Assembly (NCBI RefSeq): GCF_024171995.1
Contig: NZ_JAMTCT010000003.1
Coordinates: 1 to 64,000 of the forward strand
Reading direction: 5' to 3'
DNA: 64,000 nucleotides
Source of the DNA: Promicromonospora umidemergens
GTDB lineage: Bacteria; Actinomycetota; Actinomycetes; Actinomycetales; Cellulomonadaceae
Position numbers and translations under genes: made by a program. The notes below the pieces were generated by a model. That model saw nothing but the letters and a program-made list of their open reading frames with translations. It had not been told where the DNA came from and ran no database searches. Of this stretch, positions 1 through 64,000 are shown one piece after another; the first letter of the stretch is position 1; every line of letters starts with the position of its first letter.

Positions 1-295
1 CGATCCGGGCCAGCGTCCAGCCCAGATCCCGCCCGTGCTGGATCGAGATCCGCTCATCCAAGCTCAACCGGCGCCCAAGCCCGCCAGGACGGTCCGGATC
101 CGGCACCACCCGCAAGCTGTTACCGCCCCGACCTGACTTCAACAGTCCCATCCCGGCAGCCTGGACCCACCACTCACGGACCGTCGCGAACGACACCCCG
201 CACACCCTGAACGCCTGCAACATCGGCATCCCCGACGCCACAGCATCCAGCACTTCCCGCCGCTTGGACAACGGCCACGGATACCCAGACGGCAT
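1..295 (-). CDS. IS30-like transposase, N-terminal part only (runs off the window)
   Basis: About 98 codons are visible from an ATG at 295 (a GTG lies one codon upstream) reading toward position 1, where the window cuts the gene. The product would be the DNA-binding N-terminus of an insertion-sequence transposase. It begins with an HTH-like stretch (SKRREVLDAVASGMPMLQAF), then the segment LSLDERISIQHGRDLGWTLA, which matches the 'LT/S-x-x-ER-x-x-I-x-x-G-x-x-x-G-x-S' core of IS30-family proteins. The catalytic DDE domain would lie outside the window. Whether the element is intact cannot be judged here. An upstream in-frame TGA at 308-310 limits the N-terminus. Confidence 0.75.
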   Translation of the reverse strand, partial: MPSGYPWPLSKRREVLDAVASGMPMLQAFRVCGVSFATVREWWVQAAGMGLLKSGRGGNSLRVVPDPDRPGGLGRRLSLDERISIQHGRDLGWTLARI

Positions 296-360
296 CACAA
301 TCCCCGATCAGTCGACGTTGCACTGACCGTATGAATCCGCCCGACTTATCGACCAGCAGA

Positions 361-446
361 TTGCGGTTCGGCGCTCCACCTGACGTTTGGGTTGCGGTTC
401 GGCGCTGATGGGCGCCCACATCGACCCGCAGGTTGCGGTTCGGCGC
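361..446 (+). repeat. Cluster of three TTGCGGTTCGGCGC repeats
   Basis: Three exact copies of the 14-mer TTGCGGTTCGGCGC start at 361, 392 and 433 in the same orientation. They lie between the IS30-like transposase start and the endonuclease V gene. The same word, exact or diverged, recurs at 39961-40210. The copies are 31 and 41 bp apart, so the spacing is irregular. Function is unknown. Confidence 0.85.
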
Positions 447-484
447 GAGGCGGGCTTGCGCGAGCACCATCACCGCTGCCGCCC

Positions 485-1105
485 ATGGTCCGCCCGGGAC
501 TCTTTCGACGCCAGACTGTGCGGGTGACCTTCGAGCACGACTTGGCGCAGACCAAGCCACAAGCAGCCGCACCGGGCAGCGGCGGCCGCTTCGGCGCGGT
601 GGACGTGCAGTACCTGGACGACGGCGGGGCGCGGGCCGCACTGGTCGTCGCCACGGACCCCGTCTTCACCACGCTCGTCGAGGAACGCACGATGCTCGTG
701 GACCAGGTGGCCGAGTATCAACCCGGCCGGTTCTACGAGCGTGAGCTGCCGGCGCTGGAGCGGGTCCTGTCCGGCGCCGCACCCCTTGACCTGCTGATCG
801 TCGACGGATACGTGGACCTCGACCCCGCCGGGCGACCCGGGCTGGGCGCCCACGTCGCAGGCGCCGGGCTCGCGCCGATCGTGCTCGGCGTCGCCAAGAC
901 CCGGTTCCAGGCCGCGACGCACGCCGCCGAGGTGCTGCGCGGGCAGTCCGCCCGGCCGCTGTACGTCACCGCATCGGGCATGACGCTGGACGCCGCAGCG
1001 AACCTCGTACGCGAGATGGCCGGCGACGCACGGTTCCCGGACGCCCTGCGCCGGGTGGACCGGCTGGCGCGTGGCGCCGCGCCGGACGACCCCTCGCCCG
1101 GCTGA
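485..1105 (+). CDS. nfi: Endonuclease V family protein (divergent)
   Basis: Endonuclease V nicks DNA next to deaminated bases such as hypoxanthine and acts in the cytoplasm in base-damage repair. The 206-residue product keeps the family's core. Asp40 (AVDVQY) matches the first catalytic Asp, Glu87 (YERELPAL) matches the Glu of E. coli REYPAL, Asp107 (IVDGY) matches the VDGHG Asp, and Lys138 lies in GVAKTR. The His that normally follows in 'HPRR.G' is replaced (LDPAGRPGLG), and the usual N-terminal helix is short. The frame is open from 392, but that start lies inside the repeat cluster. ATG 485 has no clear Shine-Dalgarno site, and GTG 518 or 524 are alternatives. The gene stands alone on the plus strand, convergent with the VOC gene. 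Confidence 0.75.
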   Translation: MVRPGLFRRQTVRVTFEHDLAQTKPQAAAPGSGGRFGAVDVQYLDDGGARAALVVATDPVFTTLVEERTMLVDQVAEYQPGRFYERELPALERVLSGAAPLDLLIVDGYVDLDPAGRPGLGAHVAGAGLAPIVLGVAKTRFQAATHAAEVLRGQSARPLYVTASGMTLDAAANLVREMAGDARFPDALRRVDRLARGAAPDDPSPG

Positions 1106-1132
1106 GCGGCACCGGACGCACGGTCCACCGGC

Positions 1133-1561
1133 TCACGGCTGGAGGAACATCCAGCGGTGCCCCTCCACGTCCTCCGCCCGGTACAACCGGCCGTACGGGG
1201 CGTCCTCGATCTCGGAGAGCAGTCCGGCACCGGCTGCCTGCGCACGGGCGAAGTGGGCGTCGACGTCGGTCACGTGGACCAGCACGCCGTCGATCACCCA
1301 GGGCGTCGACAACCAGGCGTCCGCCGCGGTGCAGTGCTTGCGGTGCACCGCCGGGCCTTCGTAGGACGCCAGCTCGGACAGCATCAGACGCCCGCCCCCG
1401 GCGTCGAGCTCGCCGTGGGAGAGGTGGCCGTCGTCGTCCAGCCAGCGTTCCGCCTCGGTGAAGCCGAAGGCTTCGATGAGCCAGTCCATGGCGGTGACAC
1501 CATCCTGGTAGGACAGCATGGGGATCACCGCGGGTTCGGAAACAGCTGTGGGCTCGGGCAT
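1133..1561 (-). CDS. VOC (glyoxalase/bleomycin-resistance fold) protein
   Basis: The 142-residue product is a single vicinal-oxygen-chelate domain. It has the characteristic opening with paired-domain text (MLSYQDGVTAMDWLIEAFGF), a central HGELDAGGGRLML strand, and a closing strand YRAEDVEGHRWMFLQ with a metal-ligand-type Glu/His region. Such proteins are small metalloenzymes or binding proteins with varied substrates, so no reaction can be assigned. The ATG at 1561 is preceded by AGGAGG at good spacing, which decides the start over a longer open frame. It is followed downstream by endonuclease V in convergent orientation. The DUF6928 gene lies upstream on the same strand, 64 bp away. Confidence 0.85.
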   Translation of the reverse strand: MPEPTAVSEPAVIPMLSYQDGVTAMDWLIEAFGFTEAERWLDDDGHLSHGELDAGGGRLMLSELASYEGPAVHRKHCTAADAWLSTPWVIDGVLVHVTDVDAHFARAQAAGAGLLSEIEDAPYGRLYRAEDVEGHRWMFLQP

Positions 1562-1625
1562 GACCAGACCTCCTCGTTCTCGAACAACTGTACGAGCGGT
1601 TCGAGGATCTGTCGAGTCTGTCCGC

Positions 1626-2261
1626 CTACACGATCTGGAAACCGAACAGCTCCACGGCCCACGGGTCCAGCCGGCCGGCCGACGGCCCGCCGTCGGCCGC
1701 ACCCTCGCCGCTGAACCCGAAGAGCTCCTGCAGCGCCTGGTCCCCCAGGACCAGCGGGTGGAACGGGAACGGATAGCCGGCCCCGGCCGGCGCCGGGTGC
1801 TTGCCCGCCCAGAACGGCTCCTCGAAGGCGAGCCGCTCCCCGGTGTCCTCGAGGACGCCGTCGTCGGGAGACAGGCTCAGCGAGCGCACGAGCGCCCCGT
1901 CCCGCCACATCGCGAAGGCGAACCAGTCCACCGCGCTGTGCATCGCGTGCAGGTACAGGGTGCGGCCCATGCTCGCCCCGACCAGGTGTGCGGGGAGCTG
2001 CGACGGCCGGTCCAGCATGAGCGCCTGGTCGCACAGGACGTCCACCTCAGGAGTCGACAGCGCGCACGCCCGGCCCTCCGGCGGGAACACCGCGTCACCG
2101 AGCTCCCACGGTTCCTCCCCGTCCGGGCGGATCCGTGCGGGCGGCCACAGCAGGCCGAGCAGCTCGGCGGCGCCCGCCTCGTCCGCGAACTCCGCCGCTT
2201 CGGTCAGCCCTGCCGCCACGTCCCCGTCCGTGTACACCAGCATCGCGGTCTTGGCACTCAT
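1626..2261 (-). CDS. DUF6928 family protein
   Basis: This 211-residue cytoplasmic protein matches the actinobacterial DUF6928 pattern: N-terminal 'MSAKTAMLVYTDGD', then DRPSQLPAHLVGAS, LYLHAMHSAVDWFAFAMW, and RSLSLSPDDGVLEDTGE, ending with a 'DPWAVELFGF' motif. No biochemical role is established for this family to my knowledge. The start at 2261 is chosen because GGGAGA precedes it and the conserved N-terminus begins there; the frame is open farther upstream. It is divergent from the DUF6912 gene, with about 150 bp between them that must hold both promoters. Confidence 0.85.
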   Translation of the reverse strand: MSAKTAMLVYTDGDVAAGLTEAAEFADEAGAAELLGLLWPPARIRPDGEEPWELGDAVFPPEGRACALSTPEVDVLCDQALMLDRPSQLPAHLVGASMGRTLYLHAMHSAVDWFAFAMWRDGALVRSLSLSPDDGVLEDTGERLAFEEPFWAGKHPAPAGAGYPFPFHPLVLGDQALQELFGFSGEGAADGGPSAGRLDPWAVELFGFQIV

Positions 2262-2412
2262 CTTGTCTCCCACCCTCGGCTGCTGCTCCTGCCCTCGGCA
2301 CCCGCCCCGACACCGCACACGAGAGTACGGGCACGCACCGACACCGCCACCGGACGCTGGAGAGCGCGGGTGGCAGCGCTCGCTCCGGGCCCGCACACGG
2401 CAGACTGGGCAC

Positions 2413-2976
2413 ATGCGCATCTACGTGCCCGCCACGCTCGACGAGCTCGACGCCGTCACCCACACCTCCGGCGCCGCCCGCTGGACCGTCGCACCGCGCC
2501 GTGCGCACGCCGTCACGAAGGACCTCGAGGCCGCCCTGCCCGACGATGACGCCGAGGCCCTCGAGTACGTCGCCGCGCTGAACGCCGCGGACGACTCCCT
2601 CGCGCTCATCGCCGGCCGCCCCGACGCCCCGCACCAGCGCGTGGTCATCACGGTGGAGGTGCCCGACACCGCGGTGGGCCCGGCGAGGGACGGTACCCCC
2701 GGCGGCGCGGACGACGACGAGCCGGTCGGCTCGGAGGTCGAGGTCACCAGCACCGTCGAGGACGTGGTGATCGTCTGCGTGCACGTCGACGAGACGGAGG
2801 CAGCCGCCGACATCGCGGACGTGCTCGCGGCCGCGGACGAGGAGAGCGATGCCGAGTCGACGGCGGACGTCGGCGAGGAGTCGGAGACCGCCCTCGACGC
2901 CGCGCTGCAGCGCGTCACCGACCGGGACCTGCTCTGGTACGACTGGAGCGAGATCAAGGACATCCCGCGGGGCTGA
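2413..2976 (+). CDS. DUF6912 family protein
   Basis: The product is 187 residues. It starts MRIYVPATLDELDAVTHT, the hallmark of the actinobacterial DUF6912 family, and has an alpha/beta pattern with an acidic middle (about residues 135-160, rich in Asp, Glu and Ala). The C-terminal 'LLWYDWSEI' typifies the family. Function is unknown. The central acidic linker is low-complexity and probably disordered. It is transcribed divergently from the DUF6928 gene and convergently with the phosphatase gene at 3008. Confidence 0.85.
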   Translation: MRIYVPATLDELDAVTHTSGAARWTVAPRRAHAVTKDLEAALPDDDAEALEYVAALNAADDSLALIAGRPDAPHQRVVITVEVPDTAVGPARDGTPGGADDDEPVGSEVEVTSTVEDVVIVCVHVDETEAAADIADVLAAADEESDAESTADVGEESETALDAALQRVTDRDLLWYDWSEIKDIPRG

Positions 2977-3007
2977 CGCGTCTCGGCGGGCCCGCGCCGG
3001 GGTTCGG

Positions 3008-3793
3008 TCAGGTCAGGTAGTCGAGCGCTTCCTTGTGCAGCTTCCCGTTCGTCGCGACCGCGTTGCCGCCCCACGGGCCGGGCGCGCCGTCGAGCGAGGT
3101 GAAGGTGCCACCCGCCTCGGTGACGATCGGCACCAGTGCGGCCATGTCGTACACCTCGAGCTCTGGCTCGGCCGCGATGTCGACGGCGCCGTCGGCCACC
3201 AGCATGTAGGACCAGAAGTCGCCGTACCCCCGGGTGCGGGCGCAGGCGCGGGTCAGGTCGAGGAAGCCGTCGAGCGACCCGCGCTCCTCCCAGCCGCCGA
3301 GGGACGCGTAGCTGAACGACGCGTCGGCGACCCGGGACACCCCGGACACGGACATGCGCGCGGCAGCCGCGAGCGACTTGCCCGTCCACGCCCCCGAGCC
3401 CTTCGCCGCCCACCAGCGCCGGCCCAGCGCCGGCGCGCTGACCAGGCCGACCACGACCTCGTCGCCGTCGGCCAGGGCGATCAGCGTGGCCCACACGGGG
3501 ACGCCACGGACGAAGTTCTTGGTGCCGTCGATCGGGTCGACGATCCAGCGCCGTGCACCGCTGCCGGCGGAGCCGTACTCCTCCCCGACGATCGCGTCGC
3601 GCGTGCGGGCGCGGGCGAGCTGGCCGCGGATGAAGTCCTCGGCGGCGCGGTCGGCGTCGGTCACCGGCGTCAGGTCGGGCTTGGTCTCGACCTTGAGGTC
3701 GAGCGCCTTGAAGCGCGACATGGTGATCGAATCGACCTGGTCGGCGATCACGTGCGCCAGACGGAGGTCGTCGGCGTAGTTGTCCTTCGTCAT
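3008..3793 (-). CDS. hisN: Inositol-monophosphatase-fold phosphatase, probable histidinol-phosphatase HisN
   Basis: A 261-residue member of the Mg-dependent inositol monophosphatase superfamily. Metal-binding motifs are visible: IVGEEYG (GEE), WIVDPIDGTKNF (DPIDGT) and the C-terminal EVYDMAALVPIVTEAGG. The N-terminus 'DLRLAHVIADQVDSITMSRF…DLKVETKPDLTPVTDAD' is the signature of the actinobacterial HisN subgroup, which dephosphorylates L-histidinol phosphate in histidine synthesis. No other his gene is nearby, so the substrate is a family-level inference. Start is ATG 3793, with an in-frame GTG at 3808 as an alternative. Neither has a strong Shine-Dalgarno site. Confidence 0.8.
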   Translation of the reverse strand: MTKDNYADDLRLAHVIADQVDSITMSRFKALDLKVETKPDLTPVTDADRAAEDFIRGQLARARTRDAIVGEEYGSAGSGARRWIVDPIDGTKNFVRGVPVWATLIALADGDEVVVGLVSAPALGRRWWAAKGSGAWTGKSLAAAARMSVSGVSRVADASFSYASLGGWEERGSLDGFLDLTRACARTRGYGDFWSYMLVADGAVDIAAEPELEVYDMAALVPIVTEAGGTFTSLDGAPGPWGGNAVATNGKLHKEALDYLT

Positions 3794-3893
3794 GGCGGCC
3801 ACGGGCACAACCTAGCGCCGGATGTCACTTTTCCGTCGCCGACCCGCGCCGGGCGGGCGGATCGTTACCCAGGAGGCTCCCGATGCAGCCCTC

Positions 3894-5177
3894 TCACACG
3901 GCGGCGGGCACGAGCTCCCTGACCCGGTCGGCGAGCCCCCTGAACCCCGCCCGGGCCGGGGAGGTGGGCGCGCACTCCGCGAGCACCCGGCCGGCCAGCA
4001 GCGCCGCGTCGAGGCCTGCCGGATCGTCGGGGACGATGTGCACGTCGTCGACCCCCGCGTACCGGGCGAGCGCATCGCGGATCTGGGACTCGGCACGCCG
4101 CCCGATCGCGGAGTCGCGCACCCGGTTGACCACCACCAGGCGCGCCGCCGGCACGGGTACCGCCGCGTCACGCAGGTCCTCCAGGCCCCGCACCAGGCGC
4201 TGCAGGCCCACCGCGTCCGCGCCGCCGACGACGACCACGAGATCCGCGGCCTGCAGCGCACTCAGGGTCGCGCCGTTGCGCTGCGGTGCGCGCGTGTCGT
4301 ACATCAGCAGCTCGTCGGCCTCGAGGACCGGGCCGCAGTCGACGACGGTCCACGCCGCGAGCTCGCGGCACCGCTGGAACACCACGTCGAGCGAGGTAGC
4401 GGGCAGCTCGGGCCAGCGCGACGCACGAGTGATACCCGTGAGCACCCGCACCCCTGGCAGCACCACCGGGCCGTACCCGGCGAGCGTCACGACGTCCAGC
4501 ACCCCCTGTCCGGCAGCACGCGCGGCGGCGGCGAGCCCCGGTGCGTCGTCGAGCAGGCCGAGGCGGGAGGTCACGGACGCCGCGTACGTGTCGGCGTCGG
4601 CCAGCACGACCGTGCCCGGCCCGTGGGGCGGTGCGGCGTGGTGCGACCGCCGCAGCAGGCTCGAGCGGCGTCGCTCCACGGCGCCCACCCCCGCGAGAGC
4701 AGCGGCGAGCTCGATGGCGGTGGTGGTCCGGCCGGGCGACCCGGCAGGACCCCACACGGCGACGAGCGTTCCCGGCCGGCCCTCGTGGCCGGGCGCCAGG
4801 ACGGCGGGCGGAGCGACCTCCGGTGCGTCACCGCGCACGGCGGCGACGAGGTTCTCCGCGTCCCCCTCGACCACCACCACGTCGCACCCCAGCCCGGCGA
4901 GCCGCTCTGCGGACGTCGCAGGGTCCTCGATCGCGACCACCCGCAGGCCCGCGCCGCGCAGCCGCGCCACCGCGTCCCGGTCCAGGCCGGGCAGGTCCCC
5001 CGAGACGACGGCGGCCGTCCCGGCTCCGGCCTCGGCTGCCGCCAGGAGCTCTGTCAGCTCCGCGCACCGTCGGGCCACGGTCACCTGCGGCTGCGCGCCG
5101 AGCACGGTGACGGCCGCCGCCTCCTCCTCCGGCGCGCGCACCGCAACCAGCACGGTGACCATCCGCTCCTCGCTCAT
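3894..5177 (-). CDS. CpaE/TadZ-like ATPase (MinD/ParA superfamily), divergent
   Basis: The product is 427 residues. The N-terminal half is a response-receiver-like alpha/beta domain. The C-terminal half is a MinD/ParA-type P-loop domain with the deviant Walker A GSPGRTTTAIELA, where the usual Lys is Arg, and a later VVDCGPVLEADELL switch region. CpaE/TadZ proteins position Flp (tad) pilus machinery at the membrane. Here the gene overlaps the upstream SAF (CpaB-like) gene by 4 bp (ATGA), implying coupled translation. No pilus ATPase, prepilin or TadB/C gene lies in the window. ATG 5177 fits the overlap; ATG 5162 is a possible internal start. Confidence 0.75.
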   Translation of the reverse strand: MSEERMVTVLVAVRAPEEEAAAVTVLGAQPQVTVARRCAELTELLAAAEAGAGTAAVVSGDLPGLDRDAVARLRGAGLRVVAIEDPATSAERLAGLGCDVVVVEGDAENLVAAVRGDAPEVAPPAVLAPGHEGRPGTLVAVWGPAGSPGRTTTAIELAAALAGVGAVERRRSSLLRRSHHAAPPHGPGTVVLADADTYAASVTSRLGLLDDAPGLAAAARAAGQGVLDVVTLAGYGPVVLPGVRVLTGITRASRWPELPATSLDVVFQRCRELAAWTVVDCGPVLEADELLMYDTRAPQRNGATLSALQAADLVVVVGGADAVGLQRLVRGLEDLRDAAVPVPAARLVVVNRVRDSAIGRRAESQIRDALARYAGVDDVHIVPDDPAGLDAALLAGRVLAECAPTSPARAGFRGLADRVRELVPAAV

Positions 5178-5872
5178 CGGACCTTGCCCGCCACCGGCAC
5201 GACGGCGACGGTGCCCGCGTCCGAGAGGGCGGTCAGCACGGTCGGGAGCGAGCCGGTCGGTACGAGCACGTGGAGCGTGACGGTACCGTCCACGACGATC
5301 GCGCCCTCCTCCGCGGCGACCTGCTCGACGACCACGCTCTGTGCGAGCGTGCTCGGCTCCGGCTTGCCCGACCTGCCGCCGGCCCCGCCGGGAGTCACCG
5401 GCGCGTCGGGCACGAACCACAGGTCCACCACCGCGCCGGCACGGATCCGGTCCGAGAGGCCGGACCTGACCGGCACCGCGACGGACCTGACGTCGGCGTC
5501 GGCGCCGAGCGCCGTGAGCGGGACCAGCTCGCCGTCGTCCACCACGCGGAGCAGCACCAGGTCCTCGGGCAGCGGCTCGTCCGCGGGGAGATAGCTGCCC
5601 GCGCCGGCACCGAGCCGCACATCCACCGCACGGAGCGCGTCAGCGGTGAGGGGCGCACCCGGCGTCAGGGCACCGTCCGCGACGAGCACCGGGACGGTGC
5701 GGCCCGCCGCCGACACCACCCAGGACCCGAGCGCCACGGAGAGTGCGACGATGACGACGCCGATCAGGAGCCGCGGGTCGCGCCAGCTGGGGCGACGCAG
5801 CCGGGCGACCGCGGGCTCGGGGAGACCCTGACCGAGGCTGGGGGGCGCCGGCGCCGCCGGGGCATACGTCAT
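5174..5872 (-). CDS. SAF-domain membrane-anchored protein (CpaB/RcpC-like)
   Basis: The product is 232 residues. A short cytoplasmic Pro-rich N-terminus precedes one transmembrane helix at about residues 38-58 (LLIGVVIVALSVALGSWVV). A SAF/beta-clip domain follows (VLVADGALTPGAPLTADALRAVDV…GELVPLTALG) with an extracytoplasmic tail. This is the architecture of CpaB/RcpC, which is linked to Flp pilus assembly. ATG 5872 has GGAAGG upstream, and the conserved part begins soon after. It is the first gene of a two-gene unit with the CpaE-like gene and is divergent from the small HTH gene at 6067. Confidence 0.8.
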   Translation of the reverse strand: MTYAPAAPAPPSLGQGLPEPAVARLRRPSWRDPRLLIGVVIVALSVALGSWVVSAAGRTVPVLVADGALTPGAPLTADALRAVDVRLGAGAGSYLPADEPLPEDLVLLRVVDDGELVPLTALGADADVRSVAVPVRSGLSDRIRAGAVVDLWFVPDAPVTPGGAGGRSGKPEPSTLAQSVVVEQVAAEEGAIVVDGTVTLHVLVPTGSLPTVLTALSDAGTVAVVPVAGKVR

Positions 5873-6066
5873 GTCGGTCCTTCCGTGTACTTTCGTGGAC
5901 TTTGGGTAGACCTTCGCGTACAAGTTGAACGTCGATCTGGACGTAATGGTGCGCAGCCCAGGCAGAGCGCCGGAACCATAGTGATCGAACACCGCCGATC
6001 CGGCATCAGATAAACACTTCGTGTGGATAACCCCCTCATGTCGGTGTCTCGTGCCACACTGTTCCC
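5873..6066. promoter_or_regulatory. Divergent intergenic promoter region with a DnaA-box-like word
   Basis: These 194 bp separate the SAF gene and the small HTH gene and are clearly more A+T-rich than the flanks. Near the SAF side there is a repeated 'GTACTTT/GGACTTT' pattern (about 5887-5903). TGTGGATAA, the reverse complement of TTATCCACA, lies at 6022-6030, 37 bp before the HTH start. The HTH gene has no Shine-Dalgarno site, so its transcript may be leaderless. Exact promoter elements cannot be fixed by eye. Confidence 0.4.
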
Positions 6067-6285
6067 ATGGAAAAGCGCTTTCTCTCTCTGGCCGATGTGG
6101 TCGAGACCCTGAACATCTCGATGGCTCAGGGCTATGCCCTGGTTCGGACCGGCGACCTTCCCGCCATCCAGGTGGGCCCCAAGAAGGTCTGGCGCGTCGA
6201 GGCCGCGGAGCTCGAGTCGTACATCGAGCGCATGTACGCAAAGAGCCGCGAGCGACTCAAGGGCTCGGCGACCACGGACGCCTGA
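6067..6285 (+). CDS. Small helix-turn-helix protein (MerR/excisionase-type, BldC-like)
   Basis: A 72-residue protein consisting almost entirely of one winged HTH of the MerR/excisionase type: FLSLADVVETLNISMAQGYA (recognition helix), then LPAIQVGPKKVWRVEAAELE, then a basic C-terminal helix. It resembles BldC-like actinobacterial regulators, which bind DNA cooperatively as small proteins. No ribosome-binding site precedes ATG 6067. It is followed at once by a good intrinsic terminator at 6308-6352, so it is monocistronic. The divergent position suggests control of the SAF/CpaE-like operon, which is inference. Confidence 0.85.
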   Translation: MEKRFLSLADVVETLNISMAQGYALVRTGDLPAIQVGPKKVWRVEAAELESYIERMYAKSRERLKGSATTDA

Positions 6286-6307
6286 AAGCCCTCAGCTACA
6301 CACCGAC

Positions 6308-6352
6308 GGGACCGGCGCACTCCATGTGGAGTGCCGGTCCCGTTCTCCTTTT
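6308..6352 (+). terminator. Intrinsic terminator of the small HTH gene
   Basis: A GC-rich hairpin has arms GGGACCGG…CACTCCA and TGGAGTG…CCGGTCCC (6308-6341), with a 2-nt bulge and a very short loop. It is followed by GTTCTCCTTTT. It lies 23 bp after the stop codon of the HTH gene. The T-rich run makes it the most classical Rho-independent terminator in the window. Confidence 0.8.
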
Positions 6353-6370
6353 ACGACATTTCCAACGGTT

Positions 6371-6925
6371 TCAGGGTGCCTCGCTCACCACCAGCAGGGC
6401 AGAGAACGGAACCAGCCGTGATCCGCGATCATCGAGCACATCGATGTCCAGATGATCCCTGCCGACCCGCGCGATGCGGCCCCCCACCGTGCCGCTCAGC
6501 GTGCGCACGGTGACCCGAGCGCGGTCCCGCTGCAGCGCCCGAAGCACCGGGCCCAGCCCGAGCGCATCCCGCCGCGACGTCGCCTGCGCCGCCTGACGAC
6601 CCAGCCCGTGCACGCCGGCTATCGCAGGCAGCGGTACGAGGTGCTGGCTCGCCGGTCCGGGCCGGACCCCCTGCACCAGCGCCCACTCGTCCGCCACCTC
6701 CCGCACCGTGCCGCGCAGGTGAGCACCGGCCAGCAGCTCCAGCGTGACCACGGCGCCGACGACGGCGCGGAAGCGGTCCGCGAGCGTCATCGTCGCGTGC
6801 TCGGCGCGCGTCATCTCGGACACGAGCGCGTCCGCCTCGGCTGCTGACTGGGCACGAGCCTGCGCCTCGAGATCCCCGAACAGTGCCTCCCAGCGCGTGG
6901 GACCGGCCGAGTGCATGGATGCCAT
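6371..6925 (-). CDS. Conserved actinobacterial hypothetical protein (possible small beta-barrel domain)
   Basis: The product is 184 residues with no transmembrane segment. The N-terminus is helical (TRWEALFGDLEAQARAQSAAEADALV). Next comes a beta-rich stretch, VVGAVVTLELLAGAHLRGTVREVADEWALVQ, that reads like an Sm-like or SH3-like barrel. A second beta-rich end follows (VRTLSGTVGGRIARVGRDHLDIDVL). I do not recognise a characterised family, though homologues sit in this neighbourhood in related genera and are sometimes loosely labelled as regulators. ATG 6925 follows GGAGGGTGG, and ATG 6916 is a later alternative. It is divergent from the LysM gene. Confidence 0.65.
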   Translation of the reverse strand: MASMHSAGPTRWEALFGDLEAQARAQSAAEADALVSEMTRAEHATMTLADRFRAVVGAVVTLELLAGAHLRGTVREVADEWALVQGVRPGPASQHLVPLPAIAGVHGLGRQAAQATSRRDALGLGPVLRALQRDRARVTVRTLSGTVGGRIARVGRDHLDIDVLDDRGSRLVPFSALLVVSEAP

Positions 6926-7076
6926 GGGGCCACCCTCCGCTATCCACAACCATCCCGCTTCCGGTAGACACCCCGACCGCACCGAGGTTGAATATCGAGC
7001 ACCGGACGCCATCAAAAGTCATCAAAATTGGTGGACCGCTCCTTCTTGTCCGGAACTCACCATCGCAGGGGGAACC

Positions 7077-7985
7077 ATGTCGAACCACGCCCTCACTCAG
7101 GCATCGCCGGCGTACGATGCCGAAAATTGTCAGCCGGACCATGGAGAGTCACCGCCGGCGACCGGGTCGGCGCGGCATCGCGCGGACGCTGAGGGGACTG
7201 ACGGCGCAGGAAGCACTGTGCGCGCCCTGACCGGTCTGCTGGCCCTCGCCGGCATGCTCGTCGCAGCGTCGGGCGCGCTCGGCGTGCGCACCTGGCACGT
7301 CGGCTCGGGCCTCGGCCCGGCGCTCTTCCCGATCGAGGACATCGTCGAGCTCGCGGCGGTGGCCGGTGGCACGGTGGTCGCGGGCTGGTCGGGACTGCAT
7401 GCGCTCGTGGCACTCGGCTGTGTCATAGCGGACCGGCGCGGTCGGTGCTGGGCAGCGGGCGAACGGGCCGTCGCACGGCACGCACCGGCAGTGGTGCGCC
7501 GACTCGCCCGCGCCGCTGCGGGCGCGGGGCTGGGACTCGCCCTCGCCACGCCGACTGCGATGGCCCTGCCGGACCGTGGCGCTGGTGCGATCACCTCCGC
7601 GGGAGACGGCTCGGTCGTCGTGCTCGACCTGGGCTGGCAGCCCACGGACCTGGTGGCAGACCAGGACACCGCCGCCGGCAGAGAGCCGGACCGGTCTGCC
7701 ACGCCGAGGCCTCGCCCGGCACCCGAACGGTCGGCACTGGTCAACCGCGGCCTGCGCACCGGGACCGTGCGCGAGCCGCTGGTCGTGGTCGAGCCGGGCG
7801 ACACGCTCTGGGCGATCGCCGCCGAGCGTCTCGCCGACGAGCGCACCGGCGCCGAGCGAACCGGTACGAACCCGTCCGACGCCGCGATCGCCGAGGCCGT
7901 CACTCGGTGGCACGACGCCAACCGTCAGGTGCTGGGCACGGACCCCGACCTGATCAGCCCTGGCACGGTGCTGCGCCAGCCGTGA
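7077..7985 (+). CDS. LysM-domain membrane protein
   Basis: The product is 302 residues. It has two hydrophobic segments near the N-terminus (about residues 48-66, LTGLLALAGMLVAASGALG, and about 82-102), a third around 140-160, then a long Pro/Arg/Glu-rich linker. A C-terminal LysM domain begins VVVEPGDTLWAIAAERL and closes with LISPGTVL. LysM binds peptidoglycan glycans, so the C-terminus should face the cell wall. GGGGGAA precedes ATG 7077. It is followed by the Rv3235-like gene 72 bp downstream and may share a transcript with it. No catalytic domain is visible, so a structural or signalling role is more likely than hydrolysis. Confidence 0.8.
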   Translation: MSNHALTQASPAYDAENCQPDHGESPPATGSARHRADAEGTDGAGSTVRALTGLLALAGMLVAASGALGVRTWHVGSGLGPALFPIEDIVELAAVAGGTVVAGWSGLHALVALGCVIADRRGRCWAAGERAVARHAPAVVRRLARAAAGAGLGLALATPTAMALPDRGAGAITSAGDGSVVVLDLGWQPTDLVADQDTAAGREPDRSATPRPRPAPERSALVNRGLRTGTVREPLVVVEPGDTLWAIAAERLADERTGAERTGTNPSDAAIAEAVTRWHDANRQVLGTDPDLISPGTVLRQP

Positions 7986-8057
7986 CGGACCCGCCCTGCC
8001 CGACCCCGAAGCCCGCCCCCTCCAGCCCTCGCACGCACGACTCCCAGGAGAGCCCGC

Positions 8058-8762
8058 ATGACCACCCTCGACGTCTCGCCCGACGCCCCGCCCGACGCCG
8101 CACCCCTCCGCCGCCCCACCACACCGGCCCGGGAAGTGCCGAGCCCCGTACCGGAAAGCCCTGCGACGGTGGCCCCGGCAGCAGCAGCGCGGGCGGCGGC
8201 AGCGCCGGCTGCAACGGCCCCATCGGTGCGAGCCACCGCGCCGGTCCAGCCAGTGCCGGCCCGCCGCCCCGCCACGCCACGGATCGGGCCGGTCACCGGG
8301 CCCGGGATCGGCCGACGGCTACGCCGCATGCGGATCGGCGGCACGCCGTACCTCGAGCTGCAGAACGCGGCCGCCGCCCTCGAGGCCGTGGGCGGACGCC
8401 CCGCTCCCGAACCCGACCCCACCCTGCCCGACCCCACCGCGCAGGTGTGCCGGGTGGTCCGCGCCGCGGTGGAGGTGCTCCGCGGCGAGCGGCCGGCGGC
8501 CCAGCTCGCGCGCTGGGTCACCCCGCAGGTCTACGACCAGCTCCTGGAGCGGGGCCGGCTCATGCGGGAGGTGCGACAGAGCCGGACGCCGCGACCCAAG
8601 GCGCACGCGGCGACGGTGCGCCGCGTGCGGATGGTCCGGCTGGGCGCGTCGTCCGCCGAGGCGACGGTGATCCTCCACGACGAGGGCCGGGTGCGGGCTG
8701 CTGCCGTGCGGCTGGAGGCTCGGCGAGGCGTCTGGCGCGTGGCGGTCCTCGAGATCGGCTGA
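8058..8762 (+). CDS. Rv3235-like family protein
   Basis: The 234-residue product has a disordered Pro/Ala-rich N-terminal half (about residues 1-90) and a compact C-terminal domain: VCRVVRAAVEVLRGERPAAQ, LARWVTPQVYDQLLERGRL, then a beta-rich VRMVRLGASSAEATVIL…GRVRAAAVRLE. This is the pattern of the mycobacterial Rv3235-type family, commonly found near secA. Its function is unknown to me. GGAGAG upstream supports the ATG. No secA is present in the window, so the usual neighbour is missing or lies elsewhere. It is convergent with the kinase gene at 8800. Confidence 0.75.
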   Translation: MTTLDVSPDAPPDAAPLRRPTTPAREVPSPVPESPATVAPAAAARAAAAPAATAPSVRATAPVQPVPARRPATPRIGPVTGPGIGRRLRRMRIGGTPYLELQNAAAALEAVGGRPAPEPDPTLPDPTAQVCRVVRAAVEVLRGERPAAQLARWVTPQVYDQLLERGRLMREVRQSRTPRPKAHAATVRRVRMVRLGASSAEATVILHDEGRVRAAAVRLEARRGVWRVAVLEIG

Positions 8763-8799
8763 GCCCGCCCGGCCGGCGACGAGCCTCTGCGGAGCGCGG

Positions 8800-9438
8800 T
8801 CAGACCCACTCGACGAGCAGGTCCGCCTCGGCCCGAGTCGCCGCTATGCGGTCGGCGTTGCGCTGGTCGGTGCCGCCGGCCCAACCCTCGGCGTCGGGCA
8901 GCGACCTGCCGAACGACCGGTGCCTGGCCACGAGGCGCCGCAGGCGCTCACGATCGGGCAGGTCGACGTACCAGACCTCGGCCATTCGGGAGCGGGCGGC
9001 CGGCCAGGCGCCGCCGGGCGAGAGGAGGTAGTTGCCCTCCGTGATCACCAGGGGCACGTCGGCCACGGCGATGCCCGCGGCGATCGGCTCCTCGATCTCC
9101 CGCCGGAACTCCGGCGCGTAGACGGGCGGGCCGCCGGGGACCTGGTCCGCGAGCCGATCGATCAGAGCGGCGTACCCGGCGTCGTCGAACGTGTCGATGG
9201 CTCCCTTGCGGTCGCGGCTGCCGCGCGCCTCCAGGACGGCGTTGGACAGGTGGAAGCCGTCCATGCCGACGACCACGGCGGTGCCGTGGCCCAGGCCGTC
9301 GACAAGAGCGGCTGCCAGCGTCGACTTGCCCGCCCCGGGCGGGCCTGTGATCCCCAGGACGCGGGTCTCGCTCGCCAGAAAGGCTTCGGCGACGAGCTCC
9401 GTCGCCCGCTCGACGAGCTCGGCGGTGGTCAGGCGCAC
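8800..9438 (-). CDS. Nucleoside/nucleotide kinase family protein (uridine kinase/PanK fold)
   Basis: A 212-residue P-loop kinase. Walker A is GITGPPGAGKST near residue 33, followed by VVVGMDGFHLSNAVLEARG, which carries the DGFH motif of the uridine kinase/pantothenate kinase-like group, then APEFRREIEEP and a LVITEGNYLL Walker B strand. A lid RRLVARHRSFGRS follows. Start is GTG 9438 with GGAGAA upstream; the longer open frame upstream is antisense to nothing but overlaps the PfkB gene. It overlaps the end of that PfkB gene by 10 bp, so the two kinases form an operon, probably for salvage phosphorylation of one sugar or nucleoside. The substrate is not predictable. Confidence 0.8.
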   Translation of the reverse strand: MRLTTAELVERATELVAEAFLASETRVLGITGPPGAGKSTLAAALVDGLGHGTAVVVGMDGFHLSNAVLEARGSRDRKGAIDTFDDAGYAALIDRLADQVPGGPPVYAPEFRREIEEPIAAGIAVADVPLVITEGNYLLSPGGAWPAARSRMAEVWYVDLPDRERLRRLVARHRSFGRSLPDAEGWAGGTDQRNADRIAATRAEADLLVEWV

Positions 9439-10313
9439 GACAGGTTCTCCAGCCAGGTGCGCGGACCGATGTACTGCACGCGGAGCGACGCGACCCGCAC
9501 CGCCTCGTCGACGGCGGCCTCCAGCCCGGCGCCCTGCGCGAGCGCCACGACCAGTGCGCCGTGGAACGCGTCGCCGGCGCCGAGCGTGTCGCGAACGTCG
9601 ACGGCCGGCACGTCGCTGGTCCCGCGCCGGCCGTCCCCGTCGCACCAGGTCACCTGTTCGGCGCCGTGGGTGGCGACGGTGGCACGGGATCGGGGGACGC
9701 CGGCAGGGGCCCGGAAGTCCGCGGACCGCGCGGTGACGTCGGCCTCCCCCATGAGGTCGGCGAAGACGGGGCGCCACCGGCCCGCATCGAGGACGATCAG
9801 CGGGCGGGGCTCCAGTGCGCTCGCGTAGGCGAGGACGCTCCGTGCCAGGTCGGGGTGGTGCCCGTCGAGCAGGACCACGTCGGGTCGGGGCAGGGTGTCG
9901 AGCTCGGCCGGCGTGACGTCGAGCCCGTCGGCGAGCGTGGCGTCGGGCGAGACCACCGACCGGTCGCCGGTCTCGTCGTCGACCAGCACCGCCGAGACCG
10001 CCAGCGGGATCTCGCGGCCCGCAGCGGTGTCGTGGATCTCGACCCCGTGCCGCTCCAGGTCGCCGCGTGCGGCCGCCCCGACGGGACCCGACCCCATGGC
10101 GCTGATCAGCAGAGCTCGTGCTCCGAGCGTCGCGGCGGTGACCGCCGCGTTGGCGGCGGGGCCGCCCGCTGAGACGTCCTGGCGGACGGCGGTGATCTTC
10201 TGGTTCGGCCCCGGTCGAACGGCGCTGCGGTGGATCACATCGAGCGTCGTAAGACCAGCAAACCAGCAGGTCACTGGCGGTTTTTGGTGAGATTCGGGAG
10301 GAGCTTCCGGCAT
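9429..10313 (-). CDS. PfkB/ribokinase family carbohydrate kinase
   Basis: The product is 294 residues if it starts at ATG 10313. It shows the PfkB pattern: N-terminal substrate segment with QDVSAGGPAANAAVTAATLG (the G-G-P-A-x-N motif), and the C-terminal ATP/anion-hole signature DTLGAGDAFHGALVVAL, with the catalytic Asp in GAGDAF. It phosphorylates a sugar or nucleoside-like alcohol in the cytoplasm. No strong Shine-Dalgarno site is seen for 10313. GTG 10274 (VTCWFAGLTTLDV) fits the family start better and may be the true one. It is upstream of and overlapping the P-loop kinase, and divergent from the DinB gene. Confidence 0.85.
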   Translation of the reverse strand: MPEAPPESHQKPPVTCWFAGLTTLDVIHRSAVRPGPNQKITAVRQDVSAGGPAANAAVTAATLGARALLISAMGSGPVGAAARGDLERHGVEIHDTAAGREIPLAVSAVLVDDETGDRSVVSPDATLADGLDVTPAELDTLPRPDVVLLDGHHPDLARSVLAYASALEPRPLIVLDAGRWRPVFADLMGEADVTARSADFRAPAGVPRSRATVATHGAEQVTWCDGDGRRGTSDVPAVDVRDTLGAGDAFHGALVVALAQGAGLEAAVDEAVRVASLRVQYIGPRTWLENLSCA

Positions 10314-10367
10314 GTGCAGAGGTTACCTGTGAAACCGCGTGTCAGTGACCCTGCGTACCGTTCTTGT

Positions 10368-10985
10368 ATGACCACTTCCGGGCCGACGACGCCCCCGACA
10401 GAGTCGTCGACGACATGGCGTGACCTTCTCCTCGACCAGCTCGGCTTCTACTGGGACTTCCATCTCTGGCCACGCCTGGAGGGCCTCACGGACGCGGAGT
10501 ATCTCTGGGAGCCTGCCTCACCGGCCTGGAGCGTGCGCCCAGGGCCTGACGGCGAGCCACGGCTCGAGCACGAAGTGCCCGAGCCGGAGATACCGCCGGT
10601 CACCACCATCGCATGGCGCATGGTCCATGTCGGCCGGGACGTGTTCGGCCGACGCGCCAGGGCCCTGTTCGGGCCAACGGACGCGCCGGCCGATGCCGAC
10701 ATGTTCGACGCGCGGCACTGGCGCCAGGCACCGGTCACCGCAGAGGGCGGCCTTGCGATGCTCCAGGAGGGCTACCGGTCCTGGCGGGCCGGTATCGCCG
10801 CCCTGGACGACGAGTCCTTGCTGCGCCCGATCGGCTCCAAGGGCCTGGCGTACGCCGAGTTCCCGATGGCCGCGCTCGTGACGCACCTCAGCCGCGAGGC
10901 CATGGCGCACGGCGGCGAGATCTGCCTGCTGCGCGATCTGTACCGCGCTCAGGCCTTTCCGTCCGGGTTGGCCGGCTCCGCGTAG
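10368..10985 (+). CDS. DinB-fold protein
   Basis: A 205-residue four-helix DinB-superfamily protein: DLLLDQLGFYWDFHLWPRLEGL, then the characteristic YLWEPASPAWSVRP, a second helix WRMVHVGRDVFGRRARALFG, and the C-terminal ALVTHLSREAMAHGGEICLLRDLY with His in a likely metal site. In actinobacteria this superfamily includes mycothiol-dependent enzymes; the partner thiol and substrate here are not known. ATG 10368 has no obvious Shine-Dalgarno site. Its 3' end overlaps the end of the convergent MerR gene by 37 bp. Confidence 0.8.
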   Translation: MTTSGPTTPPTESSTTWRDLLLDQLGFYWDFHLWPRLEGLTDAEYLWEPASPAWSVRPGPDGEPRLEHEVPEPEIPPVTTIAWRMVHVGRDVFGRRARALFGPTDAPADADMFDARHWRQAPVTAEGGLAMLQEGYRSWRAGIAALDDESLLRPIGSKGLAYAEFPMAALVTHLSREAMAHGGEICLLRDLYRAQAFPSGLAGSA

Positions 10986-11749
10986 GCCCGCTCCGCGTAG
11001 ACACGGAGCACGTCACGCACGAACGTAGCCCCCTCGGTGCCGCCGTAGTTCGCGGCGAACCGCTCGTCGGCCACGTACAGGTCGGCCAGGCCCAGCAGGT
11101 AGCCGCGGTCGGGTCGCCCCTCCTCGTGGCCGGGCGTGCCCGGGACGGAGACGAGCCACGCCGCGTGCCGGGCGGCAACCGCCTGCGCCTCGTCCGAGGC
11201 CGGGTCCAGCCCGGCCTCCGCCGCGTCGGTCCAGGCCTTGATCAGCGCCTCGAGCCTCGCCTTCCATTCTCGCTGGCCGTCCTCGCCGAGGCCTCGCCAC
11301 CACGCGTCGCCCGTCTGGTACGCGTCGCGGCCCCAGCGCTCGGTGACCTCCTCCTCGTACTGCGTGTGATCGAATCCGTCGAGCATGTCCTTCGCCATGA
11401 TGTCCTCCTTCTCCTCGGGATCGTTCTCCAGGGCTGCGATGGTCCGTTCGACCGACGCGACCTGCCGCGCCAGCCGGCTCTCCTCGGCCCGTAACGAGGT
11501 GAGGTGGCTCCGCAGGGCCGTCGCCTCGTCCTGGCCGCTGTCGAGCACCTCGGCGATGTCGGCGAGGCCGAGCCCGAGGTCACGGAGCAGCAGGATCCGC
11601 TGCAGCCGCACCAGTGCGGTGCGGTCGTAGCGGCGCGGGCCGCTCGCCGTCGTACGGCCGGCGGGCAGCAGCCCGACGGCGTCGTAGTGGCGCAGGGTCC
11701 GGCTCGTGACACCGGTCAGCCGTGCGATCTCCTGGATGGACCATTGCAT
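10949..11749 (-). CDS. MerR family regulator with TipAS-type ligand domain
   Basis: The product is 266 residues. The N-terminal MerR winged helix is WSIQEIARLTGVTSRTLRHYDAVGLLP…GPRRYDRTALVRLQRI. A long dimerisation coiled coil follows (about residues 75-110), then a TipAS domain (YEEEVTERWGRDAYQTGDAWWRGL…) that binds thiopeptide antibiotics in TipAL. TipA-type regulators activate their own promoter. An internal ATG in front of the TipAS part (MAKDMLDGFDH) could yield a TipAS-only short form, as known for tipA. ATG 11749 matches the family start; GTG 11758 and ATG 11755 lie just upstream. A palindrome at 11767-11781 overlaps its promoter. Confidence 0.85.
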   Translation of the reverse strand: MQWSIQEIARLTGVTSRTLRHYDAVGLLPAGRTTASGPRRYDRTALVRLQRILLLRDLGLGLADIAEVLDSGQDEATALRSHLTSLRAEESRLARQVASVERTIAALENDPEEKEDIMAKDMLDGFDHTQYEEEVTERWGRDAYQTGDAWWRGLGEDGQREWKARLEALIKAWTDAAEAGLDPASDEAQAVAARHAAWLVSVPGTPGHEEGRPDRGYLLGLADLYVADERFAANYGGTEGATFVRDVLRVYAERAYAEPANPDGKA

Positions 11750-11766
11750 GACCATCACGGTAGAGA

Positions 11767-11781
11767 TTGACGCCGCGTCAA
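11767..11781. promoter_or_regulatory. Palindromic operator upstream of the TipA-type MerR gene
   Basis: TTGACGC-C-GCGTCAA is a perfect 7-bp inverted repeat with one central base. It lies 17 bp upstream of the MerR start and includes a TTGACG -35-like hexamer on both strands. MerR regulators bind palindromes inside their own promoters, so this is the expected autoregulatory site. Binding is inferred. Confidence 0.6.
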
Positions 11782-11828
11782 CTTCAACCCCTTCCCGAGA
11801 CGAAGTTTCGTGCCCGTCGGAGACAGCC

Positions 11829-11837
11829 TGTGGATAA
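11829..11837. promoter_or_regulatory. DnaA-box-like TGTGGATAA
   Basis: TGTGGATAA (TTATCCACA on the minus strand) is an exact match to the classical DnaA box. It sits 37 bp upstream of the hypothetical gene at 11874. The same 9-mer occurs at 6022-6030, also 37 bp before a start codon. A single box gives no proof of DnaA binding, and the position could equally reflect a promoter element. Confidence 0.35.
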
Positions 11838-11873
11838 GTCCGCCGCCCCGGGCCAGGAGCCGATACTGGCTAC

Positions 11874-12287
11874 ATGACCTCATCAAGCGATATCATTCCG
11901 GATCAAGCGCTGACCGACGAGGCTGCGCTGCTCGCCTTCGCGAGGTTCCTGCACGACGGCGTCACACCACGCCGCCGCACGCTGTGGTTCGTGATGCTGG
12001 ACCGCGAGCGCCGTCCGCTGCCGGTGATCGTGCCGGTCGACCACGTGCCGGACGAGCCCGATCCGCTCCTGGTGGGCAACCTGGGCCAGGCCTGGCACGA
12101 GATCTTGCAGGACGAGCCGGGCGCGTCGGTCCTCCTGATGCTCGAGCGGCCCGGCCCGGCGGCCGGATCCTTCGACGACCTCGCGTGGCGTGCGGCACTC
12201 CACACGGCCACCGCCGGGCACGGGCTCACGCTCGCCGCGTTCTTCCTCGCGACGGCGGACGGCGTCCGCCCCCTCACGCCAGACTGA
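11874..12287 (+). CDS. Conserved hypothetical protein
   Basis: A 137-residue soluble protein of alternating strands and helices: LWFVMLDRERRPLPVIVPVDHVP, then VLLMLERPG near residue 85, and an ending LTLAAFFLATADGVRPLTPD. The pattern is that of a small actinobacterial family of unknown function; I do not recognise a characterised domain. The 'VDHVPDEPDPLLVGNLG' segment is its most distinctive motif. An AGGAG lies too far upstream to be convincing, and the transcript may be leaderless. It is divergent from the MerR gene and convergent with the DUF779 gene. Confidence 0.65.
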   Translation: MTSSSDIIPDQALTDEAALLAFARFLHDGVTPRRRTLWFVMLDRERRPLPVIVPVDHVPDEPDPLLVGNLGQAWHEILQDEPGASVLLMLERPGPAAGSFDDLAWRAALHTATAGHGLTLAAFFLATADGVRPLTPD

Positions 12288-12345
12288 CGCGAGGCCCGGT
12301 GCCTCGCGCCGGGCGGACGCGAGACCCGGCGCCGCGCGCCCGCCT
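12286..12345. repeat. Two tandem 30-bp GC-rich units between convergent genes
   Basis: Units 12286-12315 and 12316-12345 both begin GACGCGAG and share 24 of 30 positions (CCCGG, GCC and CGCGCC blocks conserved). The array starts inside the stop codon of the hypothetical gene and ends 10 bp before the stop of the DUF779 gene. Each unit can form a small GC hairpin, so a transcription-termination role is plausible. Confidence 0.6.
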
Positions 12346-12354
12346 CTGCCCCGG

Positions 12355-12774
12355 TCAGTCGCGCAGCAGCTTCCACTCCTCGTCGGTGAACAGCCGCGAG
12401 CGGATGAGGAACCGCACGCCCTCGGGCGCCTCCACGCTGAAGCCGGCGCCACGGCCGGGGACCACGTCGATGGTGAGGTGCGTGTGCTTCCAGTACTCGA
12501 ACTGGTTGCGGCTCATCCAGACCGGGACGGTGAACGAGGCGTCGTCGGCCGCGACGGCGAGGTCCCCGAGGTGGATGTCGGCGTCCCCGGTGATGAAGTC
12601 GCCGTCGGGGTAGCACATGGGCGAGGAGCCGTCGCAGCACCCGCCGGACTGGTGGAACATCAGCTCGCCGTGCTTGGCCCGCAGCCGTGCGAGCAACGCG
12701 GCGGCGGAATCGGTCACGGCGACCCGTGCGGGTGGTGCGCCGGCCGCTGGGGCCGACAAGACGTCGTCGGACAT
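12355..12774 (-). CDS. DUF779 protein, partner of the aldehyde dehydrogenase
   Basis: A 139-residue protein with the DUF779 signature: LRAKHGELMFHQSGGCCDGSSPMCYPDGDF, a Cys-rich motif suited to metal or redox chemistry, then DIHLGDL and FEYWKHTHLTIDVVPGRGAGFS. Family members are regularly encoded next to acetaldehyde/aldehyde dehydrogenases in actinobacteria, and that is the arrangement here. The molecular role is not established. GAGGAGG precedes ATG 12774. It follows the dehydrogenase by 84 bp containing a 40-bp palindrome that could attenuate or separate its expression. Confidence 0.85.
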   Translation of the reverse strand: MSDDVLSAPAAGAPPARVAVTDSAAALLARLRAKHGELMFHQSGGCCDGSSPMCYPDGDFITGDADIHLGDLAVAADDASFTVPVWMSRNQFEYWKHTHLTIDVVPGRGAGFSVEAPEGVRFLIRSRLFTDEEWKLLRD

Positions 12775-12800
12775 CGGACCTCCTCGTATCAGTCGCTGTT

Positions 12801-12840
12801 GTCAGACGTACGGGTCACCCGGGTGACCTGTACGTCTGAC
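12801..12840. promoter_or_regulatory. Near-perfect 40-bp palindrome between aldehyde dehydrogenase and DUF779 genes
   Basis: The whole 40 bp reads as one inverted repeat with no loop. The outer arms are GTCAGACGTAC and GTACGTCTGAC, and the core is GGTCACCCGGGTGACC. Nineteen of 20 base pairs match, and the remaining pair is G-T. No T-run follows on the minus strand, so it may be a protein-binding site or a Rho-independent-like processing hairpin. It ends 26 bp upstream of the DUF779 start. Confidence 0.75.
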
Positions 12841-12858
12841 CCCCCGGGGCTGCGGAGC

Positions 12859-14382
<1,524 letters not shown>

Positions 14383-14616
14383 GGTCTGCCTCCTCGCAGG
14401 TTCTCGTGCCCGCCGTCGGCTGCCCGACGGCGGAGCCACGCCCCGGGTGCAGCGGCGCACCCGGGTGGGGCGAGGTTAGGCAGCCGGGCGTTGCATCGGG
14501 GTTGCAACCCGACCGTGACCTCGACGCGGCAAGGGGGACCGGCGACGGAACAGATGGAAGCAGAGGGCAGAACGCCGGTCCGAGGAAGCACGCCGACCAC
14601 GACGAGAGGCCACCCC

Positions 14617-16266
14617 ATGACATCCGCAGCCCACCGGACCACCCCCTGCGCACGCCCTGCGCGGCGGCGGGCAGTACCGCTCGCGGCCCTGCTGGCGGCG
14701 ACGCTGGCGCTCGCAGGCTGCACCGCCGACGGCGGCGTGACGGAGACCGCCGCCGACGGGGCGAACCTCGCGATCCCGGCACCCGAGGCGCTGGGCGACC
14801 TGCCGGTCCCTGTGCTGCCCGGACCGGTACCGCCTGGCCCTGAACCGACCGGCTCGAACGAGGAGTACGACGACTCCCCCGAGACGCCGTTCCAGGACGT
14901 CGCCACCAGCCCGCTGTCCACGTTCTCGGCCGACGTCGACACGGCGTCGTACTCGAACCTGCGCCGCCAGGTGCATCAGGGCGTCGTGCCGGAGGGCGTG
15001 CGGATCGAGGAGCTCGTCAACTACTTCGACTACGACTACCCGGCGCCCGACCCGGCCGCCGGGCACCCGTTCTCGGTGTCGGCCCAGGTGGCGGCGGCGC
15101 CGTGGAACCCGGACCACCAGCTCGCGATGGTCGGTGTGCAGGCGACGGAGGCTCTGCCGACGTCGGAGGGCAACAACATCGTCTTCCTGCTCGACGTGTC
15201 CGGGTCGATGGACGAGCCGAACAAGCTGCCGCTGCTCGCCGAGTCGTTCGCGCTGCTCGTGGAGCAGCTCTCCGAGGACGACCGGGTGTCGATCGTGACG
15301 TACGCGGGTGACAACCAGGTGGTCGCGGACTCCGTGCCCGGCTCGGAGCACGGGGTGCTGGTGGACCACCTGCGGTCGCTGCGGGCCGGCGGGTCCACGG
15401 GCGGCGCGGACGGCCTGCGGACGGCGTACGAGCTGGCCGAGAAGAACTTCGTCGAGGGCGGCAACAACCGGGTGGTCCTGGCGACCGACGGCGACTTCAA
15501 CGTCGGCCCGTCCAGCCCGGAGGAGCTCACCGAGCTGATCGAGGCCGAGCGCGAGTCGGGGGTCTACGTCTCGGTGCTGGGCTTCGGCATGTACAACCTG
15601 AAGGACGACACGATGGAGGCCATCGCCGACCACGGGAACGGCAACTACGCCTACATCGACACCCTGGCCGAGGCACGCAAGGTCCTCGTGGACGAGTTCG
15701 GCTCCACCATGTTCGTGGTCGCCAAGGACCTGAAGCTGCAGGTGGAGCTCAACCCCGCCACCGTCGGCTCCTACCGGCTGATCGGGTACGACAACCGGCG
15801 CCTGGCGGACGAGGACTTCGACGACGACGCCAAGGACGCGGGCGACGTCGGTGCCGGGCACTCCGTGACGGCGTTCTACGAGCTGGTTCCGGCCGGCTCG
15901 GACCCCGACGGCACCGGCGTCCAGGACGGTGGCGACCTGAAGTACATCGACCGAGAGGTGGGCACCAGCGACGACTTCATGACGGTGCACCTGCGCTACA
16001 AGACACCGGAGGGCCCCGACCCTGCTTCGAGCACCGAGGTCGCGTTTCCCGTGGGCGCTGACGCGTTCACGGCTGCCCCGACGGCCGACTTCGCCTTCGC
16101 GTCCGCCGTCGCCGAGCTCGGGCTGATCGCCACGGGCTCGGAGTACCGGGCCGGCGCGAGCCTCGACGCGGTGCGGGAGCGAGCGACGAGCGCCCTGGGT
16201 GCTGACCCGTACGGGCTGCGGGCGGAGTTCGTCGACCTCGTCGAGGTCTACCGCGGTCTGGCGTGA
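14617..16266 (+). CDS. von Willebrand factor A-domain lipoprotein (YfbK-like)
   Basis: The 549-residue product has a lipoprotein signal: basic start, hydrophobic core, and lipobox LALAGC with Cys35. It is therefore exported and lipid-anchored outside the membrane. An N-terminal YfbK-type segment follows (PLSTFSADVDTASYSNLRRQ…VPEGVRIEELVNYFDYDY), then a VWA domain with intact MIDAS (FLLDVSGSMDEPNKL, later VLATDGDFNVG), and a C-terminal YfbK domain ending EFVDLVEVYRGL. Such proteins are thought to scaffold metal-dependent protein contacts; the partner is unknown. GAGAGG precedes the ATG. A much longer open frame upstream is a GC artefact antisense to the dehydrogenase. Confidence 0.9.
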   Translation: MTSAAHRTTPCARPARRRAVPLAALLAATLALAGCTADGGVTETAADGANLAIPAPEALGDLPVPVLPGPVPPGPEPTGSNEEYDDSPETPFQDVATSPLSTFSADVDTASYSNLRRQVHQGVVPEGVRIEELVNYFDYDYPAPDPAAGHPFSVSAQVAAAPWNPDHQLAMVGVQATEALPTSEGNNIVFLLDVSGSMDEPNKLPLLAESFALLVEQLSEDDRVSIVTYAGDNQVVADSVPGSEHGVLVDHLRSLRAGGSTGGADGLRTAYELAEKNFVEGGNNRVVLATDGDFNVGPSSPEELTELIEAERESGVYVSVLGFGMYNLKDDTMEAIADHGNGNYAYIDTLAEARKVLVDEFGSTMFVVAKDLKLQVELNPATVGSYRLIGYDNRRLADEDFDDDAKDAGDVGAGHSVTAFYELVPAGSDPDGTGVQDGGDLKYIDREVGTSDDFMTVHLRYKTPEGPDPASSTEVAFPVGADAFTAAPTADFAFASAVAELGLIATGSEYRAGASLDAVRERATSALGADPYGLRAEFVDLVEVYRGLA

Positions 16267-16436
16267 TCTTTACTTCGCGGCGGAGGCGCAGCGCCGCAAG
16301 GAACGCTCAAAGCATTGATCTGATCGAAAAGTCAGAAGAACGCGAGCCGTGCGAACCCCGGCAATTCCTGGAAAAGGGTTTCGGCGCCTGGAAAGTGACG
16401 GACTTTCACGCCGCCGTCAAATGCCGGCGCAATGCG

Positions 16437-17087
16437 TCAAGAACCTGCGTTGGACGTGAGCACGGTCCGGTCGCCGACCGGGTCCCGGGTGTCCAGGACG
16501 CGCTGCGCGCCCTGCGACTGCTGGACCATGTCGACGGCGACGCGCAGGTCCTCGGTGGCCCAGTCCAGTGAGTTCTCGATGTGCGCCGCCTGGGCAAGGA
16601 GGGTGCGAGCCTGCGTCACGGACGACGGCGGTGCATCCGTGACGCGCTGCGCGGCGGCCGTCCGGGCATCGGCGAGCGCCTCGGCGAGGACGTCGCGCGT
16701 TGCCGGGTCCGCGACCTGGCCGTTCGAGTGCTCGTAGACGCGCTCGGCCGTGTCCAGGACGGCGACGAGGTCGTGCGAACGGGCCGAGGTGGTGCTGACC
16801 TGGGTGTCGATCTGGGAGTTGAGGGTCACGAGGTGGCTCGTCTCGTCGGCCCGGACCGAGGCCGACCAGAGTGCGACGGCGACGACGACGCCGGTGACGA
16901 TCGCGGCACCGAAGGTCCAGCGCCGGCGCCCGCGGGCGCCGGCAAGATCAGCGAGCGGCGGCTCATCGGAGTCGAGCGGCGGCAGGTCGACCGCGCCGAG
17001 CCCGGGCAGCCGGACCGGTCTGTCGCCCGGCGGTTCGTCCGATCCGGAGAGGCCAGGTTCCGGCTTGGTCAAAGCGATGGTGTTCAA
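16437..17087 (-). CDS. Single-pass membrane protein of unknown function
   Basis: About 216 residues: a Pro/Glu-rich cytoplasmic N-terminus, one transmembrane helix (WTFGAAIVTGVVVAVALWSA), then a largely helical extracytoplasmic domain (HLVTLNSQIDTQVSTTSARSHD onward) rich in Ala, Asp and Thr, suggestive of a coiled or alpha-helical sensor-like region. No family is recognised. The start is uncertain: TTG 17087 follows a GGGGGAAGAG run, though close, and the sequence above it is A+T-rich and looks intergenic. It is encoded divergently from the GAF regulator and convergently with the VWA lipoprotein. Confidence 0.6.
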   Translation of the reverse strand: MNTIALTKPEPGLSGSDEPPGDRPVRLPGLGAVDLPPLDSDEPPLADLAGARGRRRWTFGAAIVTGVVVAVALWSASVRADETSHLVTLNSQIDTQVSTTSARSHDLVAVLDTAERVYEHSNGQVADPATRDVLAEALADARTAAAQRVTDAPPSSVTQARTLLAQAAHIENSLDWATEDLRVAVDMVQQSQGAQRVLDTRDPVGDRTVLTSNAGS

Positions 17088-17157
17088 CTCTTCCCCCAAA
17101 GAGAGATCCCATGAAAACAAAGTGTCGGGCTCGTGGCCCAATACCAACCGATGTAAT

Positions 17158-17181
17158 GACGCTAGGACTAGTTCTAGCGTC
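17158..17181. promoter_or_regulatory. 24-bp palindrome upstream of the membrane protein and GAF regulator genes
   Basis: The arms GACGCTAG and CTAGCGTC flank a central ACTAGT, with a single non-matching (G/T) symmetric pair. The site lies 70 bp upstream of the membrane-protein start and 158 bp upstream of the GAF regulator. ACTAGT and CTAG words are rare in high-GC DNA, which makes chance unlikely. It looks like an operator for a dimeric regulator. Confidence 0.65.
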
Positions 17182-17234
17182 TCGCGCGCCGAGGCCGTAA
17201 TACATCCGTGATCTGTGGGAAACCGGCTCGATGC

Positions 17235-17264
17235 GGTGGATAACTTGGGGATCGCGGTGGACAA
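17235..17264. promoter_or_regulatory. Pair of GGTGGAYAAC direct repeats upstream of the GAF regulator
   Basis: GGTGGATAAC at 17235 and GGTGGACAAC at 17256 are 21 bp apart, two helical turns. They differ at one position and each is one base away from a DnaA box on the opposite strand. They lie 75-105 bp upstream of the GAF regulator ATG. Same-face spacing suggests a regulator binding as repeats. Confidence 0.4.
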
Positions 17265-17338
17265 CCTGTTGATGACCTTGATCCGGTGCCTACACTTGCC
17301 TGGTTCGACGACGACGTCGGAACCAGGTCAGGGGCAGC

Positions 17339-18637
17339 ATGACGCAGGTGCCACACCGGGACGCGCAGTGGGTACGCGCGGCATACGAGAGCTTCGTCGG
17401 TTCCGCCGGCTCGCAGGAGCCCGCCGGGATCGACCCGGTCGTCGCGGCCTCCTGGCGGCGGAGCCTGCGCAACGGCGTGGACCCGGACCACCCGGGCGCT
17501 GTGGCCGTCGCGGCGTCGGACGACCTGGACGACTACCGCCGCGACCATCCCCTGGCCGTCGCGATGCCCCTCGTGCGCGACCTGGTGGGCGGCGCGACGG
17601 GTGACGGCCTGGTGGTCGCGGTGTCGGACGACGTCGGACGCCTCCTCTGGATCGAGGGCCGCGGCCCGGTCCGCTCCGCGGTGGACCACGTGGGTTTCGT
17701 CGAGGGCGCGGTGTGGCGCGAGGAGTCCGTCGGCACCAACGCACCCGGCACCGCCCTGGCCACCCGGCGCCCGGTCCAGGTGCTCGGGGCCGAACACTTC
17801 GTGCGGCCGGTCCAGCAGCTCAGCTGTACGGCGGCGCCGGTGCACGACCCGGCCGGCGGGATCGTCGGCGTCCTCGACCTCACCGGCGGCAGTGCCGCCG
17901 GTTCCCACGTCGCCCTCGCCCTGGTCCGGGCCACTGTCGCGATGGTCGAGCGCGAGCTCGCCGCCCGGGCCGCCCGGCTACGGGGGCCCGACGGCGGAGA
18001 CCCTGCCTGGGCGCGCGAGCTAGCCCCCGACCTCGGTGCGGCGGGTGCTGCGGCCGAACCCGTTCCCGACCTCCGGCTGCTCGGCGCGCCGGCCCTCCGC
18101 GGGCGGCGGCTCTCGCTGCGGCACGCCGAGATCCTGCTGCTGCTCGCCGAGCATCCCCGCGGGCTCAGCGCGGAGGAGCTCGCCGTGCTGCTGCACCCCG
18201 GCGACCTGTCGCTCGTCGCGGTACGCGCCGAGATCTCCCGCCTGCGCCGGGTGACCGACGGCGTCCTGGACGGCCCGCTGCTCGCCGGCGCCCGCCCGTA
18301 CCGCCTCGCCCGCGCACTGCGGTCCGACACCGACACGGTGCGGTCCCGGCTCCGCCGCGGCGACGTACGCGGCGCGCTCGCGGCCTACCCGGAGCCACTG
18401 CTGCGCCGGTCGGTCGCGCCGGGGGTCGAACGGCTGCGCGAGGAGCTCGAGGCCGAGGTCCGCGAGGCGGTGCACGCCTGCGGCGACGCGGCCGCCGTCG
18501 AGCAGTGGACCGCACGGAGCGAGGGCGCTGACGACCACGCGGCCTGGGCGCGCCTGGCCCGGCTGGCACCGGCAGGCGGGCCGCAGGCGGCGCGAGCGTC
18601 GGCGCACCTGGGCGTGCTGGAGCGGCGGTTGGCCTGA
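17339..18637 (+). CDS. GAF-domain transcriptional regulator (AcoR-like N-terminus, no AAA+ domain)
   Basis: The product is 432 residues. The N-terminal part matches the sensory half of AcoR-type activators: PVVAASWRRSLRNGVDPDHP, then a GAF domain (DGLVVAVSDDVGRLLWIEG…WREESVGTNAPGTALATRRPVQVLGAEHF…CTAAPVHDP). No sigma-54 AAA+ domain follows. A wHTH-like domain (LSLRHAEILLLLAEHPRGLSAEELAVLL) serves as the likely DNA-binding part. This architecture is the usual regulator of actinobacterial aldehyde/alcohol dehydrogenase–DUF779 operons, which lie 3 kb upstream here. GGGGC precedes the ATG. Confidence 0.85.
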   Translation: MTQVPHRDAQWVRAAYESFVGSAGSQEPAGIDPVVAASWRRSLRNGVDPDHPGAVAVAASDDLDDYRRDHPLAVAMPLVRDLVGGATGDGLVVAVSDDVGRLLWIEGRGPVRSAVDHVGFVEGAVWREESVGTNAPGTALATRRPVQVLGAEHFVRPVQQLSCTAAPVHDPAGGIVGVLDLTGGSAAGSHVALALVRATVAMVERELAARAARLRGPDGGDPAWARELAPDLGAAGAAAEPVPDLRLLGAPALRGRRLSLRHAEILLLLAEHPRGLSAEELAVLLHPGDLSLVAVRAEISRLRRVTDGVLDGPLLAGARPYRLARALRSDTDTVRSRLRRGDVRGALAAYPEPLLRRSVAPGVERLREELEAEVREAVHACGDAAAVEQWTARSEGADDHAAWARLARLAPAGGPQAARASAHLGVLERRLA

Positions 18638-18712
18638 ACGGCCGTGAGCGGGATCTTTTCGGTACGGCCGCGTGTTCTACTCTCGTCAGCACGTGCTCTA
18701 CGAGGAGGCCCC

Positions 18713-19606
18713 ATGCCCGCGCCCATCGACCCGTCGGACAAGATCGCGCAGTACGCCCACCCGGAACGACTCGTGAGCACCGCCTGGCTCGCCGACCACC
18801 TGAAGGACCCGGGGGTCGTCGTGGTCGAGTCCGACGAGGACGTCCTGCTCTACGAGACGGGGCACATCCCGGGCGCCATAAAGGTCGACTGGCACACCGA
18901 GCTGCAGCACCCGCAGATGCGCGACTACCTGGACGGCGCGGCGTTCGCCGAGCTCATGGGCAGCAAGGGCATCACGCGCGACACGACGATCATCGTCTAC
19001 GGGGACAAGAACAACTGGTGGGCCGCGTACACGGCCTGGGTGTTCACCCTGTTCGGGCACACGGACGTGCGCCTGCTCGACGGCGGTCGCGGGCTGTGGA
19101 GCGCTGAGGGCCGCGAGCTCACCACCGACGTCCCTGCACCCGCCCCGGTCGAGTACCCCACGATCGCTCGCGACGACACCACGATCCGCGCCTTCCGCGA
19201 GGACGTGCTGCAGCACCTCGGCACAGGCCCGCTCGTCGACATCCGCTCCCCGCAGGAGTACACGGGCGAGCGCATCGCCATCCCGGACTACCCCGAGGAG
19301 GGCGTGCTGCGCGGCGGCCACATCCCCACGGCACGCAACGTCCCGTGGGCGACGGCGGTCGCGGAGGACGGCACGTACAAGACGCGCGAGGATCTTGAGG
19401 CGATCTACACGGCCGACCTGGGCATGAGCGTGGACGACGCCGTGATCACCTACTGCCGCATCGGCGAGCGCTCCAGCCACACCTGGTTCGCGCTCACCTA
19501 TCTGCTCGGCTACACCGACGTGCGCAACTACGACGGTTCCTGGACCGAGTGGGGCAACGCCGTCCGCGTCCCCGTGGCGACGGGCAGCGAACCGGGCACG
19601 GTCTGA
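18713..19606 (+). CDS. Thiosulfate/3-mercaptopyruvate sulfurtransferase (double rhodanese)
   Basis: The 297-residue product has two rhodanese domains. The N-terminal one (about residues 20-135: [26 protein letters not shown]…GGRGLW) is structural. The C-terminal one carries the catalytic Cys248 in [13 protein letters not shown]. The CRxGxR loop is typical of thiosulfate sulfurtransferases. The enzyme moves sulfane sulfur to cyanide or a thiol acceptor. GAGGAGG upstream sets ATG 18713. SufE lies 400 bp downstream on the same strand, separated by the opposite-strand DUF3175 gene. Both are sulfur-transfer proteins, a pairing common in actinobacteria. Confidence 0.92.
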
Positions 19607-19627
19607 CAGGTCAGGCCCGGTCACGGC

Positions 19628-19939
19628 TCAGGCGCGGCCGAACTCCTTACGGAGCTCGTCCTTGGCACGCTCGAGCACCTCGCGCTGGTCCGCGTCGAGC
19701 TCCTTGCCCGCGCGGTTCACGTAGAACGTGAGCATCGACATCGCCGAGCGGTACGGGGAGCTCTTGCGCCGGTCGCTCGACTCAGCGGATCGCTTGAGCG
19801 ACCTGGCGATCCGCGCGGGGTCGTCCCACGTGAAGACGCCGTCTTCCAGGTCAAGGGCGTCGCTGCCTTCGGTGACGTCCTGGGACCAGCGCTCGCCGTC
19901 CTCGCCAGGCCGCTCGCCCGACCGCTTCTTCTCGGCCAT
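19628..19939 (-). CDS. DUF3175 protein
   Basis: A 103-residue, highly charged protein. The diagnostic motif order is WSQDVTEGSDALDLEDGVFT, then DDPARIARSLKRSAESS, then PYRSAMSMLTFYVNRAGKEL and a C-terminal RAKDELRKEFG helix. This is the DUF3175 family, whose function is unknown. The size is full length. It lies on the minus strand between the sulfurtransferase and SufE genes, so it is not part of a co-directional operon. Confidence 0.9.
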   Translation of the reverse strand: MAEKKRSGERPGEDGERWSQDVTEGSDALDLEDGVFTWDDPARIARSLKRSAESSDRRKSSPYRSAMSMLTFYVNRAGKELDADQREVLERAKDELRKEFGRA

Positions 19940-20004
19940 GCATCAACCCTACGACGCCGCCCGGTCGCTCGCTCGAGCCCTGCGCGCGGTGGGAGGATGA
20001 ACAG

Positions 20005-20460
20005 ATGAGCACCAACGACGTCGACCTGCCCGAGGCCCTCGCCGAGCTGCGGGACGCCTTCCTGGAGACGCCCGAGAAGGACCGGCTCCTCCTGCTGCTG
20101 GAGGTCTCCCGCGAGCTTCCGCCGCTGCCCGCCAGGTACGCGGACGCGCCGGAACGGCTGGAGCGCGTGCAGGAGTGCCAGTCCCCCGTCTACGCCTTCG
20201 CCGAGGTGGACGACGCCGGGGTGGTCGCCTTCCACGCGAGCGCACCGGAAGAGGCGCCCACCACGCGCGGCTTCGCGTCGATCCTCGCGCAGGGCCTGAC
20301 CGGGCTCACCGCGCAGCAGGTGCTGGACGTGCCAGAGGACTACCCGCTCCAGCTCGGCCTCACCAAGGTGGTCAGCCTGCTGCGGCTCAACGGCATGGCG
20401 GGCATGCTGACCCGCGCCAAGCGCCAGGTCCGCGAGCAGCTGGCGGCCGCACAGGTCTAG
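20005..20460 (+). CDS. SufE family sulfur acceptor protein
   Basis: A 151-residue SufE-like protein. SufE accepts persulfide sulfur from a cysteine desulfurase and enhances Fe-S cluster assembly in the cytoplasm. The acceptor Cys58 lies in ERVQECQSPVY. The family's other regions are present: ELPPLPARYADAPE before it, and GFASILAQGLTGLTAQQVLDVPEDY and LRLNGMAGMLTRAK after. GGGAGGA precedes the ATG. It follows the sulfurtransferase gene on the same strand and ends at a long hairpin terminator. Confidence 0.92.
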   Translation: MSTNDVDLPEALAELRDAFLETPEKDRLLLLLEVSRELPPLPARYADAPERLERVQECQSPVYAFAEVDDAGVVAFHASAPEEAPTTRGFASILAQGLTGLTAQQVLDVPEDYPLQLGLTKVVSLLRLNGMAGMLTRAKRQVREQLAAAQV

Positions 20461-20467
20461 AACCGGC

Positions 20468-20523
20468 TACCCAGTGATTGGGCCCGAAACGGTGCGACTC
20501 TTTGGGCCCAATCACTAGGTAGA
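20468..20523. terminator. Long bidirectional hairpin between SufE and phosphotransferase genes
   Basis: The arms 20468-20490 and 20502-20523 (core AGTGATTGGGCCC / GGGCCCAATCACT) pair with one mismatch and one bulged G around an 11-nt loop. It lies 7 bp after the SufE stop and 17 bp before the stop of the convergent phosphotransferase gene. A short AAA/TTT pair lies at the top of the stem rather than at its base. It would act on both transcripts. Confidence 0.75.
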
Positions 20524-20539
20524 AGCGCGCATCTGGGCA

Positions 20540-21508
20540 TCACCACCCCGCGCGCAGCCGCTCCCGCAGCCACGGGATGCAGGCCTCCGCCTGGATCCGC
20601 TGGAACGCGCGCAGGTGCGGGATGCCGGGCGGCGGGTCCAGCAGCGAGCCGCGGGCGAGGTAGGCGGTCAGGACCGCCACCCAGACGGTGACCGCCTCCG
20701 GGTCGACGTCCGCCGGGAGGGGCGTCCGCTGCAGGACCTCCCCCGGGGCCGGCCCACCGCCCGCGTGCACCGCCGGGAGCATGCCGGTCTGGTCCAGGAA
20801 CTGCGCACCCCGCATGGCGTGGGGCCAGTCGACGGCGACCGCTTCCTCCCCGCCGTCGGCCCGCCGGACGACGAGCGCGTTGTCGGCGCGCAGGTCTCCG
20901 TGCACCAGGTGCGGGCCGGCGAACGCCTCGGCCTGACGCTCCGGCGCGGCAGTCCCTGCGATCAGGTCGAGGTTCTCCGCCAGCCAGGGGTCGTAGGTCG
21001 CCAGACCCGTCGGGCGCTCGTCGGCCAGCAGGGCGGCCTCTGGCCAGGTGTGGTCGGCGAACGCGGGGAACGCCCCGCAGTCCGGCACCTCGTGCTGGGC
21101 GATGCTGCGAGCGAGGCGCTGCAGCCGGTCGAGGTCGGCCAGGTCCCACGGCTCGGTCCGGGGCTCCCGCCCGCTGACGACGTCGGACGCGATGACCACC
21201 CATGCCGGATCCCCTCCCTCGGCGTCAGGCAGCTCAAGGATCCAGCGGAAGGCGGGCGCGGGGACGCCGTCGGGCAGCGCCGCCGTGCGCACCGCCTCCT
21301 GACGATGCAGGCGCGCGGCGACCGCGTGCTCGGTCGAGGCGACCTTCACGAAGATCCTGCCCGTGGCGGACTCCAGGGTCAGCGCCCACCCGGGCGAGTA
21401 GCCGCCGTCGTGCGACGTCCATCCCGTGACCGGGCCGCCCAGCCTGCCGACGACGGCATCGCGCACGTGCGCGGGGAGGTCCGGCCAGGTGGGTCGCACG
21501 CGAGTCAT
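20540..21508 (-). CDS. Aminoglycoside phosphotransferase-fold (APH) kinase-like protein
   Basis: A 322-residue member of the APH/choline-kinase fold. It has an N-lobe with IFVKVAS (nucleotide Lys), the catalytic loop HLVHGDLRADN (His-Gly-Asp-x-x-x-x-Asn), and the metal Asp in AVAVDWPHA. Members phosphorylate small hydroxylated molecules, including antibiotics. The divergent surroundings give no substrate, so resistance should not be assumed. It is monocistronic on the minus strand, convergent with SufE across a hairpin and divergent from the methyltransferase gene. Confidence 0.82.
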   Translation of the reverse strand: MTRVRPTWPDLPAHVRDAVVGRLGGPVTGWTSHDGGYSPGWALTLESATGRIFVKVASTEHAVAARLHRQEAVRTAALPDGVPAPAFRWILELPDAEGGDPAWVVIASDVVSGREPRTEPWDLADLDRLQRLARSIAQHEVPDCGAFPAFADHTWPEAALLADERPTGLATYDPWLAENLDLIAGTAAPERQAEAFAGPHLVHGDLRADNALVVRRADGGEEAVAVDWPHAMRGAQFLDQTGMLPAVHAGGGPAPGEVLQRTPLPADVDPEAVTVWVAVLTAYLARGSLLDPPPGIPHLRAFQRIQAEACIPWLRERLRAGW

Positions 21509-21666
21509 GCCGCGATCATGCCAACCGTCCGCAGGGCGTGACGAGAGGAATTCGGGCCTCGTCGGTGGCTACGGTGCCGTGAGAAGATATGGGCACGCAT
21601 GACGGGAAGAATCCGCCGTGACCACGGGCCTGGTCCGGCACCTTCGATCCTGTTCAGGAGTACGTC

Positions 21667-22839
21667 ATGTCTGTGGTCCGCTGGTCCGAGGACGGGACAC
21701 CCCACTCCGCCCGCTGGCACTCCGAGAACGCCGCCCCCGCACCAGCCCGCGTCGTGGTCGTCGACGACCGCACCACCGCCAAGGCCGCCTACCGCATGGC
21801 TCGGAGCGGCGCGGGTCTCCTGTGGCGCGGCGACTTCCACAACGCCAGGCAGCTCCTGCGTGCCATGGACCGGTTGCACGGCCGCTCCCGCTCCGCCGCG
21901 CTCAGCAAGGGCGCGGCAGGCGACGGCACCGCCACCCTCTTCCACAGCCATCGTGCTGGGCGCGCGGAACGAGCCCGGCTGCTCGGGAGCCTGCTGGTCG
22001 TGCTCGAGCCCGACCACACCCTGCGGCTGGGCCGGGCGCCCGACGTCCGCGCGGCCTGCGACCACGCTTACGGCACGGCCGACACCGACGCTGCCGACGG
22101 CGACGCCGATACCGGCGGGACGTGCATAGCGCTCACCGAGCTCGTCGGCGTGCTCAGCGCGTACCAGTGGCACCAGCAGGGCGTCGAGATCGACGCCCTG
22201 GGCGCGCGTGTCCATCCCGCGTACGGCGTCTTCTCTCCCGTGCGCGGCGAGTACGTCGACCTCGTCGCACAGACTCCGTTCCCTGGCGACGATGCACCGG
22301 CGGTCGTCTTCGACCTCGGCACGGGTACGGGGGTGCTCGCCGCTGTCCTGGCCCGCCGCGGAGCCGGCCGGGTCGTCGCCACCGACATCAATCCCCGAGC
22401 GGTGGCCTGCGCCCGCGAGAACATGCAGCGGCTCGGGCTGACGGACCGGGTACAGGCCGCCGAGGTCGACCTGTGGCCGAGCGGGCGCGCCGACCTGATC
22501 GTGTGCAACCCGCCGTGGCTGCCCGCGCGTCCGACCTCCGCCCTGGAGCTCGGGATCTACGATGCCGGCTCCGACGTGCTCCACCGGTTCGTCGACGGGC
22601 TCGCCGACCACCTCGCTCCGGCCGGCGAGGGCTGGCTCGTCCTCTCCGACCTCGCCGAGCACCTCGGGCTGCGCACCCGCGACGAGCTCCTCGGCCGCAT
22701 CGACGCCGCGGGTCTCCGGGTCACCGGCCGCCACGACACCGCTCCGCGGCACCCCCGAGCCACAGACGCCGCGGACGCCCTGCACGACGCCCGGCGGCGC
22801 GAGGTCACCTCGCTGTGGCGGCTCGCGCGGGACTCCTGA
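21667..22839 (+). CDS. Class I SAM-dependent methyltransferase with NPPW motif
   Basis: The product is 390 residues. The N-terminal region (about residues 1-180) is specific to the subfamily and carries YRMARSGAGLLWRGDFHNARQLL. The methyltransferase core follows: VVFDLGTGTGVLAAVLARRG (SAM motif I), VVATDINPRAVACAREN, and LIVCNPPWLPARP. The NPPW/NPPY motif is characteristic of enzymes that methylate a planar nitrogen, such as Gln in proteins or an exocyclic amine in nucleic acids. The substrate is unknown. CAGGAG precedes the ATG. It is convergent with the MocR gene. Confidence 0.85.
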   Translation: MSVVRWSEDGTPHSARWHSENAAPAPARVVVVDDRTTAKAAYRMARSGAGLLWRGDFHNARQLLRAMDRLHGRSRSAALSKGAAGDGTATLFHSHRAGRAERARLLGSLLVVLEPDHTLRLGRAPDVRAACDHAYGTADTDAADGDADTGGTCIALTELVGVLSAYQWHQQGVEIDALGARVHPAYGVFSPVRGEYVDLVAQTPFPGDDAPAVVFDLGTGTGVLAAVLARRGAGRVVATDINPRAVACARENMQRLGLTDRVQAAEVDLWPSGRADLIVCNPPWLPARPTSALELGIYDAGSDVLHRFVDGLADHLAPAGEGWLVLSDLAEHLGLRTRDELLGRIDAAGLRVTGRHDTAPRHPRATDAADALHDARRREVTSLWRLARDS

Positions 22840-22891
22840 CCTGGACGGTCGCCCTGCTCACCACTCGGCGCCCGACAGACGACCGCACGGT

Positions 22892-24313
22892 TCACCTCAG
22901 GCTCTGCGCGATCCGCCGTACCGCTTCACGCAGCCGGTCCGGGGTGTTCGCCGCATAGCCGATCACCAGGCCCGACGGTCCGGCGCCCAGCCGGTGCGCC
23001 GAGAGGGGCTGCACGCGCACCCCTGCCTCGCCCGCGCGTCGGGCCACGGCGACGTCGTCCGTGCCGGGCACGGTCACCAGGAGGTGCAGGCCGGCGGCCA
23101 CCCCGTGAGCGGTGCTGTCGGGCAGCTCGGCGGCGAGTGCCGCGAGCAGGGCGTCGCGGCGGGCGCGGTGTCGCCGCCGGACCTGGCGAAGGTGCCGTTC
23201 GAACCCACCGGTGGTGATGAAGTGCGCCAGTGCTAGCTGCGGCAGCGCCGGGCCGGCCAGGTCGGTCCAGTAGCGCGCCTCGACCAGCTCGGCCTGGAGC
23301 GCGGCGGGTGCGAGCAGCCAGCCGATGCGGATGGCCGGCGCGAGCGACTTGGACACGCTGCCGAGGTGGACCACGTGGTCGGGCGCGAGCGCGCGCAGCG
23401 CCGGGACCGGCGGACGGTCGTAGCGGTGCTCGGCGTCGTAGTCGTCCTCGATGACGAGCCGTCCGGGCAGGCGTCCGCGGCCCGACGGCGGCGCGCCGCG
23501 CGCCCAGGCGACCAGCTCCCGGCGCCGGTCCGGGGCGAGCACGACGCCCGTGGGGAACTGGTGCGCCGGGGTGACCACCACGGCGTCGACCCCGCTCCTG
23601 CCGAGCGCGGCCACGTCCAGGCCGTCGTGGTCCACGGGGACGGGGACGGGTTCCAGGTCCCACCACCGGAGGTGCTCGCGCGCCCCGAAGGATCCCGGGT
23701 CCTCGAACCCGATCCGGTGCAGCCCTCGCGCGCCGAGCGCCCGGGCGAGGAGCATGAGGCCCTGCGAGACGCCGTTGACCACGAGGATGTCGTCAGGGCG
23801 GGCGCGGATTCCCCGGGTGCGCGCGAGCCAGCCGGCGAGCGCCTCGCGGAGCGCGGGCAGGCCGCGCGGGTCCCCGTAGCCGAGCTCGCTCGATGCCAGC
23901 CCGGTCAGCGCCGACCGTTCAGCGCGGGCCCAGGCGGCGCGGGGAAACGCGGACAGGTCGGGCAGGCCGGGCGACAGGTCGATCAGGTCGGGCGGGTCTG
24001 CACGGTAGTCCGGCGTCGCCGAGGTGGCCGGGTCGGGCAGGACGGACACCGGGGCCCATGCGGCGCGGACCGTCGTGCCGCCTCCGTGCCGGCCGGACAG
24101 CAGGCCCTCGTCGGTGAGGCGCCGGTAGGCCTCGACCACCACACCGCGCGAGCAGCCGAGCTGGCCTGCGAGGACGCGGGTCGAGGGCAGCCGGTCGTCC
24201 GGGGCGAGCCGGCCGTCGGACACCGCGCCCCGCACCGCCTCGGCCAGCCACGCGGTGAGGTTCCCGCGGCCGGCCTGTGCTGGGTCGAGCTGGAGAAAGT
24301 CGGCCCCGCCCAT
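22892..24313 (-). CDS. MocR-type regulator (GntR winged helix fused to aminotransferase)
   Basis: The product is 473 residues. The N-terminal GntR wHTH (TAWLAEAVRGAVSDGRLAPDDRLPSTRVLAGQLGCSRGVVVEAYRRL) joins a fold-type-I aminotransferase domain through a linker. The domain has LVINDDYDAE-like IEDDYDAEHRYDRP and the PLP-binding Lys in GSVSKSLAPAIRIGW. MocR proteins sense PLP or an amino compound and control vitamin B6 or transporter genes. GAGAGGACC precedes ATG 24313. It is divergent from the EamA exporter with 68 bp between, so it probably regulates that exporter. Confidence 0.9.
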   Translation of the reverse strand: MGGADFLQLDPAQAGRGNLTAWLAEAVRGAVSDGRLAPDDRLPSTRVLAGQLGCSRGVVVEAYRRLTDEGLLSGRHGGGTTVRAAWAPVSVLPDPATSATPDYRADPPDLIDLSPGLPDLSAFPRAAWARAERSALTGLASSELGYGDPRGLPALREALAGWLARTRGIRARPDDILVVNGVSQGLMLLARALGARGLHRIGFEDPGSFGAREHLRWWDLEPVPVPVDHDGLDVAALGRSGVDAVVVTPAHQFPTGVVLAPDRRRELVAWARGAPPSGRGRLPGRLVIEDDYDAEHRYDRPPVPALRALAPDHVVHLGSVSKSLAPAIRIGWLLAPAALQAELVEARYWTDLAGPALPQLALAHFITTGGFERHLRQVRRRHRARRDALLAALAAELPDSTAHGVAAGLHLLVTVPGTDDVAVARRAGEAGVRVQPLSAHRLGAGPSGLVIGYAANTPDRLREAVRRIAQSLR

Positions 24314-24381
24314 CTTGGTCCTCTCGACAGTCGATCGTTTGGCTCTATCAGATATACCAAAGTCCGAGCAGGCTCGCGGAC

Positions 24382-25494
24382 ATGACGACCAGGACGCCCA
24401 CCGAGCCGGGCACCGAGCCGAGCACCGAACCGGGCACCACGAGCAGCGCCGAGGACGACACCCGCCCGCGCCCGCAGGCCAGGCCGTGGTCCGGGCCGCT
24501 GTACGCGGGCATCGGCATGGCGCTGGTGGGCAGCCAGGTGGCGGTGTCGGGTGTGCTCGCCGACGCTCCCCTCTTCGCTGTGCAGGCGATCCGGTACACG
24601 CTGGCCGCCCTGGTGCTGCTGGTGGTCCTGCGGTGCACCGGGCGCGCGGTCCCGGTACCCCGCGGCCGGGAGTGGGCGTGGCTCGCGGGAGTGGCGCTGA
24701 CCGGGCTGGTGCTGTTCAACGTCGGAGTGGTGCGCGGCGTCGCGCACGCCGAGCCCGCGGTGATCGGCGTCGCCGTCGCGGCGGTACCGATCCTGCTGGC
24801 GCTCGTGGGGCCGCTGCTGGGACGCACCCGGCCGACGCCGATGGTGGTGGTCGCGGCAGCGGTGGTGACGCTGGGCGCCGTCCTGGTGACCGGGGGCGGC
24901 CGCTCCGACGCCGTGGGGCTGGGCTACGCGCTGCTGACGCTGCTCTGCGAGGCCGGGTTCACACTGCTGGCCGTACCCGTGCTGCGCAGGCTCGGGCCGC
25001 ACGGGGTGTCGCTCCATGCGGTCTGGATCGCGGCGGTGGCGCTCTGGGCGCTGAGCCTCACGACGGAGGGGCCGGGCGCGGCTCTGACCCTGCGCGCCGA
25101 GCACGTACCCGCCACGCTGCACCTCGCCCTCTCCGTCACGGTGGTGGCGTTCCTGCTCTGGTACACGGCGGTCGGGCGGATCGGACCGGGGCGTGCGGGG
25201 CTGTTCACCGGCGTGGTGCCCGTTGCGTCGGCGGTGGGCAGCGTGCTGCTCGGCGGTCCCGTGCCTGGACCGGTGGTGTGGGTGGGGGTTGGCGTGGTGG
25301 TCGTCGGCGTCGTGCTCGGGGCTCAGCCGACCGGTCGCGGGTCCCGGCCCAGGAGGCGCAGGGCGTCGAACCACCCGTCGTCGCCGCGTTCGGCCAGCGC
25401 TCCCCCGAAGACGCCGGGCGACCTGCCGGGCCGGCTCGCGATCTTCCGGGCGAGGTCGAGGACGAGCTCGGTGACGGAGTCGTCGGGGCGGTAG
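24382..25494 (+). CDS. EamA/DMT family transporter
   Basis: The 370-residue product has about ten hydrophobic helices in two EamA halves (LYAGIGMALVGSQVAVSGVL…; VGLGYALLTLLCEAGFTLLA…). DMT-family proteins of this kind export metabolites across the cytoplasmic membrane. A Thr/Glu/Pro-rich N-terminus precedes the first helix. The last predicted helix ends near 25330, and the frame continues for about 54 hydrophilic, Arg/Pro/Ser-rich residues that run antisense to the TIGR03086 gene. That tail is unusual for the family. The divergent MocR gene is its likely regulator. Confidence 0.85.
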   Translation: MTTRTPTEPGTEPSTEPGTTSSAEDDTRPRPQARPWSGPLYAGIGMALVGSQVAVSGVLADAPLFAVQAIRYTLAALVLLVVLRCTGRAVPVPRGREWAWLAGVALTGLVLFNVGVVRGVAHAEPAVIGVAVAAVPILLALVGPLLGRTRPTPMVVVAAAVVTLGAVLVTGGGRSDAVGLGYALLTLLCEAGFTLLAVPVLRRLGPHGVSLHAVWIAAVALWALSLTTEGPGAALTLRAEHVPATLHLALSVTVVAFLLWYTAVGRIGPGRAGLFTGVVPVASAVGSVLLGGPVPGPVVWVGVGVVVVGVVLGAQPTGRGSRPRRRRASNHPSSPRSASAPPKTPGDLPGRLAIFRARSRTSSVTESSGR

Positions 25495-25910
25495 GTGTCG
25501 CCGAGCGCCGTGGCGACGTCCCAGGCATGGACGGCGGTGTCGAGGAGCTGCATGCTGAGCGCGCCTGCCGCGGTCACGTCGATGTCGAGCTCGGCGAGGT
25601 GGGCGGTGGCGTTCTCGTCGGCCGCCCCGAACGCGGCGCGCAGGGCCTCGGCGGACGCGCCCCACTCGCCGACGGCGTTCGCCGGGGTGACCTCCGGCCC
25701 TGCGTAGCTCGCCGCCTCCGCGTCGCCGGCGGTGACGGCGGCCGCGAAGCCGCGGTTCTGGCCGATCATGTGCGACAGGAGGTCTGCGAGGTTCCAGCCC
25801 TCGCACGGCGTCGCGACCCCGAGGTCACCGCGGGCCGCCCCGTCGACCAGCGGTCCGGTGTCGGCGAGTGCGCCGTCGTGCAGAGCGAGCATCTTAGAAT
25901 AAGTAAGCAT
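25323..25910 (-). CDS. TIGR03086-type metal-binding (DinB/mycothiol maleylpyruvate isomerase-like) protein
   Basis: The product is 195 residues. Its N-terminal region, ALADTGPLVDGAARGDLGVATPCEGWNLADLLSHMIGQNRGFAAAV, carries the 'TPC-W-x-x-x-x-L-x-x-H' motif of the family, and LLDTAVHAWDVATALG supplies the second His of the metal site. It is related to mycothiol-dependent isomerases, with unknown substrate. ATG 25910 is preferred; ATG 25892 is possible, and neither has a clear Shine-Dalgarno site. Its last 172 bp overlap the end of the convergent EamA frame. It is divergent from a MarR gene, its likely regulator. Confidence 0.85.
   Translation of the reverse strand: MLTYSKMLALHDGALADTGPLVDGAARGDLGVATPCEGWNLADLLSHMIGQNRGFAAAVTAGDAEAASYAGPEVTPANAVGEWGASAEALRAAFGAADENATAHLAELDIDVTAAGALSMQLLDTAVHAWDVATALGDTYRPDDSVTELVLDLARKIASRPGRSPGVFGGALAERGDDGWFDALRLLGRDPRPVG
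25893..25907. promoter_or_regulatory. Possible MarR site at the TIGR03086 start
   Basis: CTTA-GAATAAG-TAAG is an interrupted A+T-rich inverted repeat lying between the two candidate ATG codons of the TIGR03086 gene. It faces the MarR gene 55 bp away. Arms of only four bases make this weak; it is listed for its composition and position. Confidence 0.25.
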
Positions 25911-25961
25911 GCGTAGACGATACACCACGGTAGATCATATGGGGGTGGTTAGGATCGCCAG

Positions 25962-26378
25962 GTGGAGCGACCTGAGCTTGGCTACCTGCTGACCCGGCTG
26001 CTGCGGACGGCGATGGCTCGGGAGGAACCGATCCTGGCGAACGCCGGACTACGGATGTGGGACTACGCGGTCCTCAGCGCCCTCACGGAGAACGCCGCAC
26101 CGACCCAGGCCCAGCTGGCGGCCGCCACCGGGCGCGACAAGACACGGCTGATCGGCAACCTCGACCAGCTGGAGCGGCTCGGGCTCGTCACGCGTGAACC
26201 GGATCCCGCGGACCGCCGTAACCGCGTCGTCTCCCTCACTGCCGAGGGACGGCGGATCCTCGAACGGTGCCGGGCCGACATCCGCGAGATGGAGGACGAC
26301 CTGCTGCGTGATGTCCCGCCGGGCGACCGGGAGGCCTTCGAACGGGTGCTCACCAGGCTGGTCGATCCGCTGGACTGA
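25962..26378 (+). CDS. MarR family transcriptional regulator
   Basis: A 138-residue winged-helix regulator: LLRTAMAREEPILANAGLRMWDYAVLSAL, then the HTH TQAQLAAATGRDKTRLIGNLDQLERLGLV, the wing TREPDPADRRNRVVSLTAEGRRIL, and a C-terminal dimerisation helix. The DPADRRNR wing motif is typical of MarR. Start is GTG 25962 after an AGGATCG stretch. It is divergent from the TIGR03086 gene by about 50 bp, so repression of that gene and itself is likely. It is convergent with kdpE. Confidence 0.88.
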   Translation: MERPELGYLLTRLLRTAMAREEPILANAGLRMWDYAVLSALTENAAPTQAQLAAATGRDKTRLIGNLDQLERLGLVTREPDPADRRNRVVSLTAEGRRILERCRADIREMEDDLLRDVPPGDREAFERVLTRLVDPLD

Positions 26379-26399
26379 CGCCCTCCACCGGCGCGAGGG

Positions 26400-27122
26400 T
26401 CACGCCTCGAACCGGTAGCCAGCTCCCGGGTGGGTGAGGATGTGGCGCGGGTGGGACGGGTCCTGCTCCAGCTTGCGCCGCAGCTGCGCCGTGTAGACGC
26501 GCAGGTAGTTGGTCTCCGTGGAGTACGCGGGGCCCCAGACCTCGTGCAGCAGCAGCTTGCGGTCCACGAGCCGGCCGCGGTTGCGCACGAGCACCTCCAG
26601 CAGCGCCCACTCCGTAGGGCTGAGCCGCACCTCGGCGCCGGCGCGGGACACCTGCCGGCGCGCCAGGTCGATCCGCAGCTCGCCCGCCGTGACCACGGGT
26701 TCCTCCGACCGGGCCGGCTCCGCCCGCCGGACGGCGGCGCGCAGCCGTGCGAGCAGCTCGTTCATCGCGAACGGCTTGGTCACGTAGTCGTCGGCGCCGG
26801 CGTCCAGGGCGTCGACCTTGTCGTCGCCGAGCTGGCGCGCGGACAGCACCACGATCGGCACCCGCGTCCAGCCCCGGATCCCCTCGATGACGTCGAGACC
26901 CGGCATGTCGGGCAGGCCGAGGTCGAGCAGCACCACGTCCGGCCGGGCCGACGCCACGGCATCCAGGGCGGCGGCGCCCGTCGGCGCTGCGGTGACGTCC
27001 CAGCCGTGCGCCCGCAGGTTGATGGCCAGCGCACGGGCCAGCGCGGCGTCGTCGTCCACCACGAGCACCCGGTTGCCCGACGCCGACGCCCGCTCGCCCC
27101 CGCCACCCGGCTCACCGATCAC
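26400..27122 (-). CDS. kdpE: Response regulator KdpE
   Basis: The product is 240 residues. It has a receiver domain with acidic pocket VVDDD, phospho-acceptor Asp67 in VVLLDLGLPDM, and Lys in DDYVTKPF. An OmpR/PhoB winged helix follows (VRLSPTEWALLEVLVRNRGRLVDRKLLL…TNYLRVYTAQLRRKLE). KdpE activates the kdp transport genes when phosphorylated by KdpD in potassium limitation or osmotic stress. GTG 27122 overlaps the kdpD stop by 4 bp (GTGA). It is the last gene of the kdp operon and is convergent with marR. Confidence 0.95.
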   Translation of the reverse strand: MIGEPGGGGERASASGNRVLVVDDDAALARALAINLRAHGWDVTAAPTGAAALDAVASARPDVVLLDLGLPDMPGLDVIEGIRGWTRVPIVVLSARQLGDDKVDALDAGADDYVTKPFAMNELLARLRAAVRRAEPARSEEPVVTAGELRIDLARRQVSRAGAEVRLSPTEWALLEVLVRNRGRLVDRKLLLHEVWGPAYSTETNYLRVYTAQLRRKLEQDPSHPRHILTHPGAGYRFEA

Positions 27123-29644
27123 AGGGCCATCCCATCACGCTCGGCGTCCCGGGCGCGTGGCACCGTGAGCACCATCGTCAGGCCGCCGCCCGGAGTGTCC
27201 TCCGCGGCGATCCACGCGCCGACGGCGGCCGCGAGCCCCGACGCGACGGCCAGGCCGAGGCCCAGGCCGCCCGTGCTCGTGTCGTCGAGGCGCTGGAACG
27301 GCTCGAACATGGTGGCCTTGCGGTCGTCGGGAACGCCAGGTCCGGTGTCCGCCACGCGCAGCTCGACGGTCTCACGCGTCGCGGAGGCCGTGACCAGGAC
27401 CTTCGCCCCGGCCGGGGAGTGCCGCACCGCGTTGGAGACGACGTTCGCCACCACCCGCTCGAACAGGCCCGGGTCCGTGTGCACCAGCGGGAGGTCCTCG
27501 GGCACGTCGAGCGCCAGCACGGACAGCCACGGCTCGACGGCGATCGGCACCACCTCCTCCAGCGACGCGGCGCGCAGGGCCGGACGGACGGCCCCGGTCT
27601 GCAGGCGCGACAGGTCGAGGAGGTTGCCGATGAGCCGCTCGAGGCGGTGGGTCGACTCCGCGATCGTCGCCGTCAGGGTGTCGCGGTCCTCCCGGTCGAG
27701 CTCGACGTCGGGCGAGGCGAGCCCGTCAACGGCCGTGCGGATCACGGCGAGCGGGGTGCGCAGGTCGTGGGAGACCGCTGCGAGCAGCGCCGTGCGCGTG
27801 CGCTCGGTCTGCTCCAGCACCTCCGCCTGCGCCGCCTGCTCGCGCAGCCGCCGGTGCTCCAGGACGATCCCCGCCTGCGCCCCGAACGCCTCGACCACCT
27901 GCCGGTCCGTCGCCGGAAGCACCCGCCCGGCCAGGAGCAGCCGGTGCCGGTCGTCGATCGCCACCTCGGTCACGGGCCCGTCCGGGACCGGCTCGGCGCC
28001 CCGCGACTCGTGCGCCACGGCCACCCACGGCGCACGGTCGTCGGCACGCTCCTCCAGCCGCACGTCGGACATCCCGAAGGTCTGCGCCAGCCGCTGCACG
28101 ATCGCCTGGGCCGTGTCCTGCCCGGACAGCACCGAGCGCGACAGGGCGGCCAGCGTGGACGCCTCGGCACGGGCCCGGTAGGCCTGGGTGGTGCGCCGCG
28201 CCGCGAGGTCGACCACCGACGCGGCAGCGACCGCCACCACCACGAACACGGCGAGCGCGAACACGTTCTCCGCCTCCGCGATCGTCCATCGGGTCACCGG
28301 GGGCGTGAAGAACCAGTTGAGGCACAGGTTCGACACGATGGCGGCCACGATGGCCGGCCAGAGGCCCCCGATCAGGGCGACCCCGACCACGCCGGCCAGG
28401 AGCAGCATGGCGTCGGTCGCGAGGGCCACGTCGTCCCGGCCGATCAGCAGGAGGATGGCGGTCAGGGCCGTCGGCATCGCGAGCGCCGACCCCCAGCCCG
28501 CGGCCCTGCGCCCCGGTGACAGCGACGAGTACCGGGACCCCACGCTCACCCCCACGCGGGCCCGCTCGTGCGTCACGAGGTGCACGTCGATGGCGCCGGA
28601 CAGGCGCGCGATCTCCGCTCCGGAGGAACCGAGCAGCGCCTGCCGCCACACGCTGTGCCGAGACACGCCCACCACGATCATCGTCGCGTTGACCCCGCGC
28701 GCGAAGTCCACGACCGCTGACGGCACGTCCTCCCCGACGACCGTGTGGAACGAGCCGCCGAGCGACTCCACCAGGGCCCGGTGCGCGCTGATGGTGGCCG
28801 ACGGCGTCGACGGCAGCCCGTCCGTCGGCAGCACGTGCACGGCCAGCAGCTCGGTGCCTGCCGCGCGCTGCGCGATGCGCGCGCCCCGGCGCAGCAGCGT
28901 CTCCGTCTCCGGGCCGCCGGTGACGGCGACGACGATGCGCTCGCGGGCGGGCCACGTGCCGTCGATCGCGTGGTCGGCGCGGTACCTGGTCAGGGCGTCG
29001 TCGACGCGGTCGGCGAGCCAGAGCAGCGCGAGCTCGCGCAGCGCCGTCAGGTTGCCGACGCGGAAGAACGACGACATGGACGCGTCGATCTGCTCGGCCC
29101 GGTACACGTTGCCGTGGGCGAGCCGGCGCCGGAGCTGCTGGGGCGAGAGGTCGACGAGCTGGATCTGGTCGGCGTCGCGCACCACCTGGTCGGGCACCGT
29201 CTCCCGCTGCCGGACGCCGGTGATCGCCTCGACGTCGTCGGTCAGGGACGCGAGGTGCTGCACGTTGACCGTGGTGACCACGTCGATGCCCGCGTCGAGC
29301 AGCTCGTGCACGTCCTGCCACCGCTTGGCGTGCTGGGACCCGGGGGCGTTGGTGTGCGCGAGCTCGTCCACGAGCGCGACCTTGGGCGCCCGTTCCAGCA
29401 CTGCCGCGACGTCGAGCTCCGTGAGCGTGGTCCCGCGGTGCTCGACGAGCCGCCGCGGGACCAGCTCCAGGTCCCTGATCCGGTCGACGGTCGCGGCCCG
29501 GCCGTGGGTCTCCACGAGGCCGATCACGACGTCGGTGCCGCGTGCGCGGCGACGGCACGCCTCGTCGAGCATGGCGTAGGTCTTGCCCACGCCAGGGGCC
29601 GCCCCGAGGTAGACGGTGAGGCGGCCCCGGCGTCCGGTGGTCAT
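27119..29644 (-). CDS. kdpD: Sensor histidine kinase KdpD
   Basis: The product is 841 residues and has all KdpD parts in order. The N-terminal KdpD domain has Walker [10 protein letters not shown] (residues 14-22). A Usp-like domain follows (about 230-370: [12 protein letters not shown]). Then come four transmembrane helices (about 395-490), a GAF region, and the kinase core with the phospho-His box [18 protein letters not shown] box [11 protein letters not shown] and G boxes DTGPGVP and GGLGLGLA. It senses K+ and ionic strength and phosphorylates KdpE. It overlaps kdpC by 4 bp at its start and kdpE by 4 bp at its end. Confidence 0.95.
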
Positions 29645-30270
29645 GGCCTTAAGTGTGCGACATCGAGTGCGAGGTTGAGCTCCAGGACGTTCACCCGCGG
29701 CTCGCCGAGCACGCCCAGGTCACGCCCGGCGGTGTGCTGCGCCACCAGGTCGGCCACGTCGGCGTCGGGCAGGCCCCGGGCGGCAGCGACCCGCGCGACC
29801 TGGATCGCCGCGTACCCAGGGCTGACGTGCGGGTCGAGGCCCGAGGCCGACGCCGTGACGGCGTCGGCGGGGACGTCGGCCGGGTCCACGCCCTCCAGGT
29901 CGGCGACCGCCGCCTTGCGCTCCTCGATGTCGGCGACCAGGTCGGGGTTGAGCGGGCCGAGGTTGGACCCGCCGGACGCGAGGGTGTCGTACTCGCCGGC
30001 CGACGGCCGGGGGTGGAAGTACTGCTCGCCCGCGAAGCCCTGGGCGAGCAGCGCGGAGCCGGCCGCGTCGTCGCGCGAGGTGGTGCGGACGCCGTCGGAC
30101 GTCACGAGCGAGCCGTCGGCCTGCCAGCCGAAGGCCACCTGCCCGACGGCGGTCATCGCGAGCGGGTAGGCCAGCCCGGTCAGCAGGGTGAAGGCGAGCA
30201 GCATGCGCAGCCCGGCCAGCGAGTGGCGGGTCAGCGTGGCGAGGTCGCTCGCCGCTGTGGTCGTTGCCAT
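29641..30270 (-). CDS. kdpC: Potassium-transporting ATPase subunit KdpC
   Basis: The 209-residue product has one N-terminal transmembrane helix ([21 protein letters not shown]) and the conserved periplasmic-side KdpC domain: [24 protein letters not shown], then [27 protein letters not shown] and the ending [16 protein letters not shown]. KdpC stabilises the KdpFABC complex and influences ATP binding. AAAGGAAC precedes ATG 30270. It sits 38 bp after kdpB, the only sizeable gap between Kdp subunit genes, and overlaps kdpD by 4 bp. Confidence 0.95.
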
Positions 30271-30308
30271 GTCAGTTCCTTTGTGTGTTCCGGGGCCGCA
30301 GGGCCGGG

Positions 30309-32471
30309 CTACAGGCCCGGGAGCAGCGAGACGACGAGGTCGATGAGCTTGATGCCCACGAACGGGGCGACGAGGCCGCCGAGGCCGTAGATCAGCAGGT
30401 TGCGCCGCAGCAGGGCCGACGCCGACGCCGGCCGGTACCGCACACCGCGCAGCGACAGCGGGATCAGCACGAGGATGATCAGCGCGTTGAAGATGACGGC
30501 CGACAGGATCGCCGAGCCGGGGCTCGACAGCCGCATGATGTTCAGCACCTCGAGCTGCGGGAACACCGTAAGGAACATGGCGGGCAGGATCGCGAAGTAC
30601 TTCGCGACGTCGTTCGCCACGGAGAACGTCGTCAGGGCGCCGCGCGTGATGAGCAGCTGCTTGCCGATCTCCACGATCTCGATGAGCTTGGTGGGGTCGG
30701 AGTCGAGGTCCACCATGTTGCCCGCCTCCTTGGCGGCGGACGTGCCGGTGTTCATCGCGACGCCGACGTCGGACTGCGCGAGCGCAGGGGCGTCGTTCGT
30801 GCCGTCCCCGGCCATGGCGACCAGCTTGCCGCCCTCCTGCTCGCGCCGGATCAGGTCGAGCTTGTCCTCGGGCGTGGCCTCGGCCAGGACGTCGTCCACC
30901 CCGGCCTCCGCGGCGATGGCCCGCGCGGTCACGGCGTTGTCGCCGGTGACCATGACGGACCGGATGCCCATGGCGCGCAGCTGGTCGAACCGCTCGCGCA
31001 TCCCCTCCTTGACGACGTCCTTGAGCCGGACGACGCCGAGCACGCGCGCCGGCGCCTCGCCGGCCTGCTCGGCGACGACGAGGGGCGTGCCGCCCGTCCG
31101 GGACACGGCGTCGACGTGGGCCGCCAGCTCCTCGGCCTCCGCGGGGGTGGGCCGAGCGCCGGTGCTGTGCACCCAGAGCTGCACGGCGCTGCCTGCCCCC
31201 TTCCGGATGCGGACGGCACCCGGCAGGTCGACGCCCGACATCCGGGTCTGGGCCGTGAACGGCACCAGCTCGGCGTCCGGCGGCAGGTCGTGCCCCGTCC
31301 CGCCCGCACCCGTCGTCGAGTACAGGGAGTCGACCAGGTCGACGATGCTGCGACCCTCCGGCGTCTCGTCCGCCAGCGAGGCCAGCCGTGCCGCCTCGGC
31401 CAGCTCGCGGGACGTCACCCCGCCCACCGGCAGCACCTCCGTGGCGCGCCGGTTGCCGTACGTGATGGTGCCGGTCTTGTCGAGCAGCAGCACGTCGACG
31501 TCGCCGGCCGCCTCGACCGCCCGGCCCGACATCGCCAGCACGTTGCGCTGCACCAGCCGGTCCATACCCGCGATGCCGATCGCGCTGAGCAGCGCGCCGA
31601 TCGTCGTCGGGATCAGGCAGACCAGCAGCGCCACCAGCACCAGCAGCGACTGCCGCGAGCCCGAGTACACCGCGAACGGCTGCAGCGTCGCGACCGCAAG
31701 GAGGAACACGATGGTGAGCGACGTGAGCAGGATGTTCAGCGCCACCTCGTTCGGCGTCTTCTGCCGCTCGCTGCCCTCCACCAGCGCGATCATCCGGTCC
31801 ACGAACGTCGAGCCCGCCGGCGCCGTGATGCGCACGACGATCTGGTCGGACAGCACGACGGTGCCGCCCGTGACCGCCGACCGGTCGCCGCCGGACTCCC
31901 TGATGACGGGGGCCGACTCGCCGGTCACCGCCGACTCGTCCACCGACGCGACGCCCTCGACGACGTCGCCGTCGCCCGGCAGGGTCTCCCCCGCAGCGAC
32001 CACCACGACGTCGCCCACCTGGAGCGTCGAGGACGGCACCTCGACCGTCGGCAGCAGGTCCAGGCGCGAGCCCGAGACCAGCGTGTCCTGGGGCGCGGCG
32101 ACCTTGCGCGCCGTCGTCTGCCGCTGGGTGGCCCGCAGGGTGGAGGCCTGCGCCTTGCCGCGCGACTCCGCCACCGACTCCGCGAGCGTCGCGAAGAACA
32201 CCGTCGCCCACAGCCACACGGCGATCCACCCGGCGAACACGCCAGGCTCGACGACCGCGAGGACCGTCGTGACGAACGCGCCCACCTCGACCACGAACAT
32301 CACCGGCGACGTGTACAGCACGCGCGGGTCGAGCTTCCGCAGCGCACCAGGGAGCGCCGCACGCAGCTGCGCCCAGGTCAGGGCACGCGGGACCGAACGC
32401 TTCGAGCGGTGCCGGGTCTCGGCGGGCACTTCAGCGGGAGCCTCAGGAACGCTCCGGGTGTCGATGGTCAT
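30309..32471 (-). CDS. kdpB: Potassium-transporting P-type ATPase subunit KdpB
   Basis: The 720-residue catalytic subunit of KdpFABC hydrolyses ATP to drive high-affinity K+ uptake. P-type ATPase motifs are intact: TGES (residues 183-186), the phosphorylated Asp331 in [13 protein letters not shown], the hinge [14 protein letters not shown] and VAMNTGT. Transmembrane helices flank the actuator and P domains. ATG 32471 overlaps the kdpA stop by 4 bp (ATGA). The frame stays open to 33293 on the same strand, but that extension is out of frame with kdpA and not real. Confidence 0.96.
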
Positions 32472-34141
32472 GACAGGGACTCCACAACGGGACCGAGGGA
32501 CAGGACAGGAATGAAGGTGAGCCCCACGACGACTAGCGCCACCGCGGCCAGCAGGCCCGCGAACAGCGGACGGTGCGTCGGCAGCGTGCCCGACGTCGCC
32601 GGGACCGCCGTCTGGCTCGCGAGCCGGCCGGCCAGGGCCAGCACCAGGGCTATCGGGACGAAGCGCCCGGCCAGCATCGCCAGACCCTGCGCCACCTCGT
32701 AGAACGGGGTGCCCGTGGCCAGGCCCGCGAACGCCGACCCGTTGTTGTTCGCCGCAGACGCGAACGCGTACAGCACCTCGGACAGGCCGTGGGGACCGGT
32801 CTCCTGGATCCCCGCCAGCCCCGGCTCGACGACGACCGCCACCGCCGTACCGACCAGCACCAGCGCGGGCACCGTCAGCACGTACAGCGCGACGATCGTC
32901 ATCTCCCGACGGCCGATCTTCTTGCCCAGGTACTCCGGGGTACGGCCCACCATCAGGCCCGCGACGAACACCGCGACCACCGCCAGCAGGAGCATCCCGT
33001 ACAGACCCGCGCCCACCCCGCCCGGCGCCACCTCGCCCAGCAGCATGTTGAACAGCAGCATGCCGCCGCCCGGCGCCGTGAACGAGTCGTGCATCGAGTT
33101 CACCGACCCCGTCGACGTCGCCGTCGTCGACACCGCGAACAGGGCGCTCGCGGCGAGCCCGAACCGGGACTCCTTGCCCTCCATGGCGGCACCTGCCGCC
33201 TGGGGCGCTGCGCCGGGGCCCGCGAGCTCGGCCCAGGTGGTCAGCGCCAGCGACGCCGCCCAGAGGCCGCCCATGACGCCGAGGATCGCCCAACCTTGGC
33301 GGCGGTCACCGACCATGATGCCGAACGCCCGCGGCAGGGTGAACGGGATGACGAGCAGCAGGAAGATCTCGACGAGGTTCGTGAACGGCGTCGGGTTCTC
33401 GAAGGGGTGCGCCGAGTTCGCGTTGAAGAACCCGCCGCCGTTGGTGCCGAGGTTCTTGATGGCCTCCTGGGAGGCGACCGGGCCGCCCAGCACGTGCTGG
33501 GTGGCGCCCTCCACCGTGCGGATCGCCGTGTGCGGGTCAAGGTTCTGGATGACGCCGCCCGCCATCAGGACGATCGCGGCGACGACGGAGAGCGGCAGGA
33601 GGACGCGGACCACGCCGCGGGTCAGGTCGGACCAGAAGTTGCCGACGCGGGCGTCGGTACCCGAGCGGGCGAAGCCACGCACCAGCGCGATGGCGACGGC
33701 CATGCCGACGGCCGCCGAGACGAAGTTCTGCACCGTGAGACCGGTCATCTGCAGGAGGTGTCCCGCTGCGGCCTCTCCCGAGTACCACTGCCAGTTCGTG
33801 TTCGTGGTGAAGCTGACGGCGGTGTTCCAGGCGCCGCCCGGGTCGAGCCCGGTGAAGCCGAGGTCCCACGGCAGGTAGGCCTGGAGCCGCCCCAGCCCGT
33901 AGAGGAAGAGCACGGAGACGAGCGAGAAGCCCAGCAGCGACATCAGGTAGGTGGTCCAGCGCTGCTCGGCGTCCGGGTCCACGCGCACGGCGCGGTACCA
34001 GAGGCGCTCGGCCCGCAGGTGGTTCGGGCTGCTGTAGGTGCGCGCCAGGTACGCGCCCAGCGGCACGTGCACGGCGGCGAGCGCGGCGACCAGCACAAGG
34101 ATCTGCGCCAGTGCCACGAGCACGGGGGCTGCGGTGCTCAT
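32468..34141 (-). CDS. kdpA: Potassium-transporting ATPase subunit KdpA
   Basis: The 557-residue channel-like subunit has about ten transmembrane helices and four pore/selectivity loops: [41 protein letters not shown] and [13 protein letters not shown]. It forms the K+ entry path of the KdpFABC pump. ATG 34141 gives the family-like start [11 protein letters not shown] 34150 (VIAMSTAAP) would overlap the kdpF stop by 4 bp, as seen at the other junctions, and is an equally good candidate. Confidence 0.95.
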
Positions 34142-34146
34142 GGCGA

Positions 34147-34239
34147 TCACCGCGTCCGGTCGGCGCGCAGCAGCGCCACGAAGAGGTACCCGAGGCCGGC
34201 CAGCGTGAGCACCAGGCCCACGACGTCGAACGGGTTCAC
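34147..34239 (-). CDS. kdpF: Potassium-transporting ATPase small subunit KdpF
   Basis: A 30-residue ORF starting at GTG 34239: [20 protein letters not shown], then [10 protein letters not shown]. It is one transmembrane helix with a basic end, the expected KdpF form. KdpF is a lipid-like stabiliser of KdpFABC. GGGGAGG lies at good spacing upstream. It is placed between the 43-residue small ORF, which it overlaps by 4 bp (GTGA), and kdpA. Position and sequence together make the call firm despite the tiny size. Confidence 0.88.
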
Positions 34240-34367
34240 TTCCGCCTCCCCAGGGGGTCGGCGGACGAGTCGCGCGGGGCGGGCTCGTGCGTGGCGGCGC
34301 GACGCGCCACCAGGGCCACCGCGGTGAAGAACACCACGGTCAGGAGGATGTAGGCCAGATCGGTCAT
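34236..34367 (-). CDS. 43-residue membrane protein at the head of the kdp operon
   Basis: A small ORF from ATG 34367: [20 protein letters not shown], then [18 protein letters not shown] and LGRRK. It is one transmembrane helix followed by a charged cytoplasmic tail. Its TGA overlaps the kdpF GTG by 4 bp, so the two are translationally coupled. Similar tiny proteins precede kdpF in other actinobacterial kdp operons, as far as I recall; their role is not known to me. No strong Shine-Dalgarno site precedes the ATG, so the message may be leaderless. A role in KdpFABC assembly is inference. Confidence 0.7.
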
Positions 34368-34376
34368 GCCACTGGT

Positions 34377-35291
34377 CTATGCCCGACGACGCCCGGCGAA
34401 CCCTTCCCTTGACGGAACGTTGACGCCGGGCGCCGGGACCCTGACAGGCCGCTGACGCATGGCGGTTGCTACGGCTCGGGCCACCTCGATCTGCCCCGGC
34501 TGCCGGCCGTCGGACAGCACGGACAGCGCCACGTGGTCGGCGCCCGCGGCCAGGTGCGCCTGCGCCGCGGCGACTATCGCCTCGGCGTCCCCGATGGTTG
34601 CCACGGCGTCCACGAGGTCATCGCTCAGACCGGTGATGTCGTCGTCGCCGAATCCCATCCGGCGCATGTTCGCCGCGTACCCGCCGACGCCGGGGCCCAG
34701 CAGGAAGCTGAGCGGGCCCCGCACGGTCCGCCGGGCACTGTCGACGTCGCTGTCCAGCACCACCAGCTGCTGCACCACGAGCGTCGCGTCCGGACCGAGG
34801 ACCGACCGCGCCCACTCGGTGTAGCCGGGCGTGACCAGCATGGTGATCGCACCCGCCGCGCGCTCCCGGGCGAGCTCCAGCTTGCGGGGGCCGAGCGCCG
34901 CGATCAGCCGGCGTGCGGCGGGGACGGGCGCGGCGGGCGCGGCGTCGAGCTCGTCCAGGAACTGCCGCATCGCGGCGAGCGGCCGCGCCGCCTGCTGCGG
35001 CCCGCCGAAACCCGCGACCAGCCGTTCGGCCTCGCGGTCGGCCAGCAGGTCGAAGAGGCGTACGACGTCCGCGGCACCGTGCACGTCGAGCGACATGATC
35101 CCTGGGGCGACCGTTGCCTTCTGGGTCGCCCGCAGCAGCTCGACCAGCGGCTCGAGCGTCTCGAGCTGTCCACCGGGCACCCACAGCGCGGAGAAGCCGA
35201 GCCGTTCGGCCTCGGCGGCCCGCTCGAGGTGCGCACGGTCGTCCGCCACGTCGAGAACCATCCCCATCGGCCCCAGCTCGAACTCACCCAT
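34377..35291 (-). CDS. LLM-class F420-dependent oxidoreductase (TIGR03620-like)
   Basis: A 304-residue luciferase-like TIM-barrel protein. The N-terminus is ELGPMGMVLDVADDRAHLERAAEAERLGFSALWVPGG. Then come TVAPGIMSLDVHGAADVVRLFDLL and LVAGFGGPQQAARPLAAMRQFLDEL, and the end has ADHVALSVLSDGRQPG. In actinobacteria this TIGR03620-type group uses coenzyme F420; the substrate is unknown. ATG 35291 follows GGGAGC. Its stop (TAG at 34377-34379) lies only 9 bp upstream of the small kdp ORF, so the kdp promoter must be inside this gene or read-through must occur. Confidence 0.85.
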   Translation of the reverse strand: MGEFELGPMGMVLDVADDRAHLERAAEAERLGFSALWVPGGQLETLEPLVELLRATQKATVAPGIMSLDVHGAADVVRLFDLLADREAERLVAGFGGPQQAARPLAAMRQFLDELDAAPAAPVPAARRLIAALGPRKLELARERAAGAITMLVTPGYTEWARSVLGPDATLVVQQLVVLDSDVDSARRTVRGPLSFLLGPGVGGYAANMRRMGFGDDDITGLSDDLVDAVATIGDAEAIVAAAQAHLAAGADHVALSVLSDGRQPGQIEVARAVATAMRQRPVRVPAPGVNVPSREGFAGRRRA

Positions 35292-35419
35292 CAGCAGCTC
35301 CCGTCGCAGATCGCGGACCTGGTCCGCACGTCGTGTCGCGCTGAACGCTAGAACCTCAACCAAACTTGAGGTCAACCTTCCAGGACGGGACGGGGCAGCT
35401 GGCCGGGTCCGGACAGCAG

Positions 35420-35478
35420 ACGACCCCAACACCGTGCACGCCACCTTCGGCGTGTCGCGTGCATGGTGCTGGGGTCGT
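35420..35478. terminator. Long hairpin, family B copy 1
   Basis: The arms 35420-35441 and 35457-35478 (22 bases each, beginning ACGACCCC and ending GGGGTCGT) pair with only two wobble-type mismatches. It lies 29 bp downstream of the zinc-ribbon gene stop and upstream of the LLM gene. The same arm sequence, with changes, forms the hairpin at 51427-51485. No T-run follows. Confidence 0.75.
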
Positions 35479-35507
35479 CCGACCCGACCCGATCCGGCCC
35501 GGATGGC

Positions 35508-35924
35508 TCAGAAGTCGAAGAGGTTCTCCAGGAAGGAGTCCTTGCGCTTCTTCTTGTAGCGCGGGTCGTACTGGCGGTCGCCGTCATAGCGGCGGTCACC
35601 GTCGTACCGGCGGTCCCTGTCGTAGCGGCGGTCGTCGTCACGCCGACGGTCGTCGTACCGCGGGTCGTAGGCCGGCTGCGGCGAGCCGTACGGGCCCGCC
35701 TGCACGGGGTTCGGCACGGGCGGCGCCTGAGGTGCGGGGGTGGCGGGCGCGACGGGCGCGCTCGGCCGGTTCTCGGCGGCGATCTCGTTCTCCACCGAGC
35801 GGTCGATGACCTTGTCGAGCTCACCGCGGTCGAGCCACACGCCACGACACGTGGGGCAGTAGTCGATCTCGATCCCCTTGCGCTCGGACATGACGAGCGT
35901 GGTCTGGTCGATGGGGCACAGCAT
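35508..35924 (-). CDS. zf-TFIIB-type zinc-ribbon protein with RYDGDRR repeats
   Basis: The 138-residue product has an N-terminal zinc ribbon with two Cys pairs: MLCPIDQTTL and DYCPTCRGVWLDRGELDKVI. The middle is Pro/Ala-rich, followed by about eight tandem Arg-Tyr-Asp/Asp-Arg units (RYDGDRRYDGDRQYD), then a basic KKKRKDSFLENLFDF tail that resembles a short docking peptide. The DNA of the repeats is itself a tandem array and may vary in copy number. GGAGACCC precedes the ATG. It is 76 bp downstream of the zinc-ribbon membrane protein and likely in its operon. Confidence 0.85.
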   Translation of the reverse strand: MLCPIDQTTLVMSERKGIEIDYCPTCRGVWLDRGELDKVIDRSVENEIAAENRPSAPVAPATPAPQAPPVPNPVQAGPYGSPQPAYDPRYDDRRRDDDRRYDRDRRYDGDRRYDGDRQYDPRYKKKRKDSFLENLFDF

Positions 35925-36000
35925 CGTAAGGGTCTCCTTGCGGTCGTCGTCTGCAGATCATCAACGGACGGGCCGAGCGTGCGGTTCCGCGACGTCAGGA

Positions 36001-37194
36001 TCAGACGCCGGGTTCCATGTAGGGCCCCACGCTCTCACGGGCGGCTGGATCACCCAACAGCGCGAGCCCCGAGTAGACGGTGGCGGTCGCACCGCCGTCC
36101 TGGGACGACACCACCAACCACGCGACCGCGGCGATCAGGACCAGACCCGCGAGGACCGCCATCGCGATCTTCCAGGCCGACCACGGGCGCTCGCCCACCA
36201 CCTCGGCCGTCCGGGCGTTGACCAGCACCTGGAACGGCTTGCCGCCGTACAGGTACGTCGCGATCCACACCGGCAGCAGCAGCAGCTTGTAGGTGATCTC
36301 CGAGTAGCCGGTGTCCACGTGGTGCACCCGCTGGACGTCGCCGCCGATGTCCCGCTCGCAGTCGTTCTCGATGACGGGCGCCATCTTCTGCTTGGCCACG
36401 TCCAGGCCCGCCTCCGGCTCGACGTCGTACCGCAGCGTCTCGTAGCCCGCCAGGTAGTCGGGCTGGTACTGCGCCGCCTGCTCCAGCGGCCAGGGGCTGA
36501 GCTTCGCCAGGTGCTCCGGCATGACCCGACCGGTCCCGGCGACGAGCACGTCGTCGAAGGCCCGAGCCACCGTGCCGGACGCGGGGTACCAGCGGGTCTT
36601 CTGCACCTGCCGGGTCTGCGTCTGGCTGCGGCCCTCGGAGTCGGTGGTGGTGTACGTCTCGGTCACCCAGTAGTGCTCGCCGCGCTGCCCCGTGTAGGCG
36701 GACCGGGTCTGCGCGTCGAACGTCCAGTGCGGCAGGTAGACGCCGTGCGCCTGCTCCGCGGACACCACCTTCTTCAGGGCCGACGGCGCGAACCACCGCG
36801 AGCGCACCCACTTCTGCAGGGCGCTCTGCATCGACGGCCTGTCGACCCCGAACGGGAGGACCGCCTCCGGTTCGACCAGGCCGAGCGCCTCGACCTCTGC
36901 GACCATCGGCGATCCGCAGAACCCGCACTTCTGCGACAGGTGGTCGCTCGTGGTCATCGCGCCGCACGTGCCGCACCGGTACTCGTGCGTGGTCGGGGCG
37001 GCCGGCCGTGGCGTGGCGGCGAGGCTCGCGAAGTCGTGCTCGCGCACCTCGCCGACGGCGGTGACCTGCTGCGCGTGCCCGCAGTACGGGCAGGTCAGCG
37101 TCCCGGTGCCGGCCGCGAACTCGACACTGGCCCCGCACTGCTCGCACGGGTAGGCGTGGTGGGCGGTCGTACCGCCCTCTGTGAGCTCCGCCAT
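36001..37194 (-). CDS. Double zinc-ribbon membrane protein (YdjG-like)
   Basis: The product is 397 residues. It has four CxxC pairs in the first 100 residues (CEQCG, CPYCG, CGTCG, CGFCG), making two zinc ribbons. A long beta-rich cytoplasmic domain follows with HWTFDAQTRSAYTGQRGEHYWVTETYT. One transmembrane helix comes near the C-terminus (IAMAVLAGLVLIAAVAWLVV), then a short tail. The layout resembles B. subtilis YdjG/YdjH-type proteins, which work with the SPFH protein YdjI in membrane stress. The SPFH gene ends 2 bp before this gene starts, so the two are one operon. Confidence 0.78.
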   Translation of the reverse strand: MAELTEGGTTAHHAYPCEQCGASVEFAAGTGTLTCPYCGHAQQVTAVGEVREHDFASLAATPRPAAPTTHEYRCGTCGAMTTSDHLSQKCGFCGSPMVAEVEALGLVEPEAVLPFGVDRPSMQSALQKWVRSRWFAPSALKKVVSAEQAHGVYLPHWTFDAQTRSAYTGQRGEHYWVTETYTTTDSEGRSQTQTRQVQKTRWYPASGTVARAFDDVLVAGTGRVMPEHLAKLSPWPLEQAAQYQPDYLAGYETLRYDVEPEAGLDVAKQKMAPVIENDCERDIGGDVQRVHHVDTGYSEITYKLLLLPVWIATYLYGGKPFQVLVNARTAEVVGERPWSAWKIAMAVLAGLVLIAAVAWLVVSSQDGGATATVYSGLALLGDPAARESVGPYMEPGV

Positions 37195-37196
37195 CC

Positions 37197-38312
37197 TCAG
37201 GCCTGCGGGAGCGGGGGCGGGGTGGCGCCGAGATGCCTCGCGACGTCGGGCACCGACGACGCAGGCTCCCAGGCCGACATCCCGGCGCGCCAGATCAGCG
37301 TCCCGGCCGTCAGCGTGCCGGCGGCGGCCTGGGCGGCCAGCGCGGCGTCGTCGAACGGGCCGGTCTGCGCGCCACCGTTGCCGAGGTACCAGCCGGGCAG
37401 CGGCGGCGGACCCGACGCCGGAGCGGTCTGGGTCGGGGCGGGCGCCGTCTGGGTGGGCGGCACGATCGCGTTGCCGACCGACTGCCCGAGGCCCATGCCG
37501 ATCACGGCACCGGCGCTCCCGCCGCCGTCGGCCGCCGCCTCCATCGCGGCGCCCGCCTGGAACTGCTGGAAGGCGGCCATGCTGCCGACGGTCCCTGAGG
37601 AGACGATGCCCATGGACGTGCGCTTGTCGAGCGCCTCCTCGACCTCTGGCGGCAGGGAGATGTTCTCGATGACGAAGTTCGGCACCGAGATGCCCAGCTC
37701 TGCGAGCTCGTCGGTGAGCTTGGTCGCGAGCTGGGTGCCCAGCGCGGCGTGGTGGGCGGCGAGGTCGATCACGGGGATCCCCGCGGACGCGAGCGCGCTC
37801 GCGAGGTGACTCACGACGTTCTGGCGCAGGTACTCGTGCACCTCGTCGGTACGGAACTGCGGGTCGGTGCCGACGAGCTCACGCAACAGCTTCTGCGGGT
37901 CGGTGACGCGGGCGGCGAACGCGCCGAAGGCGCGCAGGCGCACCATGCCCAGCTCCGGGTCCCGCATCATGACGGGGTTCTTGGTGCCCCACTTCAGGTC
38001 GGTGAACTGCCGGGTGCTGACGAAGTACACCTCGGCCTTGAAGGGCGAGTGGAAGCCGTACTTCCAGCCCTTCAGCGTCGACAGGACCGGCAGGTTCTGG
38101 GTCTCGAGCGTGTAGGTGCCCGGCTCGAACACGTCGGCGATCAGACCCTCGTTGACGAAGACGGCGGTCTGCGACTCGCGCACGACGAGCTGTGCGCCCA
38201 TCTTGATCTCGTTCTCGTAGCGAGGGAACCGCCACACGATGGTGTCCCGTGTGTCGTCGAGCCATTCGACGATGTCGACCAGCTCGCCCTTTATCTTGTC
38301 CAGCAGGCCCAT
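37197..38312 (-). CDS. SPFH-domain protein with C-terminal GYF_2-like domain (YdjI-like)
   Basis: The 371-residue product starts MGLLDKIKGELVDIVEWLDD, the signature of YdjI/'virion core-like' SPFH proteins. The SPFH domain covers about residues 25-240 (LVVRESQTAVFVNEG…FGAFAARVTDPQKLLRELVG). A Gly/Pro-rich linker follows, then a C-terminal GYF_2-like module (WYLGNGGAQTGPFDDAALAA…LIWRAGMSAWEPA) for peptide binding. In Bacillus, YdjI brings a PspA-family protein to the membrane; no PspA gene is in this window. GAAGGAG precedes the ATG. It is the first gene of the three-gene set. Confidence 0.85.
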   Translation of the reverse strand: MGLLDKIKGELVDIVEWLDDTRDTIVWRFPRYENEIKMGAQLVVRESQTAVFVNEGLIADVFEPGTYTLETQNLPVLSTLKGWKYGFHSPFKAEVYFVSTRQFTDLKWGTKNPVMMRDPELGMVRLRAFGAFAARVTDPQKLLRELVGTDPQFRTDEVHEYLRQNVVSHLASALASAGIPVIDLAAHHAALGTQLATKLTDELAELGISVPNFVIENISLPPEVEEALDKRTSMGIVSSGTVGSMAAFQQFQAGAAMEAAADGGGSAGAVIGMGLGQSVGNAIVPPTQTAPAPTQTAPASGPPPLPGWYLGNGGAQTGPFDDAALAAQAAAGTLTAGTLIWRAGMSAWEPASSVPDVARHLGATPPPLPQA

Positions 38313-38514
38313 GACGTGCTCCTTCGTTCTCTACCTACCCGGCTGCTCGCCCGGACGCTGCAAGCACTGGGACCCTACAATCCTGCGCACCCCTGCGGAA
38401 CGAAAGAGGCTGCGCATCACGTGGCAGCGGACGACTGCCTGAGCCTCTGACATGTGAGAGAGTTTCACCAGCAGGGGTCACACCCGGCGAACCCGTCCGG
38501 AGGTGCAAGGACCG

Positions 38515-38898
38515 ATGACCGTCCTCGTGGCGTACAACGAGTCGCCCCAGGGTGAGGCCGCGATGCGTGCCGCCGTCACCGAAGCGGTGCGACGTCGGCA
38601 GGAGCTGGCGGTACTCGTCCTCACGCCGCAGGTGGGCGCCAACGTCCCCGCCGCGCTGGCGCACCTCCTCGACAGCGTCCCCGCCACCGTCACGGTCGCG
38701 CCGATCACCTTCCGCTCCGAGCAGGTCGACGTCGCCGACGCGATCGTCGACCAGGCCGAGGCCGTCGCGGCGGACCTCGTGGTCATCGGCTCGCGCAAGC
38801 ACTCGACGGTCGGCAAGTTCCTCGTCGGGTCGACGACGCAGCGGGTGCTGCTCGACTCCCCCGCACCGGTCCTGGTGGTCAAGGCCGGCTACGCCTGA
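38515..38898 (+). CDS. Universal stress protein (UspA family)
   Basis: A 127-residue single Usp domain: MTVLVAYNESPQGEAAMRAAV at the start, a DVADAIVDQAEAVAADLVVIGSRKHSTVGKFLVGSTTQRVL segment, and an ending APVLVVK. The G-x2-x-x9-G(S/T) nucleotide motif is represented by GSRKHSTVGKFLVGSTT, so ATP or another nucleotide may bind. GGAGG and AGGA lie upstream of ATG 38515. It is monocistronic and divergent from the SPFH operon across about 200 bp. Confidence 0.88.
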   Translation: MTVLVAYNESPQGEAAMRAAVTEAVRRRQELAVLVLTPQVGANVPAALAHLLDSVPATVTVAPITFRSEQVDVADAIVDQAEAVAADLVVIGSRKHSTVGKFLVGSTTQRVLLDSPAPVLVVKAGYA

Positions 38899-38963
38899 CC
38901 TCGCCGGGGTCAGCTACGCCTGGCCCCCGGGTCACGCACCGTCGGTCGTGTGAGGCCGGTCGG

Positions 38964-39857
38964 TCATCGGTCGATCCGTGCACGGACCTGGGCGATCACA
39001 TCGTCCAGGAGCGGTGTGGCGATCCCGTGGGACGCCGCCCGGCGGCGCACCGCACCGCCGATGGCGTCGAGCTCACCGGCCCGTCCTGCCTCGATGTCCG
39101 CCTGCAGCGACGACCGCATGGGCGCAGGGAAACCGCCCAGGATGCCCTGGAGGTCCTCGCCGGTGGTCGGCACGCCCTCCGCGGTGGCGGTCGCGGCGAT
39201 CTCGGCCAGCAGCCCGGAGGTCTGGCGCGGGTCACGGGTCAGCGCGTCCCCGATGCCGGTTGCCCAGGCCGACGTCAGCAGCGCGAGCGGTGCGAGGAAG
39301 CGCAGCTTCTTCCACAGCACCTCTGTGTCGGTCCCGCCGGTGACCACCTCGATGGGTGTGTCCCGCAGGGCAGCGACGACGCCGAGCGCGACGGCGTCGT
39401 CGGGCACGACCGCACGCAGCAGCGCTCCGCGGTGCCGGACCAGCGCGGGCCCGAAGCCGCCGGCGCCCGTACGCAGGGTCTCGCCCGCGACGGTGGCGCC
39501 CACGACACGCACGCCGGGCAGCGCCGAGCGCAGCACTTCCAGGTGGTCCAGGCCGTTGAGCAGGGACAGCACCTCCGTTGGCGCGGTGCCGGTGAGCAGC
39601 GCGGCGGCGTCCGCGACGCCCTCGGCCTTGACCGCCACGATCACGCGCGCACCGTGCGGGACCTCCGTCGTCGCGACCAGCGGGGCGTGCCACGTCCCGA
39701 ACTCGTCGGTCGCCACGTCCAGGCCGTGCTCCGTGATCTGCCGGGCGGTCTTCTCCCGGGCGACCACGACGACGTCGTGCCCCGCGCGCTGGAGCAGGGC
39801 GGCGGTGAGGCCGCCGATCGCGCCAGGGCCGATGATCGCGATGAGGTTGTCAGTCAT
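38964..39857 (-). CDS. Ketopantoate reductase family oxidoreductase (ApbA/PanE fold)
   Basis: The product is 297 residues. The N-terminal Rossmann fold has IAIIGPGAIGGLTAALLQRAGHDVVVVARE (G-x-G-x-x-G), then VPHGARVIVAVKAEGV, with Lys as in PanE catalytic positions. The C-terminal helical domain has LWKKLRFLAPLALLTSAW and a later 'APMRSSLQADIEAGRAGELDAIGG', the PanE S-x-x-x-D motif. It reduces a 2-oxo acid with NADPH; true ketopantoate activity is not shown by sequence alone. ATG 39857 is preferred over 39866. Its upstream region is the repeat cluster at 39961-40210. Confidence 0.82.
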   Translation of the reverse strand: MTDNLIAIIGPGAIGGLTAALLQRAGHDVVVVAREKTARQITEHGLDVATDEFGTWHAPLVATTEVPHGARVIVAVKAEGVADAAALLTGTAPTEVLSLLNGLDHLEVLRSALPGVRVVGATVAGETLRTGAGGFGPALVRHRGALLRAVVPDDAVALGVVAALRDTPIEVVTGGTDTEVLWKKLRFLAPLALLTSAWATGIGDALTRDPRQTSGLLAEIAATATAEGVPTTGEDLQGILGGFPAPMRSSLQADIEAGRAGELDAIGGAVRRRAASHGIATPLLDDVIAQVRARIDR

Positions 39858-39960
39858 GGGGCTCATCGTAGGCAGGCGCCCCGGTCCAGAGCGGCGGCCG
39901 ACGGTGCTGCTCGGAGCCGGCCGACGTCCGGGATGTGGGCTGGCGCGATGGCGCTGGGCT

Positions 39961-40210
39961 GCGCCGAACCGCAGGTTGGTCGTCCACATCGCCGGCCACC
40001 GGCGCCGAACCGCAAGCTGACCAGGACCCTGGACGCCGAGCCGCAAGACGTTGGTCCATCACCGCACTGAGCGGCGCGAACGTTGCGGTTGGGCACCCGG
40101 CACCACGTTCAGGTTGCGGCTCGACGCCGTCCGACGAGCGGGTGCACCCGTAAGTTGCGGTTCGACGCCGTCCGACAGCCTCCGTCCACCCGCAACCTGC
40201 GGTTCGGCAC
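39961..40210. repeat. Seven-copy cluster of TTGCGGTTCGGCGC-type repeats in the 409-bp gap before moaA
   Basis: The 409-bp gap 39858-40266 contains no convincing gene. It holds seven copies of the repeat also found at 361-446. Three are on the minus strand (39961-39973, 40002-40015, 40033-40046). Four are on the plus strand (40083-40096, 40114-40127, 40155-40168, 40198-40210). Most copies have one to three changes, such as TTGCGGTTCGACGC. Plus-strand copies at 40114 and 40155 are followed by the same CGTCCGAC. The two sets face each other, so the transcript could fold into alternative stems. The promoters of moaA and the reductase gene must lie in or beside this array. Confidence 0.8.
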
Positions 40211-40266
40211 CCGCGCGGGTCTCACGCTCATCCCGGTCGCGGGCGATGCTGGTCTAGTCTCGGAAC

Positions 40267-41406
40267 ATGCCAGCTGTCACGCTCGGGATCCCGTCGGTCC
40301 GAGGCCTGCCGCGGCGCGCCGCCACGCCGGCCGGCAAACCGCGTCCCGAGACCCCGCTCCTCGTCGACCGGTACGGGCGGGTCGCGCGCGACCTGCGCGT
40401 CTCCATCACGACGGCGTGCTCCCTGCGCTGCACCTACTGCATGCCGGCGGAGGGGCTGCCCCTGGTGCCGCGTGACGAGCTGATGACGCCGGAGGAGATC
40501 GGTCGGCTCGTCGGCATCGGCGTGCGGGACCTCGGCATCCGCGACATCCGCTTCACCGGTGGTGAGCCGCTCATGCGGCGCGACCTGGAGCAGATCATCG
40601 GTGCCGCACGGACGGCGGCCGACGACGCCATGTCGTCCGTCGAGGCCACAACGGGCAGCCAGGGAGCACCCGAGCACGTCCGTATCGCCATGACCTCGAA
40701 CGCCCTCGGACTCGACAAGCGCGCCGGCGCGCTGGTCGCGGCAGGGCTGGACCGGGTCAACGTCTCGCTCGACACGGTGGACCGGGAGGCATTCGCGACC
40801 TTGACCCGGCGCGACCGCCTGGACGACGTGCTCACCGGGATCCGGGCGGCCATCGCCGCGGGCCTGGCGCCGGTCAAGATCAACGCGGTCCTCCTGCCCG
40901 AGACCCTGACGGGCGCCGCCGACCTGCTCGCGTGGGCCGTCGAGCACGGCTGCAACCTGCGCTTCATCGAGGAGATGCCGCTCGACGCGGACGGGCAGTG
41001 GACGCGCGACGACGTCGTGAGCGCTGCCGACCTGCTGAGCCGGCTCGGGGAACGGTTCGCGCTGACCCCGGCAGGCCGTGAGGATCCGTCAGCCCCGGCC
41101 GAGGAATGGCTGGTGGACGACGGGCCTGCCACAGTCGGCATCATCGCGTCGGTGACCCGCTCCTTCTGCGGCGCCTGCGACCGCACCCGGCTGACGGCAG
41201 AAGGCACCGTCCGGTCGTGCCTGTTCGGCAACGAGGAGACGGACCTGAAGGCGCTGCTGCGCAACGGCGCCACGGACGACGAGGTCGGCGACGCCTGGCG
41301 GGCCGCCATGTGGGCGAAGCCCCGCGCGCACGGCAGCGACGCCGTCGAGCTGGCGGCCGACGCCTTCGCCGACACCGAGCGCAGCATGGGCGCCATCGGC
41401 GGCTGA
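40267..41406 (+). CDS. moaA: GTP 3',8-cyclase MoaA
   Basis: The product is 379 residues. This radical-SAM enzyme makes 3',8-cyclo-GTP, the first step of molybdenum cofactor synthesis. The N-terminal Fe-S motif is Cys51/55/58 in [10 protein letters not shown]. The SAM-binding [14 protein letters not shown] and [12 protein letters not shown] segments are intact. The C-terminal cluster is [20 protein letters not shown], and the essential C-terminal Gly-Gly is present. It carries an extra N-terminal leader of about 30 residues as in other actinobacteria. moaE and moeA lie 1.4-3 kb downstream on the opposite strand. Confidence 0.96.
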
Positions 41407-41417
41407 GCCGCCAGGAC

Positions 41418-42071
41418 TCACGGCTCGCTCGGTGAGCCGGCGGAGCCGACAGGTTCGAGGACCTGCTGCGCCAGCGTCTCGCCCAGCCACGCGGCGTACT
41501 CGGCCGGAGACCATCCGCATCCAGCGGTCGCGTTGAGGTAGGTCTCCAGGCCGGTGAGGAGCCATGCCCGGTCGACTGCCATGCCCGGCGTCAGGTCTCG
41601 GCGGACGGCCCCGTCGCCGGCGAACCGATCGATCAGTGCGGTCAGTGCCGCACGACGGCGTGCATTGCCCTCCGCGACCATCTCTTCCATCTCGGCGGTC
41701 AGGTCACGGGCGAGGGACAGCTGCGGCCCGCTCGCGGTGAAGAACGCGCTGGTCCACTCCGCGAACGCCTGGAGGATCCTCCGCGGGTCGCGCTCGACGG
41801 CGATCCTCTCCCTCCACCGCGCGGCATCGGCGGTCTCCTCCATCTGCTCGACGACGGCGCGCGCCACCTTCGCCTTCGAACCGAAGGCTGCGTAGACCGT
41901 CTGGGGTGAGAAACCTGCCCGAGCCGCGATCGCGGCGATGGTGGTGTCGGCGAACCCCACCGACTCGAAGAGCTCGCGTGCCGCCGCCGTGATGTCGGCG
42001 CGGGTCCGGGCCGCCTGGGCCTCTCGCAGGGACGATCGGTAGCGGCGGGTCGAGGACGGCCGATCGGACAA
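41418..42071 (-). CDS. TetR family transcriptional regulator
   Basis: The product is 217 residues. The N-terminal HTH is TRADITAAARELFESVGFADTTIAAIAARAGFSPQTVYAAFGSKAKVA, followed by a helical ligand domain. Start is TTG 42071, supported by GGGAGG at good spacing. It is divergent from the membrane protein gene at 42147. A perfect AACTCTAT/ATAGAGTT palindrome and a second palindrome lie between them, so it most likely represses that gene and itself. The pair is inserted between moaA and moaE. Confidence 0.9.
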   Translation of the reverse strand: MSDRPSSTRRYRSSLREAQAARTRADITAAARELFESVGFADTTIAAIAARAGFSPQTVYAAFGSKAKVARAVVEQMEETADAARWRERIAVERDPRRILQAFAEWTSAFFTASGPQLSLARDLTAEMEEMVAEGNARRRAALTALIDRFAGDGAVRRDLTPGMAVDRAWLLTGLETYLNATAGCGWSPAEYAAWLGETLAQQVLEPVGSAGSPSEP

Positions 42072-42100
42072 GACGCGCCTCCCAGGTTCGGTGTTGACGG

Positions 42101-42131
42101 AACTCTATTGGATAGAGTTGACTACAGTCAA
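42101..42131. promoter_or_regulatory. Two overlapping palindromes, probable TetR operators
   Basis: AACTCTAT-TGG-ATAGAGTT (42101-42119) is a perfect 8-bp inverted repeat. TTGACT-AC-AGTCAA (42118-42131) is a second perfect one overlapping it by two bases. Both lie between the divergent TetR and membrane-protein genes, 16-46 bp before the latter. The A+T-rich composition stands out in this genome. Confidence 0.75.
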
Positions 42132-42146
42132 TTGCTGGAGACCACG

Positions 42147-42779
42147 ATGGAAGGCATACACATGGCTACGCCGATCACCCCGACGCCCCGGACCACGCCT
42201 GCTCCCGGCCGCGAGATCGGCGCCCAGATCGCCGGAGCGTTCGGCATGGTGTTCGTGTCGATCAACTCGACGACGCTCGCCCCGCCCGTGCGAGTACCTC
42301 TGCTGGTCGTCGCCGGCACCGCCCTGCTCGCCATAGTGCTGCTCAGCATGCGCAGCTACCGCCGGCAGGCGCAGGCGGCGAGCGCCCTGCCCACGCACAC
42401 CGCTCAGCCGGGCGGGCAGCCCGGTGGCTCACCGTTCGGCCGGGCGTACTGGCTGGTCGTCGGCATAGAGGCAGTCGCACTGTTCGGCGGCATCCGGATC
42501 ATCACCGGCCTCGGCTTTCCGGAGCTCGGTGTCGCCTGGGTCGCGTTCGTGGTGGGCACGCACTTCTTCGCCCTGGCACGCATCTTCCGCCTCGCACGGT
42601 TCCACGTCCTCGGCGCGATCGTCACGACGTTCGGGATCGCGGGGTTCGTGCTCCGGGCGCTCGGACACGTCGAACCGATCACGATCGTCAGCGGCGTGCT
42701 CAGCGGTCTGGCGCTGCTCGCCTTCGCTCTGGGGGCGTTCGCTCCGGCCCGATCGGTTTCGCCTCGCGGACGCGGTTGA
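42147..42779 (+). CDS. Multi-pass membrane protein, TetR-controlled
   Basis: The product is 210 residues with about six hydrophobic helices (for example VPLLVVAGTALLAIVLLSM, YWLVVGIEAVALFGGIRII, VAWVAFVVGTHFFALARIF, FHVLGAIVTTFGIAGFVL and ITIVSGVLSGLALLAFALGAF). No transporter or enzyme motif is seen, and I cannot name the family. GGAG precedes ATG 42147; ATG 42162 is a second possibility. The operator pair directly upstream and the divergent TetR gene indicate induced expression, perhaps as part of a drug or envelope response. Confidence 0.72.
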   Translation: MEGIHMATPITPTPRTTPAPGREIGAQIAGAFGMVFVSINSTTLAPPVRVPLLVVAGTALLAIVLLSMRSYRRQAQAASALPTHTAQPGGQPGGSPFGRAYWLVVGIEAVALFGGIRIITGLGFPELGVAWVAFVVGTHFFALARIFRLARFHVLGAIVTTFGIAGFVLRALGHVEPITIVSGVLSGLALLAFALGAFAPARSVSPRGRG

Positions 42780-42818
42780 ACCACACCGTGAGTACAGCCA
42801 CGCGCCTGCGTCGGATCG

Positions 42819-43238
42819 CTACAGGCCGACCCACTCCGACTCGCCGTCGGTGAACTGCTGCTTCTTCCAGATCGGCACCTCGGCCTTGATGCGCTCCACC
42901 AGCAGGGAGCACGCCTCGAACGCCTCCTTGCGGTGCCCGGCCGACGCCGACGCCACGAGCGCGACGTCCCCGACCTCGAGGTGCCCGTACCGATGGGTGG
43001 CGGCCACGCGCAGGCCCGTCTCCGCAGCCACCGCCTGGCACACTTTTTGTAGAACACCTGTCGCATCAGGGTGCGCCTCGTAGTCGAGGCTCGTGACGGC
43101 GCGGCCGCCGTCGTCGTCGCGCACCACGCCGCGGAACGTGACCACCGCGCCGCACTCGGGCGCGGCCACCGCGGCCTCGACGGCGCGCCCGACGGCGTCG
43201 TCGAGCACGTCCTGCGTCACCCGGACGGCCTCGTTCAT
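42819..43238 (-). CDS. moaE: Molybdopterin synthase catalytic subunit MoaE
   Basis: A 139-residue MoaE. It transfers sulfur from the MoaD thiocarboxylate to precursor Z to give molybdopterin. Conserved regions are CGAVVTFRGVVRDDDGG, LDYEAHPDATGVLQKV, HRYGHLEVGDVALVASASAGHRKEAFEAC and the active Lys in PIWKKQQFTDGES. GGGAG precedes ATG 43238. It follows moeA by 49 bp on the same strand, so the two form an operon. No moaD gene is visible in the window. Confidence 0.94.
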   Translation of the reverse strand: MNEAVRVTQDVLDDAVGRAVEAAVAAPECGAVVTFRGVVRDDDGGRAVTSLDYEAHPDATGVLQKVCQAVAAETGLRVAATHRYGHLEVGDVALVASASAGHRKEAFEACSLLVERIKAEVPIWKKQQFTDGESEWVGL

Positions 43239-43287
43239 CAGCACTCCCTCGCGCACGTGGGCCGAGCCTGCGTCGGCCGAGCCGGCG

Positions 43288-44517
43288 TCACAGCGGCCAC
43301 GTGGTCACCTCGGTGCCCTCATTGAGTGTGGTCGCGGCGGCCGGGACGTCGATCAGCACGTCCGCCGCGGCCATCGACGCCACGAGGTGCGACCCCGGCC
43401 CGCCGACCACAGCGACCCGCGCACCGGCACCGGCGACCCACCGCCCACGCAGCAGCTGCCGCTTCCCGTCCGGCGAGCCGACGGCGGCGTCGAGCACCGC
43501 CGCGACCGGCTCGACGGGCGGCAGGCTGCCCGCCTGCCGCAGGATGTCGCGGAGGAACACGATGAACGAGACCTGTGCGCTGACCGGGTTGCCCGGGAAG
43601 GTCAGCACGGGCTTGCCCCCGACCCTTCCGAGACCCTGCGGCCCGCCGGGCTGCATGGCCACCGAGCGGAAGGTGACCTCCGGCAGCGCCTCCTTGACCA
43701 CCTCGTACGCCCCCTGGCTGACTCCGCCGGTCGTCAGGACGACGTCGCACAGCGCCGCAGCCCGTTCCAGGCCCATGCGCAGAATCTTCGGCTCGTCGGG
43801 GACCGTCAGGCGCAGACCGACCCGCCCGCCCGCCGCACGGACCGCGGCCGCGAGGGCCGGGCCGTTCGCGTCCCAGATCTGGCCGGGTCCGGGCTCGCCG
43901 TCCGGCGCGACGAGCTCGCTCCCCGTGGACACGATGGCCACGGACACCGGCACGCGGACCGTCAGCCGGGCGATACCGCACGCGGCGGCGGCCGCCACGT
44001 GGTGCGGCGCCAGCACGGTCCCCGCACGCAGCACGACGGCGCCCTCGGCGACGTCGGATCCGGGCTCCCGGACGAACTCCCCGGCGTCGCGGCTGCGCAC
44101 CACCTCGACCTTCGTCAGGGAGTCGTCCACCCCGTTGAAGGTCACGTGGTCGGTGTCCTCGACGGGAACCACCGCGTCGGCGCCCTCGGGTACCGGCGCG
44201 CCGGTCATGATGCGGACCGCGGTGCCGGGCTCCAGCGGGGCCGGCTCGCCCGGCGCCGCGGCCACGTCGCCCGCGACGGGCAGGGTGACGGGAGTGTCGG
44301 GGCCGGCCGAGGCGACGTCGGCCGCACGCACCGCGAACCCGTCCATCTGCGAGTTGCGGAAGCGGGGCAGCGGCACCGGCGCGACGACGTCACGCGCCAG
44401 GACCCGCCCGAGCACCTCCCGGTGGATGGATACCTCTTCCGTTGGCCGGTCTGCGAGCTCCGCGAGGAGCTCCGCGACGTCGGCCCGATGCTGTTCCACG
44501 TCAACGCGCTCGCTCAT
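43288..44517 (-). CDS. moeA: Molybdopterin molybdenumtransferase MoeA
   Basis: A 409-residue, full-length MoeA. It inserts molybdate into adenylylated molybdopterin. Conserved parts are PLPRFRNSQMDGFAVRAADV, VRIMTGAPVPEGADAVVPVEDTD, VSVAIVSTGSELV, the MoeA/MogA motif LTTGGVSQGAYEVVKEAL, and LTFPGNPVSAQVSFIVFL. It is the first gene of the moeA-moaE unit. Its N-terminal region is divergent from the hypothetical gene at 44615 by about 100 bp. Confidence 0.95.
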   Translation of the reverse strand: MSERVDVEQHRADVAELLAELADRPTEEVSIHREVLGRVLARDVVAPVPLPRFRNSQMDGFAVRAADVASAGPDTPVTLPVAGDVAAAPGEPAPLEPGTAVRIMTGAPVPEGADAVVPVEDTDHVTFNGVDDSLTKVEVVRSRDAGEFVREPGSDVAEGAVVLRAGTVLAPHHVAAAAACGIARLTVRVPVSVAIVSTGSELVAPDGEPGPGQIWDANGPALAAAVRAAGGRVGLRLTVPDEPKILRMGLERAAALCDVVLTTGGVSQGAYEVVKEALPEVTFRSVAMQPGGPQGLGRVGGKPVLTFPGNPVSAQVSFIVFLRDILRQAGSLPPVEPVAAVLDAAVGSPDGKRQLLRGRWVAGAGARVAVVGGPGSHLVASMAAADVLIDVPAAATTLNEGTEVTTWPL

Positions 44518-44614
44518 GTCCGCAACCTACCCGGCCCACCGGGGGCAAAGCACACCGGGGTCGAGCGCGCCCGGCGCTATGGCGCCCGGGCCGGGCCGGG
44601 CGCAAGAATCGAGC

Positions 44615-45253
44615 ATGCACATCCACGCGCTGAGCAACAACGGGACCACGCCCGACGGCGCTCTCGTGCGCCGGGAGTCCCAGACCCGCGACGGGCTGCG
44701 GGTGCTCGACTCCGTGCTCGCCATGCGCCCCACGCCCGGCATCGTCCTGCGGGCCCGGCAGCGGGTCGAGTTCGATGGCGACGTGCGCCGCTGGGTGCGC
44801 TACTCCCTGCAGCGCGAGCCCGGCGGCGTGGACGTCGCGTTCGAGCGTGCCGAGCTGCCGCCAGGGGTCGGGGACGGCGTGCCGTCGTTCGCGCGATACC
44901 TCCTGGTGCTGGAGCTCGCGACGGTGGGCGCGTGGGTCGAGTACACCCAGCTCGACGACGCCGACCCGGCGCGCACGCAGCATGCCCTGCTGGTGCGCAC
45001 CGACACCCAGCCGCTCAGGTTGCCGGACGGCGTCTCGACGTCGGCGATGCGCATCGACCAGCTGCTCGACGGCAGCCCCGCGAACGCCTTCTGGTGCGAC
45101 AGCTTCGGCGTGCTCCAGGCGGACTACATCGAGACGTTCCCCGACGGCAGCCAGATCAGCGGCATCTCGTGGCGCACCACCTGGGAGGGCATCGAGCCGT
45201 GGCTCGATGCCACGGTGCGGCACGCGCTGGACGCCTCCGGCATCCTGGCATAG
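44615..45253 (+). CDS. Hypothetical protein (no recognised family)
   Basis: A 212-residue soluble protein without signal peptide or transmembrane helix. It is beta-rich: RVEFDGDVRRWVRYSLQREP, then a long ARYLLVLELATVGAWVEYTQL, LLVRTDTQPLRLPDG, and FGVLQADYIETFPDG, ending in ISWRTTWEGIEPWLDATVRHAL. The sequence has good actinobacterial codon pattern and no frameshift, so it is a real gene. I cannot assign a fold. It lies between moeA (divergent) and the DUF1918 gene (convergent, 8 bp apart). Confidence 0.68.
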   Translation: MHIHALSNNGTTPDGALVRRESQTRDGLRVLDSVLAMRPTPGIVLRARQRVEFDGDVRRWVRYSLQREPGGVDVAFERAELPPGVGDGVPSFARYLLVLELATVGAWVEYTQLDDADPARTQHALLVRTDTQPLRLPDGVSTSAMRIDQLLDGSPANAFWCDSFGVLQADYIETFPDGSQISGISWRTTWEGIEPWLDATVRHALDASGILA

Positions 45254-45261
45254 CCGCGGCG

Positions 45262-45777
45262 CTACCGGTGCACGTGCGCCTTGTGCCCGACCGCCGCCGA
45301 GACGTCCTGCTCGGCCACGGCGAGCAGGCGGTCGGCCAGCCGTCGCAGCGCCCGGCCGGCGGCGAGCTCGTCGCCGATCAGTGGTACCTCGGGGTCCTCC
45401 GGCGCCTTCCTGGCGTGCCCGACGCCGCGCAGCGCGTCCGACGGACCGTTCATCACCGTGGCCTCCGCCGTCGTGCTGCCCCCTGACTCGACCACCGTGA
45501 TCCGGACGTCCCAGGTGAGCGCGCGCCCCTGCCGCGGCTCCTTCGGCCCCGCCTGCTCCCCCGACGTGCCAGGCACACCGAGCGCCGCCCGGGCCGCCGG
45601 GTCGACCACCGTGTCGGCACCGGGGTAGACGAGCGTCTCCTCGCCGGTGTCGGACCACCGCACCCGGTAGGGCGGCGAGCCGTCGTCGTGGGGGCACTCG
45701 GTGATCACGCCGTCACGGACGGCGCCGCCGACCACACCAGAGGCCGTGACTATCCGGTCGCCCACTGCTGCCTTCAT
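45262..45777 (-). CDS. DUF1918-DUF1876 fusion protein
   Basis: The product is 171 residues. The N-terminal DUF1918 (about residues 1-58) begins MKAAVGDRIVTASGVVGGAVRDGVI and has YRVRWSDTGEETLVYPG, a small beta barrel. The C-terminal DUF1876 (about 85-171) has WDVRITVVESGGSTTAEATVM, LRGVGHARKAPEDPEVPLIGDELAAGRALRRLA and VGHKAHV. Both are common small actinobacterial domains of unknown role; they usually occur as separate proteins, though fusions are known. GAGGAGG precedes the ATG. It is monocistronic. Confidence 0.85.
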   Translation of the reverse strand: MKAAVGDRIVTASGVVGGAVRDGVITECPHDDGSPPYRVRWSDTGEETLVYPGADTVVDPAARAALGVPGTSGEQAGPKEPRQGRALTWDVRITVVESGGSTTAEATVMNGPSDALRGVGHARKAPEDPEVPLIGDELAAGRALRRLADRLLAVAEQDVSAAVGHKAHVHR

Positions 45778-45923
45778 GGGGTCCTCCTCGCGTCGTTGCG
45801 GACCCTTCCATCATCGCCCCGGATGCCGGTCCGCGGCACCCGCACCAGAACGGCGGCCGGCACGGTCCTCGCCTCGTTCGCCACTACGGTGGGCACACCG
45901 GGGGCCACGAAAGAGGAGATGCG

Positions 45924-46298
45924 ATGAGGACGAACAAGCAGCGGATCGGCAGGGCGGTCGACGGCTTCAACGCTCGCGTCCTGGCCATGCGATCGTCCCC
46001 ACGGTGGGGCCGCTTGGTGCGGCGGCACCTGACCGTCGTGACCTATACGGGACGACGTTCGGGCCGGACGTTCAGCATCCCCGTGGGCTACCGGCGGACG
46101 GGTGACACGGTCGAGATCGGCGTCCGTCTCGCCGACCAGAAGAACTGGTGGCGCAACTTCACCGGCGAGGGCGGTCCGATCTCCGTCGAGCTGGACGGGA
46201 TCGACCGCACGGGTCATGCGATCGCGCGGCAGGACGGGCTGAACGCCTCGGTATCGGTGCGGCTGCACCAGCCCGGTCCCGAAGGCGACCCGGCGTAA
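45924..46298 (+). CDS. Deazaflavin (F420)-dependent nitroreductase-family protein
   Basis: A 124-residue Ddn-like split-barrel protein: FNARVLAMRSSPRWGRLVRRHLTVVTYTGRRSGRTFSIPVGYRRTGDTVEIGV, with the typical 'TGRRSG-x-x-x-x-P-V' phosphate-contact motif, and a following WWRNFTGEG. In actinobacteria such proteins bind F420H2 and reduce quinones or nitro compounds. The C-terminus is slightly short relative to Ddn. AGAGGAG precedes ATG 45924. It stands alone, convergent with the nucleotidyltransferase gene. Confidence 0.82.
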   Translation: MRTNKQRIGRAVDGFNARVLAMRSSPRWGRLVRRHLTVVTYTGRRSGRTFSIPVGYRRTGDTVEIGVRLADQKNWWRNFTGEGGPISVELDGIDRTGHAIARQDGLNASVSVRLHQPGPEGDPA

Positions 46299-46359
46299 GA
46301 AGTGGAGATCGCCCAGGCTGCGTGCAACGCCGATTCCACGTTGCGCTGATCCTTGTCGA

Positions 46360-46821
46360 TCACAGTGGAATCGCCTCGACCGTCGCCGCGACGCTCTCGC
46401 GCAGAGCACGCGCGATCACCACGTCGACCTCACGCCCCAGCATCTCCTCAAGCTCGACCTCTAACGCACCGATCGCGAACATGCCGACGCCTGGATCGAG
46501 GTCTACCAGTAGGTCGACGTCCGACTCTGGTGTGTCCTCGCCACGTGCCACCGACCCGAAGACGCGAACGTTCCGCACACCATGGCGTGCGGCGATCTTG
46601 ACGATCTCGTCCCGTAGGTCCCCAAGGAGCAGAGACAGCAACGGAACGACGTCTTGCCCGTGTTCATCGCCAGTGCCCTCCACCTCAAGCTTCAGGAGAC
46701 GAGCAACCTCTGGCTGGCTGCGGCTCAGCGCCGATCCGATCCTGCGCTGACTCCACCCCAGCTCGCGGGCTTGGTTCGCCGCGATGACCAGCTCCCGAGT
46801 CCGCCCTGGGCGGTTCACCAT
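46360..46821 (-). CDS. HTH plus nucleotidyltransferase (MNT-type) protein
   Basis: The product is 153 residues. The N-terminal HTH (RELVIAANQARELGWSQRRIGSALSRSQPEVARLL) resembles a phage/XRE type. The C-terminal minimal nucleotidyltransferase carries VRVFGSVARGEDTPESDVDLLVD (GS-x-x-RG…SDxDL) and a third acidic EVDVVIA. MNT proteins normally pair with a HEPN toxin and silence it by adenylylation. No HEPN gene is adjacent here, so this is an orphan or a fused regulator. No Shine-Dalgarno site precedes ATG 46821. Confidence 0.78.
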   Translation of the reverse strand: MVNRPGRTRELVIAANQARELGWSQRRIGSALSRSQPEVARLLKLEVEGTGDEHGQDVVPLLSLLLGDLRDEIVKIAARHGVRNVRVFGSVARGEDTPESDVDLLVDLDPGVGMFAIGALEVELEEMLGREVDVVIARALRESVAATVEAIPL

Positions 46822-46935
46822 GCTGATCCATTGCCGCCACCGCCCGCACGAGGAACCGGCGCACTGGGCCGTCCGGCCGACACGGAGCCAAGAAATCGGG
46901 CGCCTCCGGCGGCGCCGCGACCCTAGGCTCAGGGC

Positions 46936-47937
46936 ATGTCAGAGCACGCAGAGACCGTCCTCCCGCCCAGGCTCCGAGCCGGCGACACCGTCCGGGTGGT
47001 CGCACCCGCCAGGTCGCGGGCGATGATCATGGAGCACGACAACACGCGGTGGATCGACGAACGGTTCGCCGCCATGGGACTCACCCTCACGTTCGGCGCG
47101 CACGTCGACGAGGACGACCAGTTCCGCAGCGCCTCGATCGAGCACCGCGTGGCGGACCTGCACGCCGCGTTCGCCGACCCCTCGGTCGCCGGGATCCTCA
47201 CTGTGATCGGCGGGTTCAACAGCAACGAGCTGCTCCCCCACCTGGACTTCGACCTCATCGCGGCCAACCCGAAGGTCTTCTGCGGGTACTCGGACATCAC
47301 GGCGCTGCAGAACGCGATCCTCGCCCGCACCGGCCTGGTCACCTACTCGGGCCCGCACTGGTCGAGCTGGGGCATGCGCGACCACTTCGAGCCGACCGGG
47401 GACTGGTTCAGGGCTGCGGTCATGGAGGACGCCCCGATCGCCGTCGAACCCGCGCAGGCGTGGACGGACGACCCCTGGTTCATGGACCAGGACACCCGCA
47501 CGCCCGTCCCGAACGAGGGCTGGTGGCCGCTGCGCCCGGGGCAGGCATCGGGCCGGGTCGTCGGCGGCAACCTCTCCACGCTCGGCCTGCTGCAGGGCAC
47601 CGCGTACATGCCGTCTCTCGACGGCGCCCTCCTCTTCCTCGAGGACGACTTCGAGTCGGACGCCGCGCACGTCGCGCGCAACCTCACCGCGCTGCTCCAG
47701 CAGCCCGGCGCCGACGGCATCACCGGCCTCGTGATCGGCCGGTTCCAGAGCAGCTCCGCGGTGACCCGCGCGGCCCTCGACGAGATCGTCGAGCGGCAGC
47801 CGGCGCTACGGGGCAAGCCCGTGCTGGCCGGCGTGGACTTCGGGCACACGAGCCCGCTGCTCACGCTCCCGGTCGGCGGGACGGCGGAGGCCGTCGTCGC
47901 CGAGGACGCGACAAGCCTGACCATCACCCGGCACTGA
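46936..47937 (+). CDS. S66 family peptidase (LD-carboxypeptidase/MccF-like)
   Basis: A 333-residue serine peptidase of family S66. It has an N-terminal PPRLRAGDTVRVVAPARS and the nucleophile Ser119 in FCGYSDITAL. The Glu of the triad is in LLFLEDDFE, and the His is in VDFGHTSPLLTLPVGG. S66 enzymes release the terminal D-residue from muropeptides (LdcA) or cleave microcin C-like peptidyl-adenylates (MccF); this one is closer in pattern to the MccF-like group. It has no signal peptide, so it is cytoplasmic. It is monocistronic. Confidence 0.88.
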   Translation: MSEHAETVLPPRLRAGDTVRVVAPARSRAMIMEHDNTRWIDERFAAMGLTLTFGAHVDEDDQFRSASIEHRVADLHAAFADPSVAGILTVIGGFNSNELLPHLDFDLIAANPKVFCGYSDITALQNAILARTGLVTYSGPHWSSWGMRDHFEPTGDWFRAAVMEDAPIAVEPAQAWTDDPWFMDQDTRTPVPNEGWWPLRPGQASGRVVGGNLSTLGLLQGTAYMPSLDGALLFLEDDFESDAAHVARNLTALLQQPGADGITGLVIGRFQSSSAVTRAALDEIVERQPALRGKPVLAGVDFGHTSPLLTLPVGGTAEAVVAEDATSLTITRH

Positions 47938-48029
47938 CACCACGCGCCAGGCGCTCGGACCACCGGAGATGATCTGAGCGTCTGCGCTGTGGGGGTACGG
48001 CGCCGAGGCCGTCGTATGTCAGACTTCGC

Positions 48030-48072
48030 GGGAGTTATTCTGAGTTACGATAGGTAAGTCAGAATAACTCCC
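48030..48072. promoter_or_regulatory. 19-bp-arm inverted repeat upstream of fic, probable operator
   Basis: The arms 48030-48048 and 48054-48072 share GGGAGTTATTCTGA and TTAC, with one mismatch in 19, around a 5-base loop (GATAG). It lies 25-67 bp before the Fic start. A further half-site-like TCTGAGTT lies at 48079-48086. The A+T-rich composition is unlike the flanks. The Fic protein has a C-terminal winged helix and is the likely binder. Confidence 0.75.
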
Positions 48073-48096
48073 CCCAAATCTGAGTTGTGGAGCCCG

Positions 48097-49344
48097 ATGA
48101 CCGAGTCGATCGCCCTCGCACCGCACCGCTCTGCGGTGGTGCCTTGGGAGCAGTCGGTGCGTGGCGGCACCGCCGACGACCGTCGGCTCGGCGAGGTGAC
48201 GGTGCGACTGCCACCACACATCGCAGACCTTGACCTGGTCGCCGGCGCCCATCTCACCAGTCGTCTCGAAGCAGCCCTTCGCGAGGTCTCGAACCTCGAC
48301 CACGCACACGGTGTACATCTCGATGCGCTCTCCGCCCTGCTGCTGCGCAACGAGTCGGTCGCCTCGTCCAAGATCGAGCACGTCGAGGCCTCGATCGACG
48401 ACTTTGCGCGAGCCATGCACGGCATCCGGGCGAACGAGTCGGCAACGTCCATGGTGGCCTCGACCCACGCGCTCGAGCACCTGATCGCCTCCGTCGTGGG
48501 GGGCGCAGACCTGACACTCGCCAACATTCACCGGGCACACGCCGCGCTCATGGCGGGCGACCCGTACGAGAAGGACTACGCGGGCCGGTTCCGCGACATG
48601 CAGAACTGGATCGGCGGTTCCGACTACTCGCCGCGCGGGGCGCTCTTCGTACCCCCGCCGCCTGAGACCGTCGACGAATACATGGACGATCTCGTCCGGT
48701 TCGCCAACCGCGACGACCTCAGCGCACTGGTCCAGGCCGCCGTCGTCCACGCACAGTTCGAGTCCATCCATCCCTACACCGACGGCAACGGACGCATCGG
48801 GCGTGCGCTCGTCAACACGGTTCTGCGCCGTCGCGGCGTCACCTCCCGCGTCGTCGTCCCGCTGGCATCCGCCCTGGTCGTGCACCGCGAGGAGTACTTC
48901 GACACCCTGAATGCCTATCGTGACGGCGACGCAGGGCCGGTGGTCGAGGCCTTCACGGTCGCGGCTGCGATCGCCGCGGAGGAGTCGCGCACCACGGCGG
49001 CCCGGATCTCCGCACTGCCGGAAGAGTGGGCTACGGCAGCAGACCGGCCTCGGCGGGGAAGTGCCGCCGCAGAGCTCCTGAGCGCGCTGTCCGCCTATCC
49101 TGTCTTCTCGACAGAAGACGCGGAGGACATGACCAGTGGTGCCATCTCCACGGTGTATGCCGCGATCAGCCGGCTGCACGACGCCGAGATCATCCGGCCG
49201 CTCACGGATCGCACGCGAAACCAGGTCTGGGGCACGGTCGCTCTGCTCGACGAGCTCGGAGACCTTGGCCTTCGCATAGGAGCCCGCGCCCGCGCAGCCC
49301 GGATGCAGCCGTCGCCGTCCGCCGTCGGCGAACCCGGAAATTGA
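48097..49344 (+). CDS. Fic family protein (class II, with winged-helix tail)
   Basis: The product is 415 residues. Fic proteins transfer AMP to target hydroxyls. The catalytic motif HPYTDGNGRIGR (residues 225-236) is complete. The N-terminal inhibitory helix has Ser90-x-x-x-Glu94 in SSKIEH, class II style, but the residue after Glu is His, not Gly/Asn. The flap is near GALFVPPPPE. A C-terminal winged helix (AISTVYAAISRLHDAEIIRPLTDRTRNQVW) indicates DNA binding and autoregulation. GGAG precedes ATG 48097. No separate antitoxin gene is present. Confidence 0.9.
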   Translation: MTESIALAPHRSAVVPWEQSVRGGTADDRRLGEVTVRLPPHIADLDLVAGAHLTSRLEAALREVSNLDHAHGVHLDALSALLLRNESVASSKIEHVEASIDDFARAMHGIRANESATSMVASTHALEHLIASVVGGADLTLANIHRAHAALMAGDPYEKDYAGRFRDMQNWIGGSDYSPRGALFVPPPPETVDEYMDDLVRFANRDDLSALVQAAVVHAQFESIHPYTDGNGRIGRALVNTVLRRRGVTSRVVVPLASALVVHREEYFDTLNAYRDGDAGPVVEAFTVAAAIAAEESRTTAARISALPEEWATAADRPRRGSAAAELLSALSAYPVFSTEDAEDMTSGAISTVYAAISRLHDAEIIRPLTDRTRNQVWGTVALLDELGDLGLRIGARARAARMQPSPSAVGEPGN

Positions 49345-49397
49345 GTCGGGTCGACTCAGGTTGAACTGATCATCAACCCCATCCGGAGGAGAACATC

Positions 49398-49817
49398 ATG
49401 ACCACCGTTCTGACCCGTTCACCGTTCGCCCAGACCTGGCTCCGCGACCCGTGGAGCCCGCAGTCAGCCGTCGCCGAGGGCCCCGTGCCCGCTGCCGACG
49501 TCTACCGCGAGGGCGAGGACCTCGTCGCCCGCCTCGACGTGCCGGGTGTCGACCCGGCCACCGACATCACGGTCGAGGTCGAGGGCCGCAAGCTCGTCGT
49601 GCGCGGCGAGCGCAAGGACCAGCGTTCGGAGGAGTCCGAGGGCCGCCGCATCTCGGAGGTCCGCTTCGGCTCCTTCCGGCGCACCGTCACGCTGCCGAAG
49701 ACCGTGGACGGCGACGCCGTCACCGCGTCGTACGACGCCGGCGTGCTGACGGTCACCGTCCCCGGCGTCTTCGCCGGCACGACGCCGCAGCGCATCGAGG
49801 TCACCACCGCCGCCTGA
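49398..49817 (+). CDS. Hsp20/alpha-crystallin family small heat shock protein
   Basis: A 139-residue small heat shock protein. The alpha-crystallin domain spans about residues 33-125: DVYREGEDLVARLDVPGVDPATDITVEVEGRKLVVRGERK, then RRISEVRFGSFRRTVTLP and the A-x-x-x-G-V-L motif ASYDAGVLTVTVPG. It holds unfolding proteins in the cytoplasm. GGAGGAG precedes the ATG. No HspR (HAIR) or CIRCE element was seen upstream. Confidence 0.92.
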   Translation: MTTVLTRSPFAQTWLRDPWSPQSAVAEGPVPAADVYREGEDLVARLDVPGVDPATDITVEVEGRKLVVRGERKDQRSEESEGRRISEVRFGSFRRTVTLPKTVDGDAVTASYDAGVLTVTVPGVFAGTTPQRIEVTTAA

Positions 49818-50102
49818 TCACCTCAGCGGCACCACGACGGCGTCCGACCGCTCCTGCGGCCGGGCGCCGTCCGCGTGCGACGGTCACGACGCCGTCGCCG
49901 CCGCTGTGGGACGCCGTCGGGGAAAACCCGTATGTGCTGATCAGGCCGTTGTGCAGCCGCTACGGCGCCCCGATACTTTCTCGTGAGTACTCGTCGGCTC
50001 TCACGCACCGCCGTCGCACACCGGAGTGCACGCGCGACTGCCGCAGTCATGCCTGTCGCGCGGCTCCGTGCGGCGGGGAACACGTTCGCGAAGGAGCGTT
50101 CG
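49818..50102. other. Intergenic region before the GH16 gene
   Basis: These 285 bp contain no supported gene. An A+T-richer patch at about 49920-49985 (GGGAAAACCCG, GATACTTTCTCGTGAGTACTC) is the likely promoter zone of the glucanase. I looked for the CebR-like TGGGAGCGCTCCCA sugar operator and did not find it. Confidence 0.5.
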
Positions 50103-51389
<1,287 letters not shown>

Positions 51390-51426
51390 CGGGCGGTGGC
51401 GACGGGCGCCACCGGCGGCCCACGAG

Positions 51427-51485
51427 ACGACCCCTACATCGTGCACGCGACACGCCGACGGTCGCGTGCACGATGTAGGGGTCGT
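51427..51485. terminator. Perfect 25-bp-arm hairpin, family B copy 2
   Basis: The arms 51427-51451 and 51461-51485 are perfectly complementary over 25 bp (ACGACCCCTACATCGTGCAC… in the left arm) around a 9-base loop. It lies 37 bp after the GH16 stop and 41 bp before the stop of the convergent ornithine cyclodeaminase gene, so it can end both transcripts. The arm shares its core with 35420-35478. No T-run flanks it. Confidence 0.82.
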
Positions 51486-51526
51486 TCGCGCGCCGACTCC
51501 TCCGACCCCTCGTCGGTGCGGGGCGG

Positions 51527-52555
51527 TCAGGCCTCGGCGACCAGGGAGTACAGGTCCTTCGGGTCCGTCGGCTCTGCGATCAGGTCGAGGTGCTGGAGCA
51601 GCTCCGGCGCGTTCGTCGTCACGTCCTCCAGCACGAACTTGAGGGCCGTCCAGTCCTCCACGGCGAACCCGACGGAGTCCCACACGACCAGCTCGTCCTG
51701 GTCCCGTCGCCCGTGCTCGGCGCCGGTGATGACCGCCCACAGCTCGGTGACGGGGAAGTCGGCCGCCTGGCGCTGGATCTCGCCCTCGATGCGGGTCTGC
51801 TCCGGGAGCTCCACGAACACGCTCGCGCGGGCGACGATCGCCGGGTCCAGCTCGGTCTTGCCCGGGCAGTCGCCGCCGATCGCGTTGATGAGCACCCCGC
51901 CGGACACGTCGGCGTCGTGCAGCACCGTCGCGTTCTGCTTGTCGGCGGTGCAGGTGGTGATCACGTCGGCGCCGCGGGCCGCGTCAGCGGCGTCGTCGGC
52001 CAGGACGACGTCGAAACCGAGCGCCTTCGCGTGCCGCGCCAGCTTCTCCATCGCGTCGCGGTCGACGTCGAAGACCCGCAGCGTCTCGATGCCCAGCTCG
52101 GCGCGCATGCCGAGCGCCTGGAACTCGGCCTGCGAGCCGCACCCGATCAGGGCCAGCGTGCGGGACCCGGCCGGCGCGAGATACCGGGCTGCCAGCGCCG
52201 ACGTCGCGGCGGTGCGCAGGGCGGTGAGCAGCGTCATCTCGGCGAGGAACGTCGGGTAGCCGTTGCGCACGGAGGCGAGCATGCCGATCGCCGTCACCGT
52301 CTGGAACCCCAGGGACGGGTTGAGCGGGTGCCCGTTGACGAGCTTGAACCCGTAGGTCTCTTCGTCGGAGGTGGGCATGAGCTCGATGACGCCGTCGGCC
52401 GAGTGCGAGGCGATGCGCGGCCGCTTGTCGAGCTCGGGCCAGCGGGCGAAGTCGCGCTCCAGGGCGTCGGTGAGCGCGGCGATGGCGGCCTCGGGGCCGC
52501 GCCGGGCCACCCAGCGGGCGGTGGCGGCGACGTCGAGGTACGGAACTGTGGTCAT
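51527..52555 (-). CDS. ocd: Ornithine cyclodeaminase family protein
   Basis: A 342-residue member of the OCD/mu-crystallin family. Ornithine cyclodeaminase turns ornithine into proline and ammonia with bound NAD. Motifs: substrate-side KRPRIASHSADGVIELMPTSD and GFKLVNGHPLNP (with Lys), the Rossmann G-x-G-x-x-A in ALIGCGSQAEFQAL, and ADVITTCTADKQ, then GVLINAIGGDCPGKTELDP with Asp. The GGDCPGKTELD motif is close to true OCDs rather than alanine dehydrogenases. ATG 52555 overlaps the upstream hydrolase stop by 4 bp, so the two are coupled. Confidence 0.9.
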   Translation of the reverse strand: MTTVPYLDVAATARWVARRGPEAAIAALTDALERDFARWPELDKRPRIASHSADGVIELMPTSDEETYGFKLVNGHPLNPSLGFQTVTAIGMLASVRNGYPTFLAEMTLLTALRTAATSALAARYLAPAGSRTLALIGCGSQAEFQALGMRAELGIETLRVFDVDRDAMEKLARHAKALGFDVVLADDAADAARGADVITTCTADKQNATVLHDADVSGGVLINAIGGDCPGKTELDPAIVARASVFVELPEQTRIEGEIQRQAADFPVTELWAVITGAEHGRRDQDELVVWDSVGFAVEDWTALKFVLEDVTTNAPELLQHLDLIAEPTDPKDLYSLVAEA

Positions 52556-53472
52556 CGCTGGGTCTCCTCGGTGGTTGCGGCAGCGGCGCCGGGGCGCAGC
52601 TCGAGCGTGCAGCACTTGACCGAGCCGCCGCCCTTGAAGATCTCGGACAGGTCGATACCGACGGGGACGAACCCGCGCTCCTTGAGCGCGTCGGCGTAGT
52701 CGCGGGCGCGCTCGCTGAGGAACACGTGCAGCCCGTCGGAGACGACGTTCAGGCCGAGGACGGCGGCGTCGTCGGCGCCGACCAGGATCGCGTCGGGGAA
52801 CAGGCCGCGCAGGGTCTCCTGGGCGGCCGGGCTGAACGCCTCGGGGTGGTAGGCGACGACGGTCTCGCCGGACACGGCGCCGTCGTCGAGCACCGAGAGG
52901 GCGGTGTCGAGGTGGTAGTAGCGCGGGTCGACGAGCTCGAGCGGGACCAGCTCGATGCCCTGCTCGGCGAGCTCCAGTCGCTCGGCGACCTCCGCGTGGC
53001 CGGCGGGCGTGGTACGGAAGCCGGTGCCCGCGAGCAGCACCTTGCCGATGAGGAGCAGGTCGCCCTCACCCTCCATGGTCTCGACGGCTTCGCCGAGCCG
53101 GCGATACGGCGCGGCGGCGTCGGTGTCGAACCAGCGGTCGTACGCGGGGCCCTCGGCGGCACGCTCAGGGTAGGTGAACCGGGCGGCGAGCGCCCGTCCG
53201 CCGACGACGATCCCGCCGTTGGCCGCGTACACCATGTCGGGCAGGCCGGGCTCTGGCTCGATGACGTCGACCCGGTGTCCGCGTGCCTCGTAGGTGGCGC
53301 GGAGCACCTCCCACTGCGCGAGGGCCTTGGCGGTGTCGACCGGCGAGGACGGGTCCATCCAGGGGTTGATGGCATAGACGACGTCGAAGTACGTGGGCGG
53401 GCACATGAGGTAGTGCCTCGGTGTGGCGGTCCGCTGCGCGGTGGTGTGCGGCATGGCGGTGGTCTGCGTCAT
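52552..53472 (-). CDS. Dimethylargininase/arginine-hydrolase family protein (GME superfamily)
   Basis: The product is 306 residues. It belongs to the guanidine-modifying superfamily: MCPPTYFDVVYAINPWMD at the start, EPEPGLPDMVYAANGGIVVGG, the His region DPRYYHLDTALSVLDDG, and the nucleophile Cys287/288 in GGGSVKCCTLEL. Members include dimethylargininase and the ArgZ/AgrE-type arginine dihydrolase, which converts arginine to ornithine. Coupling to ornithine cyclodeaminase favours an arginine-degrading role. It resembles mycobacterial Rv2323c-type proteins, also next to an AsnC gene, from memory. It is divergent from an Lrp regulator. Confidence 0.85.
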   Translation of the reverse strand: MTQTTAMPHTTAQRTATPRHYLMCPPTYFDVVYAINPWMDPSSPVDTAKALAQWEVLRATYEARGHRVDVIEPEPGLPDMVYAANGGIVVGGRALAARFTYPERAAEGPAYDRWFDTDAAAPYRRLGEAVETMEGEGDLLLIGKVLLAGTGFRTTPAGHAEVAERLELAEQGIELVPLELVDPRYYHLDTALSVLDDGAVSGETVVAYHPEAFSPAAQETLRGLFPDAILVGADDAAVLGLNVVSDGLHVFLSERARDYADALKERGFVPVGIDLSEIFKGGGSVKCCTLELRPGAAAATTEETQR

Positions 53473-53517
53473 ATCGTGAGGCTACGGCCGGACCGATTCA
53501 CAACAGGCACGCATCCG

Positions 53518-53547
53518 TTGCGCATCCAGCCACGGTTTCTTGCGCAA
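53518..53547. promoter_or_regulatory. Two TTGCGCAW sites between the arginine operon and lrp
   Basis: TTGCGCAT (53518-53525) and the perfect palindrome TTGCGCAA (53540-53547) are 22 bp apart, about two helical turns, in the 102-bp divergent gap. Lrp/AsnC proteins bind phased degenerate palindromes, so these may be the sites of the adjacent regulator. Confidence 0.45.
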
Positions 53548-53574
53548 TCGCGGGATGTACTGAACGATTCGTTC

Positions 53575-54012
53575 ATGGATGCCGTGAACCGCGCGATCGT
53601 CGGAGAGCTGCTGCGCGACGGGCGCGCCACCTACCAGGAGGTCGGCAGCGTCGTCGGGCTCTCCGCCCCCGCCGTGAAGCGGCGGGTCGACCTCATGATC
53701 GCCCGCGGGGAGATCGCCGGCTTCACCGTACGCGTGGACCCGCAGGCGATGGGCTGGACCCTGGAGGGTTACGTCGAGATCTTCTGCTCCGGCATCGTGT
53801 CGCCGGCGGTGCTCGAGCGCGACTTCGCCCCCATCCCGGAGGTGGTACGCGTCTCCACCGTGACGGGCGACGCCGACGCGATGGTGCACGTCATGGCGGC
53901 GAACATGGAACAGGTCGAGCACGTCGTCGAACGCATCCGGACCGTCACGCACGTGGTCAAGACGCGCACGGCGCTGGTGATGTCCAGGGTGGTCGACCGG
54001 CCGGGCGCCTGA
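53575..54012 (+). CDS. Lrp/AsnC family transcriptional regulator
   Basis: A 145-residue Lrp/AsnC regulator. The HTH is DAVNRAIVGELLRDGRATYQEVGSVVGLSAPAVKRRVDLMIARGEI, with the ligand-binding RAM domain after it (GYVEIFCSGIVSPAVLERDFAPIPEVVRVSTVTGDADAMVHVMA). ATG 53575 gives a start right at the conserved DNA-binding domain and has no Shine-Dalgarno site. It is divergent from the arginine hydrolase gene and probably activates it when arginine or ornithine is high. Confidence 0.88.
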   Translation: MDAVNRAIVGELLRDGRATYQEVGSVVGLSAPAVKRRVDLMIARGEIAGFTVRVDPQAMGWTLEGYVEIFCSGIVSPAVLERDFAPIPEVVRVSTVTGDADAMVHVMAANMEQVEHVVERIRTVTHVVKTRTALVMSRVVDRPGA

Positions 54013-54088
54013 CCACGACCGGCGCGGGCGCGGTACGCCTTAGGGTGTCCTAACAGGACTTTCCTGTCCCGACCGGAGGGTGCCCTCG

Positions 54089-54724
54089 ATGATCAGAACC
54101 ACGGTGTCCGACGACGTCGCCGGCTGGCTCGACGTGCTCGGTCCCCTCACGTTCTACCTGGTGGTCTGGGGCCTCGTGTTCGTCGGGACGGCGTTCTTCG
54201 TCGGCGTCTTCATCCCGTTCCTGACCGGCGACGGCCTGCTGTTCGGCGCGGGGATCGTGGCAGGGAGCACCGACCGTATCGACATCCTCGTGCTCGCGGT
54301 CGGCGTCGGCGTCGCCGCCGTGGCGGGCGACCAGGTCGCGTTCCTGCTGGGCCGCAGGTACGGGCGGCCGTACCTCGAGTCGCGGAAGGGCCGCTGGGTG
54401 CAGGCGGCCGTGGCCCGGACAGAGAAGTTCTACGACCTTTTCGGGTGGTGGTCCGTCGTCATCGGCCGCTACATGCCGTGGGCCCGCGTGTTCGTCCCGG
54501 TCATCGCGGGCGTGGCCCGCATGCCGTACGCGAAGTTCCTCACCGCGAACGTCTTCGGGGCGCTGAGCTGGGCCGTGCTGATCACGGTGCTCGGATACTT
54601 CGCGGCGTCGGACCCGTCGGTGCGCCCCGTCGCGTACGTCGTGGCGGGCGTGGTCATCGCCGCGTCGGTGGTCGCGGGCATCCGCGCGTGGCGGCAGGAG
54701 CGAGCGACGACTCCCCGAGCGTGA
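54089..54724 (+). CDS. DedA/SNARE-associated family membrane protein
   Basis: The product is 211 residues with about five membrane segments. Conserved DedA features are GVFIPFLTGDGLLFGAGIVAGS (re-entrant loop), VAGDQVAFLLGRRYGRPYL, and WSVVIGRYMPWARVFVPVIAGVARMPYAKFLTAN with the G-R-F/Y-x-P-x-x-R motif. DedA proteins help move undecaprenyl phosphate or other lipids across the membrane and affect envelope stress. GGAGGG precedes ATG 54089 better than the GTG at 54080. Its stop lies at the base of a hairpin. Confidence 0.88.
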   Translation: MIRTTVSDDVAGWLDVLGPLTFYLVVWGLVFVGTAFFVGVFIPFLTGDGLLFGAGIVAGSTDRIDILVLAVGVGVAAVAGDQVAFLLGRRYGRPYLESRKGRWVQAAVARTEKFYDLFGWWSVVIGRYMPWARVFVPVIAGVARMPYAKFLTANVFGALSWAVLITVLGYFAASDPSVRPVAYVVAGVVIAASVVAGIRAWRQERATTPRA

Positions 54725-54786
54725 TCGGCAGGACGTCAGGTGGTCGGCATCCCGAGCTGCCGAACGCCTGACCTTCTACCGACCAC
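54721..54786 (+). terminator. Long hairpin after dedA, family C copy 1
   Basis: The arms 54721-54749 and 54758-54786 pair at 23 of 29 positions, starting GTGATCGGCAGGACGTCAGG and ending CGACCAC. The base overlaps the dedA stop codon. The same arm sequence recurs at 60377-60442. It likely terminates dedA. Confidence 0.65.
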
Positions 54787-54870
54787 ACACGGTGAGGTGG
54801 CTGGCCGGGCGATCAACAGCGCGCGCCGCAGGATCAACTAGAGCGCGCGTGCGACGCCCAGGCTGAGGGC

Positions 54871-56058
54871 ATGCCCACCCAGAGCATTACTGTGCCCGCA
54901 CCGCCTCCGTCGAGCACTGCCCCGAGCACCCCACGCCGCACCTGGACCGCGGTCGTCGCGCTCTCCTTCGGTATCGCGATCCTGGTCGCGAGCGAGTTCC
55001 TGCCCGCGAGCGTCCTGCCGGGCCTCGCGGCCGACATCGGCGTGAGCGAAGGCATCGCGGGCCTTGCCGTGGCCGCGACGGCGATCGCCGGAGCCTTCAC
55101 CGCGCCGAGCATCGCGGTGCTCCTCCCCCGGGCCGACCGGCGCACGGTCATGCTCGGCCTGCTTGCCGCCGCCGCGGTGTCGAACCTCGTGGTCGCCGTC
55201 GCACCGAGCTTCGCGGTGCTGCTGATCGGCCGCCTCCTGCTCGGCATCGCGATCGCCGGGTACTGGTCGTTCGCCTTCGGCGTCGGCACCCACGCCGTCC
55301 CCGGCAAGGACCGCCTGGTGTCGTCGGCCATCTCGTTCGGCGTCAGCATCGCGACGGTGCTCGGCGTCCCGGTCGGATCGATCGTGGGCGACGCCGTCGG
55401 CTGGCGGGCTGCGTTCGGTGGCGCCGCCGTCCTCTGCGTGATCAGCGCGGTCGCGTTCGCCGCTGCCATCCCGTCCGTACCGGCCCACCCGACGGCGGGG
55501 CTGCGGATGCTGAGGGAGGCCCTGCGCAACACGCGGCTGATGGCAGGCATCGGTTGCGTGGTGCTGGTCGCGTTCGGCAACTTCGCGGCCTACCCGTACA
55601 TCCGCCTCGCGATCGACCGCATCGATCCCGGCGCCACCACCTGGATGCTGCTGGCGTGGGGTGTCGGCGCCGTCACGGGCACGATCGTGGCCGGGCTGCT
55701 CGCGCGCCGGCTGCGTCCGCTGGCCGCGGCCGCACCGATCGCGCTCGGCGTCGCCCTCGTGCTCACTGCGAATGCCTCGTCCGTGCCGGTGCTGACCATC
55801 GCGGTGGTCCTGTGGGGCTTCTCGTTCAACATGATCCCCGTCATCGTCCAGCTCTGGGGCGCACGGGTCGAGCCCCAGCGGACGGAGTCGGCGATGTCAC
55901 TCAGCGTCACAGCCTTCCAGGTGGCGATCACCGTGGGCTCTGCGCTGGGCGGGTTGCTACTGGACGGGTACGGCGTCCGGCCGCTGCTGCTGGTCGGGGC
56001 TGGAGCGGCGGTGGCGGCGGGGCTCGGCTGGGCGTTCCTGCGGATACCTCGCGACTGA
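54871..56058 (+). CDS. Major facilitator superfamily transporter (AraJ/YdhP-like)
   Basis: A 395-residue, 12-helix MFS transporter. It begins with a Pro/Ser/Thr-rich tail, then ALSFGIAILVASEFLPASVLPGLAADIGVSEGIAGLAVAATAIAGA. The loop 2-3 motif appears as LLPRADRRTVMLGL (G-x-x-x-D-R-x-G-R-R type), with motif C-like GVPVGSIVGDAVGWRAAF in helix 5. The pattern is that of sugar/drug efflux AraJ-like proteins. Its 3' end overlaps the convergent AraC gene by 102 bp. The AraC gene is a plausible regulator. Confidence 0.88.
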   Translation: MPTQSITVPAPPPSSTAPSTPRRTWTAVVALSFGIAILVASEFLPASVLPGLAADIGVSEGIAGLAVAATAIAGAFTAPSIAVLLPRADRRTVMLGLLAAAAVSNLVVAVAPSFAVLLIGRLLLGIAIAGYWSFAFGVGTHAVPGKDRLVSSAISFGVSIATVLGVPVGSIVGDAVGWRAAFGGAAVLCVISAVAFAAAIPSVPAHPTAGLRMLREALRNTRLMAGIGCVVLVAFGNFAAYPYIRLAIDRIDPGATTWMLLAWGVGAVTGTIVAGLLARRLRPLAAAAPIALGVALVLTANASSVPVLTIAVVLWGFSFNMIPVIVQLWGARVEPQRTESAMSLSVTAFQVAITVGSALGGLLLDGYGVRPLLLVGAGAAVAAGLGWAFLRIPRD

Positions 56059-56826
56059 CGCCCTCGGGATCGCCCGCCACGCGAGCGGCGAGACGCCGTG
56101 GTCCGCGGCGAACGCCCTGCTGAACGCGGCGACCGAGCCGTACCCCACCTCGAACGCGACCCGCGTGACGGCCAGGCACTGCTTGGTGAGGAGCAGGCGG
56201 GCCCGGTGCATACGCACCTCCCGCAGCATCCGCATCGGGCTGTGCCCGGTCGCGCGTCGGAAGCGATCGGTCAGCGCGGAACGGGAAAGGTGCACGAGGG
56301 CGGCCATCCGGTCGAGGTTCCACGGCTCACCCGGCCGCGCCGCGAGAGCTGCCACCACCTCGGCGACCTGCGGGTCGTCGGCCGGGCCACGCACGGCGCC
56401 CTGGTCGCCGGCCCTCTCGGGCGGAGGCGACAGAGACGAGATCGCCGCCCCGATGAGGCCCGCGTAGGCTGACGCGAACCGGTCCACCCTGCACTGCACC
56501 GAGAGCGGGCAGGTCGTCACGAGCGCGACGATGCCGCGATGCTCCTTGCCGAACCGGCGCTGGACCAGCGGGCTCGGCAGCGGCGTGGACGTGACGGACC
56601 GGCGCAGGTCCCCGTGCACGAGGTCGGTCTCGACGTCGGCGGTGAGCCGGTGCGCCGTCCGCGGGTCGACGAGCACCGCGTCCCCGGGCAGGATCGTCCG
56701 GCGGTCACCCGCCGTCTCGAGGGTCACGGCACCGGACAGGACCAGGCCCCAGAGCGCGCCGGGCCGAACCAGGCTCGCCTCAGCGGGCAGCCGCTCGCGC
56801 CGCAGCGCCGTCATCTCCCATTCCAT
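55957..56826 (-). CDS. AraC family regulator with N-terminal cupin-like domain
   Basis: The product is 289 residues. The N-terminal cupin (LSGAVTLETAGDRRTILPGDAVLVDPRTAHRLTADV) is followed by a double-HTH AraC domain: WNLDRMAALVHLSRSALTDRFRRATGHSPMRMLREVRMHRARLLL and VTRVAFEVGYGSVAAFSRAFAADHGVSPLAWR. The coding frame continues for about 30 Arg/Pro/Gln-rich residues beyond the HTH, antisense to the MFS 3' end. ATG 56826 is chosen by domain fit; ATG 56814 and longer starts exist. It is the likely regulator of the MFS exporter. Confidence 0.82.
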   Translation of the reverse strand: MEWEMTALRRERLPAEASLVRPGALWGLVLSGAVTLETAGDRRTILPGDAVLVDPRTAHRLTADVETDLVHGDLRRSVTSTPLPSPLVQRRFGKEHRGIVALVTTCPLSVQCRVDRFASAYAGLIGAAISSLSPPPERAGDQGAVRGPADDPQVAEVVAALAARPGEPWNLDRMAALVHLSRSALTDRFRRATGHSPMRMLREVRMHRARLLLTKQCLAVTRVAFEVGYGSVAAFSRAFAADHGVSPLAWRAIPRASVARYPQERPAEPRRHRRSSPDQQQRPDAVPVQ

Positions 56827-56978
56827 ACGAACCGGAGCGATGACGACGTGCCACCTATTCCCGGCGAGCCCGTCCAGCCGGGGGGAACCGGTCAACAGCC
56901 CCGCGCGCTGAGCGGACGTTCGGCATGACGGCGGAGCAGGCCGAGGCGCAACGATCACGCCCACAACCAAGCTGGGGG

Positions 56979-57830
56979 TCAGGTGGGGACGGTCATGTTC
57001 TGCGTGCCGATGACCGACAGGAGGCGCAGCGCATCCTCGGACGACGATCCTGGTTCGGCCGTGTAGACCACCACCTGCTGGTCCTGGTCGGTGAGGTCGA
57101 GCGCGTCGCAGTTCACGGTGACCAGCCCGACCAGCGGGTGCTGGAAGGACTTGCGCAGCGTGCGGGTCGTCTGCACGTCACCGGCAGCCCAGAGCTCGGC
57201 GAACTCCGGGCTGCCCGCGACGAGCTCGTCGATCAGCACGGTCACCTCGGGGTCGCCCGGGAACCGGGCCGCCGTGACACGCAGCCTGGCGGTGGCGGAG
57301 CGGGCGAACTCGTCGGCGTCGGACACCCCGTACAGCCGGTCGCCCGGGGCCTCCGGCCCGAGGAACGCCCGCCGCGCGAGGTTGCGCTCGCGCCGGGGCA
57401 GCGCCGACCAGTCCTCCATGAGCGCCGCCGCGAGGCCGTTCCAGGCGATCACCTCGAGGGTCGCGGAGGTCACGAACGCCGCGGCCTGCGGCAGCCGGTC
57501 CAGCATGAGCTGGATGCTCGGGCGCACCTCGCGCGACGGTCCGGGCGGCGGGCCCGGAGGGACGCCGGCGAGCTGGTGCAGGTAGCTCCGTTCGGCGTCG
57601 GACAGGCGCAGCGCCCGGGCGAGCCCGCCCAGGACCTCGCGCGACGGGTGCGGGCCGCGGGCCTGCTCCAGCCGCGTGTAGTACTCGGTCGAGATGTACG
57701 CGAGCTGCGCCACCTCCTCGCGGCGCAGGCCCGGTGTACGACGTCGCTGCCCTGCGGGCAGTCCGACGTCGGCGGGGCTGATCCGCTCGCGCCGGCCGCG
57801 CAGGAACGTCGCGAGCTCGGCTCTGTCCAT
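56979..57830 (-). CDS. XRE-family HTH regulator with MmyB-like ligand domain
   Basis: A 283-residue regulator. The N-terminal HTH is LATFLRGRRERISPADVGLP…TPGLRREEVAQLAYISTEYYTRLEQARGPHPSREVLGGLARAL. The MmyB-like domain follows with SIQLMLDRLPQAAAFVTSATLEVIAWNGLAAAL and later RLRVTAARFPGDPEVTVLIDEL. This domain pair is very common in actinobacteria and often controls an adjacent divergent oxidoreductase. That is the case here: the SDR gene starts 88 bp away. Confidence 0.9.
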   Translation of the reverse strand: MDRAELATFLRGRRERISPADVGLPAGQRRRTPGLRREEVAQLAYISTEYYTRLEQARGPHPSREVLGGLARALRLSDAERSYLHQLAGVPPGPPPGPSREVRPSIQLMLDRLPQAAAFVTSATLEVIAWNGLAAALMEDWSALPRRERNLARRAFLGPEAPGDRLYGVSDADEFARSATARLRVTAARFPGDPEVTVLIDELVAGSPEFAELWAAGDVQTTRTLRKSFQHPLVGLVTVNCDALDLTDQDQQVVVYTAEPGSSSEDALRLLSVIGTQNMTVPT

Positions 57831-57917
57831 GTTCCCGAGTATGAACGGGGGCCGCGACCGTAGCCAGGTACCCGCGATGCCTGGATAGGTCCTGGGACCC
57901 GGCGCAGGCTCGTCGGT

Positions 57918-58718
57918 ATGAGCACACCAGCCACCGAAGCAACCACCACGACGACCGGAGCCGGCCTGCTGGCCGGCAAGGTCGCCTTCATCACCGGTGC
58001 CGGCCGCGGCATCGGCGCGGCCGCGGCCCGCCTGTTCGCCCGCGAGGGCGCCACCGTGCTGCTCTCGGCCCGCACGGAGTCGCAGCTCAAGACAGTGACC
58101 GAGGAGGTCCGGGCGGCGGGCGGCACCGCGGAGTACGTGGTGGCCGACCTGTCCGACGCCGACAGCGTGCGCGCCGCCGTCGACCGCGCGGTGAAGCTGT
58201 ACGGGCGCCTGGACGTCGCGTTCAACAACGGCGCTGCGTTCACCCCGCCACAGCCGCTGGACGAGGTGTCCGAGGCCGACTTCGACCGCGTCTACGCCGT
58301 CAACCTGCGCGGGCCCTGGCTGGCCATGGTCGCCGAGATCAACGCCATCCGCGCCACCGCGGGCACGGGCGCCATCGTGAACACCACCAGCATCGGCAGC
58401 CTGCGGGCCAACCCCGTGCTGCCCGCCTACGGCGCGATGAAGCGGGGCCTGAACAGCCTCACGGAGTCGGCCGCCGTGACCTACGGCCCGGAGGGGATCC
58501 GGGTCAACGCGGTATCCCCCGGCGGCACCTACACGGAGATGATCCGGACCTGGGAGGAGCACACTCCGGGGCTGATGGAGCACATGACGCCCGCGATACC
58601 GCTGCGCCGCGGAGCGCAGCCCGAGGAGATCGCCGAGGCCGCGGCCTGGCTCCTGAGCGATCGTGCCTCGTACGTCACGGGCGCGGTCCTCCAGGTGGAC
58701 GGCGGCGCAGGCGCCTGA
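57918..58718 (+). CDS. SDR family NAD(P)-dependent oxidoreductase
   Basis: A 266-residue classical short-chain dehydrogenase. It has the cofactor motif TGAGRGIG (residues 26-33), NNGA near 104, catalytic Ser158 in NTTSIG, Tyr171 and Lys175 in YGAMK, and the C-terminal YVTGAVLQVDGGAGA. The N-terminus carries a short Thr-rich extension. Its substrate is probably a secondary alcohol or ketone and cannot be specified. It is divergent from the MmyB-type regulator, its probable repressor. Confidence 0.92.
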   Translation: MSTPATEATTTTTGAGLLAGKVAFITGAGRGIGAAAARLFAREGATVLLSARTESQLKTVTEEVRAAGGTAEYVVADLSDADSVRAAVDRAVKLYGRLDVAFNNGAAFTPPQPLDEVSEADFDRVYAVNLRGPWLAMVAEINAIRATAGTGAIVNTTSIGSLRANPVLPAYGAMKRGLNSLTESAAVTYGPEGIRVNAVSPGGTYTEMIRTWEEHTPGLMEHMTPAIPLRRGAQPEEIAEAAAWLLSDRASYVTGAVLQVDGGAGA

Positions 58719-58729
58719 CCCCCACCCAC

Positions 58730-59680
58730 TCAACGGACGAGGTGGGGGGTGTTCCGGAGGCGGCGCAGCATGCGCGCGTCCTGGAAGCCGACCGTGCGGG
58801 CCGCCGACTCGACAGTGGCGCCGTGGCCGATGAGGTGCTCCGCCCGCTCCAGCCGGAGCAGCTGCTGGTAGCGCAAGGGCGTCACCCCGGCCGCGCGGGT
58901 GAACAGCCTGGTGAGGGTGCGTTCGGCGACGCCGGCATGCCTGGCCAGGTCGGCGAGCGGCAGCGCGCGTGCGAAGTGCGTGTCGATGTGGTTCTGCACG
59001 CGGTGGACCGTGTCGTCGACGTGCGCCCGGTGCCGCAACATGGCGCTGGCCTGCGGTTCCGTCCCGTTCCTGCGGGCGTACACGACCATCTCCCTGGCCA
59101 CCCGCGCCGCGAGCGCCGGGCCGTGCCGCACGGCGAGCAGGTGCAGCGACAGGTCGATGCCGCTGGCGATGCCCGCTGAGGTCACCACGCCGTCGTCCGT
59201 GGTGAACAGGACGTCCCGCACGACGTGCGCCAGGGGGTGCCGGGCAGCGAGGTCGTCCTGGACCGCGTGGTGCGTGGTGCAGCGCCGGCCGTCGAGCAGC
59301 CCGGCCTGGCCGAGCGCGTCAGCGCCCGCGCACACGCTCGCGACCGTCCCGCCCCCCGCGTGGTGCCAACGGAGCCGCTCCCGCACCGGCTCGCTCACGA
59401 GCGGCCAGGCGGCCGGGTCGCTGCCCACGCGCCAACCGGGGACGACGACCAGGTCGTCCGGCCCCAGCTCCGGCCAGTCGGTACTCGCGACGAGCGGGAG
59501 GCCCTGCGCCGAGGCGACCACACCGGCGTCGGACCCGGGATGGTCGCCGGCCGGCGCGCCCGAGACGTAGCGCAGGTCGTAGGGGCGGCCGAGGTCCCCC
59601 GCCGTGAAGAAGGCCTGCGCGGGACCCGCGAGGTCGAGCAGGTGGACCCCGGGCAGGAGCACGAAGACGACGGTGGTCAC
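58730..59680 (-). CDS. GlxA-type regulator (DJ-1/PfpI domain plus AraC HTH)
   Basis: The product is 316 residues. The N-terminal DJ-1/PfpI-like domain has VVFVLLPGVHLLDLAGPAQAF and the Cys elbow VASVCAGADALGQAGLLDGRRCTTHH. The C-terminal AraC domain has LPLADLARHAGVAERTLTRLFTRAAGVTPLRYQQLLRLERAEHLI, with the second HTH at VESAARTVGFQDARMLRRL. GlxA-type proteins are regulators that sense small molecules through the amidase-like domain. GTG 59680 overlaps the isochorismatase stop by 4 bp (GTGA), so it is cotranscribed with that gene. Confidence 0.9.
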   Translation of the reverse strand: MTTVVFVLLPGVHLLDLAGPAQAFFTAGDLGRPYDLRYVSGAPAGDHPGSDAGVVASAQGLPLVASTDWPELGPDDLVVVPGWRVGSDPAAWPLVSEPVRERLRWHHAGGGTVASVCAGADALGQAGLLDGRRCTTHHAVQDDLAARHPLAHVVRDVLFTTDDGVVTSAGIASGIDLSLHLLAVRHGPALAARVAREMVVYARRNGTEPQASAMLRHRAHVDDTVHRVQNHIDTHFARALPLADLARHAGVAERTLTRLFTRAAGVTPLRYQQLLRLERAEHLIGHGATVESAARTVGFQDARMLRRLRNTPHLVR

Positions 59681-60252
59681 ACCGCCGATGCTGCCACCTC
59701 GGCGCCGGGAGCGGACGCCGCTTCCGCCTCGAGCTCCGCGACGGTGGCGATCCGCGCGAACCGGTCACGGAGCACGGCCTCGGTGCGCTCCAGGATGTCC
59801 GCGGCGCTGAACCGGCCCAGTGGGTCGGTGCTGGTCGCGTCGCTGACGAACGTCATGTCGTAGCCGAGGTCGGAGCCGACCCGCGTGGTGGTCTCCACGC
59901 ACTGCTCGGCCCGGATGCCGCAGACCCGCAGCTCGCTCACGCCGTGGGTGGTGAGGATCTGCTGCAGGTTGGTCGTGGTGAACGCGTTGTGCGAGGTCTT
60001 GCGGAGGACGGGCTCGCCGGGGCGGGGATCGCTCAGCTCCTCGAGGAACCGGACGTGGCCGGACTCCGGGTCGAACGCGTTGCCCGTGCCGGGCTCTGTG
60101 TGCAGCACCCACACGATCAGGTCACCGGCCGCGCGGGCGAGGTCGACCAGCCGGTTGACGGGCTCCGCCAGACCTGGGTTGAGCGTGTCGGCCCACTGCG
60201 GGCGGGCGCGGAAGGACTCCTGGACATCGACGACGATCAGGGCTCGGTTCAT
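59677..60252 (-). CDS. Isochorismatase-family cysteine hydrolase
   Basis: A 191-residue cysteine hydrolase. The catalytic triad is visible as Asp9 in LIVVDVQESF, Lys85 in VLRKTSHNAF, and Cys118 in GIRAEQCVETTTR. A cis-peptide region precedes the Cys as expected. It hydrolyses small amides or ethers (isochorismate, nicotinamide or others); the substrate is open. GGGGG precedes ATG 60252. It is upstream of and overlapping the GlxA-type regulator by 4 bp, so its expression may feed back through that regulator. Confidence 0.88.
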   Translation of the reverse strand: MNRALIVVDVQESFRARPQWADTLNPGLAEPVNRLVDLARAAGDLIVWVLHTEPGTGNAFDPESGHVRFLEELSDPRPGEPVLRKTSHNAFTTTNLQQILTTHGVSELRVCGIRAEQCVETTTRVGSDLGYDMTFVSDATSTDPLGRFSAADILERTEAVLRDRFARIATVAELEAEAASAPGAEVAASAV

Positions 60253-60376
60253 GCCCCCAGTCTGTGTCCGACGGCGCGCGGGCGGGAGGCCGGATCGGGT
60301 CCCGGGGCGGACGGATCCGGTCACCGCAGCGCCCGCGCCGGCTCGAGCGGGACGGGCTGCCCGCCGCCGTCAGCCG

Positions 60377-60442
60377 GTGATCGGCAGAAGGTCAGGTGGT
60401 CGACAGCTCGGGCTGCCGACCACCTGACCCTTTGCCGATCAC
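60377..60442. terminator. Long hairpin, family C copy 2
   Basis: The arms 60377-60402 and 60417-60442 pair at 24 of 26 positions, with GTGATCGGCA at the base and TCAGGTGGTCG at the top. An inner CAGC/GCTG pair continues the stem. It lies 46 bp downstream of the alpha/beta hydrolase stop on the minus strand. It repeats the arm of the hairpin at 54721-54786. Confidence 0.75.
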
Positions 60443-60453
60443 TCGCTGGCGGG

Positions 60454-60483
60454 CGTCAGCCCGCGTCAGCCCGCGTCAGCCCC
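60454..60483. repeat. Three tandem CGTCAGCCCG units
   Basis: Three 10-bp units (60454, 60464 and 60474; the last ends in C) lie between the family C hairpin and the stop codon of the alpha/beta hydrolase gene. Too short for a known element; probably replication slippage. Confidence 0.8.
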
Positions 60484-60487
60484 CGTG

Positions 60488-62024
<1,537 letters not shown>

Positions 62025-62037
62025 GACGATGGGTGCC

Positions 62038-62631
62038 ATGACGACCGACGAGCCCGACGGCGGCACGCAGGAAGCAGCCCCGCTCAGCCTGCAGAGCGGC
62101 CCGCACGAGGGCGACTTCGCGTTTCGCTGGGCCTACGGCAACCCCGAGGCGCCATTCACGATCGTGGAGTTCGGCGACTTCGAGTGCCCGTACTGCGGCG
62201 CCGCCAAGCCCGTGCTGGCAGAGCTCGTCAACAGGTCGGAAGGCCAGGTGCGCCTGGTGTGGCGTCACTTCCCCCTGTTCGAGCCGCACCCGTACGCCCT
62301 GACCGCGGCCCTCGCGGCCGAGGCGGCGGGACACCAGGGAGCGTTCTGGCCGATGGCCGGTCTGCTCTTCAAGAACCAGGACAGCCTCGACGACGCGGCG
62401 ATAGTCCGCTACGGGGAGCAGCTCGGCCTCGACACCACCGCACTGGTCGGCGACCCGGCCCAGCGGTTCGCCGACGCCGTCCGCACGGACTACCAGGACG
62501 GCATCGACGCCGGCGTGCACGGTACGCCCACGCTGTTCATCAACGGCCGGCCGTACACCGACGGCGTCACGCTCACCGACCTGCGGGACACGATCGGGCT
62601 GTCACGCAAGCGCGCCCGCTTCGGCCGGTAG
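62038..62631 (+). CDS. DsbA-family thiol oxidoreductase (cytoplasmic, CPYC)
   Basis: A 197-residue thioredoxin-fold protein of the DsbA/FrnE type: FTIVEFGDFECPYCGAAKPVL with the active Cys50-Pro-Tyr-Cys53, a helical insert (YALTAALAAEAAGHQGAFWPMAGLLF), and the cis-Pro loop GVHGTPTLFINGRPY. No signal peptide or transmembrane helix is present, so it acts in the cytoplasm, unlike exported DsbA. ATG 62029 is an alternative start. It follows the TetR gene closely and is convergent with the second alpha/beta hydrolase. Confidence 0.88.
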   Translation: MTTDEPDGGTQEAAPLSLQSGPHEGDFAFRWAYGNPEAPFTIVEFGDFECPYCGAAKPVLAELVNRSEGQVRLVWRHFPLFEPHPYALTAALAAEAAGHQGAFWPMAGLLFKNQDSLDDAAIVRYGEQLGLDTTALVGDPAQRFADAVRTDYQDGIDAGVHGTPTLFINGRPYTDGVTLTDLRDTIGLSRKRARFGR

Positions 62632-62638
62632 CCGCTGC

Positions 62639-63514
62639 CTACCGCGCCAGCAGCGCGCGCAGGTGGGCCACCACCTCGTGCGGTGACTGCTCGGCCATGA
62701 AGTGTCCCGCGTCCAGGGTGCGGTGCTCGAGGTCTGCGGCCCACGCCGACCACAGTCCCGCCGCGTCGTAGCCGAGGGCCGTGCCCCAGTCCTGCTGGAG
62801 CACGGTGACCGGCATGGCCAGCCGCCGCCCGGCCGCCCGGTCCACCCGGTCGTGCTCGACGTCGATCCCCGCCGACGCGCGGTAGTCCGCCACGATCGAG
62901 GGCACCGCCTCCCGCGAGGCGCGCAGGTACTCCGCCCGGACCTCGGCCGGGATCGCGTCCTGGCCGGCGCCCCAGGCGTCGAGGAAGAACCCGAAGAACT
63001 CGTCGGCGGAGGCCTCGATCATCCGCTCGGGCAGGCCGGGCGGCTGCGCCATCAGGTACAGGTGGAACGCGACGGCGGCGTCGGCACCGTGCAGCACGTC
63101 CCACATGTCGAGGGTGGGCAGCACGTCGAGCACGGCCAGGTGGGTGACACGGTCCGGGTGGTCCAGGCCCGCACGGATCGCGACGAGCGCGCCGCGGTCG
63201 TGCCCGGCGAGCGCGAACGTCTCGTGGCCCAGCGCGCGCGCCAGCTCCACCACGTCCTCGGCCATGGTCCGCTTGGCGTAGGTGGTCCGGTCCTGCTCGG
63301 CGGGCTTGCCGCTCGCGCCGTAGCCGCGCAGGTCGGGAACGATCACGGTGTGGTCGTCGGCGAGGTCCGCCGCGACGTGCCGCCACATCAGGTGCGTCTG
63401 CGGAAACCCGTGCAGCAGCACGACCGGGCTGCCGGCGCCGCCGACGGCTACGTTGAGGACGACGTCGCCCACGGCGACGCGCTGATAGTCGAACTGAGGA
63501 ATTGTCGGTGTCAT
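62639..63514 (-). CDS. Alpha/beta hydrolase (haloacetate dehalogenase/epoxide hydrolase type)
   Basis: A 291-residue alpha/beta hydrolase with an aspartate nucleophile: VVLLHGFPQTHLMWRHVAADL, VIVPDLRGYGASGKP, then Asp106 in LAGHDRGALVAI. The His of the triad is in LDAGHFMAEQSP. An Asp nucleophile indicates a C-halogen or epoxide-opening hydrolase, such as fluoroacetate dehalogenase-like enzymes, rather than an esterase. ATG 63514 is the family start. It is divergent from the SARP regulator with about 33 bp between. Confidence 0.88.
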   Translation of the reverse strand: MTPTIPQFDYQRVAVGDVVLNVAVGGAGSPVVLLHGFPQTHLMWRHVAADLADDHTVIVPDLRGYGASGKPAEQDRTTYAKRTMAEDVVELARALGHETFALAGHDRGALVAIRAGLDHPDRVTHLAVLDVLPTLDMWDVLHGADAAVAFHLYLMAQPPGLPERMIEASADEFFGFFLDAWGAGQDAIPAEVRAEYLRASREAVPSIVADYRASAGIDVEHDRVDRAAGRRLAMPVTVLQQDWGTALGYDAAGLWSAWAADLEHRTLDAGHFMAEQSPHEVVAHLRALLAR

Positions 63515-63547
63515 GCCCCGAATCTCCAGCACGTCAATGAGCAAGTG

Positions 63548-64000
63548 ATGAGTGCGGACGTGCGCGTCGGGGTGCTCGGCCCCGTCACCGCGTGGGTCGA
63601 CGGCGCCGAGGCGACCCTTGGCGGCCCGCGCCAGCGGGCGGTGCTCGCGCGGCTGGTCGCCGCCCGCGGACGGGTCGTGACCGCCGGCCGCCTGGTCGAG
63701 GACCTGTGGGAGGACCCGCCGCAGGGTGCGCTGGTCACGCTGCGCACGTTCGTCGCGGCGCTGCGTCGCGGCATCGAGCCCGGGCGGACGGCGCGCACTC
63801 CGGCCCGGCTGCTCGTGACCGACGGCCCCGGATACGCGCTGCGCGGCGTCGAGGTGGACGCCTGGTCGTTCGAGGCCACGGTGTCCGGTGCCCGGGATCT
63901 GGCCCCCGGTGCGGCGCACGCCGCCCTCGACCGGGCGCTCGACGCCTGGCGCGGGACTCCTTACGCCGCGCTGGACCAGCCGTGGGCGGTCGCCGAGCGG
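63548..64000 (+). CDS. AfsR/SARP-type regulator, N-terminal part (runs off the window)
   Basis: The first 151 codons are visible. The N-terminal OmpR-like wHTH is VRVGVLGPVTAWVDGAEATLGGPRQRAVLARLVAARGRVVTAGRLVEDLWEDPPQGALVTLRTFVAALRR. It is followed by the start of a bacterial transcriptional activation domain (VDAWSFEATVSGARDLAPGAAHAALDRALDAWRGTPYAAL). SARP proteins activate specialised or stress genes by recruiting RNA polymerase. It is close to and divergent from the Asp-nucleophile hydrolase gene. Its C-terminal architecture cannot be seen. Confidence 0.9.
   Translation, partial: MSADVRVGVLGPVTAWVDGAEATLGGPRQRAVLARLVAARGRVVTAGRLVEDLWEDPPQGALVTLRTFVAALRRGIEPGRTARTPARLLVTDGPGYALRGVEVDAWSFEATVSGARDLAPGAAHAALDRALDAWRGTPYAALDQPWAVAER

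Follow-up and report, generated by a model that had tools for sequence, protein, structure and literature searches.

The short GC-rich repeats upstream of moaA in Promicromonospora umidemergens belong to a genome-wide family of intergenic arrays, which are probably multi-copy sites for a putative sequence-specific DNA-binding protein. We give this reading, drawn from geometry and conservation only, a probability of roughly 0.6. At least 34 distinct arrays were located in this genome (weight matrix, fetched loci): 34 array rows and two further arrays were found, and since two pairs of rows are the halves of arrays split by an insertion sequence (IS), 34 distinct arrays remain.

The array upstream of moaA and the shared plan

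The window, that is the whole analysed stretch of 64,000 nucleotides, contains the array next to moaA and half of a second one (Table 1). As described in the original prediction, seven copies of a 14-mer lie at 39961-40210, three reversed and then four forward, each with at most two mismatches from TTGCGGTTCGGCGC. A common flank had been noticed as well; it is CGTCCGAC, it follows the fifth and sixth copies (R2 and R3) and it is a trace of local duplication. The claim that, apart from the gap filled by the array, no gene-free stretch of the window exceeds 300 bp was not confirmed, since 7986-8327, 25495-25961, 53473-54088 and 56059-56978, for example, are also gene-free according to our custom codon-usage script, a rough caller that may miss genes.

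Table 1. Arrays, their units and neighbouring features in the window
Feature	Position	Strand	Evidence or remark
End of IS30-family insertion sequence (transposase N-terminus), abutting half array	1..341	-	inverted repeat GTTGCACTGACCG at 317-329
Second array, three forward units, core starts 361, 392, 433	351..447	+	half of IS-split array
Left neighbour, ketopantoate reductase-like (ApbA), divergent from moaA	38964..39866	-	Pfam PF02558/PF08546
Unit L3, outermost left	39960..39984	-	PWM score 29.6
Unit L2, 41 bp from L3	40001..40025	-	PWM score 22.3
Unit L1, innermost left, 31 bp from L2	40032..40056	-	PWM score 21.8
16-bp centre between innermost units	40057..40072	no strand	centre spacing 37; consensus of 50 centres
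Unit R1, innermost right, 37 bp from L1	40073..40097	+	PWM score 20.0
Unit R2, 31 bp from R1	40104..40128	+	PWM score 27.9
Unit R3, 41 bp from R2	40145..40169	+	PWM score 31.6
Unit R4, 42 bp from R3	40187..40211	+	PWM score 28.8
Right neighbour, moaA	40267..41406	+	Pfam PF06463/PF04055

Each 14-mer copy forms the core of a longer, asymmetric unit of 25 bp, whose consensus is GAC-N3-CAAC-TTGCGGTTCGGCGC. In an alignment of 174 units from P. umidemergens arrays, the motif consists of GAC at -10 to -8, A at -3 and then TTGCGG(T/C)TCG(G/A)C(G/A)C, and the spacers carry little information. The arrays follow one plan, in which reversed units are followed by a 16-bp centre and then by forward units; in the window array the weight-matrix scan gave steps of 41, 31, 37, 31, 41 and 42 bp in order. 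Over 59 array rows with 387 units from four species, same-strand steps were 30-34 or 40-44 bp in 256 of 268 cases and never 35-38 bp. Divergent steps in these rows were exactly 37 bp in 38 of 55 cases, and 14 more were 68 or 99 bp, which is 37 plus 31 or 62 bp, i.e. one or two units are missing. In arrays with a centre step of 37 bp, both arms began with a short step (28-34 bp) in 34 of 40. Further out, the steps measure about 31 or 41 bp, corresponding to three or four helix turns; the second step was alike on both arms in 15 of 28 arrays, and beyond the first step 31 and 41 bp occur without clear mirroring. Every unit has a conserved GAC/GTC at its inner end, and the consensus over 50 centres, edges included (L249 and L259 omitted), is a long palindrome around CGTC-nATC-n-GGGCCC-n-GAT-n-GACG. 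Before the subfamily, covariation, gene-context and lattice counts, the IS-split halves L238, L240 and L243 and the duplicates L274, L276, L277 and L278 were dropped; the halves at window position 361, in L053 and the second one in L056 were retained in the lattice count.

When the P. umidemergens genome was searched for the 14-mer with up to two mismatches, 394 matches were found, compared to 130 for the backward pattern. The unit including its upstream bases (at most one mismatch) gave 187 matches compared to 2 in the backward control, and the pair pattern TTGCGGTTCG-N20-40-TTGCGGTTCG gave 55 compared to none. Among the 100 matches listed (0 or 1 mismatch, of the 394), 91 fall in arrays, one of which (C25:304) is the sole unit left beside an insertion sequence. 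The nine isolated matches are located at C2:117826, C4:74041, C4:255268, C5:293570, C8:66403 and C10:61403 and on contigs C35, C46 and C47; six of them lie inside called genes, three of these in an IS3-family transposase. The listed matches do not show the equal density in coding sequence that would have refuted the original prediction. An origin as a by-product of codon usage, or by chance in a GC-rich genome, has in its favour that single copies do occur in genes, but it is refuted by the backward-pattern controls and the intergenic position of the arrays, and we consider its probability negligible. The exact 14-mer in the IS3-family transposase gene on C35, C46 and C47 is a coding exception.

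Distribution and turnover among Promicromonospora genomes

Among 200 genomes of the family, the unit is abundant only in Promicromonospora, with the 187 matches of P. umidemergens (G000) followed by 102 in P. sp. AC04 (G007), 43 in P. panici (G005) and 22 in P. soli (G006). Counts of 8 in G002 and 7 in G008 compare with 2 and 4 in the control, and the remaining family genomes are near control. A model of the centre, searched on both strands, matched 146 times in P. umidemergens, 147 in P. sp. AC04, 54 in P. panici, 16 in P. soli, 16 in G002 and 7 in G003, and 0 to 3 times in the seven other genomes of the genus; palindromic arrays match on both strands, and the array counts of P. umidemergens and P. 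sp. AC04 are lower bounds, with 150 candidates scored per genome. Arrays are many in P. sp. AC04 and P. panici and number about eight in P. soli, and none were found in several sister species. The loci behind the weak centre-model matches in G001, G004, G009, G010 and G011 were fetched and read or scanned, and none is an array; the other two of the seven genomes had no match. Because sister species live without them, the arrays are not essential to the genus.

In the array-poor G003, L284 and L301 resemble worn array centres. L301 (1500-1580) has two weak units 37 bp apart and by eye is the same locus as L058 and L253, which are full arrays in P. umidemergens and P. sp. AC04, respectively. The array family is older than the split of several species, and different species have kept or lost it, presumably together with the protein. 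As a separate observation, L286, L288 and L289 (from G011, G010 and G004) have an upstream region in common with a single unit-like site each (PWM 21.6, 16.9 and 13.3), and this region adjoins an open reading frame that reads like a sigma factor in array-free species.

The moaA gene itself is present in all 13 genomes of the genus. The interval was compared in the close relatives, and no array was found beside moaA in any of the 12 fetched loci. The same gene pair without the array occurs in G001, G002, G003 and G012, the left neighbour giving no match within the DNA fetched around moaA in the other eight of the 12 relatives. The gap between the two genes is 409 bp in P. umidemergens, compared to 54 bp in G002 and G003 (355 bp shorter), 98 bp in G012 and 124 bp in G001. 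Lone unit-like sites were found in the moaA loci of three of the 12 relatives, with scores from 9.6 to 20.3, none of them adjoining the moaA start; the site scoring 20.3 is at position 962 of L232, in the array-free G011.

Ten array loci of P. umidemergens are orthologous to array loci of P. sp. AC04, P. panici or P. soli, as judged from flanking DNA. When orthologous arrays were aligned, whole units had been gained or lost and the centre was kept. In seven of the ten shared loci, 88 of 629 strong-motif positions differed (14%) versus 203 of 448 spacer positions (45%) and 340 of 839 flank positions (41%), a contrast (Fisher p about 5e-30) that is favoured somewhat by the tendency of alignments to line up cores. 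Another process that could keep the cores similar is gene conversion between arrays. Within arrays, the similarity of L2 to L3 and of R2 to R3 was above all 2000 shuffles (n=34 each), whereas innermost neighbours were not alike beyond shuffles (L1-L2 p=0.18, R1-R2 p=0.11). As outer units resemble their neighbours and innermost units do not, the nucleus is stable and the arms grow by local duplication. The suggestion of a short-repeat family that expands locally is thus supported for the arms, in which outer neighbours are more alike within than between arrays and orthologues differ by whole units.

In P. sp. AC04, six loci (L250, L256, L258, L259, L260 and L262) form a subfamily with an extra inverted pair, CGACACGCCG/CGGCGTGTCG, in the centre; the loops inside this pair are unrelated and the rest of the arms matches imperfectly. 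G025, from another genus of the family, has the same plan with steps of 31, 31, 31, 31, centre 38 and 31 bp, and was missed by the stricter unit pattern. Its loci L356, L357 and L358 have near-perfect palindromic centres (GGTTGAATCGTT, GGATGAATCGTG and TAATGAATCGTT), in which by eye the opposite arms change together. The extra pair and these palindromic centres hint at a hairpin or a dispersal step, at least there.

In 396 genomes of the order, the pair pattern was found in 11, the own genome included, and the backward control in three with one match each. Dispersed repeats of the decamer TTGCGGTTCG with steps of 42 or 21 bp occur in Quadrisphaera sp. INWT6 (G333; L359-L361) and in Fictibacillus fluitans (L115, L116 and L136), and the three Fictibacillus loci read have the end ATGAAAATGACGTGATATGCAA in common. 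As the decamer was the search key, this match does not show kinship. No plasmid or phage relatives of the window array were found, in a search that possibly did not reach records of the own genome. The pair pattern was present in nine viral stretches, where the unit scan gave a single multi-unit cluster (L313) of reversed units with steps of 48, 48, 48, 36 and 81 bp and no dyad.

An IS30-family element inserted in arrays

The second array of the window abuts the end of an insertion sequence. The other half of this array is on contig C25, and its unsplit orthologue is L251 of P. sp. AC04. The C-terminal piece of the transposase on C25 belongs to the IS30 family (NF033563, E=9.2e-24), while the N-terminal piece alone gave just weak helix-turn-helix matches. 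In the own genome four left and three right ends of the element were found, and all seven, at ends of contigs C3, C7, C11, C13, C19, C25 and C31, abut array units. By eye, most junctions, five, are at the GGGCCC-like array centre; those of C11 and C13, which flank the same insertion, are placed between L2 and L1 in a left arm. Of the 13 genus genomes, one has the transposase N-terminus, in four copies at the same four places, and all four copies found are inserted in arrays. Unsplit orthologues exist for three of the four split arrays, namely L265 (for C11/C13) and L269 (for C19/C31) of P. panici and L251 of P. sp. AC04 (for C25/C3, the orthology on the C3 side being 124 bp at 83%). Since the located arrays occupy just a fraction of one per cent of the genome, the preference of the element for arrays is strong.

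In both P. umidemergens (L056 2505-4019, contig C19) and P. panici (L269), two arrays bracket the gene for a 316-aa protein that has an AbiEi_4 domain. The AbiEi-like protein was rejected as the cognate protein of the arrays: its family is multicopy across the genus, the array-free G008 and G012 included, and the array-rich P. sp. AC04 has no match better than 41% identity.

Probable protein-binding arrays and the alternatives

Genes were called on both sides of 56 arrays; 53 of these do not overlap any called gene, and the other three overlap by 1, 3 and 104 bp. Their gaps are tandem in 32, convergent in 17 and divergent in 7 cases, and when all neighbouring gene pairs of the array loci are counted, including those that enclose an array, 130 are tandem, 43 convergent and 39 divergent. 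Convergent gaps are mildly over-represented (17/56 versus 26/156 other pairs, p=0.03). Divergent gaps are not (7/56 versus 32/156, p=0.23), the direction being towards too few. A Pfam scan of 60 proteins encoded next to arrays gave no evident common function. Moreover, 25 of 29 flanking-gene probes mapped evenly along the single-contig chromosome of G009 (KS p=0.97, Rayleigh p=0.94), assuming that gene order is similar between this genome and P. umidemergens. Macrodomain placement was rejected from this even spread; the test concerns positions along the contig, as dnaA was not located in the first 6 kb of G009.

These data bear on the proposal of a multi-site regulator target, of which one part stands: the 37-31-31/41 lattice and the slowly changing cores fit protein binding. 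That the arrays are operators of a classical transcription regulator of the neighbouring genes, moaA included, is improbable. The window array does lie between two divergent gene starts, 56 bp 5′ of moaA. However, the family shows no excess at divergent promoters and lies between convergent, tandem and divergent genes without evident common function, the ApbA-moaA pair occurs without an array in four relatives, and in none of the 12 relatives does moaA have an array beside it. A folded RNA leader had also been suggested and is not supported. A structured RNA or terminator, with the transcript of the array forming a single long hairpin, would agree with the inverted copies in the two arms, with the paired changes in the centres of all three fetched G025 arrays and with the mild excess at convergent gaps. 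In the set of 42 arrays whose centre step is 37 bp (arrays with 68 or 99 bp, the P. sp. AC04 subfamily among them, are outside this set), however, L1 and R1 matched at 16.50 of 25 positions compared to 16.43 after shuffling (p=0.43, or p=0.41 with G-U pairs). The eight centre-facing bases matched less than shuffles (p=0.985), and L2-R2 matching was slightly above shuffles (p=0.07; p=0.08 for its next, outer, eight bases, p=0.04 with G-U pairs). In addition, the spacings of the two arms are mirrored at the first step and mixed thereafter, and Rfam gave no match in the window at the gathering threshold. Since the two arms do not co-vary, a folded RNA is very improbable.

The best rival is that the arrays originated as REP-like selfish DNA served by a transposase other than RAYT. 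They would then be miniature mobile DNA of the REP/REPIN kind, which a transposase spreads in trans and which persists mainly through its own copying, and the rigid plan would be a requirement of the transposase. The copy number is high and lineage-specific, the centres are related among arrays of P. sp. AC04 and among L044, L047 and L055 of P. umidemergens, the moaA gap is longer by the length given above than in G002 and G003, and the intergenic position with a mild convergent excess is as reported for REPs in one survey (PMC3733652). We nevertheless regard this explanation as unlikely. Matches to Y1_Tnp/RAYT (PF01797) were found in none of the 13 genus genomes, compared to five of 14 control genomes, and a RAYT-driven REPIN was therefore rejected. 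No common outer ends were seen: among the matches listed from an all-against-all comparison, the similarity between arrays at non-orthologous loci generally ended close to the outermost units. The differing loops of the P. sp. AC04 subfamily are unlike simple copying, and turnover at fixed loci takes place at the level of units.

The best reading, in our view, is a REP-like but unusually rigid family of putative protein-binding arrays. Near-exact helix-turn spacing, an asymmetric unit, a dyad nucleus, the absence of innermost covariation and slow cores are expected of DNA that is bound cooperatively by a protein. Monomers of such a protein would bind each unit on one helix face, and the inner four units, two divergent pairs mostly at 31-37-31 bp, may seat a symmetric complex that spreads outward. 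The purpose of the arrays would be at the level of the chromosome, as binding platforms or insulators between genes, and not the control of moaA. As a more tentative possibility, the arrays could be seats of a novel type of bacterial chromosome-wide nucleoprotein structure, in which a filament grows from the four-site nucleus in helical register along expandable arms, serving as insulators or anchors and being present or absent as a module among close relatives.

No earlier account of the array family was found in the literature searched, a scope that leaves aside subscription papers and preprints. Like REPs, BIMEs and REPINs (on REPINs, PMC3116915), the arrays consist of short conserved units that commonly form inverted pairs; their gaps are mostly tandem or convergent, and their copy number differs between species. 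They are REP-like in the broad sense of many copies between genes and few within genes. According to the above survey, REPs fall into GTAG and CGTC groups, REPs of REP-rich genomes lie mostly between tandem and convergent genes, and CGTC REPs have a stem of 8-9 bp, lack a dedicated transposase and are known from five phyla, none of them Actinobacteria, a word absent from the main text of that source (PMC3733652). The arrays likewise have no known transposase. Their centre consensus reads CGTC...GACG, but a stem of 8-9 bp is not kept, as the centre-facing bases match no better than shuffles. Unlike REPs and REPINs, their unit is asymmetric and not a stem-loop, as both the logo and the lack of covariation between L1 and R1 indicate, although the G025 centres are palindromic; their steps are set almost to the base pair, and the arms are long and phased. 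For a comparison with MITEs, no common ends were seen among arrays, and the intergenic DNA, in which target duplications would be sought, is not alignable. The arrays are not concentrated at promoters of related genes, as the sites of a transcription-factor regulon would be.

Other systems resemble the arrays in part. IS1655, an IS30-family element, targets the neisserial repeat dRS3, and as in dRS3/NIME arrays, intergenic short-repeat arrays serve here as insertion targets of mobile DNA. NIME arrays are not known to have a helical lattice, unlike those of Promicromonospora. ParB (parS), MatP (matS) and SlmA (SBS) bind solitary sites, for the most part palindromic, whose placement is relative to the origin or terminus. 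The arrays, like these, would be many chromosome-wide extragenic sites for one, here putative, protein, but they are multi-unit, evenly spread and missing from sister species. The ends of Tn7, bound by TnsB, and those bound by MuA consist of repeated transposase sites, asymmetric, of about 22 bp and in two inverted sets as in the arrays, in which, however, no common element ends were seen. The dRS3 unit is a 20-bp repeat with inverted ends, ATTCCC-N8-GGGAAT, and Nf1 phage inserts into dRS3 arrays (PMC3898611). For the intergenic sets of TAACTGA direct repeats in marine Beggiatoaceae a post-transcriptional role was proposed (PMC4679880). These are also many short-repeat sets in one genome whose reader is not known, but they consist of 7-base direct repeats, in contrast to a 25-bp unit with a dyad centre and helical steps.

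The IS30-family element is a clean case of a transposon of which every known copy is inside a host repeat. The usual view of dispersed bacterial repeats is that they are hairpins which a transposase moves. The Promicromonospora arrays differ from these in their helical spacing, exact almost to the base pair, in the lack of innermost covariation, in that no RAYT was found, in their slow cores and in their presence or absence among sister species. Whether repeats serve their host or themselves is an old question, which this array family makes directly testable.
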